From positions 1-58,682 of the IMG/VR virus record IMGVR_UViG_3300012685_000005: 58,682 bases of DNA. The stretch is one strand, 5' to 3'. This DNA is from a virus. Positions 1-58,682 of this stretch are shown piece by piece (within the stretch, counting starts at the first letter, position 1; every line of letters starts with the position of its first letter). Below the pieces are notes generated by a model, which did not search any database, was not told the origin of the DNA, and was given only the letters and a program-made list of their open reading frames with translations. A program made the translations under genes and the position numbers.

Positions 1-123
1 ATGACGGGCACTATCGTTGGCCAACTCACGCTGGATACGCTGCTTGTGAGGCTAGACGCGATTCCAGATCAATTACTACAGTTCAGGCAGGGCGAAGTAA
101 TGTCCGAGCTGCGCGCTTGCTGA
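1..123 (+). CDS. Short ORF at the window edge, unknown
   Basis: The reading frame is open from base 1 and encodes 40 residues ending RQGEVMSELRAC. It begins with ATG at base 1, so this may be the true start, or the 3' end of a gene lying outside the window. No domain is recognised. Its stop overlaps the TTG start of the next gene. The frame is also continuous with the methyltransferase cut off at base 58,682 if the two ends are joined, but the joined tail does not look like a methyltransferase tail. Confidence 0.4.
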   Translation: MTGTIVGQLTLDTLLVRLDAIPDQLLQFRQGEVMSELRAC

Positions 124-320
124 CCGCCAATAACCAGTTCGAGTCGGAACTCAAGAAACGCATCTTCGAGGAAATCGACCGGTTGAAGGACAACTTAGCC
201 GCAGGGCTCGCCGTGACGGATTACGCAAAATATCAAAATATCGTCGGCCAAATCGCGGGATTGATGCTAGTGGTCGATTCATATTGCGACGAAGTTCAAA
301 CTGCGATCAATAAGAGGTGA
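117..320 (+). CDS. Small helical phage protein, head region
   Basis: Encodes 67 mostly helical, charged residues (ESELKKRIFEEIDRLKDNLA near the N-terminus). The only usable start is TTG at 117, overlapping the upstream stop. It sits just upstream of the head assembly genes, where similar small charged proteins are common in podoviruses. Its function is unknown. The regular alternation of charged and hydrophobic residues supports real coding. Confidence 0.6.
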   Translation: MLTANNQFESELKKRIFEEIDRLKDNLAAGLAVTDYAKYQNIVGQIAGLMLVVDSYCDEVQTAINKR

Positions 321-326
321 TTCGAT

Positions 327-644
327 ATGGCTTTGGGAATTCAAAATTACAGTGCGGCTTATAGTGCCGCTGGTATGGCATCGACCGCTGTTGAACAGCC
401 AACTCTAGTGCGCAACGCGACCGCGCGGATGCAGCAACAGTCTGGGACTGTGTCGAAAGCGATTATCGATCTTCGCGAAAGCATTGACCGCTTGATCGGC
501 AGCGAACCGCAAAATGCCGAGAAATCCGGTGGCCCAAGTCCGGTGCCATCGGGCGACGTGCAAGCGCTGCATGCGGAAATGGACAATCACGAGCGCACGC
601 TCGTCGCACTCGCTTACCAAGTCAACCGTCTCCGGAGCATCTGA
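327..644 (+). CDS. Hypothetical head-region protein
   Basis: Encodes 105 residues. The ATG at 327 is preceded by AAGAGGTG, a good ribosome binding site. The middle is low in complexity (Gly, Pro, Ser) between two helical parts, and the C-terminal part (ALHAEMDNHERTLVALAYQV) could form a coiled coil. The stop overlaps the next ATG by one base (TGATG), which suggests translational coupling to the GroES-like gene. No family is recognised. Confidence 0.65.
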   Translation: MALGIQNYSAAYSAAGMASTAVEQPTLVRNATARMQQQSGTVSKAIIDLRESIDRLIGSEPQNAEKSGGPSPVPSGDVQALHAEMDNHERTLVALAYQVNRLRSI

Positions 645-1084
645 TGTCGACTGTCTTGAAATCAAAGCGTGAAGCCTTCCCTGATCCGAGACACGACATT
701 CTCGACAAACTGGGCGACTTGTCGCACGTGGAAATCGCGCAAAACGAGTGCCTGATTGCGATTTACATCCGTCCTGAAAAAACGGCGGGCGGCATTATTC
801 TGACGCCGCTCAATCGCAAGGAAGACGAGTACCAGGGCAAGGCCGGACTTGTGGTCAAGATCGGCTCGGCCTGCCGATTTCAGCGCACGGACCCAAAAAC
901 GGGCGTCACTTACGGGCTGCCGATCCATCTTCACGACTGGATTGTCGCCCGCGCCTCCGACACCTGGGCCCTTGATGTCAACGCGCACCCCGATATCCTT
1001 GATCAAAAAGATTTCGTGAAGTGCCGACTCGTCTATGACGATCAAATCCGCATGAAAGTGCCGCATCCTGGGATGATTTGGTGA
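644..1084 (+). CDS. GroES-like co-chaperonin fold protein
   Basis: Encodes 146 residues. The central part resembles the 10-kDa chaperonin (GroES/Cpn10) fold: a strand reading AIYIRPEKTAGGIILTP, then DEYQGKAGLVVKIG, like the strand, mobile loop and 'G-V-V-x-V-G' pattern of GroES. It carries extensions at both ends. Phage GroES-like proteins (T4 gp31 is the known example) adapt the host GroEL to fold the capsid protein, and the capsid gene lies about 3 kb downstream. That role here is inference. The similarity is partial, so the fold call is moderate. Confidence 0.6.
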   Translation: MSTVLKSKREAFPDPRHDILDKLGDLSHVEIAQNECLIAIYIRPEKTAGGIILTPLNRKEDEYQGKAGLVVKIGSACRFQRTDPKTGVTYGLPIHLHDWIVARASDTWALDVNAHPDILDQKDFVKCRLVYDDQIRMKVPHPGMIW

Positions 1085-1088
1085 AAAA

Positions 1089-2048
1089 ATGAGCACTACA
1101 GCCGAAGAACTCAAGATCGATCTCGACGAAATCGACAAGCAAGCCGCCGACAAGGCCGCCGCGAAGGCCAATCCCGCCGCCGACCCCATCATTGAAGTCA
1201 TCAAGACCGATCCCGCGCCAAAAGTCGCGGACCCCGCCGTCCTCACCCCCGACGCCGGCCTCGAAAAGCTCAAAAAGCAGCTCGACGATGAGCGCATCGC
1301 ACGGGCGGACGCCGACCGACGCGCGCAAGAGGCATCGGACAGTGAACTGCGCGCGCGCACCGAGGTGCAAGACACCAATTTGAACCTGTTGACGACCGCG
1401 ATCGCGAGCGTCAAGCAGTCAAACGAGACCTTGAAGGCCGGATACGCCGAAGCGATGGCCGCGCAGGACTACGCCAAGCTCGCCGAGATCCAAATCGAGA
1501 TGTCAACCAATGCGGCAAAGCTGTTGCAACTCGAAAACGGTAAATCGGCACTCGAAAAGGCACCCAAACCCGCGCCGCGGCCCGTCTCCGACCCCGTCGA
1601 GCAGTTCGCTGGCCGATTGACCGCACCGTCCGCCGCCTGGGTGCGCGCGCACCCGGATTTCGTGCGCGATCCGCAGAAAAACCGCCAGATGCTGGCCGCG
1701 CATGAGATCGCGCTCGCCCGCGGGCATGCGGCGGACTCGGCCGGGTACTTTTCATCGATCGAAAAGACGCTCGATATCGCTGTCGATCCAGCGGCGAACG
1801 GCGCCGGCACGCATATCGAAGTCGATCCCGCCGATGACCCGATGGCCGCCGCCGCGAAGGCCGCACCCGTGCGCCGCGCCTCACCGGCAGCCGCGCCCGT
1901 CACGCGCTCCGGGAATGGCGCCGGCAATCGGTCGAATGTCGTGACACTAAGTGCCGCCGAACGCGAAACGGCGAAATTAAACAACATGACGGACTTGGAA
2001 TATGCGCAACAGAAAATGGCATTGATCCGTGAAGGGAAACTCAATTGA
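1089..2048 (+). CDS. Probable scaffolding protein
   Basis: Encodes 319 residues, acidic and Ala-rich at the N-terminus. A long predicted coiled coil spans about residues 55-160 (repeated Leu, Lys and Glu, e.g. LEKLKKQLDDERIARADADR). A proline-rich linker, a short folded part (about 175-235) and a basic helical tail ending in KLN follow. This composition, and the position upstream of the major capsid gene, fit a scaffold of the P22/T7 type that guides procapsid assembly and then leaves. No protease motif was seen. Function is inferred from context and composition. Confidence 0.6.
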   Translation: MSTTAEELKIDLDEIDKQAADKAAAKANPAADPIIEVIKTDPAPKVADPAVLTPDAGLEKLKKQLDDERIARADADRRAQEASDSELRARTEVQDTNLNLLTTAIASVKQSNETLKAGYAEAMAAQDYAKLAEIQIEMSTNAAKLLQLENGKSALEKAPKPAPRPVSDPVEQFAGRLTAPSAAWVRAHPDFVRDPQKNRQMLAAHEIALARGHAADSAGYFSSIEKTLDIAVDPAANGAGTHIEVDPADDPMAAAAKAAPVRRASPAAAPVTRSGNGAGNRSNVVTLSAAERETAKLNNMTDLEYAQQKMALIREGKLN

Positions 2049-2050
2049 AG

Positions 2051-2073
2051 GCCCGTGATTCGAATCCACGGGC
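2051..2073 (+). other. Hairpin resembling a tRNA T-arm, intergenic
   Basis: A 7-bp perfect stem (2051-2057 with 2067-2073) encloses the loop ATTCGAATC in the 136-base gap before the next gene. The loop resembles the TTCGAAT of tRNA T-arms, but no acceptor, D-arm or anticodon arm can be built around it, and there is no T-run. The rest of the gap holds a weak 32-codon ORF (2087-2185) whose stop overlaps the next start. Confidence 0.45.
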
Positions 2074-2184
2074 GCAGGTTTCAGACATGAGTCACCTGTG
2101 CATCGCAAGCAACCATGTCCGCCGGCGGCGGGTTCTCCTTTCAGCTCTTCTCGCGCGGCCGGCATTTCACACGGAGATACTCTG

Positions 2185-2820
2185 ATGGCCATCGACCCCA
2201 ACAATGATCCCCTCCTCGGCGAGGCGCTACCGCGACTCAAGAGACCGCATGCGCCGCTACCTGGCGCGGCGCCGATATCGAACGGTACGCCGACAGCCGC
2301 AGTAGGCCCCGCTGGCGCAGAGGGCGCAATGGGTCCCAATGATTCGGGGCTCACGTATCGCGAGGAAGACCCCCGCACCCGCGCCGCGCGCCGCGCCGCC
2401 GAGCTCCGCGAGCATGGCAGTCTGAACGATGACGGCGTGGACGAGTTCTACATCGACCCGCGCATCATCCCCGATGGCTGGTCCTACGAGTACAAGCGCT
2501 ACACGGTGCTGGGCGCGCAGGACCCGTCCTATCAAGTGTCGCTCGCGCTCAAAGGCTGGGAAGCCGTGCCCGCGCGCCGGCACCCAGAATTGATGCCCGA
2601 CAACTACACGGGCAACACGATCGAGCGCAAGGGCATGATCCTGATGGAGCGCCCCGCCGAGATCACGAACGAATCGAAGGCGCGCGAACTGCGCAAGGCG
2701 CGCGAGCAAGTCGGCAGCAAAGAGGCGCAGTTGAAGGGCATGCCCGCAGGCCCGAATTCGCCGTTCGAGCCGAACAGCAAGATTGCGCGCTCGTATGAGA
2801 CGATCGCGGTACCGAAGTAA
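2185..2820 (+). CDS. Conserved-looking head-region protein
   Basis: Encodes 211 residues from the ATG at 2185, which has GGAGA six bases upstream; an in-frame ATG at 2098 would add a low-complexity tail and lacks a good binding site. The N-terminal third is Pro/Gly/Ala-rich and disordered. The middle (about 85-175) is well ordered and rich in Tyr and Trp (IIPDGWSYEYKRYTVLG). The C-terminus is helical and charged. It lies between the scaffold and capsid genes and is probably virion or assembly related. No family name can be given. Confidence 0.65.
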   Translation: MAIDPNNDPLLGEALPRLKRPHAPLPGAAPISNGTPTAAVGPAGAEGAMGPNDSGLTYREEDPRTRAARRAAELREHGSLNDDGVDEFYIDPRIIPDGWSYEYKRYTVLGAQDPSYQVSLALKGWEAVPARRHPELMPDNYTGNTIERKGMILMERPAEITNESKARELRKAREQVGSKEAQLKGMPAGPNSPFEPNSKIARSYETIAVPK

Positions 2821-2822
2821 TC

Positions 2823-3101
2823 ATGCGATTCGAGGAAGTTTGCGGGACGCCCTGTGACTTATCGGGTAAAACGCTTGAGGCCGCCGCCTGCAAATTAGGC
2901 CCTTCGTTCGTCTACGATCTGCATATCCATCCTCACAACGTAGTATGGGTACGAAATCTCGTTCGACATGTGATGGCAGATGTCAAAGAAAATCCTTTGG
3001 CGCCCTATATTAACATCATCGAAGATCAGGAAATGTTGCCACGCTATGCCTGGTGTCTTGCCGCCGGGGGCAAAGCGTTCGGCAGCATGGCGCCGGGATG
3101 A
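2823..3101 (+). CDS. Hypothetical small protein
   Basis: Encodes 92 residues, starting two bases after the previous stop. It contains three Cys in the first 25 residues (VCGTPCDLSGKTLEAAAC) and a His/Trp-rich stretch (DLHIHPHNVVWVRN). No known domain was recognised. The close packing with neighbours supports a real gene in the head operon. Confidence 0.55.
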   Translation: MRFEEVCGTPCDLSGKTLEAAACKLGPSFVYDLHIHPHNVVWVRNLVRHVMADVKENPLAPYINIIEDQEMLPRYAWCLAAGGKAFGSMAPG

Positions 3102-3128
3102 CCAATTGATTATTTGAAGGAAATTTTT

Positions 3129-3461
3129 ATGATCGTTCCCACCATCGGCCGCGTCATCTTGATTCGCCACCGCACGCACGCGCTCCGTGACGCGCCGCCC
3201 GAAGCCGCGCTCATCGCCTTCGTCAATGACGATGGCACCATCAATGTCGGCGGTACGAATCATCATGGACTGCCATTCGCGCTGCATTCGGTCGTGGTCG
3301 TCCAAGAAGGCGAGATGCCACCCGAAGACACGGTGTACGCCGAATGGATGCCGTATCAGAACAAGGTCGCGAAGGGCGAGATTCCGCCGGCGCTGCATGC
3401 AGAGCCTGTTAGCGCCGTCACATCCGACGCACCGATTGTTGACAACGATCCGAATTCATGA
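3129..3461 (+). CDS. Small beta-rich phage protein
   Basis: Encodes 110 residues from the ATG at 3129, with GAAGG eight bases upstream. A TTG 15 bases earlier is in frame but lies within that binding site. The protein is beta-rich with alternating hydrophobics (MIVPTIGRVILIRH) and ends in an acidic, disordered tail. It may be a virion accessory protein given its place immediately before the capsid genes. No family is recognised. Confidence 0.6.
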   Translation: MIVPTIGRVILIRHRTHALRDAPPEAALIAFVNDDGTINVGGTNHHGLPFALHSVVVVQEGEMPPEDTVYAEWMPYQNKVAKGEIPPALHAEPVSAVTSDAPIVDNDPNS

Positions 3462-3568
3462 ATTAATCGCGCTACCCCTCGGGCCCGGTGTCCGAGCTAA
3501 CGATTAGAATTCTCAGGGTCTCTCACGCTCCCGGTGACGCATGACGACCTCCGCAAGGAGTCTTCGCC

Positions 3569-4186
3569 ATGGCGAATGTCAATAGCCCATACGGGTTCCG
3601 TCAATACACGGGAACGGGCGCCTCGCCAACTTACGAGCAGGTCACTTTTGGCAATGGCGGAATAGCTTACAACGCCGCCGCCATCTATTACGGCGATCCG
3701 GTCGTCCGCCAGGCATCCGGTGACGGCACGCTGAAGCAAGCCGCAGGATCCGCCGGCGGTTCCACCGTCACCATGGCGGGCATCTTCCAAGGCTGCAAGT
3801 ACCTCTCGACCGCCACCAAGCGCACGCAATGGTCGAACTACTGGCCCGGCTCCGATGTCGCGAGCGGCGCGCAGTCCACCATCGAAGCCTACGTCATCAA
3901 CGATCAGAACGCGCAGTTCGTCGTGCAGAGCGACTCGACCGGCCTCGTGCAGGCGGATGTCGGCGCCAATTTCGATTTCAACATCGGCACCGGCACGGCC
4001 GCGAATGGTCTCTCGGGTGCCTTCCTGATTCACGGAGGCGCGACGACCGCCGCGTATCCGTTCCGACTCGTGAGACTCGTGCTCGATCCGCCTGGATCAC
4101 CCGGCACTGCGTCGGGGGCCTATAACTGGGCGGTGGTGGCGTTCAACAACGTCGAGACCAAGAACGCGACTGCGGTGAACACCTAA
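3569..4186 (+). CDS. Virion structural protein, capsid decoration-like
   Basis: Encodes 205 residues. The ATG is preceded by CAAGGAG. The N-terminus MANVNSPYGFRQYTGTGASP matches a widespread phage start of the type 'MANVN(S/A)P(Y/F)GFR', seen in proteins encoded next to the capsid gene. The body is beta-rich, with many Gly, Thr and Ala and no charged helix. It probably decorates or stabilises the capsid; this is inferred from position and composition. The 107-base gap before it holds no gene and only a weak CTCGG/CCGAG repeat. Confidence 0.65.
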   Translation: MANVNSPYGFRQYTGTGASPTYEQVTFGNGGIAYNAAAIYYGDPVVRQASGDGTLKQAAGSAGGSTVTMAGIFQGCKYLSTATKRTQWSNYWPGSDVASGAQSTIEAYVINDQNAQFVVQSDSTGLVQADVGANFDFNIGTGTAANGLSGAFLIHGGATTAAYPFRLVRLVLDPPGSPGTASGAYNWAVVAFNNVETKNATAVNT

Positions 4187-4199
4187 GGAGTAATGGGAA

Positions 4200-5114
4200 A
4201 TGGCCGTCAATCTTGCAGCGATCAAAGACCTACTCCTCCCCGGACTTCGCGGAATCACCGGGAAGTACGAGCAGATTCCATCCCAGTACGACAAGGTCTT
4301 CACCAAGTTCGACTCCAAAATGGCGCTGGAGCGCACCGCCGAAATGCGGTACTTGGGGCTCGCGCAGCTCAAGACCGAAGGCGGTCAGACGGCGTTCGAC
4401 AACAACGCGGGCGAGCGCTATGTGTACAACCAGGAGCATCAAGAGATCGCGCTCGGGTACGCGATCACGCGCAAGGCGATCGACGATAACCTCTACAAGA
4501 CACAGTTTCATCCCTCGAACCTGGGCCTGATCGAGTCCTTCCACCAGGCGCAGGAAATCTACGCGGCGAACGTGCTCAACACCGCGACGACCTACAACGC
4601 CTCCGTCGGCGGCGACGGCGTAGCGCTCTGCTCCGCATCGCACCCGATCGATGGCTTGACCATCGGCAATACGCCGACGACGCAAGTGGACTTGAACGAG
4701 GCGACGCTGCTCAATTCGATGATTTCGATCCGCACGAATTTCCGCGACCAAGCGGGACTCAAGATGTTCTCGCGCGGCCGCAAGCTCATCCTGCCACCCG
4801 CGCTGGAACCAGTCGGCATTCGCCTGACCAAGACCGAACTGCGCCCCGGCACGGCGGACAACGACGTGAACGCGATCCTCTCGACCGCGGGCGGCATCCC
4901 CGAAGGCTACATGGTCATGGACTTCCTGACCTCGAGCTTCGCATGGTTCCTGCTCACGAACATCGCGGGCCTCGCGTACATGAACCGCATTCCGTTCGAG
5001 ACGGATATGCAGGTGGATTTCGTGACGGACAATCTGCTCGTGAAGGGGTACCAACGCTACTCGTTCAATTATTTCCAGTGGCGTTCGATCTACGGCAATT
5101 TCCCGACCTCGTAA
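4200..5114 (+). CDS. Major capsid protein (Mu gpT-like)
   Basis: Encodes 304 residues with the layout of the HK97-fold coat family related to Mu gpT. An N-terminal helix is followed by a 'GERYVYNQEHQEIALGYAIT' stretch, a long spine helix around residues 100-130, a CSASHP motif near residue 142 like the 'STxHP' of this family, and a LPPALEPVGIRLTKTEL strand-turn near residue 200. The C-terminus is aromatic. The size is typical. It assembles the icosahedral shell around packaged DNA. It follows the decoration-like gene after 13 bases, with AAGGAG upstream. Confidence 0.85.
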   Translation: MAVNLAAIKDLLLPGLRGITGKYEQIPSQYDKVFTKFDSKMALERTAEMRYLGLAQLKTEGGQTAFDNNAGERYVYNQEHQEIALGYAITRKAIDDNLYKTQFHPSNLGLIESFHQAQEIYAANVLNTATTYNASVGGDGVALCSASHPIDGLTIGNTPTTQVDLNEATLLNSMISIRTNFRDQAGLKMFSRGRKLILPPALEPVGIRLTKTELRPGTADNDVNAILSTAGGIPEGYMVMDFLTSSFAWFLLTNIAGLAYMNRIPFETDMQVDFVTDNLLVKGYQRYSFNYFQWRSIYGNFPTS

Positions 5115-5126
5115 GGAGCCGCGCTA

Positions 5127-5678
5127 ATGTCAGACATCAACGGCGGCGTCTCCCCGAATCCGAACGGCTCACCGATCTGGCCCGCGACACAATTCACGGG
5201 TCCGGTGACAGCGGGCAATGTCGTGCATTCGGATGGTTCAGGGTCGCTCGCGCAGGTTGGCGGCACGGTCGGCACCGCGAACGTCGGCTACGCCAAGATG
5301 GCGCAGTCCGAGGTCATCACGCAGGCGGCCTCTGCTGGACAGGCTGCGGGTGTCTACAAAACCGGCATCGTGATTCCGGCGCAGAGTCAGATCACCGCGA
5401 TCAAACTCATGGTGACGACCGCGTTTTCTGGCTCGGCGACGACATTAGGTCTGGGCGATACCGCCTCGGCGACAGCGCTTACCTTGGCGAATGCCATAGT
5501 GACCTCGGGCGCCTTGGGGCAAGTGTCTGTTGTGCCGGGCACCGGCGCGACGCAAATTGCCAATTGGGACAATGTCGGCAATACCGATATCCAGATCGTG
5601 GTCACATCGACCAACACGGGCAACGGCGTCGCGACGCTGACCGTGGATTATATTCAGGGCATCAATCTCGCAAGTTAG
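5127..5678 (+). CDS. Beta-rich virion protein, capsid neighbour
   Basis: Encodes 183 residues poor in charge and rich in Thr, Gly, Ala and Val, with predicted beta-strands throughout (GIVIPAQSQITAIKLMVTTA). It starts 12 bases after the capsid gene with AAGGAG. The composition resembles head fibres or decoration proteins. No catalytic motif is visible. It probably projects from the capsid, but that is inference. Confidence 0.6.
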   Translation: MSDINGGVSPNPNGSPIWPATQFTGPVTAGNVVHSDGSGSLAQVGGTVGTANVGYAKMAQSEVITQAASAGQAAGVYKTGIVIPAQSQITAIKLMVTTAFSGSATTLGLGDTASATALTLANAIVTSGALGQVSVVPGTGATQIANWDNVGNTDIQIVVTSTNTGNGVATLTVDYIQGINLAS

Positions 5679-5690
5679 GAGCCAGTGAAA

Positions 5691-6004
5691 TGAAAGGCAG
5701 AAAATATCGCGGAACTGGCGGCGTCAACGAAGCCGAAGAGGACGAGAAGACAAAGCCTGAGGCGCGCACCGATGCCAAGAAAATCGACGCCGAGGCCGAG
5801 GAAATGAAGAAGGGCGGCCGCGCCAAGCGCCGTCATGGTGGCAAAGCCGAGATGAAGGTGCACGGCGAGAAGGCCATGCATCATGCGGGCCGCAAGCCGC
5901 GCAAGAACGGTGGTCGCACGGGCTCGGACGGTTCACCGTTCACCAGCGCTCGGCACGGCAAGAATCCGCCGGGCCGGAGCGAGATGTCGGAGTCCGAGGG
6001 GTAA
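5691..6004 (+). CDS. Small Lys/Arg/His-rich basic protein
   Basis: Encodes 104 residues from the ATG at 5691 (TAGGAGCC upstream); the same frame is open far upstream only because it shadows the capsid gene. It is highly charged: an acidic-basic repeat region, then clusters such as KKGGRAKRRHGGKAEM. This suggests a disordered nucleic-acid or capsid-lumen binding protein. It is the last gene before a terminator. Its function is unknown. Confidence 0.6.
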
Positions 6005-6011
6005 AAATCAG

Positions 6012-6057
6012 CGCGATGGCGAGCGCGAGACGGGGCCATCGCGGTCCCGTTTTTGTT
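6012..6057 (+). terminator. Rho-independent terminator after head operon
   Basis: A 9-bp perfect inverted repeat, CGCGATGGC (6012-6020) with GCCATCGCG (6035-6043), is followed by GTCCCGTTTTTGTTT. An alternative shorter stem, ACGGG (6030-6034) with CCCGT (6046-6050), abuts the T-run directly. The element lies eight bases past the stop of the basic protein, so it should separate head from fibre transcription. Confidence 0.75.
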
Positions 6058-6070
6058 TGAGGAGTGAGGA

Positions 6071-6717
6071 ATGAGGCCGATCACTGTTTCCGTAGGACCC
6101 CTCGCCGCCGCCAGCGCGAATAACATTGCGCTCTCGCAGACGCCCGGTGCAGCGGGTGCGATGACGCTGAACGGTTCGCTGGTCAAAGCGGGTGTTGCGA
6201 CGTTAGACAATCCGCGGCGCGTGCTGATCACGACCGCCGACACTACGACGAAATTCACCATCAATGGATGCTCGCCCACGGGCACGGCGCTGACGGAGAC
6301 ATTTTTGATTGTGGCGGGCGCGACGTATTCGCAACTCGACTATGCGAAGGTCACGTCGATTACCGTCAATCAGGGCGCGACTGCGGCGGTGACGGTCGGC
6401 ACCAATGGGATCGCATCGACGCCCTGGGTGCGGTTCGATGAATGGGCCAAGCCCCAAGTCTCGATTCAATGCAATGCGTCCGGCACGGTGAATTATACCC
6501 TCCAGGTGAGCAACGACGATCCGAATAGTCCGTGGGTCTCGCCTCCCGTATTGCCGTCTGCGATGACGTGGCTCAATACGAATGATCCAGCGGCGGTCGG
6601 CGCGACGGCATCGATTCAGACGAATTTCCTCTTCGCGCCCACGTTCGCGCGGGTACTGCTCAATAGTGGCACCGGCACCGTGACGGCGACGATGACGCAG
6701 TTCGACGTGGTGAGCCG

Positions 6718-6721
<4 letters not shown>
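6071..6721 (+). CDS. Beta-rich virion protein
   Basis: Encodes 216 residues, almost all short Thr/Ala/Gly/Val strands, with a more ordered C-terminal half that contains FDEWAKPQVSIQCNASGTVN. The binding site is TGAGGAGTGAGG. Its stop overlaps the next start (ATGA), so it is probably co-translated with the S74 fibre. It may form a baseplate or fibre-attachment layer. No family can be named. Confidence 0.6.
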
Positions 6722-10366
<3,645 letters not shown>

Positions 10367-10367
10367 A

Positions 10368-12779
10368 ATGCCGCCCATTCAGCAGATGATGCTCGCCGCC
10401 ACCGCGATTATTGCGGGCGGCTCTCTCGTAGTCACGACTTCCGCAGTGCTTCCCTCGGCGCAGGTAGGATTCGCCTATTTCTTAGCGTTGCAAGCGGCCT
10501 TTGGTGTCTCGCCGTACACCTGGAATCTGGTCTCTCAGACCGGTAGTAATACGTGGGCGCTATCCTCAACTGGTCTATTGACCGGCACGCCGTCGGTCGC
10601 TGATACCGATACGATCACCGTGCATGTCGTGGACAGCGCGTCAAATACCAGCAGTAACGTGACATTGAGCGTCACCGTCAACACCATCGGCGGCACGCTC
10701 ACTCTGACATCTGCGTCGACGTTGCCGATTGCCACCAATAACGGCGGCTATTTTTACAAGCTCGCGGTGAGCGGTGGCACGGCGCCGTATACATTCAAAG
10801 TCGGCACGATCACGGGCTCGACGGGAACACAGTGGCAGACGCAATGCACGTATGACTCGGGATATTTATACGGCGCGCCCGTGACAAATGGCGCCGACAG
10901 CATCCCGGTAACCGTCACGGATGCGAAGGGCAACACGGCGTCCAAGACTTTTTCGATTACCGTCAATTCACACCTCTCGATTCAAGGGACCTCGCTCGAG
11001 TCGAGTGCGGACCAACCGCTGCCAGCGGCGATGAACGGCAATAAATATAAGCACACGTTGATCGCCGCGGGTGGCACCGGAGCTAGCTACACCTGGTCAA
11101 TTCTGTCGGGCACGTTGCCGGCCGGACTATCCCTATCGAGTGCTGGCGTGATCACCGGTACGCCTACCATCACTGGACAGGTGAGCGCCATTGTCGTCAA
11201 GGTCCAAGACAGCGGCGCGAACACCGCGACGCAGAGCTTTAGCCTGAACGTGAGCCAGAGCCTCAACGTCTCGCGGCCGGCGTGGAATTCGAATGCGTCG
11301 AATGGCTTTTTCGTGAAATCCGGGCAGTTCTACGACCCCAATGGCGCGCCGTTTCGCGTCCGGGGATTAAATCAAGTCCATTACGATCAGGGCTCCGCGA
11401 CCACCTGGGGACGCACTCAAAGCGCAGCGGTGCGCTTTGGCCTGTTCAACGGCGCGAGTGACGCGACCCAAGCGGCCGTGATGAATACTCAGCACATCGC
11501 GACCGGTCAATTTCCGATTGTTACCCGATTCGGAAATATCACGACACCGCCCGCACAGACGGGAAATGCCTCAGGCAGTTCCTCGCTGGCATTGCTCGGC
11601 GCCATGACGGTCGATTGGGTGAATAATTTCTCCGTCTGGTCGACGTACATGGCGAAAATCGCCATCAATGTCGCCAACGAATGGGGCAATTACACGAATT
11701 CGCCGGTGTATCGAGATGCCTATTCAGCGGTACAGGCGAATATCAGCAACGCAACCGGGACGACTATTACCATCAATACGGTGTCGGCCACCAATCCCTT
11801 TGCGGGTACGCCGGTTGGTTTGACCTACATGTATTTGAAGGGCGCGACAGGATTATCTAATCGCGTGGTGGCGGTCAGTGCGACGGGCGGTTCCTCCGGT
11901 GCCTGGACGGTGACCACGTCTACGTCGCTCGCTGGATGGACGAGCGGGGGCGTCCTCTACGCAGGGGCGGTGGGGATGATCCGAGCGGTAGGCTACACCT
12001 GTCCGATCTTCGTCGATTCGGCCGGTGGTGCCGGGCAAGATCCCTTGAATCCGCTCAATTATGGCGCAGCCATTCAAGCATCGGACCCATTACAAAATTG
12101 CATATTCACCGTGCATATGTACGGCAATTTCACGCCGAACGCCTGCCCAATCACGAATATTACGAAAGCGGCCAGTGCTGTCGTGACCTACAGCAATTTT
12201 AATTTGCCGTGGGGCCCGACCTCGACCAACCCATTTCGCGGCACTTATGCGAATTCGGGTTCTAACAACAATTTTATCTCAGCTACGTATATTGCGGGCG
12301 TCGCCGGGATGACACAGATCAATAACCTCAATGCTGCGATCAGCCCTCAACTGGGCACCGGTAATTCGTTTTCCAGCGGTACCGGTATCAATAGCAGCGG
12401 CTTTGGCACGTATACGAGCGGCGGCTGGATCTACGATCAAAATTATTTCGCCATTGCGATCGCCAAACTTTCCGCTCTCGCGAGTCAAGGTATCTGCGTG
12501 GCCATCATGGAATTCGGTCCGCCTGATCCGCCGCTCGCGCAAGCGCCCAACACCACCAATATCACGCCCTCGCAAGTCATCCGCACGTGCGAATACAACG
12601 GGATCGGCTGGTGCGCATGGGCATTCGATGACAATCCGGGGAACAACACCTTCGGGGCTCAATTGGCGTTGAGCACCTACGCCAAGCCGTCGGATCTATC
12701 CTATTTTGGTATCGATGTGATATTGAATCCGTCCTATGGCGTCACGGCGCTCTCGACGCCACCCTCGTCACTCTTATGA
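10368..12779 (+). CDS. Ig-like domains plus GH5-like glycosidase, tail depolymerase
   Basis: Encodes 803 residues. Residues about 20-300 hold three putative-Ig (He_PIG type) repeats, each with the 'G-x-x-x-Y/S-T-W-x-x-x-S-G-x-L-P-x-G-L' or 'L-T-G-T-P' pattern. From about residue 315 comes a glycoside hydrolase clan A domain: the entry strand FRVRGLNQVHY, an acid/base candidate E438 in NVANEWG, H583/Y585 in VHMYGN, a nucleophile candidate E715 in AIMEFG, and WCAWAFDDN at the end. These are the landmarks of GH5 (cellulase/mannanase-like) enzymes. Residues about 455-520 look like an inserted beta domain. It probably degrades a host capsule or exopolysaccharide during adsorption. The substrate is unknown. 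Confidence 0.8.
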   Translation: MPPIQQMMLAATAIIAGGSLVVTTSAVLPSAQVGFAYFLALQAAFGVSPYTWNLVSQTGSNTWALSSTGLLTGTPSVADTDTITVHVVDSASNTSSNVTLSVTVNTIGGTLTLTSASTLPIATNNGGYFYKLAVSGGTAPYTFKVGTITGSTGTQWQTQCTYDSGYLYGAPVTNGADSIPVTVTDAKGNTASKTFSITVNSHLSIQGTSLESSADQPLPAAMNGNKYKHTLIAAGGTGASYTWSILSGTLPAGLSLSSAGVITGTPTITGQVSAIVVKVQDSGANTATQSFSLNVSQSLNVSRPAWNSNASNGFFVKSGQFYDPNGAPFRVRGLNQVHYDQGSATTWGRTQSAAVRFGLFNGASDATQAAVMNTQHIATGQFPIVTRFGNITTPPAQTGNASGSSSLALLGAMTVDWVNNFSVWSTYMAKIAINVANEWGNYTNSPVYRDAYSAVQANISNATGTTITINTVSATNPFAGTPVGLTYMYLKGATGLSNRVVAVSATGGSSGAWTVTTSTSLAGWTSGGVLYAGAVGMIRAVGYTCPIFVDSAGGAGQDPLNPLNYGAAIQASDPLQNCIFTVHMYGNFTPNACPITNITKAASAVVTYSNFNLPWGPTSTNPFRGTYANSGSNNNFISATYIAGVAGMTQINNLNAAISPQLGTGNSFSSGTGINSSGFGTYTSGGWIYDQNYFAIAIAKLSALASQGICVAIMEFGPPDPPLAQAPNTTNITPSQVIRTCEYNGIGWCAWAFDDNPGNNTFGAQLALSTYAKPSDLSYFGIDVILNPSYGVTALSTPPSSLL

Positions 12780-13153
12780 ACTGCGGCGTCGGCATCTACA
12801 ACCTCTGCATCAACCAAGGCGCGACGTTCACGCGCACGTTCATCTGGAATGTGGGCACCTGTTGCTGCGATACCGTGGGCTCGGCGCCCGGTCCCGTCGA
12901 TCTCACCGACTATACCGCCATGATGCAGATTCGCGCGTATGTGAATCCCACTGCGCCGCTCTACTACGACGCGAGTTCGCATTTGACCTTGGGCGGCGTG
13001 ACAGGCGCCATCTTGCTCTCGATTCCGGCCGCGGATACGGAGACTTTCACGTGGTGGAATGGGTTTTATGATTTGCTGCTCACCGACTCGAGCGGCAATG
13101 TGACGCGGCTCCTACAAGGCACCGTGACGGTTGCACCGGGAGTGACGCCATGA
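12776..13153 (+). CDS. Small fibre-associated phage protein
   Basis: Encodes 125 residues, overlapping the depolymerase stop (ATGA). The protein has an unusual Cys cluster (VGTCCCD), a '[14 protein letters not shown]' strand, and a C-terminal '[21 protein letters not shown]' strand pair. The latter is a pattern often seen in small phage proteins encoded just before collagen-like or host-specificity fibres. It probably caps or attaches the next fibre, with which it overlaps by four bases. The role is inferred. Confidence 0.7.
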
Positions 13154-13902
13154 GCGGCTGCGGCGTGGAAGTGACCGTATCGCCGTGCGATTGTACGGTG
13201 ATAGAAGTGTGTACGGCGGGGCCACTAGGACCGACCGGCACGATAGGTCAGGCGGGACCCACTGGCCCCACGGGCGCGGGTGGCCCGTCAGGCGGCCCCA
13301 CAGGCGCGAACGGTCCGACGGGGCCCACGGGCCCTGCGAGCGGACCGACAGGTCCGACTGGTCCGTCCGTTACGGGGCCCACCGGAACGCCAGGCCCCAC
13401 CGGCCCCTCTGGCACCGGCCCGACAGGCGTCGCCGGCCCGACGGGCCCAACTGGCAATGACGGTGCGATCGGACCTACTGGTCCCACCGGCAGCGGACCG
13501 ACCGGGCCCACTGGCAATGCGGGCACGGGTCCGACAGGGCCGACGGGGCCGGGCGCCACCGGCATCCGCTACGATATCTGCACGTTCTACCCCGGCATCC
13601 CCGGCGCCGCGCAACTCATCCTACGCTGGCAAGCGCCCCGCTCGGTGACGATTGTCGCCGGCGCCACGAATTCGCAGGCGAGTTCCAGTGCGGCGGCAAC
13701 TGCGTCGACGACATTCACGATCGCGATCAATGGCACGCCCGTCGGTACCATCGTGTGGTCTGCGGCGGGCACGAATGGCGCGTTCACCGTCGCCTCGCAA
13801 CTCAATATTGTCATCGGCGATGTGCTCACGATCACGGGGCCGGCGATTTCGGATGCGACGATTGCGGATGTGGTAGTAACGCTAGCAGGATCAACTCCAT
13901 GA
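13150..13902 (+). CDS. Collagen-like tail fibre protein 2
   Basis: Encodes 250 residues, ATGA-coupled to the gene before it. The head is short and Cys-rich ([18 protein letters not shown]). Gly-X-Y triplets follow at about residues 26-138 (GPTGPTG type), then a beta-rich C-terminal domain of about 110 residues that may be the trimerising tip. The Cys-rich head, also present in the preceding small protein, suggests disulfide or metal-mediated joining of the two. Confidence 0.8.
13225..13560 (+). repeat. Second collagen-type triplet tract
   Basis: About 340 bases of GGN-CCN-ACN units encoding Gly-Pro-Thr and variants. It is shorter and more interrupted than the first tract, with frequent Gly-Ala-Asn and Gly-Ser-Gly units. 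Confidence 0.8.
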
Positions 13903-13915
13903 GAGAGGTATAACA

Positions 13916-14911
13916 GTGTCGATTCTTTGGTGCGGCGGCGAGGACATCGATTTTCCTAATGGCATTGCGGTGGGCGTCGGCGGCTCACCGTATTTTCGGA
14001 CTGGCTACGCCCGCTGCGGACTTCAGGATCAATCGGGGAACACTTCAAGCCGTAGCCTGTCTTTTGTCGGCGGTGCCGTCACCAGTGCATGGCTGCACTA
14101 TCAAGTGTTCATCACATCATCGATCGGCGGCTCAATTCCGTTCGCGGGCCTTGGGTTAAATTCCGCTGGCAATGGCGGCATTTTTGCCGGCACGGCGACC
14201 AGTGGTTCCGCCAAATGCGCACTCTATAAGTGGGATGGCACCACGCTCACGCAATTGGCGACTGAGGCAGGCACATCGATCCCGGTCACGAACGGAGCCT
14301 CAGTCCAGATCGATATTCAGATCATCAACTTGGGCGCGAGCAGCACCGTCAACGTCTACTGCCACAACGTCCTCGTGATCACCTTCTCAGGGAGCACTGT
14401 CCTTACCGGAATTGCCAGCCTCGATTGCGTCGAACTCTATGGCAACAACAACAGCGTGTCTTATTTGATGTCCGAGTTCATCGTGAGCGACGCCGATACA
14501 CGCAATTTCAGCCTGCTGACCATGGCGCCAAACGCGGCGGGTGACGTGAATAACTGGACCACCGGCACGTATGCGAACATCAATCCGACCTCAATAAACG
14601 ATGCGAGCGTGATCGCGGTGAATACGACGGGCCAGGACTTCCAGGCGAATCTCATCGATCTGCCGGCGGGATCGTTCGGCAATGTCCAGGCAATCAAGGC
14701 GTCGGTGCGCTCCGAAATCACGGCGGCCGCAGTGCCCACGTCCTTGAAGATCGGCGTCAAGACGGGCGGCACGGTCAATGTGGACGCAGGCCACGCGCAA
14801 ACCACGGGATTTTTGACCTACGAGCGATTGATGGTCACGAATCCCGTGACGAGTGCCGCATGGCTTGCGAGTGAAATGAACCCACTGCAAATGGATCTAC
14901 AGTCCGCATAG
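13916..14911 (+). CDS. Jelly-roll-like virion protein
   Basis: Encodes 331 residues, GTG start behind GAGAGAGG. Almost all beta, with alternating aromatic and small residues. The first half (about 1-195) resembles a LamG/concanavalin-like jelly-roll, with DGTTLTQLATEAGTSIPVTN and VNVYCHNVLVITFSGSTVL as strand-turn-strand units typical of that fold. The second half is a separate beta domain. It could be a carbohydrate-binding layer of the tail. No catalytic Glu motif was found. Confidence 0.6.
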   Translation: MSILWCGGEDIDFPNGIAVGVGGSPYFRTGYARCGLQDQSGNTSSRSLSFVGGAVTSAWLHYQVFITSSIGGSIPFAGLGLNSAGNGGIFAGTATSGSAKCALYKWDGTTLTQLATEAGTSIPVTNGASVQIDIQIINLGASSTVNVYCHNVLVITFSGSTVLTGIASLDCVELYGNNNSVSYLMSEFIVSDADTRNFSLLTMAPNAAGDVNNWTTGTYANINPTSINDASVIAVNTTGQDFQANLIDLPAGSFGNVQAIKASVRSEITAAAVPTSLKIGVKTGGTVNVDAGHAQTTGFLTYERLMVTNPVTSAAWLASEMNPLQMDLQSA

Positions 14912-14921
14912 GTGCATATAT

Positions 14922-15116
14922 ATGGCGACCGGTGTCAATGTCTCAAAAGCGAATATTTACGGCACGTTGTCGCCTCCTGCGGGCGTGGGCGTCTCGAAAG
15001 CGAATCTGTACGCCGTGCTGATTCCCGCGCCGGCACTAGGCGTCTCGAAAGCGAATCTCTACGCGGTGCTGACCCCGGGCGGGGCGGTGCGTCCTGTGGT
15101 ACAAGTGTGCGGGTAA
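14922..15116 (+). CDS. 64-residue protein built of three SKANLYAVL repeats
   Basis: Three tandem units of about 15-18 residues make up nearly the whole protein: GVNVSKANIYGTLSP, GVGVSKANLYAVLIP and ALGVSKANLYAVLTP. The ATG at 14922 lies close behind AGGTG. Nothing suggests catalysis. The repeats could form a small beta-roll or act as a binding tag in the virion. It is between two tail-region genes on the same strand. Confidence 0.65.
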   Translation: MATGVNVSKANIYGTLSPPAGVGVSKANLYAVLIPAPALGVSKANLYAVLTPGGAVRPVVQVCG

Positions 15117-15126
15117 GGAGACACCC

Positions 15127-16191
15127 TTGAAAATAGCCGTCTACGCGATCGCCAAGAATGAGGAAAAGTTCGTCGAACGATTCTGCGAGGCAGCGTATCC
15201 CGCTGACCTCATTTTTGTGGCAGACACCGGCTCGACCGATCAGACCGTGCCGTTGCTAGAGAAATGTGGCGCCACCGTCGCGCACATCAACATCAACCCC
15301 TGGCGCTTCGACGACGCGCGCAATGCTGTGCTCGCGATGCTTCCCGCCGATATCGACGTGTGCGTGAGTTTGGACCTCGATGAAGTGCTGCAACCCGGCT
15401 GGCGCGACGAAATCGAGCGCGTGTGGACGGCGGGCACGACGCGGCTCCGGTACGGTTTCGACTGGGGCTGCGGCATCGTGTTCAAGTACGAGAAGATTCA
15501 CGGACGCGTGGGGTATCGCTGGTTCGGCAGTTGTCACGAATACCCCGTCCCGGATCGCATCACCGAGCAGTGGGCGAATACCGATATGCTGCTGGTGATC
15601 CACAAGCCGGACCCCGAGAAATCGCGCGGGCAATATCTCGACTTGCTGCGCGTATCGATCGAGGAAGCACCACATGAACCGCGCAACGCCTTCTACTACG
15701 CCCGCGAACTCTCCTTCCACCGCCAATGGCAACCCGCGATCGACCAATGCAAGCGCTATCTCGATTTGCCGCGCGCGATTTGGCCGAACGAACGCTGCTA
15801 CGCCATGCGCGTCATGGCGCGCTGCTACAGTGAACTGCTGCAATGGGCACCCGCACTCGATTGGGCGCGTCGTGCCTGCAGCGAGTCCGAGCACACTCGC
15901 GAGCCGTGGTGCGAGCTTGCGCGCATCTGCTATCTCACGCAGCGCTGGGCGGAATGCTTTGGCGCTGCGCTGACGTGTCTCAGCATCGTGAACCGCGAAC
16001 AACTCTATACCGTGGACCCGGCCGTATGGGGCTATCAGCCGCACGACTGGGCGGCGATTGCGGCATGGAATTTGGGATTGAAGGATGTCGCACTCGAACA
16101 GGCTAAAAAAGCGGTGGAGATGGAGCCTGGCGACTTTCGATTGCGGCAGAACGTCGAGTTCATGACGCCGAAGGCGCAGGACGTGGCGTGA
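15127..16191 (+). CDS. GT2 family glycosyltransferase with TPR-like tail
   Basis: Encodes 354 residues from a TTG start with AAGGAG ten bases upstream. The N-terminal domain is a GT-A fold: AVYAIAKNEEKFVERF (nucleotide-sugar strand), VADTGSTDQT, and DLDE (residues near 84) as the metal-binding DxD-type motif. From about residue 180 the protein is all helical with TPR-like spacing. The architecture resembles SunS-type and multi-domain GT2 enzymes. It may glycosylate phage virion proteins, such as the Thr-rich collagen-like fibres nearby, or alter host surface glycans. Target is unknown. Confidence 0.8.
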   Translation: MKIAVYAIAKNEEKFVERFCEAAYPADLIFVADTGSTDQTVPLLEKCGATVAHININPWRFDDARNAVLAMLPADIDVCVSLDLDEVLQPGWRDEIERVWTAGTTRLRYGFDWGCGIVFKYEKIHGRVGYRWFGSCHEYPVPDRITEQWANTDMLLVIHKPDPEKSRGQYLDLLRVSIEEAPHEPRNAFYYARELSFHRQWQPAIDQCKRYLDLPRAIWPNERCYAMRVMARCYSELLQWAPALDWARRACSESEHTREPWCELARICYLTQRWAECFGAALTCLSIVNREQLYTVDPAVWGYQPHDWAAIAAWNLGLKDVALEQAKKAVEMEPGDFRLRQNVEFMTPKAQDVA

Positions 16192-16625
16192 AATTGCGCG
16201 ATCTCAATCCGAAGCTCACAAAATGCGAGATGCGCATTGAGACGTGGCAGCAAGTCAAGCCTGGCATTGATCCGTTGAAAGGCAATTGGATCGATGAAGA
16301 CTTTCACGATGTGACAGGGCCGCGCGCCAACTATATCCGTGTCGAATCACTCGCTCAGGCTGATGGGATGTGGTTTGATTGTCCTTGCCCAGTTTGCCAA
16401 AAGGCCGAGCATGGACCTTCGCGCCATATGATAGGTTTCGAAGGTCGCTGCCCGCCGGACACATATAGCTCAGGGTCGAACGGCCAAGACACACGCTGGT
16501 CTGTAAGTGCATCAAGCACCTGCATTGATAATCTGGTGCTTATGCCATCCATACAGCGCGTGGGCGGCTGCAACTGGCATGGCTTTGTAGGGTCCAGCGG
16601 CGTGCCACCAGGCGAGGCGGCATGA
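16188..16625 (+). CDS. DUF6527-like zinc-binding phage protein
   Basis: Encodes 145 residues, GTG start overlapping the glycosyltransferase stop (GTGA). It has the pattern I associate with DUF6527: MWFDCPCPVCQ followed by a His, a Trp-rich middle, a 'NLVLMPSIQR' strand, and a closing GGCNWHGFVGSSGVP. The Cys and His residues probably bind zinc. The role of this family is unknown. Co-translation with the glycosyltransferase suggests they are expressed together. Confidence 0.65.
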   Translation: MKLRDLNPKLTKCEMRIETWQQVKPGIDPLKGNWIDEDFHDVTGPRANYIRVESLAQADGMWFDCPCPVCQKAEHGPSRHMIGFEGRCPPDTYSSGSNGQDTRWSVSASSTCIDNLVLMPSIQRVGGCNWHGFVGSSGVPPGEAA

Positions 16626-17323
16626 ACAATAGCCCGCTCAACACGTCAGGGACTTACGACTTCGCCCCACCAATGGGCGAGGAGGTTTTATATTCCTACG
16701 GCCTGTGCGGCATTCGAAACACAGCCCTGACGCAACAACATTTTCAGACCGCGCGTATGGCAACGAATATGTTGCTTGGGCGGTGGAGTTCCGACGGCGT
16801 GAACTTATGGCAAGTGGACTTGCAATCCATCAAGCTCAAGCAGGGGTGCGCCACCTATCCAGTCCCGGCGAATACGATCGTGATGCTCGACATGTACATC
16901 ACGATCAACAATGGCGCGGCGGAAATCGATCGGCTGATACTGCCGATCAGCCGCACGGAATACGCGAGCTTTGCGAACAAGCAGCAGCAAGGATTCCCGA
17001 CCTCGGCCTGGTTCGATCGGTTGCTATCGCCCACCGTGACGCTCTGGCCGGTGCCCGATGGATCGCAGAATTGCTTGAAGTATTATCGATTGCGTCAGAC
17101 GCAAGATGCAAATCTCACGAATGGGCAGAACGTAGAGATTCCATACTATTTTCTTGAAGCCTATTGCTTCGGTTTAGCGTATCGACTAGCGCTCACATGG
17201 GCACCCGATCGCGCGCCTATATTGAAGCCGCTCGCCGATGAGGCGTGGGCCATCGCCAGCAAGCAGAATGTAGAAACGGCCGCCATGTATATTTCGCCGC
17301 AGATGTCGGGATACTACCGCTGA
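16622..17323 (+). CDS. Head-tail connector (P22 gp4-like) protein
   Basis: Encodes 233 residues, ATGA-coupled. The first 80 residues are helical (QQHFQTARMATNMLLGRWSS). A middle section follows with 'WFDRLLSPTVTLWPVPDG' and 'LKYYRLRQTQDA', a pattern recurrent in podoviral connector or packaged-DNA-stabilising proteins. The C-terminus is helical with LALTWAPDRAPILKPLADEA. It probably docks under the portal to close the head. Its place inside the fibre region is unusual. Confidence 0.65.
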   Translation: MNNSPLNTSGTYDFAPPMGEEVLYSYGLCGIRNTALTQQHFQTARMATNMLLGRWSSDGVNLWQVDLQSIKLKQGCATYPVPANTIVMLDMYITINNGAAEIDRLILPISRTEYASFANKQQQGFPTSAWFDRLLSPTVTLWPVPDGSQNCLKYYRLRQTQDANLTNGQNVEIPYYFLEAYCFGLAYRLALTWAPDRAPILKPLADEAWAIASKQNVETAAMYISPQMSGYYR

Positions 17324-18039
17324 TGGCTTACGCCAGTATTAGCGGACGCGCCCGCACCTCCGCGAAGAAACCGCAAGCACACGCAATCTGCGACAGGTGC
17401 GGATTCAGGCGGAACTTCGTCGATTTACAGTGGCAGAACGAATGGCGCGGCCCGGTCATCCAAAACATCCGCGTCCTCGTCTGCAAACCCTGTCTCGACA
17501 TTCCACAAGAGCAACTCCGCGCGATCATCTTGCCAAGCGACCCCGAAACGATCATCAACGCGCGCACGCAAGATTTCGTCACGGCGGAAACCAACTACCG
17601 CACGATCTCCGCGCCCCCCGTCACCGACCCCGTGACGGGCCTCCCCATCCCCGGCACGACCCTGCGCATCACCGAGGACTGCCAGAATCGCACGATTGAT
17701 CCCTTCGGCGAGCCAGTGGGCCTCACGCAAGATGCCGTCATGCCGTACAACGGTGCGGTCCAGAAAGCCTTCGGCGTGCCGCTCGCGTTGCTGTCCGTGA
17801 TTTCGAACGATACAGCGACAGTCACGGTGACGTGTTCGGCGGTCCATAATCTGCGCACGAATGATCAAATCTCCGTCGAGGGACTCGCTGACAACGCCGC
17901 CGATGGCTTCTATAGCGTGACGGTGCTCACGGCGACCGCGTTCACGTATATGACCTATGGTTCCATCGCGGCTGACGCATTGCTGACACCGACGACCCGC
18001 ATCGTCACCGCGCTCGTGGGGGTGCCGCTTGGGTACTAG
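17323..18039 (+). CDS. Virion protein with CxxC zinc motif
   Basis: Encodes 238 residues from the ATG at 17,323, overlapping the previous stop by one base. Residues 20-55 hold a CDRCG ... CKPC pair likely to bind zinc. A proline-rich linker follows, and the C-terminal part has strands (TVTVTCSAVHNLRTNDQISV) of a small beta domain seen in phage baseplate or fibre proteins. It probably belongs to the neck or tail. No family name is certain. Confidence 0.6.
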   Translation: MAYASISGRARTSAKKPQAHAICDRCGFRRNFVDLQWQNEWRGPVIQNIRVLVCKPCLDIPQEQLRAIILPSDPETIINARTQDFVTAETNYRTISAPPVTDPVTGLPIPGTTLRITEDCQNRTIDPFGEPVGLTQDAVMPYNGAVQKAFGVPLALLSVISNDTATVTVTCSAVHNLRTNDQISVEGLADNAADGFYSVTVLTATAFTYMTYGSIAADALLTPTTRIVTALVGVPLGY

Positions 18040-18199
18040 TTGCTGCGGGGGCGCCGTGACCGGCATGCGGATTCCGCAGATCGATGGGCCATCGTTATCG
18101 CTGGCATCTCAGAATCACTTACTCGAACTCGAATCGGGCTCGGGATTCTTTGAATTGGAATCTGGCGTGGGTGCGATAGAATTGGAATCGGGGCCGTGA
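18029..18199 (+). CDS. Micro-protein with ELESG repeats
   Basis: Encodes 56 residues if the TTG at 18,029 is used (GGGGGT just upstream); GTG 18,056 and ATG 18,065 are alternatives. The C-terminal half is three imperfect repeats, [16 protein letters not shown] and IELESGP. The N-terminus holds a CC pair. Its stop overlaps the GTG of the next fibre (GTGA), so translation is probably coupled. Function is unknown. Confidence 0.5.
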
Positions 18200-19014
18200 G
18201 CAACGCCACCATCCCGATGCTGCCGCAAGCGATCTCGATCGCGGGCGCCGAGCAACTCGAGGCCGTGCAAGCCGGGATGTCGGTACGGGTCACGGCGGCT
18301 CAAATTGCGGCGTTAGGCGGCCCTAAAGGTCCAACAGGACCGACGGGTCCGAGTCAGGGCCCAACAGGGCCTAATGGTCCAACCGGATCTATTGGGCCGA
18401 CAGGTGCGACAGGAGTATCAGGCCCCACGGGCCCCTCTGGTGCCGGTCCGACCGGCTCGCCTGGCACGGCGGGAGCGACTGGGCCCACGGGCACGGGACC
18501 TACGGGTCCTACAGGAAGCGGTGGTCCGACGGGACCTGGCGGCAATGGTCCCACGGGTCCGACTGGAATTGGCGCGCAGGGGCCGACTGGACCGACAGGA
18601 CCCACCGGCGTCGGCGTCGCAGGCCCTACAGGCCCGACTGGCACGAATGCGGGGCCGACGGGTCCGACGGGTCCCGTGTCCTCATTCGCATTCAACAGCC
18701 AAGTCATTGCGACATTGGCGAGTGGAGTGAGCGATAACTATGCGCCGGCCGGCTACGTTCCAGGCACGACGAATTGCCTGATTTTGACGCCCACCGATGC
18801 AACTTCAGCGCTGGCGGGACTGGTTGCGACGGGTATTCCGAACGGCTATCCGCTGGTGATATGGAATGCGAGCGCGACCATCGCAATCATTTTCGAGAAT
18901 CAGGCGAGTTCGACGCCAGCCAATCAATTTGCTTGCCCTGGTGATGGATCAACGTCGCTCGATCCTTTCGGACGGGCTGATTTGGTATATCTGGGTGGGC
19001 AATGGACACTTTGA
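18196..19014 (+). CDS. Collagen-like tail fibre protein 3
   Basis: Encodes 272 residues, GTG start. The first 40 residues ([19 protein letters not shown] ... VTAAQIAAL) follow the same pattern as the start of the fibre at 8,573, implying a shared docking site. Residues about 42-160 are Gly-X-Y triplets. The C-terminal 110 residues ([20 protein letters not shown]) resemble the C-terminal domain of the first fibre, including a '[10 protein letters not shown]' segment like its '[10 protein letters not shown]'. It is a shorter paralogue of that fibre. Confidence 0.8.
18319..18678 (+). repeat. Third collagen-type triplet tract
   Basis: About 360 bases of GGN-CCN-ACN units encoding Gly-Pro-Thr and variants, with more non-Pro units than the first tract. 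It is the third copy of this repeat class within 10 kb. Confidence 0.8.
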
Positions 19015-19030
19015 TAGGAAGCGCTTTGAT

Positions 19031-20065
19031 ATGGTAACTCCGTTCATTCCGCCTCAGACCATCATGGGCAATGCTGGCTCAAGTAATGCGCCACCAGGAC
19101 CACTCACGCTGACGCAAATCAATAGCATACTGAGTCCCGCTCAGCAGCCGGCAATCGCGGCGGCGGCCGGATATAACGTTCCTACGTTCGGTGCAGGGAT
19201 GTTTCTTAATACGAATTGGTTTCTCCATGGTTTTTATAGTCCTCCGTCGGGAGGAGCCGCGCAGAACGGCAATGGTATCTATCTTGATGGCACAGGCAAT
19301 GGCTACGGGATTTGCACGGCCAAAGCGGGTGCGGGTCATACATGGACCGGAACGACTTTTGGAGGAGGAGCATATATTGAAGCGCTATTGTCCTTTCCGC
19401 CAAGTGCCTCACCTGGTGCCCATTGGCCCGCCTTCTGGTCGCAGGACATTGAAACGCTTTCGCAAAATGCCATTACCGCAGCCAATGCATGGGGAGGCCC
19501 CACTTATAATGGAGCTACCGCTTATACGATAGGCCAAATGGTTAGTTTAAGTGGTCTTTCCTATCGATGTATTGCCAATACAACCGGTAATGCACCGCCG
19601 AATGCTACTTTTTGGCAAGGTCCCTATGGTAACTGGGTGGAACCAGATTTCTTTGAATTAGACGCGGGCAACATCACCAAATATGGCATTCAAATGCATA
19701 ATTGGTATGGGACGATTCCGGGCGCATCGAATGTGAATTGTGTCACGTCGGGCAGTCCCGTCACGATTCCCGCTTCCGTGAGTTTTGCCAACTTCAACAA
19801 AATTGGTTGGTTGTGGATTCCCGCTACTGCCACCACTCAGGGTTCCGCGCAATGGTTTTTCAATGGCGCGCAAATGGGACCGACGGTCAACTGGAATCAA
19901 TATAATTCTGGATTGGCACCGCCGCCCGCCGTCGGCGGTAGCGCTGGGTCCATTTTGGATCAACGGCATTTGGCGTTAGTGCTAAATACTAATACGACGT
20001 GTCCGACGCAAATAGTTTCGGTTCAGGTATGGCAAGCGTCGGCCGCTGGGAATTTGGTACAGTAA
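19031..20065 (+). CDS. GH16-like enzyme with inserted CBM5/12-like module
   Basis: Encodes 344 residues from the ATG at 19,031 (AGGAAG upstream). It shows GH16/lectin-fold landmarks: GAHWPAFWSQDIE before the active site and VEPDFFELD, where E204-x-D206-x-x-E209 fits the E-x-D-x-(x)-E catalytic signature of GH16. Between them (about residues 155-198) is a module YNGATAYTIGQMVSLSGLSY...C, then NAPPNATFWQ, with the spacing of small chitin/cellulose-binding CBM5/12 domains. The C-terminal strands complete the jelly-roll (GWLWIPATATTQGSAQWFFN). It probably cleaves a beta-glucan-like or galactan host polymer. The substrate cannot be read from sequence. Confidence 0.7.
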   Translation: MVTPFIPPQTIMGNAGSSNAPPGPLTLTQINSILSPAQQPAIAAAAGYNVPTFGAGMFLNTNWFLHGFYSPPSGGAAQNGNGIYLDGTGNGYGICTAKAGAGHTWTGTTFGGGAYIEALLSFPPSASPGAHWPAFWSQDIETLSQNAITAANAWGGPTYNGATAYTIGQMVSLSGLSYRCIANTTGNAPPNATFWQGPYGNWVEPDFFELDAGNITKYGIQMHNWYGTIPGASNVNCVTSGSPVTIPASVSFANFNKIGWLWIPATATTQGSAQWFFNGAQMGPTVNWNQYNSGLAPPPAVGGSAGSILDQRHLALVLNTNTTCPTQIVSVQVWQASAAGNLVQ

Positions 20066-20141
20066 TGATGAAGCGTGCGATATGTCACACGCAGGAATAC
20101 CCACAGGGACGTACAGTACCGCCATGGAAAGGAAGCGCAGA

Positions 20142-20393
20142 ATGACCGATCAATTCAAAATGGGCGAAATGTCCGCACGTCTTGACGTGGGGGATCAGCG
20201 TCACCTCGAAAATACTAGGAATCTTGAGGCGATCAAACTCGAACAGACCCAGACCAACAAGAAATTGCAGGAGCTGGTCGACGCTATGACACTCGTCCGT
20301 GGTGGATTCCGCACCCTGATGGCGGTCGGCGTCGTGAGCGCGTCCATCGGCGCGTTCATCAGTAACCTGTTCCACTGGTGGAAGGGGCCATGA
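20142..20393 (+). CDS. Small single-TM protein, lysis region
   Basis: Encodes 83 residues from the ATG at 20,142 (AAAGGAAGCG upstream); an upstream in-frame ATG adds a short tail but has no better site. The N-terminal 50 residues are charged and helical, followed by one transmembrane segment near the C-terminus (LMAVGVVSASIGAFISNLF) and a short WWKGP tail. It overlaps the endolysin start (ATGA). It could be a holin or pinholin-type protein, or an endolysin regulator. Confidence 0.55.
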   Translation: MTDQFKMGEMSARLDVGDQRHLENTRNLEAIKLEQTQTNKKLQELVDAMTLVRGGFRTLMAVGVVSASIGAFISNLFHWWKGP

Positions 20394-20818
20394 GTGCCGT
20401 CAGCGTATTCTTGGCGCGTAAGACTCGCGAAGAGGGCGACAGGCTATTGCCTTATGATGACGCAACCGGAAAGCCTGTGAAGGCTCCCATCGGCAATCTG
20501 TCATGGGGTCGCGGCTATAATCTCATGCAATGCGGCTCTTCCGGGCTATTCGATGTCATGGATGCCTTTCTCGTGAGTGCGCTCAATCATCAATTGCAAT
20601 CTTACGATTGGTATATCAATGCGGGCGACGTGCGCGCCTCGGTATTTTTGGATATCGCGTATAACGCGGGACTACACGGGCTGCTGTCTTATCCGCGGAT
20701 GCTCGATGCGGCGGCGAAAGGTGATTGGACCGAGGCGGCGGCGCAATGCACGGAACGTGATCCAAAGCTTGATGCTTCCCGATATGCACCCTTACGGTCC
20801 CTACTTCTCTCTGGCTAA
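20390..20818 (+). CDS. Endolysin, T4-lysozyme-like (GH24-type)
   Basis: Encodes 142 residues. Alignment by eye to T4 lysozyme gives E15 (E11 in T4), D24 (D20) and then S38-W-G where T4 has T26-I-G. The spacer between D24 and S38 is longer than in T4. The remaining protein (VRASVFLDIAYNAGLHGLLSYPRML) matches the helical lobe. It cleaves peptidoglycan at the end of infection. No signal or SAR sequence is present, so it needs a holin. Thr to Ser at the catalytic position is conservative. Confidence 0.75.
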   Translation: MSAVSVFLARKTREEGDRLLPYDDATGKPVKAPIGNLSWGRGYNLMQCGSSGLFDVMDAFLVSALNHQLQSYDWYINAGDVRASVFLDIAYNAGLHGLLSYPRMLDAAAKGDWTEAAAQCTERDPKLDASRYAPLRSLLLSG

Positions 20819-20833
20819 CATGAGGTTCTGGCA

Positions 20834-21142
20834 ATGGCTACAGCAACGATTACGATCACACTGCCGACGACACGGAAGGATGGCAGCGCCTTCGCCGCCA
20901 CAGATTACGGTGCGGCTACTGTCTTCCGAGACGGGGTTGCCATTACAACCCTCACGGCTCCGGAATTGGTGGCGACGGATGCGGCGGTAGTTCCTGGCGT
21001 TTCGGTCTACACGGCCTCGATTATGGATACACAGACGCCGCCTGTCGCGTCTGGGTTGTCCGCGCCCGTCACCGCGCCAGCGTTGGGCACCCCACCGCTC
21101 GCCGCACCGGGAGTGCCTATGTTGACGGTGGCTGTCGCGTAA
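20834..21142 (+). CDS. Small Ig-like or beta-sandwich protein
   Basis: Encodes 102 residues with a beta pattern (ATITITLPTTRKDGSAF, VSVYTASIMDTQ) and an Ala/Pro-rich C-terminal third. The length and strand order suggest an Ig-like or fibronectin-like fold, as on phage surfaces. It interrupts the lysis genes. Its role is unknown. Confidence 0.55.
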   Translation: MATATITITLPTTRKDGSAFAATDYGAATVFRDGVAITTLTAPELVATDAAVVPGVSVYTASIMDTQTPPVASGLSAPVTAPALGTPPLAAPGVPMLTVAVA

Positions 21143-21166
21143 GCGTAAAACACAGGGAGTGAAGTC

Positions 21167-21364
21167 ATGGCAGACGATCCACAAAAACCGGGATTTACCC
21201 CTTCGGCCTCGACGACAGGCAGCGCGATCGGCGCCGCGCTGGCGACCATCATTGTCTATGGATTCCATACGAAGGGCATCGATTTCCCTGCGGGAATGGA
21301 AGCGGCGATCGGCGCGATCATCACCGTTCTCGCCGGATACTTGCCGGCATCGGGGCGACGGTGA
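21167..21364 (+). CDS. Probable holin, two short TM segments
   Basis: Encodes 65 residues with a hydrophobic stretch at about 18-33 (GSAIGAALATIIVYGF) and another at about 43-60 (MEAAIGAIITVLAGYL), separated by a short polar turn, and a basic end ASGRR. Size and topology fit a class II-like holin that opens the membrane for the endolysin. The gene overlaps Rz by four bases (GTGA). No signature motif exists for holins, so the call is by size and context. Confidence 0.55.
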   Translation: MADDPQKPGFTPSASTTGSAIGAALATIIVYGFHTKGIDFPAGMEAAIGAIITVLAGYLPASGRR

Positions 21365-21843
21365 CGCGCTTCGAAATCTACGGGATGATCCTGCTCGTCA
21401 TCCTCTTCGGCAATGCCGCGTGTTACCTCAAAGGCCATGCGGATGGCTCGCGCGCGAAAGCCGCCGAGGTCGCGGCCGATGTGCTCAATGCTAATAACAA
21501 GGTGGATACGCTCAATGGAACACTTCAATCTACCGCCAATCAATATGCTAAGGACCTGGCATCTAAGGATCAAACTCACGCTGATCAACTTGCTGCTGCT
21601 ATTGCTAGTGTTAAGCCTGTCATCGTGCGCGTCCCTGCAACAGGTAGTGTGCAAGCGGGTAACTCTGCCGGATCCACCAGCGGTGCCGGAGGACAACGAT
21701 CCTCAGACGGCGATCTGTCAGCAAGCATCAATATTGCACCAGCCGAACTTGTGTTCGCCGGAAAGTACCAAACCTGTCGCGACTCCCTAGCAACGTACAA
21801 AGCGTTCTATGCCGGCGTCCTGGCTAAAGTGAACCATCCGTGA
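21361..21843 (+). CDS. i-spanin (Rz-like) inner-membrane protein
   Basis: Encodes 160 residues, GTG start. A single N-terminal transmembrane helix (YGMILLVILFGNAACYL) precedes a helical periplasmic domain (about 25-90) and a disordered Ser/Gly stretch. It would bridge to an outer-membrane lipoprotein to disrupt the outer membrane after endolysin action. The partner Rz1-like gene is embedded in another frame of the same DNA. Confidence 0.7.
   Translation: MTRFEIYGMILLVILFGNAACYLKGHADGSRAKAAEVAADVLNANNKVDTLNGTLQSTANQYAKDLASKDQTHADQLAAAIASVKPVIVRVPATGSVQAGNSAGSTSGAGGQRSSDGDLSASINIAPAELVFAGKYQTCRDSLATYKAFYAGVLAKVNHP
21545..21790 (+). CDS. Embedded o-spanin (Rz1-like) lipoprotein
   Basis: Encodes 81 residues in the +1 frame, entirely inside the i-spanin gene. 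It starts with MLRTWHLRIKLTLIN, then a Leu-rich stretch ending LSLSSC with a lipobox and Cys28 as the lipidation site, followed by a proline-rich part (LPDPPAVPEDN). This is the standard organisation of Rz1 nested within Rz. The start codon and binding site are weak (TCAATATG), as is usual for nested Rz1. The frame could begin further upstream at 21,413, but the signal sequence favours 21,545. Confidence 0.75.
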   Translation: MLRTWHLRIKLTLINLLLLLLVLSLSSCASLQQVVCKRVTLPDPPAVPEDNDPQTAICQQASILHQPNLCSPESTKPVATP

Positions 21844-22397
21844 GCAAGTGGCTTGCCAAACTGAGCGCGTCCGCCGATAAACTCGGCAATTTCCTGCGCA
21901 ACTTCTTACCGCTCGACAATGCGCCGAAGCTCATGATCATTCTATTCGTGTTCGTGGCGCTGTTTATCGCATTCATGATCTTAGGCAAACGCGCCCACGG
22001 CACGGAGATTCAGGCATCGAGCGGCGCGGCGATCATTCGCGGCGTCGCGCCCGCGCTCAATATCGCCTGGGATGTCCCAAGTGGTCACGGCGGCGATGCG
22101 GTGCGCGCCTCAATGACGCTCATCGGCCATTCGACATTCAAGGACACCGAATATCCGAACAACTATGCGTTCAGTGTGCAGTACATTACGGGATTCGGAC
22201 ATTTCGACATCGGATTGGGACCCGCGTGGCTAGAAAATCCGCGGCCCTATAACGGATCCAACGTCAACTTTAATTTGATGTTTGGCTATCGGTTCACGCG
22301 TTTACCGGTGACTTTGTGGTATAGCCATTTCTCGTGCGGCGGCGCGTGTTCGCCAAATTATGGGAGGGATATCATCCTCGCGGGATATCGGTTTTGA
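21840..22397 (+). CDS. PagL-like outer-membrane lipid A deacylase homologue
   Basis: Encodes 185 residues, GTG start, overlapping the spanin stop. One hydrophobic segment (LMIILFVFVALFIAFMIL) acts as anchor or signal. The remaining 120 residues alternate as short outer-membrane beta-strands. The motif YSHFSCGG (H163, S165) followed 12 residues later by D177 in SPNYGRD matches the spacing of the PagL catalytic His, Ser and Glu (H126, S128, E140), with Asp in place of Glu. It may alter host lipid A or help outer-membrane breakage. Activity is unproven because of the Asp replacement and the two extra Cys. Confidence 0.6.
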   Translation: MSKWLAKLSASADKLGNFLRNFLPLDNAPKLMIILFVFVALFIAFMILGKRAHGTEIQASSGAAIIRGVAPALNIAWDVPSGHGGDAVRASMTLIGHSTFKDTEYPNNYAFSVQYITGFGHFDIGLGPAWLENPRPYNGSNVNFNLMFGYRFTRLPVTLWYSHFSCGGACSPNYGRDIILAGYRF

Positions 22398-22400
22398 CCT

Positions 22401-22490
22401 ATGCTCATGGCCCTCGAAGTGATCGCCGCCACGATTCTGATCGCCGGGGTATTTATTATCATCGTGTTTTACATTGACTTTAGCGACTAA
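22401..22490 (+). CDS. 29-residue single-TM protein
   Basis: Encodes MLMALEVIAATILIAGVFII and nine more residues, almost all one transmembrane helix, starting just after the barrel gene and ending in TAATG with the adaptor gene. The stop-start overlap supports translation. It may be a small lysis regulator or an accessory membrane peptide. Confidence 0.5.
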   Translation: MLMALEVIAATILIAGVFIIIVFYIDFSD

Positions 22491-23266
22491 TGCCAACGCC
22501 CACCAATCCGCTGTCGTTCAACTCGTACATCCAGCAAATGGGCGTGATGGCCGTCATCAATACGCAACTCGTCGCGGGCGTTCAGCAATTCGTCGACGCG
22601 CCAGCCGAAGTCACTGTCCCGATGATGCTGAATTATTCTGAGTTGAGAATCCAGAGAGATTTGGATTTGCTCGCCTCGCAGTCCTCCAACACCTACACGC
22701 TCACAGCGGGCGTGAATGTGTTCCCGCTCCCCGTCGATGATTTCTTGACCGTGCAGACGCTCGAAGTCTTGACCGCAGCCGGCGCGACGCCCGCGCCGCT
22801 GCTCTCCGTGTCGAAAGAGTTCATCCAAAATTGCTATGGCGGACTTGCGTCCGCTGGCACGCCGCAGTATTTCGCGATGTACGGCGATAATTTCGGCAGC
22901 GATCAGGACACGAACACGAATATCCTGCTGGGGCCTCCGCCGAATTTCGCCTACACGTTGCGGGTGACGGGTACGTGTCGCGAGCCATCGCTTTTTCAGA
23001 ATGCGGCGGCGGGCGTGGCGGATACCGAGTACACGTACATATCCAGCTATATGCCTGATTTATTGATCATGGCGAGCATGATTTATATCTCGGCGTTTCA
23101 GCGCAACTTCAGCGCAACCGCCGATGACGTGCCAATGGGTCAGACCTACGAGAAGCAATATCAGGCGCTGCGCATCGGGGCGATTCAGGAAGAGAATAGG
23201 CGCAAGCAATTGGGTTCTGCGTATTCAGCCTATTCCACGCCGACCTCGGCGACGCCGACGCGGTGA
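22490..23266 (+). CDS. Head-tail adaptor protein
   Basis: Encodes 258 residues. Starts with LSFNSYIQQMGVMAVIN, then PMMLNYSELRIQRDLDLLAS, an arrangement typical of podoviral head-tail adaptors ('LxFxxYxxxxAxLAVx ... MixYAELRxQRDLDFL'). A middle strand section ('FPLPVDDFLTVQTLEVL') and a C-terminal helical hairpin follow. It would bind beneath the portal and start the tail. Good spacing with the next tail hub gene. Confidence 0.7.
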   Translation: MPTPTNPLSFNSYIQQMGVMAVINTQLVAGVQQFVDAPAEVTVPMMLNYSELRIQRDLDLLASQSSNTYTLTAGVNVFPLPVDDFLTVQTLEVLTAAGATPAPLLSVSKEFIQNCYGGLASAGTPQYFAMYGDNFGSDQDTNTNILLGPPPNFAYTLRVTGTCREPSLFQNAAAGVADTEYTYISSYMPDLLIMASMIYISAFQRNFSATADDVPMGQTYEKQYQALRIGAIQEENRRKQLGSAYSAYSTPTSATPTR

Positions 23267-23269
23267 TCT

Positions 23270-25384
23270 ATGCCGCATGCCGCATTCAAATTGGTCCCAG
23301 GAACGGATACCGAGGAAACTCCCGCACTCAATGAGAATTCTGGAATCTCGCAGACCCAACTGATTCGCTTCAAACCCGATCGCAATGGACTCGGGCTCGT
23401 GGAAAAAATCGGCGGTTGGGACCGATTCTATGTCTCGTCCATGCTCGCCATCGTGCGCGCCCTATGGGCCTGGGAGGACTTGAACCTTAACTCCCACCTC
23501 GCCGTCGGCACGGAAACCATCATAGGGCAGATGTCCGCGCAGCTCGCGGTGATCACGAACGGCGCGCTACTCGATATCACGCCGACCTCGGTCATCGACA
23601 ACATAGCGCCCGTGATCACCACGCAGGCCGGAAGTTATTCGGTCATCGTCACGGACAACGTGACAACCGGCATCACGAATTACGATTCCGTGTACATCGC
23701 GACGCCAATCAGTATCGGCGGATTGATCCTGTTTGGGTTTTATCCGTGCTCGCCCGATGGGATTCTGACACCGAACGGTTATACGATATGGTCGCGCGAT
23801 ATTCTGGGGAATCTGCTACCCGCACCGGCATCCTCATCGCTACCAGTCCTACCGTCCTTTTCAACGGTCGGGCCGGCTGGCGCGGTCGCGGGATCAAGCA
23901 CGGTGACAGTGATGCTGCCGAATTACACCTATGCGGCTGGCGGTACATTCCCAGTGCTCACACCGACATCAGTCGGCGGCATCACATTCTACGGCAATTA
24001 CGTCGTGCAGTCGCTCATCGATGTGAACAATTTCACGATCATCGCGAACACGGCGGCGACCTCGTCCGATATGGGCACGCTCAATGGCGGCCTTGCACAG
24101 TTCATCTACTCGCTAGGCCAAGGCGCGATTCCGGGCGGCACAGGCTACGGCATCGGTTCCTATGGCGGCGGCGGGTACGGCACGGGAACGCCCATCGTGC
24201 CGCAAGCGGGAACGGCGATCAACGCCATCGATTGGACGCTCGATAACTGGGGCGAGATTCTCATCGCCTGCGCGATTCAACCCGTCGGCGGTACGCCGTT
24301 TCAGCCGATCTACCAATGGGACCCCGGGCAGCCGACGGCGACCGTGATCGAGGCGGGCCCGCCCGTCAACGATGGCATTTTCGTCGCCATGCCGCAGCGG
24401 CAGGTTGTCGCGTGGGGCTCGACACAGACCGGCATTCAGGACCCATTGCTCGTGCGCTGGTGCGATGTCGGAAATTTCAATGTGTGGACGGCGACGGTGA
24501 CGAATCAGGCGGGATCGTATCGCATTCCGAAGGGCTCGCGCATCGTCGGCGCATTGCAGGGTCCGCAGCAAGGTTTGATATTGACTGATATCGACGCCTG
24601 GTCGATGCAATATATCGGGCCGCCATTCGTGTACTCGTTCAATGAGATCGGCACGGGCTGCGGATTGATTGCGCGTAAAGCCGTCGCATTCTTCAATGGG
24701 ATTGGCTATTGGATGGGATATTCGCAGATGTATCGATTGAGTGCGAATGGCGTCGAGCCCATGCCGTGCTCGGTGTGGGATGTCGTGTTCCAAAACATTG
24801 ACCGCGCGAACGTGCGCAAAATCCGCGTCGCAGTGAACTCGCTCTTTGGCGAGATTCAGTGGTTCTATCCGTCGCTGGTTGGGGGCGGCGAAGTAGATTC
24901 TTATGTGAAGTTCAACGCGTATCTCAATGTGTGGGATTTTGGTTCACTCGGGCGCACGGCCTGGGTCGATCAATCGGTGTTGGGACCGCCCGTCGGCGCA
25001 GATCCCTCGACGCTGTTGCTCTACCAGCATGAGACATCAAACGATGCCGATGGGCAGGCGATGCTGCCCTCGTTTCAGAGTGGATATTTTACGATTGCCG
25101 AGGGCGACAATAAGACGTTTATCGATCTCATATGGCCTGATTTTAAATGGGGTGCCTATAATCAGGCGCAGAATGCGACGGTGAAGATCACATTTTATGT
25201 AGTCGATTACCCTGGCGACACGCCCACCGCTTATGGCCCTTACTCTGTGACTAAAGCCACGCAATTTTTCAATACGAGGTTGCGAGGGCGATTGGTCTCC
25301 GTGAATATTTCCTCAGATGATTTAGGTAGTTTCTGGAGAATCGGTGCGTTGCGTTATCGCTACGCTGCCGATGGCAAATTCTAA
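23270..25384 (+). CDS. Tail hub or nozzle protein (P22 gp10-like)
   Basis: Encodes 704 residues with repeated short strands and many Trp/Tyr, as in the beta-propeller hub/nozzle proteins of podoviruses. Landmarks include VEKIGGWDRFYVSS near the N-terminus, VRALWAWEDL, GLILTDIDAWSMQYIGPPFV at about residue 435, and KAVAFFNGIGYWMGYSQMY. It would form the tail tube below the adaptor and seal the packaged genome. It follows the adaptor after three bases. Confidence 0.7.
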   Translation: MPHAAFKLVPGTDTEETPALNENSGISQTQLIRFKPDRNGLGLVEKIGGWDRFYVSSMLAIVRALWAWEDLNLNSHLAVGTETIIGQMSAQLAVITNGALLDITPTSVIDNIAPVITTQAGSYSVIVTDNVTTGITNYDSVYIATPISIGGLILFGFYPCSPDGILTPNGYTIWSRDILGNLLPAPASSSLPVLPSFSTVGPAGAVAGSSTVTVMLPNYTYAAGGTFPVLTPTSVGGITFYGNYVVQSLIDVNNFTIIANTAATSSDMGTLNGGLAQFIYSLGQGAIPGGTGYGIGSYGGGGYGTGTPIVPQAGTAINAIDWTLDNWGEILIACAIQPVGGTPFQPIYQWDPGQPTATVIEAGPPVNDGIFVAMPQRQVVAWGSTQTGIQDPLLVRWCDVGNFNVWTATVTNQAGSYRIPKGSRIVGALQGPQQGLILTDIDAWSMQYIGPPFVYSFNEIGTGCGLIARKAVAFFNGIGYWMGYSQMYRLSANGVEPMPCSVWDVVFQNIDRANVRKIRVAVNSLFGEIQWFYPSLVGGGEVDSYVKFNAYLNVWDFGSLGRTAWVDQSVLGPPVGADPSTLLLYQHETSNDADGQAMLPSFQSGYFTIAEGDNKTFIDLIWPDFKWGAYNQAQNATVKITFYVVDYPGDTPTAYGPYSVTKATQFFNTRLRGRLVSVNISSDDLGSFWRIGALRYRYAADGKF

Positions 25385-25729
25385 ATGTCAGCCTCCACCT
25401 CCGATGTGCTTTCCGCGATCAAAAATATCGTGACCGCTCTCGCCAACGCGACGCAGACTTATCTGAACGTCAATGGCACGCTGAACGCCGCCAACATCGC
25501 GACGCCGACCGTCGTCAAAACATCGGCCGGCCGCATTGCCGAGGTAAGCGTGCTGACGGCGGGAACCGCGCCCGGGATTATCTACGATGGCGCGACGTTG
25601 ACCGCGACCACGAAGCCGCTCGGCGTGATTCCGAATACGGTTGGGATTTTTACAGTGAATCTCGCGACGAGTTTCGGACTGCTCGTTGTGCCGGGTACTG
25701 GACAGGTTGTGACGGTTGGGTACTCGTAA
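25385..25729 (+). CDS. Small beta-rich tail protein
   Basis: Encodes 114 residues, starting directly after the hub stop (TAAATG). The N-terminal 25 residues are helical, then Thr/Ala/Val strands with a clear 'KTSAGRIAEVSVLTAGTAPG' segment typical of small phage tail proteins. It is probably a virion protein. No catalytic residues. Confidence 0.6.
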   Translation: MSASTSDVLSAIKNIVTALANATQTYLNVNGTLNAANIATPTVVKTSAGRIAEVSVLTAGTAPGIIYDGATLTATTKPLGVIPNTVGIFTVNLATSFGLLVVPGTGQVVTVGYS

Positions 25730-25772
25730 TGTTGCGCCTGATCGGTAACCCGACATATCTCGGAGGTCTCTG

Positions 25773-25844
25773 ATGAGCCACTGGACCACGTACTTCCTCC
25801 AACCTGGCACGGCAGAGGGCGGGCGCGTGCGGAGTATACGCTAA
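25773..25844 (+). CDS. 23-residue peptide gene
   Basis: A strong CGGAGG lies eight bases before ATG at 25,773. The peptide (MSHWTTYFLQPGTAEGGRVR plus three residues) ends in TAATG, overlapping the next start by one base. The strong site and overlap favour translation. It may couple expression of the large protein after it. Confidence 0.45.
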   Translation: MSHWTTYFLQPGTAEGGRVRSIR

Positions 25845-26827
25845 TGCCATTGTTACCCGGCAAGAAAAATATTCCGACGAACATTCGCGAGATGCAAGAC
25901 GCGGGACATCCGCATGACCAAGCCGTCGCCTCTGCCCTCAACGTCGCGCGCAAACATCGCGAGGGCGGCGGCGCGACTGTGCCACATGTGCACAAGCCGA
26001 AATTCAAGGCACACGGCATACACACGGGGCCGATCCATAGTTCTGTTGCGGGGCGCACGGATCACCTGCCCATGCATGTACCCACAGGGTCCTACGTGCT
26101 TCCTGCCGATATCGTGAGCGCGGGCGGCGAGGGTAACACCGCAGCGGGCTTTAAGATTCTACGCCGCACCTTCGGCGGCGAACCCTATGGCGCGGGTGCG
26201 TCTCCGTACGGTCAGTCCACAGGACCCTACGGCATGGCGGCGGGAGGCGCCGCCAAGCATCACGCGGCTGGGATTCTGTTCATTTCGCCCGATGACAAGA
26301 TTCTCCTGATGCGTCGCACCGGCAAAGACAAAGATCATGGCGGCGAGTGGGCGTTGCCGGCGGGCGGCATCGAAAAAGGCGAATCGCCCGAAGAGGCCGC
26401 GCGACGCGAAACCGAAGAGGAAACGGGCCACGAATACGATGGCGCGCTCTCGGAGATCACGAACCGCACGCGCGACGGCGTCGAGTTCACGACGTTCGTG
26501 GCGCACGTCAAGGAATTCGAGCCGAAACTCAATGAAGAACACTCCGAGCATCGATGGGTGACGACAGATGAGGCGCGCGAGATGGACTTGCATCCGGGGC
26601 TACGTGCGACTTTAGATCGGCTCCGCGCCCACAAAGCGCGCGGCGGATCGGTCGGCGTGCCCATCGTCGCGGCGGGCGGCGAGTGGGTGGTGCATCCGGA
26701 GCATGTCGAGCATGCGGGCGGCGGCGATTTGGATATGGGCCATCGCGTACTTGATGAGTTCGTCAATCGCATTCGAAAAGAATTGATCGGGACACTACAA
26801 AAATTACCAGGACCGCGCCGTGACTGA
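25844..26827 (+). CDS. Virion-type protein carrying an inserted Nudix hydrolase domain
   Basis: Encodes 327 residues. The first 60 (LLPGKKNIPTNIREMQDAGH) and the last 70 (VPIVAAGGEWVVHPEHVEHA, then a helix ending KLPGPRRD) look like the two ends of one common phage virion protein. Between them, about residues 137-250, sits a Nudix fold with a full GX5EX7REXXEEXG box at about 174-196. Nudix enzymes cleave nucleoside diphosphate-linked compounds (dNTPs, NAD-like, RNA caps). The insertion may deliver the enzyme with the virion, which is inference. Confidence 0.75.
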   Translation: MPLLPGKKNIPTNIREMQDAGHPHDQAVASALNVARKHREGGGATVPHVHKPKFKAHGIHTGPIHSSVAGRTDHLPMHVPTGSYVLPADIVSAGGEGNTAAGFKILRRTFGGEPYGAGASPYGQSTGPYGMAAGGAAKHHAAGILFISPDDKILLMRRTGKDKDHGGEWALPAGGIEKGESPEEAARRETEEETGHEYDGALSEITNRTRDGVEFTTFVAHVKEFEPKLNEEHSEHRWVTTDEAREMDLHPGLRATLDRLRAHKARGGSVGVPIVAAGGEWVVHPEHVEHAGGGDLDMGHRVLDEFVNRIRKELIGTLQKLPGPRRD

Positions 26828-27317
26828 CGACATACTACAAATACGCCTCGCTACCACCGACGACATGCCCGAAGTCATGCGATTGGCGGTCACCGCGTGC
26901 GAGGAAAACGGGTTTTTGAATGCCTCGCCAGCGGCGCTTGCGAAAGAGATATGGCCGGCACTATGTCAGGACCATGGGCTCTGTCCCGTCATCGGTCCTA
27001 TTGGTGGGGCCATCGAAGGGCTGGCATTGCTCAGAATTGGTGCCATGTGGTATGCGCCCGAAACGACAGTTCTCGAGGAAAAAGCGATCTTCGTCTATCC
27101 GCAATTCCGCTCAGCCAAAGGCGGACGTGCGTCACGTCTATGCGCATACACGAAGAAAGTCGCCGATACGCTCGGAATTCCGCTTATCATCGGTGTGCTA
27201 TCCAATGCCAGGACGGCGGCCAAGGTGCGTATGTATACACGCATCTTCGGCGAACCGGCCGGCGCGTTTTTTTTGTACGGGTCAGCGACGGGTGGACATA
27301 AAGTGACGGAGCATTAG
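26820..27317 (+). CDS. GNAT-like acetyltransferase
   Basis: Encodes 165 residues, GTG start overlapping the previous gene by eight bases. Begins 'LQIRLATTDDMPEVMRLA' as in GNAT domains, has 'IGPIGGAIEGLALLRIG' as strands 2-3, 'EEKAIFVYPQFRSAKGGRAS' as the acetyl-CoA loop, and 'IIGVLSNARTAAKVRMYTRIF' as strand 5-6. In phages such genes may acetylate virion or host proteins. A run of eight T at 27,267-27,274 encodes part of FFLYG. Confidence 0.7.
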   Translation: MTDDILQIRLATTDDMPEVMRLAVTACEENGFLNASPAALAKEIWPALCQDHGLCPVIGPIGGAIEGLALLRIGAMWYAPETTVLEEKAIFVYPQFRSAKGGRASRLCAYTKKVADTLGIPLIIGVLSNARTAAKVRMYTRIFGEPAGAFFLYGSATGGHKVTEH

Positions 27318-27319
27318 CC

Positions 27320-30300
27320 ATGGGCGGCAAATCAAGTACCAGCACTCAGCAGGTCCAAATCCCGCCGTCTGTGCTCGCGCAATATAATGCGGTCAACGCA
27401 CGCGCGACTGATACCGCCTCGACTCCGTTCCAGCAATACAGTGGCCAGTTCGTGGCGCCCGTCAACGCGCAGCAGAATCAAGGCATCGCCGGCACCAACG
27501 CTGCGGCCAACGAAGCGCAGCCCTATTTCGGCGCCGCGACGGGCACACTCGGCCAAGCCCAAGCGGGTGTCAATCCGATCAATCAGTACGCGACAGGGCT
27601 CGCTGCGGGCTCTGCCGGCGCCGTGAATCCCGGCGCGCTCGATGTCGATCGCTACATATCGCCATACCTCAAGGATGTGGTCGGTTCAGAATCCGCGCTA
27701 TTGAATCAGAACAACCAGCAGCAGCAGGCCGGCCAGCTCGGCACCGCGATCCAATCCGGCGCCTTCGGCGGCGATCGCACGGGCATTGCGGCAGCGAATT
27801 TGGAACAGCAGCAGAATCTCGCGAATGCGAATATATATTCGAATCTGCTGAATCAGGGCTATAACACCGCGCTCGGCACCGCCCAGCAGCAGCAGGGCGT
27901 CAATCTCGAGGCCGGTCAAGCGAACCGTGCCGCATTGGGGTCGGCCGCGACGAATCTCGCGGGCATCGGCCAGACCGCCTACGGCGAGGGCGCCAACACC
28001 GCCACCGAACTCGCCGGCTTAGGCGCCGGCGCGCAGACCGCTGGCCTGCAAGGCGCGCAGGCGCAGATCGGCGCAGGCACATTGCAGCAGCAGACGCAGC
28101 AGGCACAGGACTCGGCACTCTATAACCAGTTCCTGCAGCAACAGTCCTACCCATTCCAGGTCGATCAGTTCCTGGCGAATATCGCCGAGGGCACCGGCGC
28201 GCTGTCGGGGTCGACGACGACGACGACGCAGCCGGGAGGGTTTTTCTCGGACAAGCGACTCAAGCACGACATCAAGAAAATCGGCGAGCTCTACGACGGG
28301 CAGCACATCGTGTCCTATAAGATGCACGGCGATCCGCGCACGCGCATTGGGCTCATTGCGCAGGATGTCAAGAAAAAGCACCCGGACGCGGTCGGCCTCG
28401 CCAAGGGGTACCAGATCGTCGATTACGGCAAGGCGACCGAAGAGGCGGCGAATCGCGGACATTTCTATGCGGGAGGCGTCGTGCCGATCCGGCAGGCCCA
28501 TGCCTCGGGCGGAGGCGCCGTGTGGGAGCCAGGCGCGTTTGCAGAGGGCGGTACCCCGTATGGCGGATCGGACACGCCCTATGACTTAGGATCGATCCTG
28601 GCGGCCCATCAGGCGATGTACGCGCCGATGCAGCATCGGCGGGATATCCCGAACCAAGGCGGTGTCGGCGGCCATCAACTGACCGTGGCGAGCGGATCAC
28701 CGACCCCGCCGCCGTCAGGCGCGAGCAATGTCAATCAGACGATCGGGCTCGGCGAGAAGGGCTACAAACTCTATAGTCACTTCAATAGCCCAACTTATAG
28801 CGGCCCGACGACTGGATCCGCCGCGGCTGGTCAGAGTGACGCGGGTTGGAATTCCATGGTGGACTCCATTGGAGCCCCGGCGGCGGATTCATCGGGTCTC
28901 GGCGCGGGATCGACGGCAGCCGCTGCTCCCGCCGCTACCGAGGCGGCTGCGCCGGTTGCAGCAGAAGCTGCGGCACCGGCTGCGGAGGCGGCCGCTGGGA
29001 GTGCTGCGGGCGCGGCTGGCACCGCCGCTGCGGGAGCCGCAGGTGCCGGCGCAGTGGGTGCAGGGACCGAAACGGCGGCCGCGCTTGCTGCTGAATATGC
29101 GGCAGCTTACGCTGCGGCCGCTGCCGCCGCAGCCAAACGCGGTGGGCGTATTCGCGGAAAATTAGCCGCCGGTGGAACGCCCTATGAGGGCGTGGCCGCA
29201 GGATCGCCCTATACCGACAGCGGCGGCGAAATCGACATTCCCGACACCGAGAACACGGCTCATTTGCAGAGCCCGGGTGCGCTCAAGAAACAGCCTACTG
29301 GACTACAGACTGCTATGACGCTCGGCAGTGAACAGGGGGCGAGTAACGCGCTTGGCAGCATATTCAGCAACCAGGCGCTGGCTCGAGGTGGCATCGCGGG
29401 CCGGCACGGCTATGACGATGGCGGCGATGTGCCCAATATGCTGCCCGAACAGACCGTGGAGGCGGCGCGCCCGTCGCCCATCGAATACACGGGCGGCGTA
29501 TCGAATACTGACGCCGCACCCATGAAAACCGAAGCGCCGCGCGGGGTGGCGGCCGGTGAGTCGGACACCCCGAAGGATCATTGGTGGAAGCACGCCGAGA
29601 ACGTGGTGCCGCTGCTATCGGGATTGGCTGCCATGGGTACCGCACCGACGCGGAGCTGGGGCACGGCGCTTGCGGCGGGACTGGGTGCAGGGGCCGAGTC
29701 CTATCTACCGGCACACCAGCAGCAGGCGGATATTCAGGCGCGGCAGATTCAGAATCAGATCGCGCAGACGAAATTGAATGCCTATCGACAGCCACCAGCG
29801 CAGATTCCGGGGGCGCAACCTTCCGATGCGCCTGACCCATCAGCCCCACTGCCGGATCGATTGCGCAAGCAGTACGCCGTCAATACGGCGCGGACCCCGC
29901 AGGAGCTCACTGATTTCAATCAGGCTCAAAATCAATCCATGCTGGTCGGGAAGGCGCCGATCGAGAAGGCGAATGCTGCGTATCAGAATCGCATAAAGAC
30001 ACAGCAATTCCAGAATCAGCAGGACGCGCAGAAGAATTACGACGCGGCTTATCACACGGCTACGCATTCTCAAGACCCCGCGTTGCGCGCATCGGCGGCA
30101 TCTGCGGCGGATGCGTATCGGCAATGGACCGGCGATCAATTCGAGACGCAGGACGGAGTGCTGCTGAATAAGCGCACCACGCAGCCGCCGATCGGGGCTG
30201 AGGCGCAACGCATTAGTCCGCAGGCTTACACTGAGTTGATGGCGCGCGCCGTCGCGAAAAGCCCCGTTCCCACTGGCGTACCTGGGGAAACGGTACTCAT

Positions 30301-31201
30301 GCCGAACTGGCAGATTGCCGGCGCGAAAAGCGCACAGGAGTATGTGGCCAGTTTGCCGCCGCCGGGGACGCCAGGCGCTGGTACAGATGCCACACCCTCA
30401 GCACCTACGCAGGCGGCACCCACGCGCCAAGCAGCGCCAGCCGTCGCGCCGAGGGTTGCGCCGCAGAAGATCGTGCCGACCGCTCCAGCACGCGCGGCGA
30501 CAGCGCCTACTAGTCCCACGACAGCCAACGCATTCGCCGATCCTGAGTACAAATTGCCTGCGATCAAGCGACAGATCGGGCTGACGCCTGGCAAGGATGT
30601 GGAGAAGCAAGTCGAAGCGACATCGGAAAAGCGCAAATTACTCCAAGAGGATGCCGAACAGACCGCGCAATCCTCAGCCGCCTCACTGCAATTCGGATTG
30701 GCGGCGAAGCAAATCATGGATTCCAAGGGCAAGCCCGTCACGGGCTTATTTGGCCCCGCCGCTAAGACGATCAGCAGCGTTTTTGGTGGAGTGAATGCGA
30801 CGAATTATCAAGAAGTCGCGAAGTATCTCGGTAATTTGGCCGTGCAGACCGGCAAGGGGAATTTCCCGAATGCGACTCAAAAAGAGGTCGGTCTGCAGTT
30901 TGAACAATTGAGCCCGAGCACGGCACAGACGGAAAGCGCGCTGAGGGATTTACTGGACGCCAACATCCGCACCAGTCAATACACGTTGGATACGGCGAAT
31001 CGTGCAGGTAAATATCTGGATCGCGCTGGCTACAACGGCGATCCTCAGCAGTTTTTCCGATGGAATCAGGCGCATTTCCCGCGTGAGGATTTATCCAAAC
31101 AGGCACCCTCGACCGCTGGCACTCAGGAAGGCGCGGTCGGCACCTCGAAGAGCGGCAAGCCCATCGTGTTCGCGAATGGACACTGGCAGTACAAACCGTA
31201 A
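27320..31201 (+). CDS. Large ejection (internal virion) protein with internal S74 domain
   Basis: Encodes 1,293 residues. The first 300 are Gln/Asn/Ala/Gly-rich with repeated 'NQQQQAGQLGTAIQSGAFGG' and similar segments, as in podovirus ejection proteins. At about 310-380 is a peptidase S74 domain (S310 in SDKRLKHDIKK, then RIGLIAQDVKKKHP). Residues about 530-607 are an extreme Ala-rich tract. The C-terminus is helical and includes 'YLGNLAVQTGKGNFPNATQK'. Proteins of this kind leave the capsid with the DNA and build a channel across the cell envelope. The S74 position inside the chain is unusual because it is usually C-terminal. Confidence 0.7.
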   Translation: MGGKSSTSTQQVQIPPSVLAQYNAVNARATDTASTPFQQYSGQFVAPVNAQQNQGIAGTNAAANEAQPYFGAATGTLGQAQAGVNPINQYATGLAAGSAGAVNPGALDVDRYISPYLKDVVGSESALLNQNNQQQQAGQLGTAIQSGAFGGDRTGIAAANLEQQQNLANANIYSNLLNQGYNTALGTAQQQQGVNLEAGQANRAALGSAATNLAGIGQTAYGEGANTATELAGLGAGAQTAGLQGAQAQIGAGTLQQQTQQAQDSALYNQFLQQQSYPFQVDQFLANIAEGTGALSGSTTTTTQPGGFFSDKRLKHDIKKIGELYDGQHIVSYKMHGDPRTRIGLIAQDVKKKHPDAVGLAKGYQIVDYGKATEEAANRGHFYAGGVVPIRQAHASGGGAVWEPGAFAEGGTPYGGSDTPYDLGSILAAHQAMYAPMQHRRDIPNQGGVGGHQLTVASGSPTPPPSGASNVNQTIGLGEKGYKLYSHFNSPTYSGPTTGSAAAGQSDAGWNSMVDSIGAPAADSSGLGAGSTAAAAPAATEAAAPVAAEAAAPAAEAAAGSAAGAAGTAAAGAAGAGAVGAGTETAAALAAEYAAAYAAAAAAAAKRGGRIRGKLAAGGTPYEGVAAGSPYTDSGGEIDIPDTENTAHLQSPGALKKQPTGLQTAMTLGSEQGASNALGSIFSNQALARGGIAGRHGYDDGGDVPNMLPEQTVEAARPSPIEYTGGVSNTDAAPMKTEAPRGVAAGESDTPKDHWWKHAENVVPLLSGLAAMGTAPTRSWGTALAAGLGAGAESYLPAHQQQADIQARQIQNQIAQTKLNAYRQPPAQIPGAQPSDAPDPSAPLPDRLRKQYAVNTARTPQELTDFNQAQNQSMLVGKAPIEKANAAYQNRIKTQQFQNQQDAQKNYDAAYHTATHSQDPALRASAASAADAYRQWTGDQFETQDGVLLNKRTTQPPIGAEAQRISPQAYTELMARAVAKSPVPTGVPGETVLMPNWQIAGAKSAQEYVASLPPPGTPGAGTDATPSAPTQAAPTRQAAPAVAPRVAPQKIVPTAPARAATAPTSPTTANAFADPEYKLPAIKRQIGLTPGKDVEKQVEATSEKRKLLQEDAEQTAQSSAASLQFGLAAKQIMDSKGKPVTGLFGPAAKTISSVFGGVNATNYQEVAKYLGNLAVQTGKGNFPNATQKEVGLQFEQLSPSTAQTESALRDLLDANIRTSQYTLDTANRAGKYLDRAGYNGDPQQFFRWNQAHFPREDLSKQAPSTAGTQEGAVGTSKSGKPIVFANGHWQYKP

Positions 31202-33348
31202 TGGGTATCGCCGTTCCCGCCGATGACATGCCCGACAATATCGTCCCTGCGGACGATATGCCCACCGAGCACGTGAGTTGGGCAGAAGAGAACTTGGCGG
31301 GTCCTGGCGAATTGATTGCGAGCACGATTGGCAATATCCCGCATGCGGTCGCGCATGGCGCCGTTGATCTCTATCGGCGCGTGACCGGCGGCAATACGGA
31401 TGCGCCCGATCCTGCGGCGGTTCGCGCGATCCAGGTGCCGACGGGTGCGGGGGGTCAGCAATTGGCGGGCGATATTTCCAGGATGATTCCACGATCAATG
31501 GAGGCGCAGCAGCCAGACGATACGAACATCCCGGAATTCAGTGCGGGGACGCAGAGCGTACTGCATCATGCTGGCGAGGTCGCAAGCGATGTAGGCGCCA
31601 TAGCCGGCGGCGCTGGATTGGTGAAAGGAGGTATTTCGGCGTTACGTGGCGCTATCGCAAAACCTCCTATTCCAAAGACCTTCACACCCGAGGAAGCCGC
31701 CGCGCAAACCGCCGCATCGCAGTCCATGGGCGCTGCGGGCGTGGCGCCCGATATCAGTGTCGCCCATCCCGCGCTCAAGACGGCGATATCTCAGGCAGCG
31801 CAGAAAACGGGCGGCGCCGTACATCCGGTCGCATTGGATCGTCACCTGGACACTGCGCAACTCGCCCTACCTGAAGGCTCTGAGCCGCTCAATCTGCGTA
31901 AAGGCCAGGCGACGAATGACGCGCAGCAAATCTCCGATGAGAAAAATCTGCGCGCCGACCCCGATACGCAAGGCATGCTGACCGACTCGATCACCGATCA
32001 AGATAATAAACTCGTCGCGAGCATGGGCGAGATTCGACGCCGTGCGACGCCAGATATCGTCCAGCGCAGCAATCCCGAACACGGTCAAGCCGCGATCGAC
32101 GCGATCAAAAATCAAGACAATCAGTCGGTATTGGACATCCGCGCGAAGTACAAAGCACTCACTGATGCGAATGGCGGTAATGTGCCGATCGACACCGGGT
32201 CCGCAATCTCTGGTATCGATGCCAAGCTAAAAAAAGGTTATCTCACTAGTACGGCGCAGGACAATGGGGTCATCTCGTCCGTCATGAATGATTTACGATC
32301 CGGCAAGCCCATTGACTTTGAATCCTTCGAGAACGCCCGAAGCCGTTTAGCCGAAATTCAGAGGCGCGGTGGCTCTGACGGCATCGCTGCCGGCATCGTC
32401 CATGACGCACTCGAAAGCATGCCGCTACCTCCAGACGCCGCACCATTGAAGGGGCTGGCCGATACGGCTCGATCGGCGGCCAAATCGCGGTTCGATACCA
32501 TCCGAGATAATCCAGCCTATGACGCGGCGGTCAATGACAACGTGCCCAAGCAAAAGGGACTGCACGTCATCGGCGCGCCATCACCGCTCGCAGATTCGTT
32601 CATGGATCGCTATGCGCTTGGTAATGGCGCGAATGCTTCGCGTGCATATATCCAGAGACTCAAAACCGCCGTTCCTGATCCAGTCGTGTCACAATCAATC
32701 GAAGCAGCGACACTCAACAAACTCCGCGACGCCGCCGGCATTGACACCTTCGGCAATGGCTCATTCCGCAATGCCTCCTATCGCAACGCCAACAACGCGC
32801 TCGCGCCTAAAGCCGATGCGCTGCTGAGTCCTGAGAGCATCGAGCACACCGCGCGACTACAGCGCGTCTCGGGTTACGTGAACGATGAAGGCAAAGCAAG
32901 TTCCGTGAATCGGTCGAATACATCGCTCGCGCTGCAACGATTCGGCGCGCAGTTCCCCGCAGAGCCCACAATCGCGGGTCAATTGGCGGACTACGGGACG
33001 GATGTCGCGGCCGGTCATCTAGGCCCCGCCGCCGTCGTCGGCAAGCGCATCGGCCAGACCATCTTCAAAAAGGCACATGACGCCAAGGCGTTAAAATCGG
33101 TACGGGACGCCAAATTGAAGTTTGCGACCGATGCGACGAAGCCTGGCGCGGGACTCGATGAGTTGCCAGCGAGCCGTCCATCACGCGCCACCGGCGGCAA
33201 AGTCGACAATGTCGACGCTCTGGTAAACCGCCTAATGACCAGATGGAAACAGGCAAAGCGCGCGACGGATCAGACGACGAAGCCCTTACTTAATATGCCG
33301 GACAGCGCGATCGTCCGCGCCCTAGACATCGCCCAGGAACACATCTAA
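31201..33348 (+). CDS. Second ejection (internal virion) protein
   Basis: Encodes 715 residues, overlapping the previous stop by one base (TAATG). Strongly helical, with long amphipathic segments in the middle (e.g. 'KLVASMGEIRRRATPDIVQR') and a hydrophobic N-terminal part (VASDVGAIAGGAGLVKGGIS). Its C-terminus (ATGGKVDNVDALVNRLMTRW, then 'TKPLLNMPDSAIVRALDIA') is a signature I associate with internal virion proteins of short-tailed phages. It probably forms the ejection channel with the preceding protein. Confidence 0.75.
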   Translation: MGIAVPADDMPDNIVPADDMPTEHVSWAEENLAGPGELIASTIGNIPHAVAHGAVDLYRRVTGGNTDAPDPAAVRAIQVPTGAGGQQLAGDISRMIPRSMEAQQPDDTNIPEFSAGTQSVLHHAGEVASDVGAIAGGAGLVKGGISALRGAIAKPPIPKTFTPEEAAAQTAASQSMGAAGVAPDISVAHPALKTAISQAAQKTGGAVHPVALDRHLDTAQLALPEGSEPLNLRKGQATNDAQQISDEKNLRADPDTQGMLTDSITDQDNKLVASMGEIRRRATPDIVQRSNPEHGQAAIDAIKNQDNQSVLDIRAKYKALTDANGGNVPIDTGSAISGIDAKLKKGYLTSTAQDNGVISSVMNDLRSGKPIDFESFENARSRLAEIQRRGGSDGIAAGIVHDALESMPLPPDAAPLKGLADTARSAAKSRFDTIRDNPAYDAAVNDNVPKQKGLHVIGAPSPLADSFMDRYALGNGANASRAYIQRLKTAVPDPVVSQSIEAATLNKLRDAAGIDTFGNGSFRNASYRNANNALAPKADALLSPESIEHTARLQRVSGYVNDEGKASSVNRSNTSLALQRFGAQFPAEPTIAGQLADYGTDVAAGHLGPAAVVGKRIGQTIFKKAHDAKALKSVRDAKLKFATDATKPGAGLDELPASRPSRATGGKVDNVDALVNRLMTRWKQAKRATDQTTKPLLNMPDSAIVRALDIAQEHI

Positions 33349-34433
33349 TGCCGTCCACATTCACGACCAATAAATCCATCGAAAAACCGAGCGCAGGTTC
33401 CTATAACAACACGTGGGCAAATCCCGTGAACGCCGACTGGGACGACATCGACAACGCGCTCGGCGGCAATACCGCCATCGACGTGACCGGCGTCCTCGCC
33501 GGCACCTACGCGTTCACTTTGTCGCAATATCAGCCGCCGAACATCGTGTTCACCGGTACGCTCGGCGCGAATCTCATCTACGCATTGCCATCGACCGTCG
33601 GCGGCATGTGGAGTGTATTCAACAACACCTCAGGCGCGTTTTCGATGACGTTCACGTCCGGCGGCGGTGGATCACTCATCCTGCCGCAGGGTAAGCGGAC
33701 ACTACTAGTCTGCGATGGCGTCAACGTGCAGTTTGCGCAGACGGCGGTCGCCTCAGCTAATCCCACAGCGCACGTGGGGCTAGCCGCCGTCAACGGCACA
33801 GCGGGCACGCTGATGACCTCGGATTCGGCACCGGCGCTCGATCAGGGCATCGCGCCGACTTGGACGGGCGCGCATCGATTCAATGCGGGCGTGACGCTGG
33901 CGGGCGCCGTGAGCCTACTTAGCACGGAGACCTTGGGCGCGGGCGCGGTCATCGATGGCACAGCGGGCGTGGTCAATGTCCTCACGCAATTATTCGCCGA
34001 TAGTTCAACCAAGGCCGCATCGACGAAATTCGTCAAGGATAATTTCGCGCCATTGGCCTCCCCGCATCTTACCGGGCATCCTCAAGCGATCACGCAAGCG
34101 CCGGGCGATGCGACGGCAGATATTGCCACCGATGCATTCGTGGCCGCCGCGATCGCAGCGTTAATCACGCGCGCAGGCAATACGACCAATGGTTCGATCT
34201 CCATAGGACCGTTTTTGATCAATTACGGTCAGCATACGACCTCGGGCTCAAGCCCCGACGTGATTTCTTACACGACCCCATTTACGATAGCGGTGTTCAG
34301 CGTATTTCCCTATCTGATCAACGCGAATATGACGCAGTTCGTGAGTTCGGGATTTATTACCTCATTGAATAACTTCACGCTGAATTTTGGCGCGACGGGC
34401 CAACTCATGGGATGGGTTGCGATCGGAGTCTAA
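33348..34433 (+). CDS. Tail fibre with gp53-like C-terminal domain
   Basis: Encodes 361 residues. The N-terminus (TFTTNKSIEKPSAGSYNNTW) fits a fibre docking domain. The middle contains repeats of beta-strand segments. The C-terminus (PFLINYGQHTTSGSSPDVIS, then 'YTTPFTIAVFSVFPYLIN' and a closing 'GWVAIGV') follows the pattern of the tail-fibre gp53-like C-terminal domain. It would recognise a receptor. It is the last gene of the rightward late block and overlaps the leftward block by four bases. Confidence 0.75.
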   Translation: MPSTFTTNKSIEKPSAGSYNNTWANPVNADWDDIDNALGGNTAIDVTGVLAGTYAFTLSQYQPPNIVFTGTLGANLIYALPSTVGGMWSVFNNTSGAFSMTFTSGGGGSLILPQGKRTLLVCDGVNVQFAQTAVASANPTAHVGLAAVNGTAGTLMTSDSAPALDQGIAPTWTGAHRFNAGVTLAGAVSLLSTETLGAGAVIDGTAGVVNVLTQLFADSSTKAASTKFVKDNFAPLASPHLTGHPQAITQAPGDATADIATDAFVAAAIAALITRAGNTTNGSISIGPFLINYGQHTTSGSSPDVISYTTPFTIAVFSVFPYLINANMTQFVSSGFITSLNNFTLNFGATGQLMGWVAIGV

Positions 34434-34657
34434 GGCTTCACTCCGGCATCATTCGTGAAGTCTGGCAGCCGTTTCTTGCGGTACCAGGGATGACCCGCGC
34501 GGATACGGCGGCGCGAACTGGGCTTCACCTTGATCGGCGTGAATTCGACGCTCTCCAATACCCGTGTGTCGGCGCGTTTGCGCGGCGTGCTTGAGAATGC
34601 CTGCTCGATCAGCGAATGCTTGACCTTCGGCACGGGGACAATGGGAGCCGGTCTCAT
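34430..34657 (-). CDS. Basic hypothetical protein, end of leftward operon
   Basis: Encodes 75 residues, very basic (Arg and Lys about a quarter). Contains 'SSRRRIRAGHPWYRKKRLP' and might bind nucleic acid. It is the last gene of the leftward block and its stop (TAG) overlaps the fibre stop. No family was recognised. Confidence 0.55.
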   Translation of the reverse strand: MRPAPIVPVPKVKHSLIEQAFSSTPRKRADTRVLESVEFTPIKVKPSSRRRIRAGHPWYRKKRLPDFTNDAGVKP

Positions 34658-34684
34658 TCGCCACCTGGCCTATCACGTGCTGAG

Positions 34685-34978
34685 TTAATCGTCATCGCCG
34701 TAATCCTTTTCCTCTCCGCACGTCGCGCAATGCTTGCCGACCATGTCGGGGCCATCGACGGAATCAACCCATTCGTGCTCGTGATTGTCGCGCTCGATCC
34801 GCGCGTCGAGGTCCGCCTTGAACTTGACGATGCGTTCGTCCCATCCCGGCCGCCAGCTTTCGTTGAACAGCGCTTGCAACGCCAAATCATTCAGCGTCTT
34901 GAAGCCATCGAAGTGCATCGATCCGCCGTCGTGGTAGACGATGAAATACTTGCTGACGCCATCAGCCATTCCGCTCAT
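34685..34978 (-). CDS. Small protein with CxxC motif
   Basis: Encodes 97 residues. The N-terminal half holds strands and a helix (FIVYHDGGSMHFDGFKTLND), and the end has HCATCGEEKDYGDDD, with a CxxC that may bind zinc together with nearby His. The start overlaps the next gene's stop (ATGA). No family is recognised. Confidence 0.6.
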   Translation of the reverse strand: MSGMADGVSKYFIVYHDGGSMHFDGFKTLNDLALQALFNESWRPGWDERIVKFKADLDARIERDNHEHEWVDSVDGPDMVGKHCATCGEEKDYGDDD

Positions 34979-35244
34979 AACTTTCCCCCTGGTTCAGTAG
35001 CCGGCAACGCCTCGCGCGCCACCGCGGCAGCCGCCTCTATCGTGTCGCACTCGAACAGGATCTTGCGCAGCGCCGCCTGCAATCTCTCGATGTCGGACTG
35101 CGCGCCGAGCGGGATCACCTTCGGCTTCAATTGAGCGATCGACGGTTCGAGATCCGGCGTCAGGTCAACCCGTTCGCGCATGGACTCAAGAGTGCCCTCG
35201 CGGACGAACCAGCGTTTGAGATAAGCGAGGGGTTCATTTGGCAT
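34975..35244 (-). CDS. Hypothetical helical protein
   Basis: Encodes 89 residues from the start at 35,244, which has AAGGAAACGACC before it. An open frame extends further upstream, but it runs into neighbours and has no matching site. The protein is helical (RLQAALRKILFECDTIEAAA) and ends in EPGGKL. It overlaps its neighbour upstream by eleven bases. Its function is unknown. Confidence 0.6.
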   Translation of the reverse strand: MPNEPLAYLKRWFVREGTLESMRERVDLTPDLEPSIAQLKPKVIPLGAQSDIERLQAALRKILFECDTIEAAAAVAREALPATEPGGKL

Positions 35245-35479
35245 GGTCGTTTCCTTGTGGATTAGTTTGTGAGCGTGGAGGCCGGCACCAACAATCCATT
35301 CGACACTCTCCGGTCTCAGGGTCTTGACGGTGCGGCCCCATATAGCTGCGCAGCCTGTCACGCTCCTCCCAAAGTTCCTCAATCGCCTCCCTGGCCTCGG
35401 TACTAAGTTCGTCCGGCGTATCGTCCTCGTTGAAAACCTCAGCGAGCCGGTCACATAGGCTTTGAAGGTCTCTATCCAT
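35234..35479 (-). CDS. Acidic small protein with Cys-rich end
   Basis: Encodes 81 residues: an acidic helical part (LCDRLAEVFNEDDTPDEL and 'EAIEELWEERDRLRSYMG') followed by 'ETGECRMDCWCRPPRSQ', a possible zinc site. It overlaps both neighbours. Function is not recognised. Such small Cys-tailed proteins are frequent in phage early operons. Confidence 0.6.
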   Translation of the reverse strand: MDRDLQSLCDRLAEVFNEDDTPDELSTEAREAIEELWEERDRLRSYMGPHRQDPETGECRMDCWCRPPRSQTNPQGNDHAK

Positions 35480-35669
35480 TGATGTGCGCGTCCCATTGTG
35501 ACTTCGTGAAGAACTTGACAGCCGCGGGCGGTCCGAACCAATGCGACCAGCACTTCGAGCAAACCCGGTTGATGCGCGGCGCTGGCTTGTCCCAATTGAC
35601 CGGAGACACCTTGTCGTAGTCCATGGTCTGGATCGCCGGTTTTGCGCATTTGCAGGGCTGCAGCGTCAT
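35472..35669 (-). CDS. Small zinc-finger-like protein
   Basis: Encodes 65 residues with C6-x-C8 near the start and a CSKCWSHW motif in the middle, consistent with a small zinc site. It ends in 'QWDAHING'. The gene overlaps the next by eight bases and the previous by four (ATGA). Function is not known. Confidence 0.6.
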   Translation of the reverse strand: MTLQPCKCAKPAIQTMDYDKVSPVNWDKPAPRINRVCSKCWSHWFGPPAAVKFFTKSQWDAHING

Positions 35670-35851
35670 TCGACACCTGCGGATTTGTCAGTAAGCCATT
35701 TGAGGATCAGCAAGAACGTATTAGCATCCATGGCGATCCCATGCTCGAACCGCATGAGCGTTGCCGCGCTAACGCCAATGTCTTTCGCGAGCGCGCGCAT
35801 GCTGATCTCGTGATGATGCCGATACGCCCGAATAACTTTGCCTAGCCTCAT
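35666..35851 (-). CDS. XRE-type helix-turn-helix regulator
   Basis: Encodes 61 residues from the ATG at 35,851 (AGGTGG upstream). It has the XRE pattern: RLGKVIRAYRHHHEISMRAL, AKDIGVSAATLMRFEHG as the DNA-recognition helix and 'NTFLLILKWLT' as the closing helix. It probably regulates leftward early transcription. A longer start is possible at 35,929, which would overlap the neighbour more. Confidence 0.75.
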   Translation of the reverse strand: MRLGKVIRAYRHHHEISMRALAKDIGVSAATLMRFEHGIAMDANTFLLILKWLTDKSAGVE

Positions 35852-36045
35852 TCGCCACCTGTGGATGTAGGGGGATAACGCCAGTGCGTCGGACGGTAAT
35901 AGCAGTACATCGACATGTCCGGTAACCACCAGAGATTGCCAACGCGCTTGAGCGTTTGTTCATTGCGCAGCCCTTTCTCGTCGTCGATCTTTGTCTCGAC
36001 ATCGACGTTTTCAGGCGCGGACAGTGCTCCTTGCCAATCGCTCAT
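35848..36045 (-). CDS. Hypothetical small protein
   Basis: Encodes 65 residues with a Trp/Tyr-rich C-terminal half (NLWWLPDMSMYCYYRPTHWR). Its start has TCAGGAG upstream. The stop overlaps the XRE gene start (ATGA), so translation of the two is probably coupled. No domain was recognised. Confidence 0.6.
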   Translation of the reverse strand: MSDWQGALSAPENVDVETKIDDEKGLRNEQTLKRVGNLWWLPDMSMYCYYRPTHWRYPPTSTGGE

Positions 36046-36072
36046 TTGGCTTCTCCTGAAGTAGATTGATAG

Positions 36073-37134
36073 CTAATTGGCTTTCGCAGCACGATCTTTC
36101 CACCCTCTAACGTTGGCCCGCGTCGGACCGTAGCTGTAAAGATCGGCCAATTGATTCGGCTCGAACTGATCGCAATGTGTGAGCACGAGTTTGTATTCGC
36201 CAGCCGCGTCCGCAGCGCAGCGGGTCCGCAACTCATCGTCGAGCCGCGCGAAGCGGATGCGGCCTTGGAATGGGTGATAGACGTTCGTATCATCGGCGTA
36301 AGAGAGCGCCGGATTCTCCCCAGGCAGCGGCCCCGCGCCGTGGCGCGTGAGATAGGTCCGCGACACATAGTAGGGCTCAACCTCAGTTATCCCAGCCTGC
36401 GCGCAGAGCGTCCGCACGTTCTTCATGCCGGTGCTGGAGTGCGTCACATGCGGGTGGAACTCCTTGCGATCCTGGTCAAGCAGCAAGCCCTGTGCGCCCT
36501 CGAAGATCGGGTCCCTGCATTGGCCTATACCGGCCGGATGCACGGCATCGGCGAACTCAGCGCACGCCTTGAGGAATAATTCCGTCATATGCGGCTCATC
36601 GATTGGCATGCCGGTGCGGAACTTGGCGTAGCGGTCGCAAATCTCGGCGATCTTTGCCGGGAGTGCGGCGGAGCGATTCCACAAGTCGCTCATCGTGATC
36701 TTGATCTCGCTGACGGCAGACCGCTGGATAGTTTCGTGGATGCCGACGCCGCAGCTACCGTGAGCCTGCGCGCCGCGCTTCATTTCCTTGCGCTGATTGA
36801 TGATCATGTCAGCGAAGGTCGATATCAAACAGTCAGGATGGGCGAACACGTCGGCGGTCACGCCCATTGCGTGTAATTGCGCCAATTCCCGAAAGTAGAT
36901 AATCGGATTGCAGATGAAGAATTGAGACAGAAAGGTCGGTACTCCGTACAGAGTACCGGACCCAAAATGCGCGAACACATGGCGCAGGCCTTCCGGCGTT
37001 GACACCGTGTGCCCGGCCTGCGCGCCGCCATTGAAGCGAACGACGACTTCGCCCCCTGTTTTGCACAGGTAATCGGTTATGAGGCCCTTGCCTTCATCGC
37101 CGAAGTTCGCTCCGATGACGGCGCGCGCCTTCAT
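36073..37134 (-). CDS. Adenylosuccinate synthetase superfamily enzyme (PurA/PurZ-like)
   Basis: Encodes 353 residues, shorter than E. coli PurA (about 430). The P-loop region reads GANFGDEGKG with D13 (the catalytic Asp in PurA, often replaced in phage PurZ), followed by FNGGAQAGHT with H42 matching the PurA catalytic His. Later landmarks are GSCGVGIHETIQRS, EGAQGLLLDQDRKEFHPHVT and 'VLTHCDQFEPN' for the purine loop. PurA makes adenylosuccinate from IMP, Asp and GTP. PurZ uses dGMP to make the 2,6-diaminopurine precursor. Which one this is cannot be decided by eye: D13 is kept, as in PurA. Overlaps the VWA gene. Confidence 0.8.
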   Translation of the reverse strand: MKARAVIGANFGDEGKGLITDYLCKTGGEVVVRFNGGAQAGHTVSTPEGLRHVFAHFGSGTLYGVPTFLSQFFICNPIIYFRELAQLHAMGVTADVFAHPDCLISTFADMIINQRKEMKRGAQAHGSCGVGIHETIQRSAVSEIKITMSDLWNRSAALPAKIAEICDRYAKFRTGMPIDEPHMTELFLKACAEFADAVHPAGIGQCRDPIFEGAQGLLLDQDRKEFHPHVTHSSTGMKNVRTLCAQAGITEVEPYYVSRTYLTRHGAGPLPGENPALSYADDTNVYHPFQGRIRFARLDDELRTRCAADAAGEYKLVLTHCDQFEPNQLADLYSYGPTRANVRGWKDRAAKAN

Positions 37135-38042
37135 TATGGCGCTCCCAGCATCTTCGGTGCTGCACCCCGAGGCAGATGTTTGACCGCATCGAGCACTACC
37201 GCAGCCGAAGTACCCCAGCCGGCCGTGGAGGCGTGAGCATCGCGGCCTTCTGCCACCTCAATCGCAGACACGATGGTTTCCGCCAGTTTCGTATGGTCGT
37301 CCAGTTGGATGACGTGCTGTCCCATCAACGGCTGCCAGGTCGCCAGCACTCCCGAGAGGTTGCTGCGCGCGTGATTGCCCTCCTTGATGACGATGTGATA
37401 GCAGTCGTACATGCGCTGCGCTTCCTCTAGTAGCTCGGAACTGGAGTAGTCACGCTCCGCGCCATCGTCCAAGAATTGCAGCAGTTTGGCTTTCTTGAGT
37501 CCCGGCCCGATGGGCTCATCGCCAATCGTGAACAGATACCCGCGCTTGTCGCGCTTGATTAGCGAATCATGGACGGTATGCTTGGCAGCGAAGTACCACG
37601 GAAATTCGTAGCTCTCGTGCCCGTTGCCGCCGCCGTTGCCCTCGAGATAAATCTCAGTCAGTTGTTCGACGATGCGATTGTCCGCCTCGAACTGGCTGAC
37701 CTGCAGCGGCGCGGAGTCGCATTCCGCATCCCCGAAAGCCATGAACATCAAGTGCGGATTCGTGACCGGCTTGCGGGCCAGAATCGACTCGAACAAGATG
37801 CCGAGACCCTTCCGGGCGATCACATCGGCGATCATGCCCATGCTACCCGTTACGTCGATCGCCACAATGATCGGCGTTGCGGCCGGGCTATCGACGCTAT
37901 CGCGAGATTCGCGGACCTTGACGCCTTTTGGATTCAGCGCGTCTTTGATAGACCGCGACGTGTATACCTGCTCGGTCGTCTTGCCGACCGTCGTGCTTGC
38001 ATAGGCACGATACTTACCCGGATCGAATGTTCCACCACCCAT
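37134..38042 (-). CDS. VWA domain protein with MIDAS motif
   Basis: Encodes 302 residues. The N-terminal 55 residues are polar, then a VWA fold: IIVAIDVTGSMG (D63-x-T65-x-S67, the metal-ion-dependent adhesion site), 'HLMFMAFGDAECD', 'GGGNGHESYEFPW' and 'GYLFTIGDEP'. VWA domains act as metal-dependent protein binding modules. Its stop overlaps the PurA/PurZ-like start (TAATG), implying coupled production. No MoxR ATPase was found nearby. Partner is unknown. Confidence 0.75.
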   Translation of the reverse strand: MGGGTFDPGKYRAYASTTVGKTTEQVYTSRSIKDALNPKGVKVRESRDSVDSPAATPIIVAIDVTGSMGMIADVIARKGLGILFESILARKPVTNPHLMFMAFGDAECDSAPLQVSQFEADNRIVEQLTEIYLEGNGGGNGHESYEFPWYFAAKHTVHDSLIKRDKRGYLFTIGDEPIGPGLKKAKLLQFLDDGAERDYSSSELLEEAQRMYDCYHIVIKEGNHARSNLSGVLATWQPLMGQHVIQLDDHTKLAETIVSAIEVAEGRDAHASTAGWGTSAAVVLDAVKHLPRGAAPKMLGAP

Positions 38043-38043
38043 C

Positions 38044-38205
38044 TCAATCTCCTTGGCGCATAGAGCGCCATTGTTTAAGTTCCTCGGAATCCACCCACAG
38101 ATGCCCGTTCGGCTTGAACGGGATCGGCCGGTCTAATGCGCCGTCCAGCTTCTCCAACTCCTCGATCTCGGCCGGGTCGGTGACCGGCGTGAATTTGTTC
38201 GCCAT
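38044..38205 (-). CDS. 53-residue protein upstream of the VWA gene
   Basis: Encodes MANKFTPVTDPAEIEELEKL, then 'RPIPFKPNGHLWVDSEELK' and an Arg-rich tail, with an acidic N-terminal half. The gene ends one base before the VWA start. Spacing and codon use support it. It is probably a small partner or regulator in the VWA-PurA/PurZ-like set. Function is unknown. Confidence 0.6.
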   Translation of the reverse strand: MANKFTPVTDPAEIEELEKLDGALDRPIPFKPNGHLWVDSEELKQWRSMRQGD

Positions 38206-38238
38206 TGTCGTGTCCTCATGTTTCAGGGGACACTAAAT

Positions 38239-38334
38239 CTATACCGCAATGACACGCACGGGAAGATTCCACTCCATGAGCGACGCGAAGCAAGACGGTG
38301 ATGAAATGCCGTAATTCATAGGGTTTGCGTTCAT
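38239..38334 (-). CDS. 31-residue micro-ORF
   Basis: Encodes MNANPMNYGISSPSCFASLM and eleven more residues. Its ATG overlaps the stop of an even smaller 11-codon ORF (38,331-38,366) that starts inside the previous gene, giving an ATGA chain. The sequence lacks long repeats and reads like a real phage micro-protein. Evidence is only the overlaps. Confidence 0.4.
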   Translation of the reverse strand: MNANPMNYGISSPSCFASLMEWNLPVRVIAV

Positions 38335-38362
38335 CGAGGTTCTACTTCGTCACCCGAATCGG

Positions 38363-38527
38363 TCATGGCGTCACTCTCTCAAACCACCTCACTAACGCGG
38401 CATACACCGACGGCTCCAGATAGATCACCTGCGCATTCCCATCGCCAGTACGCAGTTTGATCTGATAGCCGTCGAACGACGCATAGACCGCGTCACCCAA
38501 ATACTCTTCGCCTTCTTCTCTGCTCAT
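38363..38527 (-). CDS. 54-residue conserved-looking protein
   Basis: Encodes REEGEEYLGDAVYASFDGYQ and a C-terminal 'VIYLEPSVYAALVRWFER', a pattern recurrent in small phage proteins ('YLGDAVYAxFDGYxI'). The ATG overlaps the upstream stop (ATGA). Function is unknown. Confidence 0.65.
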   Translation of the reverse strand: MSREEGEEYLGDAVYASFDGYQIKLRTGDGNAQVIYLEPSVYAALVRWFERVTP

Positions 38528-38757
38528 TTGACTACTTCCTCACTCGATTGGAATGCGTGTGATTTCAGCCCCCGGATGCGCATCCCCCGAGGTGTCGGGT
38601 AGTTACTCCCAACGGTCGCCAGTTCGCCTTTCGGTTTCACGCATCTGGCAATGGGTCTCGCGTATCGTCCGGTATGGTTTCGACTAGGGTGATCGACCCC
38701 AGCTTGTCCTTGCTGATACCGTCGCTCTTGACCCACGAGCGGGTCTAAATTGTTCAT
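38524..38757 (-). CDS. Hypothetical basic protein
   Basis: Encodes 77 residues, basic, with 'RYARPIARCVKPKGELATVG' and 'RGMRIRGLKSHAF'. The start has GGGAGAGAAG upstream and overlaps the previous stop (ATGA), as does its end with the next gene. No family is recognised. Confidence 0.5.
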   Translation of the reverse strand: MNNLDPLVGQERRYQQGQAGVDHPSRNHTGRYARPIARCVKPKGELATVGSNYPTPRGMRIRGLKSHAFQSSEEVVK

Positions 38758-39527
38758 CGCTTCTCTCCCCGGTCAGACTGTGCCTGTTTCGATGCGTAGC
38801 AAAACGGACACGGCACCGGCTTGCGCTCCAGGTGCATGCTGTCTTGCGGCTCGTTATATATGCCCGTGTCGTCGCAGGCATCGCACAGCGGCAATTGCTT
38901 CGCTGGCGTTTCCGCCTGTGGCGGATTTAGCGCGTCCTCGTAGGCAACCAGCGCGATGCGAGTTGCCCGCATCCAATGATTGTCGAGACCACCGAGATTA
39001 TTCAGCGTCAGATAATCAACCTGATCGTCGTAAAGGCCACGCAGAGCGAACTCTAGGTTTCGAGCCACTTCCTTCCAATCTATGTCGCTCATTTCGCCTC
39101 TCTGTACTGTTAATCCAGGTCCTTTCAGGCGATCGGGATGATGCGCGTTATGCGGGTCTTTTAAGTCCACGAGCGGTTCCGCAGTAGCCAACGCCGCGAC
39201 GCATTCCTTTTCGCTAATACGAATGCGGCTCAGGCTATATTCGTGCTTAACGATAGGCTCGATCTCGCGCAGGGCGTCGCGTGCACCGCGCAGCGCCGCC
39301 TCGAGCGCGGCAATCCTGCGGTCCTTCCAGAATTCTAGATACGACTCCAGCGGCTTGCGCGCTTCGGCCAGCTCGATCTCCAGATCCTGCACCCGCTGCT
39401 TGAGCGTCGCCGGCTTCATGTCGGACAGTTCGATTACTCGCGCCTGGGCTTGGGCCAGCTCGGCGGCGAGGGCGTCACGTTCAGCGATCAATACGTGCAC
39501 GTCCTGAAAATCGGTATGACTGCTCAT
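38754..39527 (-). CDS. Coiled-coil protein with C-terminal zinc motif
   Basis: Encodes 257 residues. About residues 10-110 are a long coiled coil (RDALAAELAQAQARVIELSD). The middle is helical. The end has LCDACDDTGIYN ... CPFC, a DnaJ-like zinc finger pair. The chosen start at 39,527 has GAGAGGCTGG upstream. It is probably a protein-binding early gene. Function is unknown. Confidence 0.65.
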   Translation of the reverse strand: MSSHTDFQDVHVLIAERDALAAELAQAQARVIELSDMKPATLKQRVQDLEIELAEARKPLESYLEFWKDRRIAALEAALRGARDALREIEPIVKHEYSLSRIRISEKECVAALATAEPLVDLKDPHNAHHPDRLKGPGLTVQRGEMSDIDWKEVARNLEFALRGLYDDQVDYLTLNNLGGLDNHWMRATRIALVAYEDALNPPQAETPAKQLPLCDACDDTGIYNEPQDSMHLERKPVPCPFCYASKQAQSDRGEKR

Positions 39528-39904
39528 TTGCCAGCCTCTCTTTGCGCAGCGGAGTACATCGCATCTTCGAGAGCTTCCCAAGCCTGCGTGTATTCCGATT
39601 CGGTTACCGGCAGCCAGTTCTCGGCCAGGCTGTCATGCTTGTGGGTCTCGATTTCGATGCGCCCGGTTGAGGTCACCTGAAATCGGAACGACTTGCACCA
39701 CTGTCCATTGACCGACAGGATGCGGCGGAATAGCCACCACGATTCGCCGTCGCCACCGTAGCTGTTCTTGAACTTCTGACAGGTACCCACTAGCGGCGCG
39801 TGTTGCTTGTTGAGCTTCGTGTCCTTGCGCTCCTGCAATTCATTGCGCGCCGCGTACCCATCGGCCACGCGCTTTTCGAGTTGCTTGACGGTCAATTTCT
39901 TCAT
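39524..39904 (-). CDS. Hypothetical early protein
   Basis: Encodes 126 residues from the start at 39,904 (AGGCAGGAAAAC upstream). N-terminal basic helix (KKLTVKQLEKRVADGYAARN), a Trp-rich core (DGESWWLFRRILSVNGQWCK), and an acidic helical end. No family is recognised. It is in an ATGA chain on both sides. Confidence 0.65.
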   Translation of the reverse strand: MKKLTVKQLEKRVADGYAARNELQERKDTKLNKQHAPLVGTCQKFKNSYGGDGESWWLFRRILSVNGQWCKSFRFQVTSTGRIEIETHKHDSLAENWLPVTESEYTQAWEALEDAMYSAAQREAGK

Positions 39905-40269
39905 TGTTTTCCTGCCTTTGCAGATTGTGATGACCGGTCTAGCCGCTCGATTTCCGCGACCAGCAGCGCTGCGGCGCGCACTAAGTTCTGACGGCGAGTT
40001 TTCGGCTTGTACCACCAGCCCGCCCAATTCGGGGGCCATAAAGCCGGCACGTAGCTGACGAGCGGTACGAGAATTGTCTCGCCCGCGCTGCGCCCGTCAT
40101 CCCGGTAGTCTGTATGCCGGTCCGTCCGGGCCGAGGTCGGGTCCGCATAGACGATGGCAGCCAGCGCGAGAGAGCCGTCTGTATGCTCGTCGTCATGTTC
40201 GGGCGTCCAACCTTCCGCATTGACTTGGCGCATACGCTCGGCCCGCACATCGTCCATTGCCTTACTCAT
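39901..40269 (-). CDS. Conserved-looking phage protein
   Basis: Encodes 122 residues starting MSKAMDDVRAERMRQVNAEG, then 'TPEHDDEHTDGSLALAAIVY', a pattern frequent in phage proteins ('RxRQixxEGWTxExDDxHxxGxLAxAA'). The C-terminus repeats 'RRQNLVRAAALLVAEIERLD'. Role is unknown. It may be helical and bind metal through the clustered His and Asp. Confidence 0.7.
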   Translation of the reverse strand: MSKAMDDVRAERMRQVNAEGWTPEHDDEHTDGSLALAAIVYADPTSARTDRHTDYRDDGRSAGETILVPLVSYVPALWPPNWAGWWYKPKTRRQNLVRAAALLVAEIERLDRSSQSAKAGKQ

Positions 40270-40448
40270 GTGACGCCTGGATTTTTGCAGAGGGCGAATG
40301 CTGGTCGTCCGGCGCGTGACTTCGGTTGATCGAGCGGGATGCCATAGCGCAACCGCGATTGGATGCAGGCACGACTCAAGCCGGTCTCCGCAGCCCACTC
40401 GCGGATCGACATGCGCCGGCCGTTGAACTCAAACACGGCGCGGCTCAC
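40266..40448 (-). CDS. HTH-like DNA-binding protein
   Basis: Encodes 60 residues from a GTG at 40,448 (an ATG in MSIREW is an alternative). The core MSIREWAAETGLSRACIQSR matches a helix-turn-helix of the type seen in phage regulators, with a following 'LRYGIPLDQP'. Starts within the end of the upstream gene and overlaps the next start (ATGA). Confidence 0.6.
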   Translation of the reverse strand: MSRAVFEFNGRRMSIREWAAETGLSRACIQSRLRYGIPLDQPKSRAGRPAFALCKNPGVT

Positions 40449-40587
40449 TTTCGTCGCAGGCTTCCTCAACCTCCGCGAGCAGCTCGTCCCACTCGTCGTC
40501 CGTAGTTTGTTCGACCGAATGTGATGCGCAATACTCCGGGTCGCAGCGGCGCATGATGTCGGCGATTCTTTCGAGTAGTTCATTCAT
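40429..40587 (-). CDS. 52-residue acidic protein
   Basis: Encodes MNELLERIADIMRRCDPEYC then 'EQTTDDEWDELLAEVEEAC', acidic and helical. AGGAAAG precedes the ATG. It overlaps the next gene by 20 bases in a different frame. Function is unknown. The same DNA has another open frame, judged a shadow. Confidence 0.55.
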   Translation of the reverse strand: MNELLERIADIMRRCDPEYCASHSVEQTTDDEWDELLAEVEEACDESEPRRV

Positions 40588-40654
40588 GCTTTCCTGTGCA
40601 GTTATTATTCGAAGCTAAGTACTTGTTACGCATCACAATCTTTTCCCGGTACTG

Positions 40655-40918
40655 TCATTTACGCTGCCGATGATCGCGCGCGGGTACCGTATCCGCGTTC
40701 GCCACCTGCGTCAGTTGATACGCGACCTCGCCCTGGATCAATCGCTGAATCTCGTCCTCGCGCACGTGAATTTCATGGGATAAGCGCTTATGCATGCGAT
40801 TGAAGCGCTCATCGCACTGCTCGTGCGCGATGTAGGGCTCGATGGGCGCACCGCGCACCCAGGCGAATAAGAGAAATCCTAAGGTGCCGCCGATGGCGAA
40901 GGTGAGACAATACAGCAT
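40655..40918 (-). CDS. Single-TM protein with coiled-coil tail
   Basis: Encodes 87 residues from the start at 40,918, with TGGAGGGAACC upstream. An N-terminal transmembrane helix (LYCLTFAIGGTLGFLLFAWV) is followed by a helical cytoplasmic or periplasmic tail (HKRLSHEIHVREDEIQRL). It may be a membrane anchor for early proteins. The 67 bases upstream hold no gene. Confidence 0.6.
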   Translation of the reverse strand: MLYCLTFAIGGTLGFLLFAWVRGAPIEPYIAHEQCDERFNRMHKRLSHEIHVREDEIQRLIQGEVAYQLTQVANADTVPARDHRQRK

Positions 40919-40935
40919 GGTTCCCTCCAATGAAT

Positions 40936-41115
40936 TTAACGAATGACGCTCCCAACCCGATAATTGTTGCGCCGCCGCGTGGCGCGTTCCTGACGCGCTT
41001 CGACGTGGGCGCTGATGGCAACGCCGGCAGCCCATAACAGCGTCAGACCGCTGCCGACGAAGCAGAACAGGATGAAGGTGAGTTTGGCGGCGAACCAGAT
41101 GTGAGAGCTATCCAT
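40936..41115 (-). CDS. Single-TM protein with basic tail
   Basis: Encodes 59 residues with one TM helix (LTFILFCFVGSGLTLLWAAG) and an Arg-rich tail (RQERATRRRNNYR). Start at 41,115; a TTG six bases upstream is possible. It overlaps the previous small TM gene. Function is unknown. Confidence 0.55.
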   Translation of the reverse strand: MDSSHIWFAAKLTFILFCFVGSGLTLLWAAGVAISAHVEARQERATRRRNNYRVGSVIR

Positions 41116-41200
41116 GTGCAATCTCCCAAATGAGGACGGCGAGGCAGTAAATGATGCCGAGAATGATACAGCAGGTTTCTAGGCGGTTGTCGGTGTGCAT
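41108..41200 (-). CDS. 30-residue TM micro-protein
   Basis: Encodes MHTDNRLETCCIILGIIYCL and ten more residues, a membrane helix with three Cys. Its stop (TAG) overlaps the next start by eight bases. It is one of several tiny membrane genes in this operon. Support is from overlap and composition. Confidence 0.45.
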   Translation of the reverse strand: MHTDNRLETCCIILGIIYCLAVLIWEIAHG

Positions 41201-41211
41201 GGTCACAGTTT

Positions 41212-41541
41212 CTAAGGGGCGATGCCTTCGTCCCACTCGTAAGTCTCAGGACTATCCTCGCCGTCCTTTTGGTCTTTGACCCAAGCTGGATAGTCATCGA
41301 CCAATGCGCGCACGACTTGATCTAAGACCCACTGCTTGTGGTGACCCCCGTCGATGCCGCCGAAGCGTTCGATGATGCTGAGGGCTGCGGTTACTTTTTC
41401 GGAGTCGTGCACAATATTCATCCCCTTGAGATCGGGATGCCCGAATCTCAAATGATTGGCACATGCAGTGCAAATATTGTCACCAGATTCCGCACTGGGG
41501 AATCCCGGTAGATTGCATCGCGGGCAAATATAGGTGATCAT
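41212..41541 (-). CDS. Phage protein with CxxC zinc ribbon
   Basis: Encodes 109 residues. An N-terminal ribbon 'YICPRCNLPGFPSAES' and 'ICTACANHL' gives four Cys. A C-terminal helical part with 'HHKQWVLDQVVRALVDDYPA' resembles a pattern common in phage proteins ('xxQWVIDQxxRxLxGxxY'). ATGA-coupled to the ATPase before it. Role unknown. Confidence 0.7.
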   Translation of the reverse strand: MITYICPRCNLPGFPSAESGDNICTACANHLRFGHPDLKGMNIVHDSEKVTAALSIIERFGGIDGGHHKQWVLDQVVRALVDDYPAWVKDQKDGEDSPETYEWDEGIAP

Positions 41542-42479
41542 ATCGTCCCCGCCTCAAGCGCCGTTTTCATGGAATCATAGGTCGCCTGCAATTTCGACAT
41601 AGCATGCTGGTCCGGAATCGTCTTGGCTTTCGTGTACGCAGTGCCAAATGCCTTCCTGAGTTCCGGCAGCGTTTTCACGTCCATCGTGTCGATCATGGCG
41701 TCGAGTTCGGATTCGGGGATCGGCTGCGTGGTCGTCGTCGATCGGCCAGCGGCCCACACGGCGAGCCGTTCGCCCGTCCCTTCATCGATCTGCTTGCCAG
41801 GTACAAAGATCGGCTCGAGATCGGTTTCCAATCGCTTGATATGCTGTGGGACTCCGGCATTGTCGGCGGTCATCATGCACCCGACTAGCATTTCGTACAT
41901 GAACATCTTTTCGCATATGGGCACATAGCCCGCATCGACAATTTGCATCTTGCCCTTGTCGTCTTTGACGAACTTCACCTTGGGCTCTGCACGCAAACAT
42001 ACGATCAGCAGCGCCGGATAGCGAATCAGATAGGACATGAACTTCGACTTGTGGCGGTGCTTGGCGTCTTTCCACGACGGCGCGGTGAGCGCTTCCATAC
42101 GCGCCTCGTTGCCCCTGGCCATGCGCTCCAGTGTTTCCATCTGGATATCTTGCAATCCGCCAGGGCCTGCGTATTCGTGGCTGCCGCTGTCCAAGATGAC
42201 GGCCTTATAGTGCTTCACGGCTTCGAGCACTTCGACACATCGCTCCGGGGTGAACGGCGGCTGAAAGTCGACCCAATTCCAGGGCTGATAGCGGGCTTTT
42301 TTGTAGAGGGCACGCTTCTCTTCGGTGTCCACGACGATAAACTTGTCTTTGCCGCAGTAGCCGCGCGCAAGGCGCATCGCGGATTCGGTTTTGCCGGAGC
42401 CCGATGGGCCCGCGATGGCAATAGCCGGTGCTTTGGAGAATTGGACTTCGAGAGAGTCCTTGATCTGGAAATCGCTCAC
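41538..42479 (-). CDS. Sak4-like RecA-fold recombination ATPase
   Basis: Encodes 313 residues. Walker A GPSGSGKT at residues 24-31, a 'FIVVDTEEKRALYKK' strand, a Walker B-like 'YKAVILDSGSHEYAGPGGLQ', and 'LLIVCLRAEPKV', as in the AAA_24/Sak4 type of phage annealing-related ATPases. The C-terminal 70 residues are helical. It probably drives single-strand pairing with the neighbouring ATPase and exonuclease. Confidence 0.75.
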   Translation of the reverse strand: MSDFQIKDSLEVQFSKAPAIAIAGPSGSGKTESAMRLARGYCGKDKFIVVDTEEKRALYKKARYQPWNWVDFQPPFTPERCVEVLEAVKHYKAVILDSGSHEYAGPGGLQDIQMETLERMARGNEARMEALTAPSWKDAKHRHKSKFMSYLIRYPALLIVCLRAEPKVKFVKDDKGKMQIVDAGYVPICEKMFMYEMLVGCMMTADNAGVPQHIKRLETDLEPIFVPGKQIDEGTGERLAVWAAGRSTTTTQPIPESELDAMIDTMDVKTLPELRKAFGTAYTKAKTIPDQHAMSKLQATYDSMKTALEAGTI

Positions 42480-43765
42480 GACGCATCCTCAGCCGTCTTA
42501 ATATAGCCGTTTTCCAGGACAATCCCGACTTTGCCATCCGATGCGACGCGCTCTATCCATACCTGGCAGTCTCGCGCATCGGCCATCTCGGCGACCAGCC
42601 GCAAGCCTTCCTCGTCGAGCAGTGAGCCATCACGGATGCGGATTACCCGCAATTTTGGATTCGCTGCCATCGCCATTTCAACGGAGGCGCGCAGCTTCTC
42701 CGCGTCCGATGCCTGATCGAACGGTACCTCATTGAGCAGCACGGCACCTTCGCCAAAACTGATCCCTGCAATCGGGAGTGTTGCGGCGGCGATCGCGGCT
42801 TGTTTCGCCTTTTGCCGCGCGTCGATATTCGCTGTGATCGTCTCCGACTCCTTCGTCAATTGCTCCGCCAGCGCCTTCAATTCCGTGCGCTTGCGATGAT
42901 CGGCCGACCATTCCGCATGCCGCTGATTGTTCGCGCGTGCGGTGTTCAGTTCGGTGGCGACTGCGGCGGTGTCGATCAATGCAGGTAGGACGGGCGCGTC
43001 TTTGAGTTTTGTGCGCCGCTGTTCGATAGATTCGCCTAGAATGGTGAGTTGCGACTGCAACTCTTTGATCTGATCGGCAAGCCCGTCATAGCGGCGTTCA
43101 TCGGCCTTAATCGCATCGGCCATCTTCTCGCGATTGCCTTGACGCAGCGTGATATCCGCATTGTGATCGCCAGATTCTTTCAACTTTGCCACGAGCGCGG
43201 ATTCGTCAATCAATTCAACGGGCGCCTTATCGGTCACTCGAATGTTGTCGGCCGATGCGCGCGCATCCTTCAATCGCCGATTGACATCGGTCCGCCGCTG
43301 ATAGTCGCCCGCATGGGCCCGGTCGATGGCGTCGAAATCGACTTCGGGCACGAACTTGCGCAACGCATCGAATTGCGCCTTGGCGTCCATGCGGGAGAAC
43401 GCCAGCGGATCGAACGACAGCGCGCCTAGCAGGCTGTCGAGCAGTTTCTGCGGCGACGGATAGCGTGCACCATCGGCGCTTTCAACGGTGAGCGATGTCG
43501 TGTATGTACCTTTTTCGGCATGCTTGAAATGCCGCGCGACTTTGATTTCCCCCAAGTCCAAGCGAATGCGCGCACTCTCCGCGCCTTTGCGGATCGGCTC
43601 TTTGGGCGCGACACCTATGCCGGCGAGGGCTACCCATATGGCATCTAGTGTCGATGACTTACCCTGACCATTCCGGCCGGTGATCTGGACGAAATTGCCA
43701 TCTGGCGTGATTTCGACCGCGTGCAGTTTTTTGAAATTCTCGGCCTGTAGCGAAATAATTTTCAT
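42476..43765 (-). CDS. SbcC/RecF-like coiled-coil ATPase
   Basis: Encodes 429 residues from the start at 43,765. Walker A GRNGQGKSS at residues 30-38 after 'KIISLQAENFKKLHAVEI', as in SMC/RecF-type ATPases. Long coiled-coil (about 170-330). A C-terminal 'FGEGAVLLNEVPFDQASDAEK' resembles the signature region, and IRIRDGSLLDEEGL the Walker B. It overlaps both the Sak4-like gene and the exonuclease. Phages often pair such proteins with a Mre11/RecE-like nuclease. Confidence 0.75.
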   Translation of the reverse strand: MKIISLQAENFKKLHAVEITPDGNFVQITGRNGQGKSSTLDAIWVALAGIGVAPKEPIRKGAESARIRLDLGEIKVARHFKHAEKGTYTTSLTVESADGARYPSPQKLLDSLLGALSFDPLAFSRMDAKAQFDALRKFVPEVDFDAIDRAHAGDYQRRTDVNRRLKDARASADNIRVTDKAPVELIDESALVAKLKESGDHNADITLRQGNREKMADAIKADERRYDGLADQIKELQSQLTILGESIEQRRTKLKDAPVLPALIDTAAVATELNTARANNQRHAEWSADHRKRTELKALAEQLTKESETITANIDARQKAKQAAIAAATLPIAGISFGEGAVLLNEVPFDQASDAEKLRASVEMAMAANPKLRVIRIRDGSLLDEEGLRLVAEMADARDCQVWIERVASDGKVGIVLENGYIKTAEDAS

Positions 43766-44625
43766 GTCGTCAGCTCCTCGGCATTCGGTTGTTCTTCGGC
43801 TTGGATTAAATCCCAAGGTTTCGGCTCTACCCATAGGATACGTGGCGTATACCCAGGCCAGTTATCGCCCGTCACGCATCGCTCCCACAGTCCGATCGCA
43901 CGATTGACCTTCGCGCGTCCGACTTCTCGGTAGGCATTCGACAGCGCAATCAACGAACACGCATACGGCCGCGTGATTTCCTGAAACAAAAACACGAACA
44001 CCGTATCCTCGCGCCCGGTCACGGCGGCGAGCCCGCGCGTGTAGAACTCGGCCTGCAGGTCATAGCCCATGCGGCCAATCTGCTTGGCAATCGCGTCAGG
44101 CGCCGCGCTGGCCGTGGACTTATAGTCCAGAATGATGCGCCGATCCTTCGATAGCATGTCGGGGCGCGCGCGATACCAGAGATTGCCTTCCTGCCACAGC
44201 AGCGTGCGCTCAGGGTCGCCTGTGGCTAGCAAGTCGCCGAGCTCCGTCGTCAGCATGTAATCCTGCGCGGCCGCACACATGGCGACGATATCGACGAACT
44301 GGCGTTCAAGCACGGCGTATTGCCCGTTCGCTTGCGCTGCGTCGCGTGCTTCCTTCGCGGCCTTCGTGCGCCAGTCGTCGGCTTGGACGCGCACGATTTT
44401 ATCCTCGCGCCGTTCGAGCAGCATCATGTGAGCGGCTGAGCCCAGATCGAAACGCGAATTGCCGTCCTCGCGCTCATAATTGGGATTCAGGCGCGGGTGC
44501 GCGAGCCAGGCGTGCAGCGGGGATTGATCGAGTAGAATATTCGCGATACTGGACGAGAGCGATGCGGTCGGCGCTGGGTCGGCGTGGTATTGCTCAGCGG
44601 TAAGCGTGTGGATGCCGGGGGTCAT
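43762..44625 (-). CDS. PD-(D/E)XK exonuclease, RecE/exo VIII-like
   Basis: Encodes 287 residues. GSAAHMMLLE (63-71) is the helix seen in RecE/Cas4-like nucleases; RARPDMLSK (D156) and IILDYKST (D167-x-K169) form the catalytic core. The C-terminal portion has strands of the core. It should resect DNA ends to give single strands for annealing by the Sak4-like protein. ATGA-coupled to the ATPase. Confidence 0.8.
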   Translation of the reverse strand: MTPGIHTLTAEQYHADPAPTASLSSSIANILLDQSPLHAWLAHPRLNPNYEREDGNSRFDLGSAAHMMLLERREDKIVRVQADDWRTKAAKEARDAAQANGQYAVLERQFVDIVAMCAAAQDYMLTTELGDLLATGDPERTLLWQEGNLWYRARPDMLSKDRRIILDYKSTASAAPDAIAKQIGRMGYDLQAEFYTRGLAAVTGREDTVFVFLFQEITRPYACSLIALSNAYREVGRAKVNRAIGLWERCVTGDNWPGYTPRILWVEPKPWDLIQAEEQPNAEELTT

Positions 44626-44735
44626 CGGCGCACCCTGAAATCGGGAGTCTTGCGGAATTCATTGATGCGGCGGTACGAAATTAGTACCTGTCGGCGACGC
44701 GCGCGCCAGAGACGGATGCGATTGAATAGAGTCAC
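44622..44735 (-). CDS. 37-residue basic peptide
   Basis: Encodes MTLFNRIRLWRARRRQVLIS plus 17 residues, GTG start at 44,735. Very Arg-rich. It overlaps the previous stop (GTGA) and the exonuclease start (ATGA). Probably translated as part of the chain. Function unknown. Confidence 0.45.
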   Translation of the reverse strand: MTLFNRIRLWRARRRQVLISYRRINEFRKTPDFRVRR

Positions 44736-44854
44736 GGCCCCACCGCCCGCGAGATGCGCCCGATCAGGCCGATGATGAAGGGCAGGTACGATATCGCAAT
44801 GCATGCAGCGAGAAACGCGATGCCGAGTGCGGAATAACTGGCGCGGATTTTCAT
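44732..44854 (-). CDS. 40-residue TM micro-protein
   Basis: Encodes MKIRASYSALGIAFLAACIA and 20 more residues, one long hydrophobic helix with a short basic start. ATGA overlap with the upstream gene and GTGA with the downstream gene. Function unknown. Confidence 0.5.
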   Translation of the reverse strand: MKIRASYSALGIAFLAACIAISYLPFIIGLIGRISRAVGP

Positions 44855-45114
44855 GAGGTCACCAAATCGTGGGCCAGCATACCAGTCACGTCCGCATCGT
44901 CGATGTCGCGCTCGTACGCGCGCGCCGTCCAGCGATGCCAGTCGCGCTCATTATTATTGAGCACCTGACGCCGCGCCATTTCCTTGAACAGCGGCGAGAG
45001 TTCGATCGAGGCGAGATTCCAAATACCCGACGTGGGTGGATTGAGCGACTGCGTTTGCTGCAATCGGCCGATGCGAGTGACGATCGAGGCGGTACTGACT
45101 TGGGCGAGGTTCAT
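44851..45114 (-). CDS. Hypothetical early protein
   Basis: Encodes 87 residues: N-terminal helical ('STASIVTRIGRLQQTQSLN'), middle with 'SPLFKEMARRQVLNNNERDW', acidic end 'DIDDADVTGMLAHDL'. ATGA overlaps at both ends. No family is recognised. Confidence 0.6.
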   Translation of the reverse strand: MNLAQVSTASIVTRIGRLQQTQSLNPPTSGIWNLASIELSPLFKEMARRQVLNNNERDWHRWTARAYERDIDDADVTGMLAHDLVTS

Positions 45115-45395
45115 AGCGTGTCCTTGAGTATGATGGCCGGATTCGGCATCAATTCCGCGTACCGCAGATGCGCCTGAAAATGCGTTTCCAGCGCGATCAG
45201 CGCGTGATATGCGAGCATCGTGTAACGATCCTCGGCGGACATACCGTTGATGTCGGCGGCGTACATCGTGTTATGAATGATCGCGGACTCGCGCTCGCCT
45301 TCATAGATCGCCTTGCGCATCTCGTCACAGGTCATTGCGGGCAGTTCGCCAGATGGCAAGACAAGGCCCGCACGCATTTGGGGGAAGCGGGCCAT
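45111..45395 (-). CDS. Hypothetical early protein
   Basis: Encodes 94 residues, helical (EMRKAIYEGERESAIIHNTM) with a 'DRYTMLAYHALIALETHFQA' helix. It starts one base after the previous stop. No family is recognised. Confidence 0.6.
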   Translation of the reverse strand: MARFPQMRAGLVLPSGELPAMTCDEMRKAIYEGERESAIIHNTMYAADINGMSAEDRYTMLAYHALIALETHFQAHLRYAELMPNPAIILKDTL

Positions 45396-45512
45396 TTATC
45401 GTGCGCCGCTCGCCACGTGCTTCGAACGCATCGTCGGGACTTTCTGCCAGCGCTGCAGGCGTTGGGCCTTCGCTTTGCGCGCGGCGCGGATCTGTCGTAT
45501 GGCTTGATTCAT
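45396..45512 (-). CDS. 38-residue basic peptide, first leftward gene
   Basis: Encodes MNQAIRQIRAARKAKAQRLQ and 18 more residues, strongly basic. AGGAGTGATGTC precedes the ATG. It is the first gene downstream of the divergent control region and may be a regulatory or DNA-binding peptide. Confidence 0.5.
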   Translation of the reverse strand: MNQAIRQIRAARKAKAQRLQRWQKVPTMRSKHVASGAR

Positions 45513-45547
45513 GACATCACTCCTGGGTGTTGTTTTCGACTGGCGAC

Positions 45548-45577
45548 TATCAAATCACAGGTATTAACGCGAGTCAA
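45548..45577 (-). promoter_or_regulatory. Candidate leftward sigma70-type promoter
   Basis: On the minus strand TTGACT is followed 17 bases later by TTTGAT (near-consensus -35 and a weak -10), 36 bases upstream of the first leftward gene. It would drive the early operon reaching 34,430. Confidence 0.5.
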
Positions 45578-45581
45578 GCGC

Positions 45582-45606
45582 CATGACTAAATATATTGCA
45601 TTCATG
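45582..45606. promoter_or_regulatory. Candidate operator, 25-bp dyad
   Basis: CATGA (45,582) and TCATG (45,602) form an inverted pair around an AT-rich centre, 29 bases before the XRE-type gene at 45,635. Just left of it is the leftward promoter candidate. A regulator such as the XRE protein could bind here and control both directions. Confidence 0.4.
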
Positions 45607-45634
45607 ACAAAACTGTGCAACGATTCCGTCCCAT

Positions 45635-45823
45635 ATGAGCAAACTTATCGACTGGTTGGAACAGCAAACACGTCCTCCCATGGAGTTGATTGAAATCGCG
45701 CGGGCCTTAAAGGTCGATCCAAGTTTGGTCTCTCTATGGCGCATGGGTAAACGCAAACCTGGCAAGCAGCAGCTCAAGAATTTGTCGCGACTGACGGGGA
45801 TTAAGATTGAGGATTTGCTGTGA
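45635..45823 (+). CDS. XRE-type helix-turn-helix repressor-like protein
   Basis: Encodes 62 residues. 'PPMELIEIARALKVDPSLVS' and 'LWRMGKRKPGKQQLKNLSRL' form the four to five helices of a Cro/CI-type HTH. First rightward gene of the divergent region, no clear binding site before the ATG (a leaderless-like start). It may be the switch regulator. Overlaps the next gene by four bases (GTGA). Confidence 0.75.
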   Translation: MSKLIDWLEQQTRPPMELIEIARALKVDPSLVSLWRMGKRKPGKQQLKNLSRLTGIKIEDLL

Positions 45824-46071
45824 ATATTAACGATCACGTATGGGTGCGCTTGACTCCGATCGGTCGCGCGATCCATGTTAAGGATCACAGGGAACTGCAA
45901 TTAGCTTACCCGAACAATGATATTCCCTATACGCCGCCGAAAGAGATCAATGGATGGAGCAGATTTCAATTGTGGTCGTTAATGCGTCAATTCGGCCCGT
46001 TTTGTTATTTAGGCGCTGATCTGCCATTCGAGACTGAGATTCGCTTCACTGATCCGAACGCGCCCGAATGA
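45820..46071 (+). CDS. Hypothetical early protein
   Basis: Encodes 83 residues, GTG start. Begins 'NINDHVWVRLTPIGRAIHVK', with a later 'RFQLWSLMRQFGPFCYLGAD'. Small phage proteins with this opening are common in rightward early regions. No domain name. ATGA overlap with the next gene. Confidence 0.65.
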   Translation: MNINDHVWVRLTPIGRAIHVKDHRELQLAYPNNDIPYTPPKEINGWSRFQLWSLMRQFGPFCYLGADLPFETEIRFTDPNAPE

Positions 46072-46292
46072 AACTCACCTCCGCCCAGCACCGCTGGCTA
46101 GCCTGGTTCGCCGATCACGGCGGCATAGGGTATCTCAAGGGCGCGCGAATTTGCTGCGGCGAGAATCCTGATAATCGCACGAATACGTCGGCGTCGCTGC
46201 CGTTCTTGGCGCTGGTCGCAGCGGGGGCGATCGAAGGATTTGAGGGTCGATTGCGAATCACTGAGTTTGGATTGCGGTTGCTGCGGCCGTGA
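46068..46292 (+). CDS. Winged-helix-like small protein
   Basis: Encodes 74 residues: 'SAQHRWLAWFADHGGIGYLK' then 'LPFLALVAAGAIEGFEGRLR' and 'ITEFGLRLL'. The final strand-helix order suggests a winged-helix fold, which would fit a DNA-binding regulator. It overlaps both neighbours. Function is inferred only. Confidence 0.55.
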   Translation: MKLTSAQHRWLAWFADHGGIGYLKGARICCGENPDNRTNTSASLPFLALVAAGAIEGFEGRLRITEFGLRLLRP

Positions 46293-47215
46293 AATTCCAA
46301 TACGTAGATATTGCTGCCATTCGCGACTTCATCCCGCCATGGGCTTTGAATTACATGATCTTCGCGCGTGAACTAGATGAATGCTTGCGCAAGTATGTAG
46401 ATAACATCTCGCAGGGACATATACCACAACCGTTTATGATTGAGGTTCATATTGACGGCGGCGCTTTAGAATTTCGCTTATTTGAATCGCGTGATCAGAA
46501 TGAGCCAGAGCAAGAAATGGGCATGCTAATGCTTGTGAGTGATAGGTGGGAAATCGGCATCCCATTAAGCTACATGCTGAAAGGAATAGTGCGCAGTGAA
46601 GGAACATATAGTCTCTATTCGCATGGCATAGCCACGGAAATCCCTCTTGCGTACATTGGCATTACGTCGCGTCCGTGGTTTGTACGCTATGCAGAACATC
46701 ACGCTGCCGCGCGCAATGGTTCTGGCTTTTTGTTTCATGATGCACTTCGATTACATGACGGCAAGTTCCTTACACATCGAATATTGATTGCCAACATTGA
46801 CAAAGACACCGCGATGCGACGCGAGGAAGAATGGGTCGCACCAAATACCCTATATCCTCTCGGTCTAAATATGATTCCTGGTGGGTATGCTGGATTACGT
46901 TATTTGTCGACATTGTCAATCGAATTGCGAGACAGCGAATACAGCGCTGAGAGTATTGCTGATGCGATGAATAGAGACTTGATTGGCGGTAAACCCAATC
47001 CTCTCTGTGCGGCACGGTGGGCAGCCGATCCAAATTATGTGGCGCGTGTGATTTGTGGGCACAGTGGACGGCTCACATTAGAGCAGGTGCATATGATTCG
47101 AGCCATGGGCGTTGCATGCCGAGCTGTTAACGAAATTGCGATACTTGCCAAAGCTAATAATATCGCTCAAGTTAAACGGCTCCTTTCCAATCGTACTTAT
47201 TCGCGTGTCCAATGA
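46289..47215 (+). CDS. GIY-YIG domain nuclease-like protein
   Basis: Encodes 308 residues, GTG start. A GIY-YIG core is in the middle: 'PLAYIGITSRPWFVRYAEHH' (YIG at 122-124, R133, H137-H138), E180 in RREEEWVA, and 'LNMIPGGYAG' at the end. A 115-residue N-terminal part and a C-terminal DNA-binding-like helical part surround it. Such proteins cut DNA in phages as homing or host-DNA degrading enzymes. Overlaps the helicase by four bases. Confidence 0.7.
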   Translation: MKFQYVDIAAIRDFIPPWALNYMIFARELDECLRKYVDNISQGHIPQPFMIEVHIDGGALEFRLFESRDQNEPEQEMGMLMLVSDRWEIGIPLSYMLKGIVRSEGTYSLYSHGIATEIPLAYIGITSRPWFVRYAEHHAAARNGSGFLFHDALRLHDGKFLTHRILIANIDKDTAMRREEEWVAPNTLYPLGLNMIPGGYAGLRYLSTLSIELRDSEYSAESIADAMNRDLIGGKPNPLCAARWAADPNYVARVICGHSGRLTLEQVHMIRAMGVACRAVNEIAILAKANNIAQVKRLLSNRTYSRVQ

Positions 47216-48627
47216 GCGAGTTATTCCCGCATCAGGCGAAAGATATTGATGCTATACGTGATTGGTTTAAGCGCTCAATTCTTGCTGTCTTGTGGTACCT
47301 ACCTACTGGTGCGGGAAAATCCTTTGCAGCCGCTTTTATGCTTTTAACCGCATCTAAAGCCGGGAAAATATGCTGGTTTATTGTTCATCGACGTGAACTA
47401 CTTCGCCAAACGGAACGACAGTTTAAGAATCTAGGCGTTGATTATGGCGTCGTGGCTGCGGGAAGACCAATGCAACCCTGGAAGCGCGTGCAAATCTGCA
47501 GCATCAATTCTTTGGCGCGACGAATTGATAAATTGGCAAAACCACAATTAATAGTGCAAGACGAGGCTCACCATCTTCCCTGTAAATCGTGGTCCGACGT
47601 AATCCAGGCTATCGGTCGCTGTTATATGGTAGGGCTTTCCGCTTCCCCCTGCAGATTGGATGGTCGAGGCCTTGGTGAATACTTTGGCGCCATGGTCGTG
47701 GGTTTACCAATTCGCGAGTTGATCGCGCAAGGCTATCTATCGAAGTTCCGCACGTTCGCGCCGCCGACTGTTGATACATCTGGTCTCCATATAAGAGGGG
47801 GCGATTACAAGACGGAAGAAGCGGAAGCACTGATGGATAAACCCGCCATAACTGGCTCCGCAGTCTCGGAATATCGCAAACTCTGCGACGGCAAGCGAGC
47901 GATCGTGTTCTGCGTATCGATCGAACATAGCCAGCATGTGGCGGCGCAGTTTCGCGCCGCTGGATATGCCGCGATCCATATTGATGGCAAGACTGATGAT
48001 CAGATACGCGATATGGCCATAGATGACTTTGAGCGCGGGCGCATTCAAGTCTTGTGTAACGTGGACCTATGCGGCGAAGGGCTGAGTATTAATGCGATTG
48101 AATGCGTGATTCTACTACGGCCTACTCAGTCGTTGGGGCTCTATATTCAGCAAGTCGGGCGCGGACTTCGCACATGGCCTGGTAAAGAATATCTCACGAT
48201 ATTGGATCATGTAGGTTCCACACATAAGTTCGGATTGATTGATGAGCCGCGAGAATGGGCTCTGACGATGGATGAGACCAAGCGCAAAAAGAAAGCCGCG
48301 CCTGGCATCCGCGTCTGCGTCAAATGCTTCGCCGCAAGTCCCGCGCGCGCCTCTGTATGCATCGAATGCGGCCACGTCTTCGAGGTGAAGCCTCGCCAGG
48401 AGATCGACGAGCGCGACGGCGAGCTCGTGGAGTTGACGGCGGAGCAGATCGCGAGAAAGCGAGAACGGCGCGAGCAGGGGCGGTCACGCACGCTCGATCA
48501 GCTAATGGAATTTGCCAAAAAAAAGGGATATCATACTAACTGGGCTATTCGAGTGCATGAGGCGCGACAGAAGAAGAAGCATGGAACACAAGATTTGCAC
48601 GAAATGCCAAATAGAGAAACCTCTTGA
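47212..48627 (+). CDS. SF2 DEAH-box helicase
   Basis: Encodes 471 residues. Motif I PTGAGKS (31-37), motif II DEAH (117-120), motif III 'GLSASP', motif V/VI 'LLRPTQSLGLYIQQVGRGLR'. A C-terminal zinc ribbon CVKC ... CIECGHVF and a basic tail follow. This organisation is typical of phage SF2 helicases used in replication or recombination. The tail contains a run of eight A (48,517-48,524), coding for Lys. Confidence 0.85.
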   Translation: MSELFPHQAKDIDAIRDWFKRSILAVLWYLPTGAGKSFAAAFMLLTASKAGKICWFIVHRRELLRQTERQFKNLGVDYGVVAAGRPMQPWKRVQICSINSLARRIDKLAKPQLIVQDEAHHLPCKSWSDVIQAIGRCYMVGLSASPCRLDGRGLGEYFGAMVVGLPIRELIAQGYLSKFRTFAPPTVDTSGLHIRGGDYKTEEAEALMDKPAITGSAVSEYRKLCDGKRAIVFCVSIEHSQHVAAQFRAAGYAAIHIDGKTDDQIRDMAIDDFERGRIQVLCNVDLCGEGLSINAIECVILLRPTQSLGLYIQQVGRGLRTWPGKEYLTILDHVGSTHKFGLIDEPREWALTMDETKRKKKAAPGIRVCVKCFAASPARASVCIECGHVFEVKPRQEIDERDGELVELTAEQIARKRERREQGRSRTLDQLMEFAKKKGYHTNWAIRVHEARQKKKHGTQDLHEMPNRETS

Positions 48628-49327
48628 TCGGTTTGTTACAGAACGCGCGCGACCCGGAGGCTATGCATCGCATTGCAAAGACTGTAAACGCGCAATGGCC
48701 TACGAATGGCGCAAACGCAATCCAGATAAATGGAAAGCAGTATGCAAGCGCCATTATGAAAAACGCGGCCGGGAAACCAAGCGTCTGTGGTACTACACCG
48801 AAAAAGGACAATCACTCGCAAAGCGTCATAACGTTAGCCCTAAAACGAAAGCGCGCCGACGCGCGTATGAGCAAACGCCGCAAGTCAAGGCATATCGGAA
48901 GGCTTATAAAGCGCAGGCTCACAGACTTAAACGAGAGCGTGAATTAAGGAAACGTCCGGAAAAACGAGCGCAGCATCGTGAACAACAACGCAAGAAACGC
49001 GAATCAATTCAAACTCAATTGCATAATGCTATGAGCTGTCGAATTCGCACGTTCGTTGTTAAGGGTCGCGTATCGTGGCCTGATTTAGTCGGGTACACGA
49101 CTGATGAATTGAAGTTGCATCTGGAAAAACAATTCCATAAACGGATGACGTGGAGCAATTATGGGAAATACGGATGGCATATAGATCATATCGTCCCTGT
49201 TAGCCATTTCAAATTCTCGTCGGTAGAAGATCCAGATTTTAAGGCGTGCTGGGCGCTTTCCAATTTGAGACCATTGTGGTCCAGAGAGAACTATAAGAAA
49301 ACCGATAAGCGGACGCATCTTATATGA
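48581..49327 (+). CDS. HNH endonuclease
   Basis: Encodes 248 residues, starting inside the helicase gene (ATG 48,581 after AAGAAG). N-terminal CTKC (6-9) and HCKDC (32-35) form a zinc knuckle; a very basic middle follows; the C-terminus has 'YGWHIDHIVPVSHFKFSSVE' and 'WALSNLRPLWSRENYKK', a classical HNH motif. The AT-richer DNA than neighbours suggests a mobile (homing-type) gene. May cut host or competitor DNA. Confidence 0.8.
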   Translation: MEHKICTKCQIEKPLDRFVTERARPGGYASHCKDCKRAMAYEWRKRNPDKWKAVCKRHYEKRGRETKRLWYYTEKGQSLAKRHNVSPKTKARRRAYEQTPQVKAYRKAYKAQAHRLKRERELRKRPEKRAQHREQQRKKRESIQTQLHNAMSCRIRTFVVKGRVSWPDLVGYTTDELKLHLEKQFHKRMTWSNYGKYGWHIDHIVPVSHFKFSSVEDPDFKACWALSNLRPLWSRENYKKTDKRTHLI

Positions 49328-49515
49328 CCCTCCGCCTCCGCATCGTCAACGCGCCATCCGACCTCCCCGTCGGCGGCTGGTGGCTGCCGCTGCATCGCTT
49401 GAATGCCGATGGCACGACGACGCCGTATTCTGCGGTGCTCGAATATCATGCGAAGGCGGGGGACTATGTGTGGTGGCAGGCGGTCGAGGTGGTGGTGCCG
49501 GGAGGGGTGACGTGA
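49324..49515 (+). CDS. Small hypothetical protein
   Basis: Encodes 63 residues with strands (TLRLRIVNAPSDLPVGGWWL) and a 'YVWWQAVEVVVPGG' end. ATGA overlap. A similar opening and end, 'APTAKLRWV' and 'WRDVEVVVAES', are seen in the gene at 57,018, so these may be related. Confidence 0.55.
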   Translation: MTLRLRIVNAPSDLPVGGWWLPLHRLNADGTTTPYSAVLEYHAKAGDYVWWQAVEVVVPGGVT

Positions 49516-49781
49516 ATTACATCGAATATGAAGAGTCAGTAGAAAAGCGGGCGCGCGAATTAACTCACGGTTTCCCTCCCGAATACAATATGGCGCCATT
49601 AATGCAATTGATCCGCGATGCGGATCGACTGGGCTATAAGGTTGTCACGGGCAATGATGGCGTCTCGCTCAACAGCGCGCGCCACCCCGACGAATTCGCT
49701 ATCAAACGCATGGCCGATGCGATCAAGGATGGGCGATTGAGTTTGACGAGGAAAGGGCCTAAGAGGACGGAACCGAAATGA
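49512..49781 (+). CDS. Hypothetical helical protein
   Basis: Encodes 89 residues, GTG start at 49,512 overlapping the previous stop. Helical and charged (YEESVEKRARELTHGFPPEY). No family is recognised. Confidence 0.55.
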   Translation: MNYIEYEESVEKRARELTHGFPPEYNMAPLMQLIRDADRLGYKVVTGNDGVSLNSARHPDEFAIKRMADAIKDGRLSLTRKGPKRTEPK

Positions 49782-50185
49782 ATAAGCGCCACGCCAAACC
49801 CACCAGCGCGCAACTCTTGGCGCGTATTTATCGTCGGCAGCTCGCGATGGAATCCGAAACGCGATCTGCGCTCGCGATGCTATCGACGCGCATGGAGTCG
49901 ATGTACGACGAATTACACAGAAACGATTGTTTGACGCATCGTCGCATCGAGGCTCTGACCGATCTGGTGCAGATACTCACCGACTCGCATACCGGTACTT
50001 ACGCGACCGTGGTCGATCACTGCGCGCGGTTACTCAGAGAAAAGAAAACATTGATGTCAATGATTGATCGGCAGCGCGGACTGAATGAGCCGGTGTGGGA
50101 GAATCCGTTTCCGTCGCCATCATGCGCGTTCGCGAGTACGCATCGGCCAGGGGTGCGCTGCGCGGTGTGCGAGGGCGGAATATGA
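49778..50185 (+). CDS. Coiled-coil hypothetical protein
   Basis: Encodes 135 residues, helical (IYRRQLAMESETRSALAMLS and a second helix with 'HRRIEALTDLVQIL') and a Cys-pair tail 'CAVCEGG'. ATGA overlap with both neighbours. Function unknown. Confidence 0.6.
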   Translation: MNKRHAKPTSAQLLARIYRRQLAMESETRSALAMLSTRMESMYDELHRNDCLTHRRIEALTDLVQILTDSHTGTYATVVDHCARLLREKKTLMSMIDRQRGLNEPVWENPFPSPSCAFASTHRPGVRCAVCEGGI

Positions 50186-50310
50186 AAACGATATTTCGGT
50201 TTTTCAATTCCTTGCGGTGGGCGCGCAGCGCCGGGGGAAGTCTGCATGTGTCGGTTTGGTACGCTTGGCGCATGGCGCGAGGGGTATACGACGAGGAATG
50301 CGACAAATGA
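50182..50310 (+). CDS. 42-residue hypothetical protein
   Basis: Encodes MKTIFRFFNSLRWARSAGGS and 22 more residues. ATGA overlap with the gene before and after. Aromatic and basic. Function unknown. Confidence 0.45.
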   Translation: MKTIFRFFNSLRWARSAGGSLHVSVWYAWRMARGVYDEECDK

Positions 50311-50471
50311 CGCTCACCGACCAACTCTACAAAGCACTCGTCAATTGTCCCTGTCGATGCAATCTTGCATATCGGCGCGGTAAAGATGTGCCGATTGAAC
50401 TCTGCGCGCGATGCGCAGCGGTCGAACGCTACGAGCGTGAACTGGCGGAGACTCTCAGTGACGTATCGTGA
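50307..50471 (+). CDS. 54-residue protein with Cys pairs
   Basis: Encodes TDQLYKALVNCPCRCNLAYR, then 'VPIELCARCAAVERYERELA'. Four or five Cys suggest a zinc ribbon. ATGA overlap. Function unknown. Confidence 0.55.
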   Translation: MTLTDQLYKALVNCPCRCNLAYRRGKDVPIELCARCAAVERYERELAETLSDVS

Positions 50472-50637
50472 CCGCAAACGCCTGGGGCTGGTGCGTGCGC
50501 GCCCACCGAAGTTAGACGCGCGCCTGCGCGATTGGATCGTGATCGTGTATTGCGCTCGACGCGGGACGCAATGCGAACTCGCACGGTTTCTAGGAATCAG
50601 TCAATCGACGGTGTGTCGGATTGTGGGGGAATGGTGA
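50458..50637 (+). CDS. HTH-type small regulator
   Basis: Encodes 59 residues, GTG start at 50,458. 'RRGTQCELARFLGISQSTVC' then RIVGEW is a clear helix-turn-helix. Starts inside the previous gene and overlaps the next. It could regulate the right-side early block. Confidence 0.6.
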   Translation: MTYRDRKRLGLVRARPPKLDARLRDWIVIVYCARRGTQCELARFLGISQSTVCRIVGEW

Positions 50638-50936
50638 TCACCATCACGTTCAAGGATTTGATCACAGGCCAGACCACTAAGGCTACCGATTGGGATGGTG
50701 ATGTATTTTGGTGGACTGAGGGAAATGGCGCATGCGATTGCAATCGAGCGGCCGCATGCGGGAAAGAAGAGGAAATGGACGCAGCAATGCGGCTAAAGCA
50801 TCCCGGCCTGGAATCTTGGCAGTCGTTTTGCTACGGCTGCTACCGATTCATAGCGGTCGATGTGGATGGCGATTTCGAGGGAATGACGAAGCAGGAATTA
50901 TTGGCCGCGCTCAATCGTGATTATCCAGGGCCATGA
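50631..50936 (+). CDS. Hypothetical protein with Cys motif
   Basis: Encodes 101 residues from the ATG at 50,631 (or GTG 50,634). Cys and Trp rich: 'DVFWWTEGNGACDCNRAAAC', then 'SFCYGCYRFIAVDVDGDFEG'. Resembles small phage metal-binding proteins. No name. Overlaps the VRR-NUC start (ATGA). Confidence 0.55.
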   Translation: MVITITFKDLITGQTTKATDWDGDVFWWTEGNGACDCNRAAACGKEEEMDAAMRLKHPGLESWQSFCYGCYRFIAVDVDGDFEGMTKQELLAALNRDYPGP

Positions 50937-51295
50937 GCGAATCCGACCTCTACAACGAAATCCTAGGCGCGCACTCGAAAGGCCCTACGCGCCTCATGCG
51001 TATCAACGCCGGCATGGCCTATCAAGGCCGCGTCATCGAGCGCACGCCGCATCGGCTCGTTCTCGCGCCGTGGTATCCGATCCGCCTCGCCGTCGAAGGG
51101 GTAAGCGATCTACTCGGCTGGACGATGGTGGACGCGGCGGCCATTTTCACCGCTATCGAATGCAAGATCGGGCGGCGGCGCCCGACCGACGAGCAGGCGG
51201 CGTTTTTGGATCTCGTGCGCAGGTCAGGCGGCCGCGCCGGCATCGCGCGCAGTGCCGAGGAGGCGGGGCGGATTATCAACGGAGAAAATTTATGA
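50933..51295 (+). CDS. VRR-NUC domain nuclease
   Basis: Encodes 120 residues. 'LYNEILGAHSKGPTRLMRIN' (N-terminal helix and strand), 'GVSDLLGWTMVDAAAIFTAI' and 'ECKIGRRRPTDEQAAFLDLV' (E and K of the PD-(D/E)XK core) are the family motifs. Such stand-alone VRR-NUC proteins are frequent in phages and act as structure-specific nucleases. ATGA overlaps at both ends. Confidence 0.8.
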   Translation: MSESDLYNEILGAHSKGPTRLMRINAGMAYQGRVIERTPHRLVLAPWYPIRLAVEGVSDLLGWTMVDAAAIFTAIECKIGRRRPTDEQAAFLDLVRRSGGRAGIARSAEEAGRIINGENL

Positions 51296-51477
51296 GCGCG
51301 TCAGGTGAGTGGACCGACGAAGAGAAATGCATCTCTATCGCCGAGATCGAGCGTCAGGAACGCATCGCTGAACGCCGCGCCGCCCGCGCCCACGCGCCCT
51401 ACGGCGAGTGGTGCCGCGATCCTGACGCATGCCGTGGCAAAGGCTACTGCCCATTGAGCCCCACCTGCGGCGATTAA
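51292..51477 (+). CDS. 61-residue protein with Cys-rich tail
   Basis: Encodes MSASGEWTDEEKCISIAEIE then a helical stretch and 'CRDPDACRGKGYCPLSPTCG'. Cys-rich tail may bind zinc. ATGA overlap. Last gene before a 173-base gap. Confidence 0.55.
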   Translation: MSASGEWTDEEKCISIAEIERQERIAERRAARAHAPYGEWCRDPDACRGKGYCPLSPTCGD

Positions 51478-51650
51478 TGTCAATCCTCCATTCCCTTATT
51501 TATTTTTCGTGGCGTGAGTCGCACTATTTAACTTTACATTCGACCGTATAAATTTTACATTTCGCCTCGGCTTTCTAATCCTCACTCACTTGTTCATCTA
51601 TGTGCACCTATGCATAAGATGCGGTCGCGTTTTACCTCAGGGAAATAACA
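51478..51650 (+). promoter_or_regulatory. AT-rich intergenic region before RHH gene
   Basis: Contains TATAAA (51,547) between two TTTACATT repeats, and TTGTTC (51,590) followed 17 bases later by CATAAG (weak sigma70-like). It is the first real gap after a long chain of overlapping genes, so a promoter for the replication genes is likely here. No hairpin is clear. Confidence 0.4.
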
Positions 51651-51857
51651 ATGGCCATCGACTACGTTCATCGCCGCGCGCCCCTGCGCCGCGGTCGCCG
51701 CGTCCCGTTGAATGTGAACATCTCGCTCGACACCTTGAAAGAGCTCAGCCGCATCGGCGAGGGCAACCGCTCCGCCGCGATCGAGGATGTGGTGCGCTGG
51801 TACAGCGAACACCGCGCGCGCGAACTTGCCGCCCTTGTCCCTGACCCAGTGACTTAG
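51651..51857 (+). CDS. Ribbon-helix-helix-like regulator
   Basis: Encodes 68 residues: basic N-terminus (RRAPLRRGRRVPLNVNISLD), one strand, and helices 'TLKELSRIGEGNRSAAIEDV' and 'VRWYSEHRARELAAL'. The strand-helix-helix order fits the Arc/CopG family. CAGGGA before the ATG. It likely controls the primase-helicase gene beside it. Confidence 0.65.
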   Translation: MAIDYVHRRAPLRRGRRVPLNVNISLDTLKELSRIGEGNRSAAIEDVVRWYSEHRARELAALVPDPVT

Positions 51858-51869
51858 ACGCCGCCCGCC

Positions 51870-54080
51870 GTGGCGGTCGATTTCAAGCCCGTCGCCGAGG
51901 CCGCTCTGGCGATGGCGCATGTCCTGCTACCCCAATGGCTCGGCGGTGGCCGCAAGGGCCATGAGTGGCTCGGCGCGCGCAAGGCGAACGGCGGACCGGG
52001 CGACAGCTGGTCGGTGAACCTGAATACCGGCGTTTGGGCCTGTTTCAGTGGCGACGCCAAAGGCCGCGACCTGGTGTCTCTGTATGCCGAACTCAATCAC
52101 CTGAACCAACTCGCTGCCCTCAAGCAAGTCGCCGCACTCGTCGGCATCAACGATAGGCATGTCCCCGTCCTGCCACGCAGCGCCGAGCCCGCCACTGAAT
52201 ATGCCGCCGTCGATATCCCCATCGACGCGCCGCCAGTGCCGACGCGCGGCAACCTAACCGCCGTATACCGCTATGGCGCGGCGTTCGCGGTGGCCCGCTA
52301 TGAGGATGCCGACGGTAAGACGTTCTGCCCGTGGACCTGGCGCAACGGCGGCTGGCATGCCCGCGCGTACCCCGAGCCTCGACCGATTTATAACCTCGAG
52401 CTGCTCGCGAAGCACCCCACCTCGCCCGTGATGATCGTTGAGGGCGAGAAATGCGCCGACAGCCTCGCCCGCGCCTTGCGTAAATACGTGGTCGTCACGT
52501 GGGCGGGCGGCTCGAATTCGGTCGAGAAAAACGATTGGGGCCCGCTCGCCGGGCGCGACATCCTCATCTGGCCCGATGCCGATGACGCTGGCGCCAAAGC
52601 TGGCGCGACCCTGGCTGAGCTCCTGGTCAATGACGCCCAACACGTCCGCATCATCATTCCGACCGATCACAGTGATGGCTGGGACGCAGCGGACGCGATC
52701 GCAGAAGGGTGGGACGCGACGCGCATCGGGGACTGGGCGCGCGAGCATCTGCGCGTGGTCGAGAAGACGACGGAGAAGGCTAAGATGGCGCCGGCACAGT
52801 CCGCGCTGGCCATCGTCGACGCTGATTTTCTACCCGCGGCCGAGCGGGACGAGGACTATGAGTTCGGCTCGCCACCGCGATCGTCGATGGTGATGTGGAA
52901 GCAAATCGGGCTCGCCGCCGATTCCAAGGAAAAGCCGTATCCCACGCTAGCGAACGCTAGTCTTATCATGCGATTTCACCCGACTTTCAAGGGCAAAATC
53001 TGGTGGGATAGTTTCTGCGAACGCATCTATCACACGATGCACGGGCCCGTGCCGCAAGAGTGGAATGATGTGGATTCGGCGCGAGTTACCGCATTTATTC
53101 AACAGCAAATGGATTTACCAAAGGTCACGCTGAAATTAGTGCAAGAGGCCATTGTTCACGCCGCTCACGAAGTGCCGCGCAATTCGGTGCTCGACTGGCT
53201 GAACGGATTGACGTGGAACGGCGTTGAACGATTGGACTCCTGGGTCGGCGACTGCCTTGGAGTCGAATTAAATCCCTACACGCAAGCCGTGGGTCGCAAT
53301 TGGATCATCTCGATGGTCGCTCGAGCGTACAAACCCGGCTGCCAAGTTGACACCATGCCGGTACTGGAGGGCATCCAAGGCGAGGGTAAATCCTCTGCGC
53401 TCGAGATTCTCGGCGACCGATGGTACGCGGCCGTGGGGACGGCTTTCGGTAGTTACGATTTCATTCAAACCATCCAAGGTAAATGGCTGATCGAGATCCC
53501 CGACATGGCCGGGTTCGGACGCCGCGAACATAGCCATGTCCTTGCGACGATCACGACGCGGACCGATCGCTATCGCATGAAATATGGGCGCTTTGACCAA
53601 GATCATCCGCGTAAGTGCGTCTTTGCCGCCACATCAGAAACCGATGATTATCTTCCAGAAATGCGCGGATATCGCCGCTATTGGCCGCTCCGCTGCAGAG
53701 AGATCAATCTCGATGCACTGCGCGGCCAGCGTGAACAGCTCTTCGCGGAAGCTGTTCACGCCTGGCGCGAAGGCGCGAGCTTTCATCGCATGCCGATAGA
53801 GGATACTGCCACAGAGCAGCGCGCTAGGAACTCCGAGGACCTATGGACCGAGGATGTGCTGAGGTATTGTGAAACGCGCGCATTAGCGGGCCACCCGGTA
53901 CATCCCGCGAAGATTCTCACGGATAGTGAGATACACATGGAACGCAAGCATTTAGACCTCTCGGTCAAACTGCGAGTGATCAATATTCTCAAGGCTCACG
54001 GCTGGGTGTCGAAGACGATCGACAATCAGCGTCAGTATGTGAAGCCGCGACGAAACACCAAAGAGGATGGAAGTCCATGA
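51870..54080 (+). CDS. TOPRIM primase-helicase (VirE-type)
   Basis: Encodes 736 residues, GTG start. N-terminal zinc-binding-like part (about 1-75, NLNTGVWACFSGDAKGRDLV), TOPRIM with E191 in IVEGEKCADS and 'ILIWPDADDAGA' near 235, then a VirE/DUF-type SF3-like helicase with GIQGEGKS (501-508), 'WLIEIPDMAGFGR' and 'KCVFAATSETDDY'. It synthesises primers and unwinds DNA at the origin. It is the main replication protein here. No polymerase was found. Confidence 0.8.
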   Translation: MAVDFKPVAEAALAMAHVLLPQWLGGGRKGHEWLGARKANGGPGDSWSVNLNTGVWACFSGDAKGRDLVSLYAELNHLNQLAALKQVAALVGINDRHVPVLPRSAEPATEYAAVDIPIDAPPVPTRGNLTAVYRYGAAFAVARYEDADGKTFCPWTWRNGGWHARAYPEPRPIYNLELLAKHPTSPVMIVEGEKCADSLARALRKYVVVTWAGGSNSVEKNDWGPLAGRDILIWPDADDAGAKAGATLAELLVNDAQHVRIIIPTDHSDGWDAADAIAEGWDATRIGDWAREHLRVVEKTTEKAKMAPAQSALAIVDADFLPAAERDEDYEFGSPPRSSMVMWKQIGLAADSKEKPYPTLANASLIMRFHPTFKGKIWWDSFCERIYHTMHGPVPQEWNDVDSARVTAFIQQQMDLPKVTLKLVQEAIVHAAHEVPRNSVLDWLNGLTWNGVERLDSWVGDCLGVELNPYTQAVGRNWIISMVARAYKPGCQVDTMPVLEGIQGEGKSSALEILGDRWYAAVGTAFGSYDFIQTIQGKWLIEIPDMAGFGRREHSHVLATITTRTDRYRMKYGRFDQDHPRKCVFAATSETDDYLPEMRGYRRYWPLRCREINLDALRGQREQLFAEAVHAWREGASFHRMPIEDTATEQRARNSEDLWTEDVLRYCETRALAGHPVHPAKILTDSEIHMERKHLDLSVKLRVINILKAHGWVSKTIDNQRQYVKPRRNTKEDGSP

Positions 54081-54298
54081 AGCCATTCAGAGCACGCGTG
54101 TATTTTTTGTACAACAACACGAAGCACGCCTTCCTATCGACGAAGGGAGAGTGGACCGCGGTGTTTTGGGAAGCCCAAGATTTCAAGTCGTTTTCGGAGA
54201 TCAATGCAGCGATGGATGGCGTATTGCCCGACAATGCTACGTTTGCTGACTGCGAGATATTCGCCACCCAAGGGATTTGGGTCAAACCGCCCGCCTGA
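54077..54298 (+). CDS. Small hypothetical protein
   Basis: Encodes 73 residues: 'FRARVYFLYNNTKHAFLSTK' and 'ADCEIFATQGIWVKPPA'. ATGA overlap with the primase. Function unknown. Last gene before the candidate origin. Confidence 0.55.
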   Translation: MKPFRARVYFLYNNTKHAFLSTKGEWTAVFWEAQDFKSFSEINAAMDGVLPDNATFADCEIFATQGIWVKPPA

Positions 54299-54346
54299 AT
54301 CGATTAGGCCAGTGTCGACGCGCTTCGTTTATGCTGCGTTGCGCAT

Positions 54347-54371
54347 TACAGTCTCGTGCAGTCTCAAACAG
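54347..54371 (+). repeat. Origin-region repeat copy 1
   Basis: TACAGTCTCG, TGCAGTC and ACAG blocks in order. Matches the copy at 54,494 with a two-base insertion difference. Confidence 0.55.
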
Positions 54372-54493
54372 CACCATTCCTTTTCGTATCACGTATACCT
54401 ATCTCCGCGTCTCGACTTCTCATGTTACCTATGAGATTAACTGTAATGAGTGTAAGAGTGTAAGAAATAGAGCGGATTCAATGAGTTGAACGA

Positions 54494-54518
54494 TACAGTC
54501 TCGAATGCAGTCATACAG
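54494..54518 (+). repeat. Origin-region repeat copy 2
   Basis: TACAGTCTCG, TGCAGTC and ATACAG blocks in the same order as the copy at 54,347. Spacing between copies is 147 bases. Confidence 0.55.
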
Positions 54519-54583
54519 TTCGCGTGGGACAATCTGTTACACTGATATATCAGCGCCTTCGCAGCGCAAGGGGTCGAAATATT

Positions 54584-54664
54584 ATGGCCTCGACTCGGCC
54601 GCGAAAGTCTGGCGCGAAAACCCGCGCGCAACGCATCGCACCAAAGTTATACAACGCTGCCTAG
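54584..54664 (+). CDS. 26-residue basic peptide ORF
   Basis: Encodes MASTRPRKSGAKTRAQRIAP and six more residues, with AAGGGGT about ten bases before the ATG. Very basic. It could be a DNA-binding peptide or noncoding. Support is weak. Confidence 0.3.
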   Translation: MASTRPRKSGAKTRAQRIAPKLYNAA

Positions 54665-54669
54665 GCAAC

Positions 54670-54678
54670 TGTGGATAG
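54670..54678. other. DnaA-box-like site
   Basis: TGTGGATAG, whose complement CTATCCACA matches 8 of 9 bases of TTATCCACA. A single site is weak evidence on its own but fits an origin. Confidence 0.35.
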
Positions 54679-54738
54679 GTGAGCGCGCGCTGTTACAAAC
54701 CGAGTGCATGATTTAGTAAGTCATTGATTAGTATAAGT

Positions 54739-54767
54739 ATTATAGTAAATTTCTATTTGACATACAA
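54739..54767 (-). promoter_or_regulatory. Near-consensus leftward promoter
   Basis: On the minus strand TTGTAT is followed 17 bases later by TATAAT. Transcription would run leftward across the origin and antisense to the primase gene. No gene starts at once downstream on that strand, so an RNA primer or antisense RNA is possible. Confidence 0.5.
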
Positions 54768-54813
54768 TACATTATACGAAGTTGCGGCGCAGTATGGCGC
54801 AGCTGAGTCCCTT

Positions 54814-54852
54814 CCTGGCCAGCTCGGCCTGGCGTTCTGTGGCCAGGTTTTT
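54814..54852 (+). terminator. Terminator-like hairpin in origin region
   Basis: CCTGGCCA (54,814-54,821) pairs with TGGCCAGG (54,840-54,847), followed by five T. The loop is 18 bases, longer than usual. It could end rightward transcripts from the primase region. Confidence 0.45.
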
Positions 54853-54978
54853 GACCCCTGGGTACCCCCTTTTTTCTAGGCGTTCGGGTCCCGATGTACC
54901 GGTACTGTGCGCCGCGACGATATACGAAAAATATCCTAAAACGGATCCCTTTTCGGGCTAGTAAAAATATCCCCACAT

Positions 54979-55008
54979 AGTATGCTTGCGTCATGCGTTA
55001 AGCATACT
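54979..55008. promoter_or_regulatory. 9-bp perfect inverted repeat before RHH-like gene
   Basis: AGTATGCTT and AAGCATACT flank a 12-base centre. It ends two bases before AAGGAGGG, the binding site of the gene at 55,021. It could be an operator for that gene's own product, or an RNA hairpin limiting ribosome access. Confidence 0.6.
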
Positions 55009-55020
55009 AAGGAGGGATAA

Positions 55021-55650
55021 ATGAGTCAGGAATACAAGCCCAGGGTGAACCTAAAATTGACGCAATTGACGCATCGATTACTCAAAGTCTGGTGTGCGGA
55101 GCGCGATTTGACGTTACAGGCCGGCGCCACGCGGCTGATCGAGGAAGGGGTCAAGAGAAAGGTCGGCGCTGCCGCGGCGGCGGGGATGGTGGAGCGGGCG
55201 CCGGGCGTATGGGAATGGCCTGGTGCGCCCAATATAGACACGTCGGGGCTGTCGCCGCGTCCGGCGCCATCGCCGCCCGTGAGTCAGCCGAAGCCCGAAC
55301 GTGAACCGTTCCCCTGGGCGACGCGCGAGGATGCGCGCAATGGGACGGTCATGGTGGAGAGTTTTCGGATTCCGCTCGACTGGACGTGCTGGGATGGGGA
55401 TGTCGTGCGGACCCGCGCCGAGATGATCGCCGCCGGACTAGCGAATGACTTGGTGCCGTATGAGCCGCCGCCGTCGAATGGCGAATCGAATGGGGCGTCG
55501 GTGTCCACGTCCATCCGCTACACCCCTGCCACCCACGACATCCCGCGCGACTGGGTGAACGAGTACGGGTTGACGGTGGAGCAGCAGTCGGTGGTTGGGG
55601 CGGATGACACGTTGGAGTATGGGCCTCGGAAGGGCGGTGTTGCACACTAG
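55021..55650 (+). CDS. RHH-like N-terminal domain regulator
   Basis: Encodes 209 residues with a very strong binding site (AAGGAGGG). The first 45 residues ('RVNLKLTQLTHRLLKVWCAE' and 'TLQAGATRLIEEGVKRKVG') fit a ribbon-helix-helix DNA-binding domain. A proline-rich linker and a separate beta/helical domain follow. Possibly autoregulates through the inverted repeat upstream. Confidence 0.6.
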   Translation: MSQEYKPRVNLKLTQLTHRLLKVWCAERDLTLQAGATRLIEEGVKRKVGAAAAAGMVERAPGVWEWPGAPNIDTSGLSPRPAPSPPVSQPKPEREPFPWATREDARNGTVMVESFRIPLDWTCWDGDVVRTRAEMIAAGLANDLVPYEPPPSNGESNGASVSTSIRYTPATHDIPRDWVNEYGLTVEQQSVVGADDTLEYGPRKGGVAH

Positions 55651-55700
55651 AGTAAAGTACTATACGCTGCGCTGGAACATGGGTGTTAAAGGGAAGTAGC

Positions 55701-56162
55701 GTGGTAGATAAGTGGAAAGGTCCTAGTCCGGCAAACGCGCAAAGATACATTGAAGAACGCCGTGACATTGTTGACGGAGGCTGCTGGAGATGGCGAAACT
55801 GTGTTGACAAGGGCGGTTACGGGAAAGTCGCTAGCAAACTAGCCCATCGGATTTCTTATGAGGCGTTTATTGGACCGATCCCTGAGGGGCTGACGATTGA
55901 CCATCTTTGCCGCAATCGCCGCTGTGTAAATCCAGCGCACATGGAACCTGTCACGAATAAGGTCAATGTCTTGCGTGGCATCAGTCCGTCAGCGAAGCAC
56001 GCAGCAAAGACGCATTGTGTTTACGGTCATGAATTGCTTGGAGATAACATTTACGTTGACCCGAAGGGACGACGGGTCTGCCGAAAGTGTTCCAGGAAGA
56101 GGGACAGCGAGAGATACTATCGTGATAAGGCTGAAGCGAAATGCGAGGAGTTGATCGCGTGA
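55701..56162 (+). CDS. HNH endonuclease (HNH_3-like)
   Basis: Encodes 153 residues from a GTG at 55,701, AAAGGGA upstream (a GTG at 55,683 is possible). 'LAHRISYEAFIGPIPEGLTI', 'DHLCRNRRCVNPAHMEPVTN' is a clear HNH motif. A C-terminal Cys-His set (HCVYGHELLGDNIYV ... CRKC) binds zinc. Likely a homing-type nuclease. Confidence 0.8.
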   Translation: MVDKWKGPSPANAQRYIEERRDIVDGGCWRWRNCVDKGGYGKVASKLAHRISYEAFIGPIPEGLTIDHLCRNRRCVNPAHMEPVTNKVNVLRGISPSAKHAAKTHCVYGHELLGDNIYVDPKGRRVCRKCSRKRDSERYYRDKAEAKCEELIA

Positions 56163-56374
56163 AGCGCCAACGTGATAAAAATCGCAGCGAGAGTATGTCA
56201 CTCTATCTTACGCCAGCATTGAAAGCGGAACTGATGGCAGAAGCCTGGGAAGAACAACGTTCGCTCTCGGATTATATATTTGGTCTCCTGCAGCGCCGCG
56301 GCAAATGGGCACGGAGCGTTGGGAAAGCGGGCGGCTACGATCTAGCTGTGCCAGCGCGGCCGAAGAAGGATTGA
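56159..56374 (+). CDS. CopG/RHH-like regulator
   Basis: Encodes 71 residues, GTG start overlapping the HNH stop (GTGA). 'RSESMSLYLTPALKAELMAE' and 'AWEEQRSLSDYIFGLLQRRG' are the strand and helices of a ribbon-helix-helix protein. Probably DNA binding. Confidence 0.6.
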   Translation: MKRQRDKNRSESMSLYLTPALKAELMAEAWEEQRSLSDYIFGLLQRRGKWARSVGKAGGYDLAVPARPKKD

Positions 56375-56421
56375 ATGGTCTACGCTGATCAAGTCTGTTG
56401 CCTTTAGAAGAGGAAGCAAAC

Positions 56422-57021
56422 ATGAGTAAACAAATATCAATAGTCCCTCGAATAGTCCGCGTAAGCGCTTTGGCCCTCTTACTTGCCGCGAGTGCTCACG
56501 CACAAACCTATGATGTCGAGATCACGATGGCCGGTATCGCCCCGGCGCCGGTCACCTTCTCGGGAAGCTTTACATTCGATACACAAGGGACTTGTCAGGG
56601 ATCGGCAGCATTCTGCCCAGTCGGTTCGAAGCCCATGTTATCGAACGTGACTATCAGTGATCCTTTGAGTATGGATCAGCCGAGTGGCCCAAGGGCATTC
56701 ACGGGCGGACTCGGCAGTGCCTATGGTGTGGAACTGATGGACACCTACTATGGTGTTCAAGGACAATCGAGCAGCAACACGTATCTCTGGTTCACTACCC
56801 CTAAGTTGCTCGGCAGCGAGACCCCACAGATGACCGATATCACGTTTTGGGGAGGCGGTCCGACGGGTCAAAGCTGCGGTGTAACGCCGGGCGTGACCTG
56901 TACCACTGCGAGTCTGCGCGTCGCCACTGCTGCAGAAATCGATTCCACCTCTGCGATTAGCGACCTGACGCTGTTACTGGGTGGATTGGCTGTGCTACGT
57001 GGAAGGCGGTCGGTGCTATGA
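56422..57021 (+). CDS. Exported protein with PEP-CTERM-like tail
   Basis: Encodes 199 residues. AGGAAGC precedes the ATG. Signal peptide 'VRVSALALLLAASAHA' with cleavage after AHA; a beta-rich body with two Cys pairs; C-terminus 'AISDLTLLLGGLAVLRGRR', a hydrophobic helix followed by Arg, as in PEP-CTERM-type sorting signals, though the PEP residues are absent. This kind of protein is bacterial, and is surface exported. It lies between regulators and terminase, like a moron gene. Confidence 0.65.
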   Translation: MSKQISIVPRIVRVSALALLLAASAHAQTYDVEITMAGIAPAPVTFSGSFTFDTQGTCQGSAAFCPVGSKPMLSNVTISDPLSMDQPSGPRAFTGGLGSAYGVELMDTYYGVQGQSSSNTYLWFTTPKLLGSETPQMTDITFWGGGPTGQSCGVTPGVTCTTASLRVATAAEIDSTSAISDLTLLLGGLAVLRGRRSVL

Positions 57022-57209
57022 CCGTCCATGGAGACCTTGCCCCGACCGCGAAGCTGCGATGGGTGAGCCGCGACGGCGCGCGCGTCCACGCGTCACTGCC
57101 CAACTTCGTTTTACAGCAATGGTGGGCCCAAGAGGTGCCATCCTACATGCGGTCGATGGCGGTGGGCGAGTGGCGGGATGTTGAGGTCGTGGTGGCCGAG
57201 TCCACATGA
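57018..57209 (+). CDS. Small hypothetical protein
   Basis: Encodes 63 residues: 'APTAKLRWVSRDGARVHASL' and 'VGEWRDVEVVVAEST'. ATGA overlap with both neighbours. Some likeness to the gene at 49,324 (same size and a similar ending), possibly a paralogue. Function unknown. Confidence 0.55.
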   Translation: MTVHGDLAPTAKLRWVSRDGARVHASLPNFVLQQWWAQEVPSYMRSMAVGEWRDVEVVVAEST

Positions 57210-57829
57210 CCGACGACCTCACCCCCCGCCGCCGCGGCCGCCCGCCCAAGCAGACTCTCATCCAAGGGCCGCCGCCCGCCGCCCCCGAAGTCAAAGGCGC
57301 CGAGCGCGAGGCCCTCGCCTGCTGGTGGAAAGAGCGCATCCAGGACTTGGAGCGCATCTACGAAGAGCGCATCGAAATCTTGCGCACCGTGGGCGAGCAT
57401 CCCTCCCCTGTGTTCGCGAAGATCGTGCGCTACGACGGCGCGCTGGGGATACCGAAGACATTGCTCGCGAAGAAATTAGGCATGTCGGTGATCGCGTTGA
57501 CCCACCACTACGGCGATGAGTACGACTTGGGCGCGACCGAAGTGATCTCGCAGGTCGCGGCTAACATGGTGCGCATCGCGACATCCGTCACGGACCCGGC
57601 CGCATCGAAAGTGGGCATGCAGATACTTGAACGGCGTGGTGGTGAAGAGTACAAGCCGCCGGCCCAAAAGTTGAAAGTGGAAGATGATCGAGATAAGCCG
57701 CCTGTGATTGATTCGAGTCGACTCACTTACGAGGAACGCCAGCAGCTCAGAGAAATGCTGACGCGTGTTGCGGCCGGCGGCCAGGGCGATGCATTGCAAC
57801 CCGATGAAGAAGAAGGCGTGATCATTTAA
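57206..57829 (+). CDS. Terminase small subunit-like protein
   Basis: Encodes 207 residues. Basic N-terminus 'RRRGRPPKQTL', then helical, with a HTH 'LGIPKTLLAKKLGMSVIALT' followed by 'HHYGDEYDLGATEVISQVAA' and 'TDPAASKVGMQILERRGGEE', as in small terminases of tailed phages. It should recognise packaging sites and work with the large terminase, which was not found in the window. Confidence 0.7.
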   Translation: MTDDLTPRRRGRPPKQTLIQGPPPAAPEVKGAEREALACWWKERIQDLERIYEERIEILRTVGEHPSPVFAKIVRYDGALGIPKTLLAKKLGMSVIALTHHYGDEYDLGATEVISQVAANMVRIATSVTDPAASKVGMQILERRGGEEYKPPAQKLKVEDDRDKPPVIDSSRLTYEERQQLREMLTRVAAGGQGDALQPDEEEGVII

Positions 57830-58044
57830 TGAAGCCGATACCGATTGCCGCCGCGCGCCGCATCGCCGAAGACTACGGCTATGATCAAGTCGTGATTGTG
57901 GCGCGCAAAACGGAATCCGGAGTGGACGGTGAGCCGCACGGCGAGCACTGCACGACATACGGCATTAATAAAGTGCACTGCGACGTGGCCGCCCGCATCG
58001 GAAACTTTTTCAAGCACAGACTGATGGGATGGCCAGAGAAGTGA
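57829..58044 (+). CDS. Conserved-looking small phage protein
   Basis: Encodes 71 residues: 'PIAAARRIAEDYGYDQVVIV' and 'GEHCTTYGINKVHCDVAARI'. The pattern 'xIAxxYGYDQVVIxAR ... HxTTYGxxxxHCxVAAxxGxFxKxxxMGW' is very common in phages. Function is unknown. Overlaps the terminase stop by one base. Confidence 0.7.
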   Translation: MKPIPIAAARRIAEDYGYDQVVIVARKTESGVDGEPHGEHCTTYGINKVHCDVAARIGNFFKHRLMGWPEK

Positions 58045-58217
58045 GCCGCCCCCGCCTCGTCGCGCCCGCCACCCTGCGCCTGATTGATCGCTGGTTCGCG
58101 CAAACCCAGCGCAATAAAGTGCCGCCCGCGAAAGTCGTCGCTTACAAGTTAGGCATATCCATTTCGACGCTCTACAACGCGGCGAGCCGGCGGGATCGTT
58201 ACGTGGGCATTCCGTGA
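58041..58217 (+). CDS. Small HTH-like protein
   Basis: Encodes 58 residues from the GTG at 58,041 (ATG 58,029 would add four). 'PPAKVVAYKLGISISTLYNA' then 'ASRRDRYVGI' resembles a helix-turn-helix. GTGA overlap. Possibly a regulator of the packaging genes. Confidence 0.5.
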   Translation: MSRPRLVAPATLRLIDRWFAQTQRNKVPPAKVVAYKLGISISTLYNAASRRDRYVGIP

Positions 58218-58229
58218 CCGTCGCCGACC

Positions 58230-58682
58230 ATGGAGCATGAACCCTCAATTGGATTGTCGGACGACTGGTACACGCCGCCCGAGATATTTGAGGCGTTACG
58301 CATTCGATTCGATCTGGATCCTTGCTCGCCTGGACACGGCCATTGGGTCCCAGCGGAACGCATCTATACGATTGCCGATGACGGGCTCAAACAGCCGTGG
58401 GCCGGCACCGTCTTTATGAATCCGCCCTTCGGCGGTCGCAATGGGCATGTCCCCTGGCTGCGCAAGTTCATCGAGCATCGCGACGGCATCGCTATTGTGC
58501 GGGCCTATACGAGCGCTGGCTGGTTTCATGACTGGGTGCCGCGTGCGGACCTGATCCTATTCCCACGCGGCAAGACGAAATTCGTGCGCCCTGACGGGAC
58601 CGTCGGCAAAGCACCAGGCGCAGGGATCGTCATGATTGCTGTGGGCGAGTTCGCCACACACTCGCTTCGCAATAGTGGCCTA
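58230..58682 (+). CDS. Phage DNA N6-adenine methyltransferase, 3' end outside window
   Basis: Encodes at least 151 residues, open to the window end. 'LSDDWYTPPEIFEALRIRFD' then 'LDPCSPGHGHWVPAERIYTI' and FMNPPFGG (the DPPY-type catalytic motif NPPF) identify a phage Dam family enzyme. It methylates adenine in DNA, probably to protect phage DNA from restriction. The C-terminus (IVMIAVGEFATHSLRNSGL) is close to complete. Confidence 0.8.
   Translation, partial: MEHEPSIGLSDDWYTPPEIFEALRIRFDLDPCSPGHGHWVPAERIYTIADDGLKQPWAGTVFMNPPFGGRNGHVPWLRKFIEHRDGIAIVRAYTSAGWFHDWVPRADLILFPRGKTKFVRPDGTVGKAPGAGIVMIAVGEFATHSLRNSGL

Follow-up and report, generated by a model that had tools for sequence, protein, structure and literature searches.

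A third branch of the PurA superfamily paired with a VWA protein in phages and bacteria, and its possible tie to NAD- or ADP-ribose-related nucleotide metabolism

The virus record examined here, a stretch of 58,682 bases (the window), carries a PurA-like gene whose start overlaps the stop of a gene for a VWA protein. Is the enzyme an ordinary PurA, a PurZ or PurZ0-type enzyme for Z-DNA synthesis, or something different, and what does the VWA protein have to do with it? Since the window has no terminal repeats of at least 20 bases, the record may be incomplete. The minus strand carries, in this order, a 53-aa gene, a 1-base gap, the VWA gene, a 1-base overlap (TAATG) and the PurA-like gene (Table 1). 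This order and spacing had been described in a sequence-only reading of the window and is confirmed by the coordinates. The 53-aa gene is kept in only two close relatives and for this reason was rejected as a core part of the module. The VWA and PurA-like genes are probably translationally coupled, with products that probably act as one complex.

Table 1. Positions of the genes discussed, given in window coordinates.
Feature	Coordinates	Strand	Remarks
53-aa gene	38205-38044	minus	Upstream of the VWA gene; ends ..GGAGATTGA
VWA gene, 302 aa, phrog_2971	38042-37134	minus	AGGAG before ATG; MIDAS D63/T65/S67...D175
PurA-like gene, 353 aa, PHROG_1211, almost certainly of a third superfamily branch	37134-36073	minus	Pfam PF00709, residue tables, tree
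NUDIX-domain protein, 327 aa	25844-26827	plus	Pfam 1.3e-23; distant from the pair, among late/structural genes

Bacterial genomes were scanned with a VWA profile, and the best 80 of the 498 confirmed stretches were analysed. Although these loci were picked by VWA alone, a PurA-like gene adjoins the VWA gene downstream on the same strand in 79/80, and the single exception is cut by a contig end. After removal of near copies the two genes adjoin in 55/55 bacterial loci. Among non-redundant viral PurA-like loci, 98/102 carry a VWA gene, which is adjacent in 74 and lies within 2.6 kb in 21 more (95/98 of the VWA-bearing loci). Divergence of the VWA proteins correlates with that of the PurA-like proteins (Mantel r 0.635, against at most 0.143 after shuffling). 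Homologues of both genes occur in the same named phages, namely Bixzunavirus mycobacteriophages (~189 records) and Rhizobium and Vibrio phages (10 and 6 records, respectively). The VWA gene is directly upstream of the PurA-like gene in Va1, RHph_Y65 and a gut phage, and an 89-aa gene separates the two in Sebata. Genes found between them in some phages are phage-specific (T4 neck and tail-sheath proteins, homing-type ORFs) and were therefore rejected as a common third component. The VWA partner proposed for the window enzyme is thus strongly conserved in other phages and in bacteria, and the two proteins very likely form a functional pair. No paper on this pair and no biochemical work on a family member was found among the open-licence literature, and the module is apparently widespread and undescribed in phages and bacteria.

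The VWA protein had no match in a Pfam search. An AlphaFold2 model built from 36 homologues (pLDDT 89.8) was assigned a VWA/integrin-I fold by Foldseek, with matches to integrin I-like and Ku80 VWA domains. All 36 homologues keep the MIDAS-type residues D63-x-T65-x-S67 and D175. The MIDAS site reported as intact in the sequence-only reading is accordingly conserved, as a DxTxS variant rather than the textbook DxSxS. MIDAS sites are carboxylate binders.

In 64/80 bacterial and 74/184 viral loci the VWA gene is preceded by a gene for a ~345-aa protein. Its AlphaFold2 model (pLDDT 94.7) has DnaJ-PKA chimeras as top Foldseek matches. At the N terminus is a J domain whose HPD motif is conserved; the kinase fold that follows lacks, in the family consensus, the HRD and DFG aspartates (HNG, GGWWY). 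In Sebata a protein kinase-like gene occupies the position of this J-domain pseudokinase. The window's own clade has the bare two-gene form without it. Several other genes were seen near the module. Of the 184 viral loci, 25 and 15 have, immediately ahead of the VWA gene, members of two Met-rich phage protein families that had no Pfam match (for example locus L002, 6246-6959, and L005, 6483-7091). RNA-repair-type genes (TROVE/Ro60-like; Thg1) are near the module in some phages (L002, 11378-12886; L070, 5551-6249). A DUF4291 protein is encoded directly upstream of the J-domain pseudokinase in three Lachnospiraceae loci (L225, L227, L231).

The commonest domain in proteins flanking bacterial modules is NrtR_WHD (33/129), with NUDIX in 24, and an NrtR-type gene lies within 3 kb in 50/80 bacterial loci. 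Only 24 NrtR domains are present in 20 module genomes, and comparison of positions showed that about 11 of them are no more than ~7 kb from the module. ADP-ribose is the signal sensed by NrtR (PMC9503650, section 3.8). Genes for NAMPT, NAPRTase, nicotinamidase-like proteins and PARG also recur near modules: NAMPT within 4 kb of 13/102 viral loci, PARG in 3/80 bacterial loci and NAPRTase at L248. One run in Clostridium beijerinckii HUN142 (L222) comprises NrtR, an isochorismatase-fold gene, NAMPT, PARG, the J-domain pseudokinase, VWA and PurA-like genes. Against this, NAMPT is common in large phages regardless (22-33%; PMC9503650), and NrtR-family regulators may also control non-NAD genes, as AraR does (PMC4666351). 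As a candidate for a shared NrtR operator, a TTAGTA-N6-TACTAA-like palindrome (≤3 mismatches) is only weakly enriched upstream of the module, occurring at 23 loci with about 11 expected. It recurs in promoters beside NrtR-type genes, and is upstream of the module in L226, L215, L220 and L229. Beside the window copy there are no NAD-linked neighbours, an NrtR-type repressor included. The window's only NAD-related gene is the distant NUDIX ORF, which may encode an NAD/ADP-ribose hydrolase that is packaged in the virion, as has been reported in other phages. For bacterial loci the NAD link is strong; among phages it is weaker, and the window itself lacks it. Taken over all loci, the module is likely to be NAD/ADP-ribose related.

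One alternative is a system that counters ADP-ribosylation or responds to stress. The nearest design in the literature is that of the ARG-centred systems, which combine Nudix repressors with VWA proteins (Iyer et al. 2022; PMC9503650). By analogy the VWA and J-domain proteins would be chaperones for ADP-ribosylated clients, and the PurA-like enzyme would process released ADP-ribose-type nucleotides. The Nudix-type repressor, the VWA 'chaperone' and the PARG of three loci resemble that design. However, PARG is found in just 3/80 loci, that paper makes no mention of PurA-like enzymes, and the seven proteins searched had no match among the PADLOC anti-phage defence models. We consider such a system unlikely.

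What the enzyme itself has kept and lost bears on the remaining explanations. It matches Pfam PF00709 (E=4.4e-38), and its 353 residues are a normal length for its own clade, whose members have 337-355 aa against a family median of 400. In E. coli PurA, D13, H41 and Q224 run the 6-phosphoryl chemistry, N38, T129, T239 and R143' hold the IMP 5'-phosphate, R303-R305 bind aspartate and D333 reads guanine. The window protein keeps D13 and H42 (E. coli H41), as had been noted from the sequence, together with K16, Q215 (Q224), T231 (T239), R294 (R306) and D322 (D333). In the sequence alignment, on which the ligand reading depends, the changed residues are Q39 (N38), C128 (T129), H265 (V273) and Q290 (T301), and the Arg303-305 cluster is absent. 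The same pattern runs through the family (n=158). D13, K16, H41, Q224, T239 and R306 are retained, and the D333 equivalent is kept in 132/158 members and is Asn in 25. N38 is replaced by Gln in 153, T129 by Cys/Val in 155, V273 by His in 158 and T301 by Gln in 157, and R303-R305 show no conservation. Newly conserved positions include an HxFxHFGSG stretch and, family-wide, an Arg that precedes R143 by four residues and is R138 in the window. R138 could replace R143, so that binding of the phosphate may have been rearranged and not lost. Because the catalytic residues are retained and the ligands of the IMP phosphate and of aspartate are replaced, the chemistry of PurA is probably kept and the substrates changed. 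In a Paenibacillus and a viral contig, inteins interrupt the PurA-like gene right after the catalytic NGGxQAGH (L266, 8905-11214; L177, 3403-5925). Intein_splicing is below cut-off in both, and L177 also contains LAGLIDADG.

A remodelled aspartate site combined with kept base chemistry is also what a nucleic-acid or protein modification enzyme would show, if the PurA-like ligase joined an amine (an amino acid, a peptide or a VWA-presented protein) to an inosine-type base. The carboxylate binding of MIDAS sites and the RNA-repair neighbours (Thg1 in 4/102 and TROVE in 2/102 viral loci) are in keeping with this, but no DNA or RNA modification partner is consistently present, and NrtR and NAD genes are more frequent. 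Such a role appears improbable.

If the gene were simply an ordinary PurA that provides extra AMP in the course of infection, the retention of D13, K16, H41, Q224, T239 and D333 would be explained. This phage PurA option, also raised in the sequence-only reading, is made very unlikely by the replacement of Asn38, Thr129, Val273 and Thr301 and the family-wide absence of Arg303-305, that is, of IMP-phosphate and aspartate ligands. The window protein also scores far under the cut-offs of the NCBIfam PurA models (104 and 90 bits versus 402 and 396). A separate second PurA gene is present elsewhere in 20/20 bacterial genomes checked, in one case as a 72-position fragment at a contig end, and an extra PurA would leave the near-invariant VWA partner unexplained. 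A tree of 78 rows, made by a quick method with SH-aLRT support only and with archaeal PurA left out, separates three supported groups: PurA (99), PurZ plus PurZ0 (100) and the PurA-like family (99), within which bacterial and viral members are interleaved. Placement within ordinary bacterial PurA, which would have counted against an unusual enzyme, was not seen. The idea of a non-standard PurA-superfamily enzyme is supported by the tree and by the altered substrate ligands alike, and we are highly confident that the family is a separate PurA-superfamily branch and not PurZ.

The specific suggestion of a PurZ0-type enzyme fares worst. In PurZ and PurZ0, Ser replaces Asp13, and archaeal relatives have Ser or Gly there. 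The residue was Ser in 7/7 PurZ/PurZ0 sequences in our comparison and is Ser in 100% of phage PurZ/PurZ0 (PMC12884076). A tblastn search of the window, with partial queries for the Wayne polymerase and DutZ/DmtZ and on a record that may be incomplete, gave no match to the Z accessory genes DatZ, MazZ, DpoZ or DutZ/DmtZ; the sequence-only reading had likewise seen no DatZ, MazZ or DpoZ. A PurZ or PurZ0-type enzyme making the diaminopurine (Z) precursor from dGMP is of the same superfamily and matches the PHROG_1211 and RefSeq labels, but it is extremely improbable given Asp13 in 158/158 members, the position of the family outside the PurZ clade, 36 bits versus a cut-off of 300 with the NCBIfam PurZ model, a window without Z accessory genes, and the many members that are chromosomal genes in bacteria also having ordinary PurA. 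Membership in PurZ/PurZ0 was rejected on the tree, residue 13 and the accessory genes, and Z-DNA synthesis by the PurA-like enzyme is not supported. The name '2-aminooxy adenylosuccinate synthetase' (e.g. L004) is given to the PurA-like family, PurZ and PurZ0 alike and on the PurA-like family is probably a mis-annotation.

The best reading is a third PurA-superfamily branch that is paired with a VWA protein and serves NAD/ADP-ribose-related nucleotide metabolism, with the window representing the two-gene form; we give it an even chance of being correct. Under this reading of a VWA-paired branch, the enzyme would still use GTP because the Asp333 equivalent is kept. With Asp13 kept, it would phosphorylate a ring C=O beside an N-H, as on hypoxanthine, and a 2-amino purine such as guanine is disfavoured. 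Given the altered ligands of the 5'-phosphate, plain IMP would not be the substrate; the neighbours would be in keeping with a dinucleotide of the NAD or ADP-ribose type. Since Arg303-305 are missing, free aspartate is improbable as the attacking amine, and another amine would probably take its place. This specific type of reaction is rather doubtful. The VWA protein would bind a metal-dependent carboxylate or peptide ligand and position or regulate the PurA-like enzyme. In larger versions the J-domain pseudokinase may recruit the enzyme or pass a client to it. A repressor that senses ADP-ribose would probably activate the bacterial module upon NAD breakdown, whereas the phage module would help to maintain NAD or nucleotides in infected cells. 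Tentatively, these elements could make up a new enzymatic system found across phages and bacteria. Its PurA-type ligase, rebuilt at the amine and nucleotide site, would be held by the VWA protein and the J-domain pseudokinase, would be under the control of an ADP-ribose sensor, and would make or repair a purine-modified NAD/ADP-ribose-type nucleotide.

About 190 sequenced mycobacteriophage records contain a member of the branch, as do at least several hundred bacterial loci, and it is often labelled as a Z-DNA synthesis enzyme, a label its residues do not support. Its near-constant VWA partner, together with the J-domain pseudokinase and the NAD-type repressor, suggests a nucleotide pathway that has yet to be explored, and NAD and ADP-ribose chemistry is now central to phage-host conflict. 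The proposal is directly testable in culturable hosts and phages, namely Bixzunavirus in M. smegmatis, Vibrio phage Va1, C. beijerinckii and Massilia.

Four known systems resemble the module in part. With PurA (PF00709) it shares the sequence family, the P-loop, Asp13, Lys16, His41, Gln224, Thr239 and, in most members, the guanine-binding Asp333. Unlike PurA, the family has Gln for Asn38, Cys/Val for Thr129, His for Val273 and Gln for Thr301, lacks Arg303-305, forms a separate clade and is nearly always near a VWA gene, in hosts that already have PurA. PurZ and PurZ0 of Z-genome phages are phage-borne members of the same superfamily, whereas the PurA-like family has Asp13 rather than Ser and His for Val273, is a separate clade, is common in bacterial genomes, and in the window is without Z accessory genes. 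Some loci share an NrtR-type regulator and NAMPT, NAPRTase and NadM-like neighbours with NrtR regulons and phage NAD+ salvage (NadV/NadM; NARP), but the core enzymes of the module are not known NAD enzymes and the window copy has no such neighbours. The ARG-centred systems are alike in their Nudix-type repressor, VWA protein and ADP-ribose theme (PMC9503650). ADP-ribosylglycohydrolase is rare in the module loci, however, and the core of the module is instead the PurA-like enzyme and the J-domain pseudokinase.
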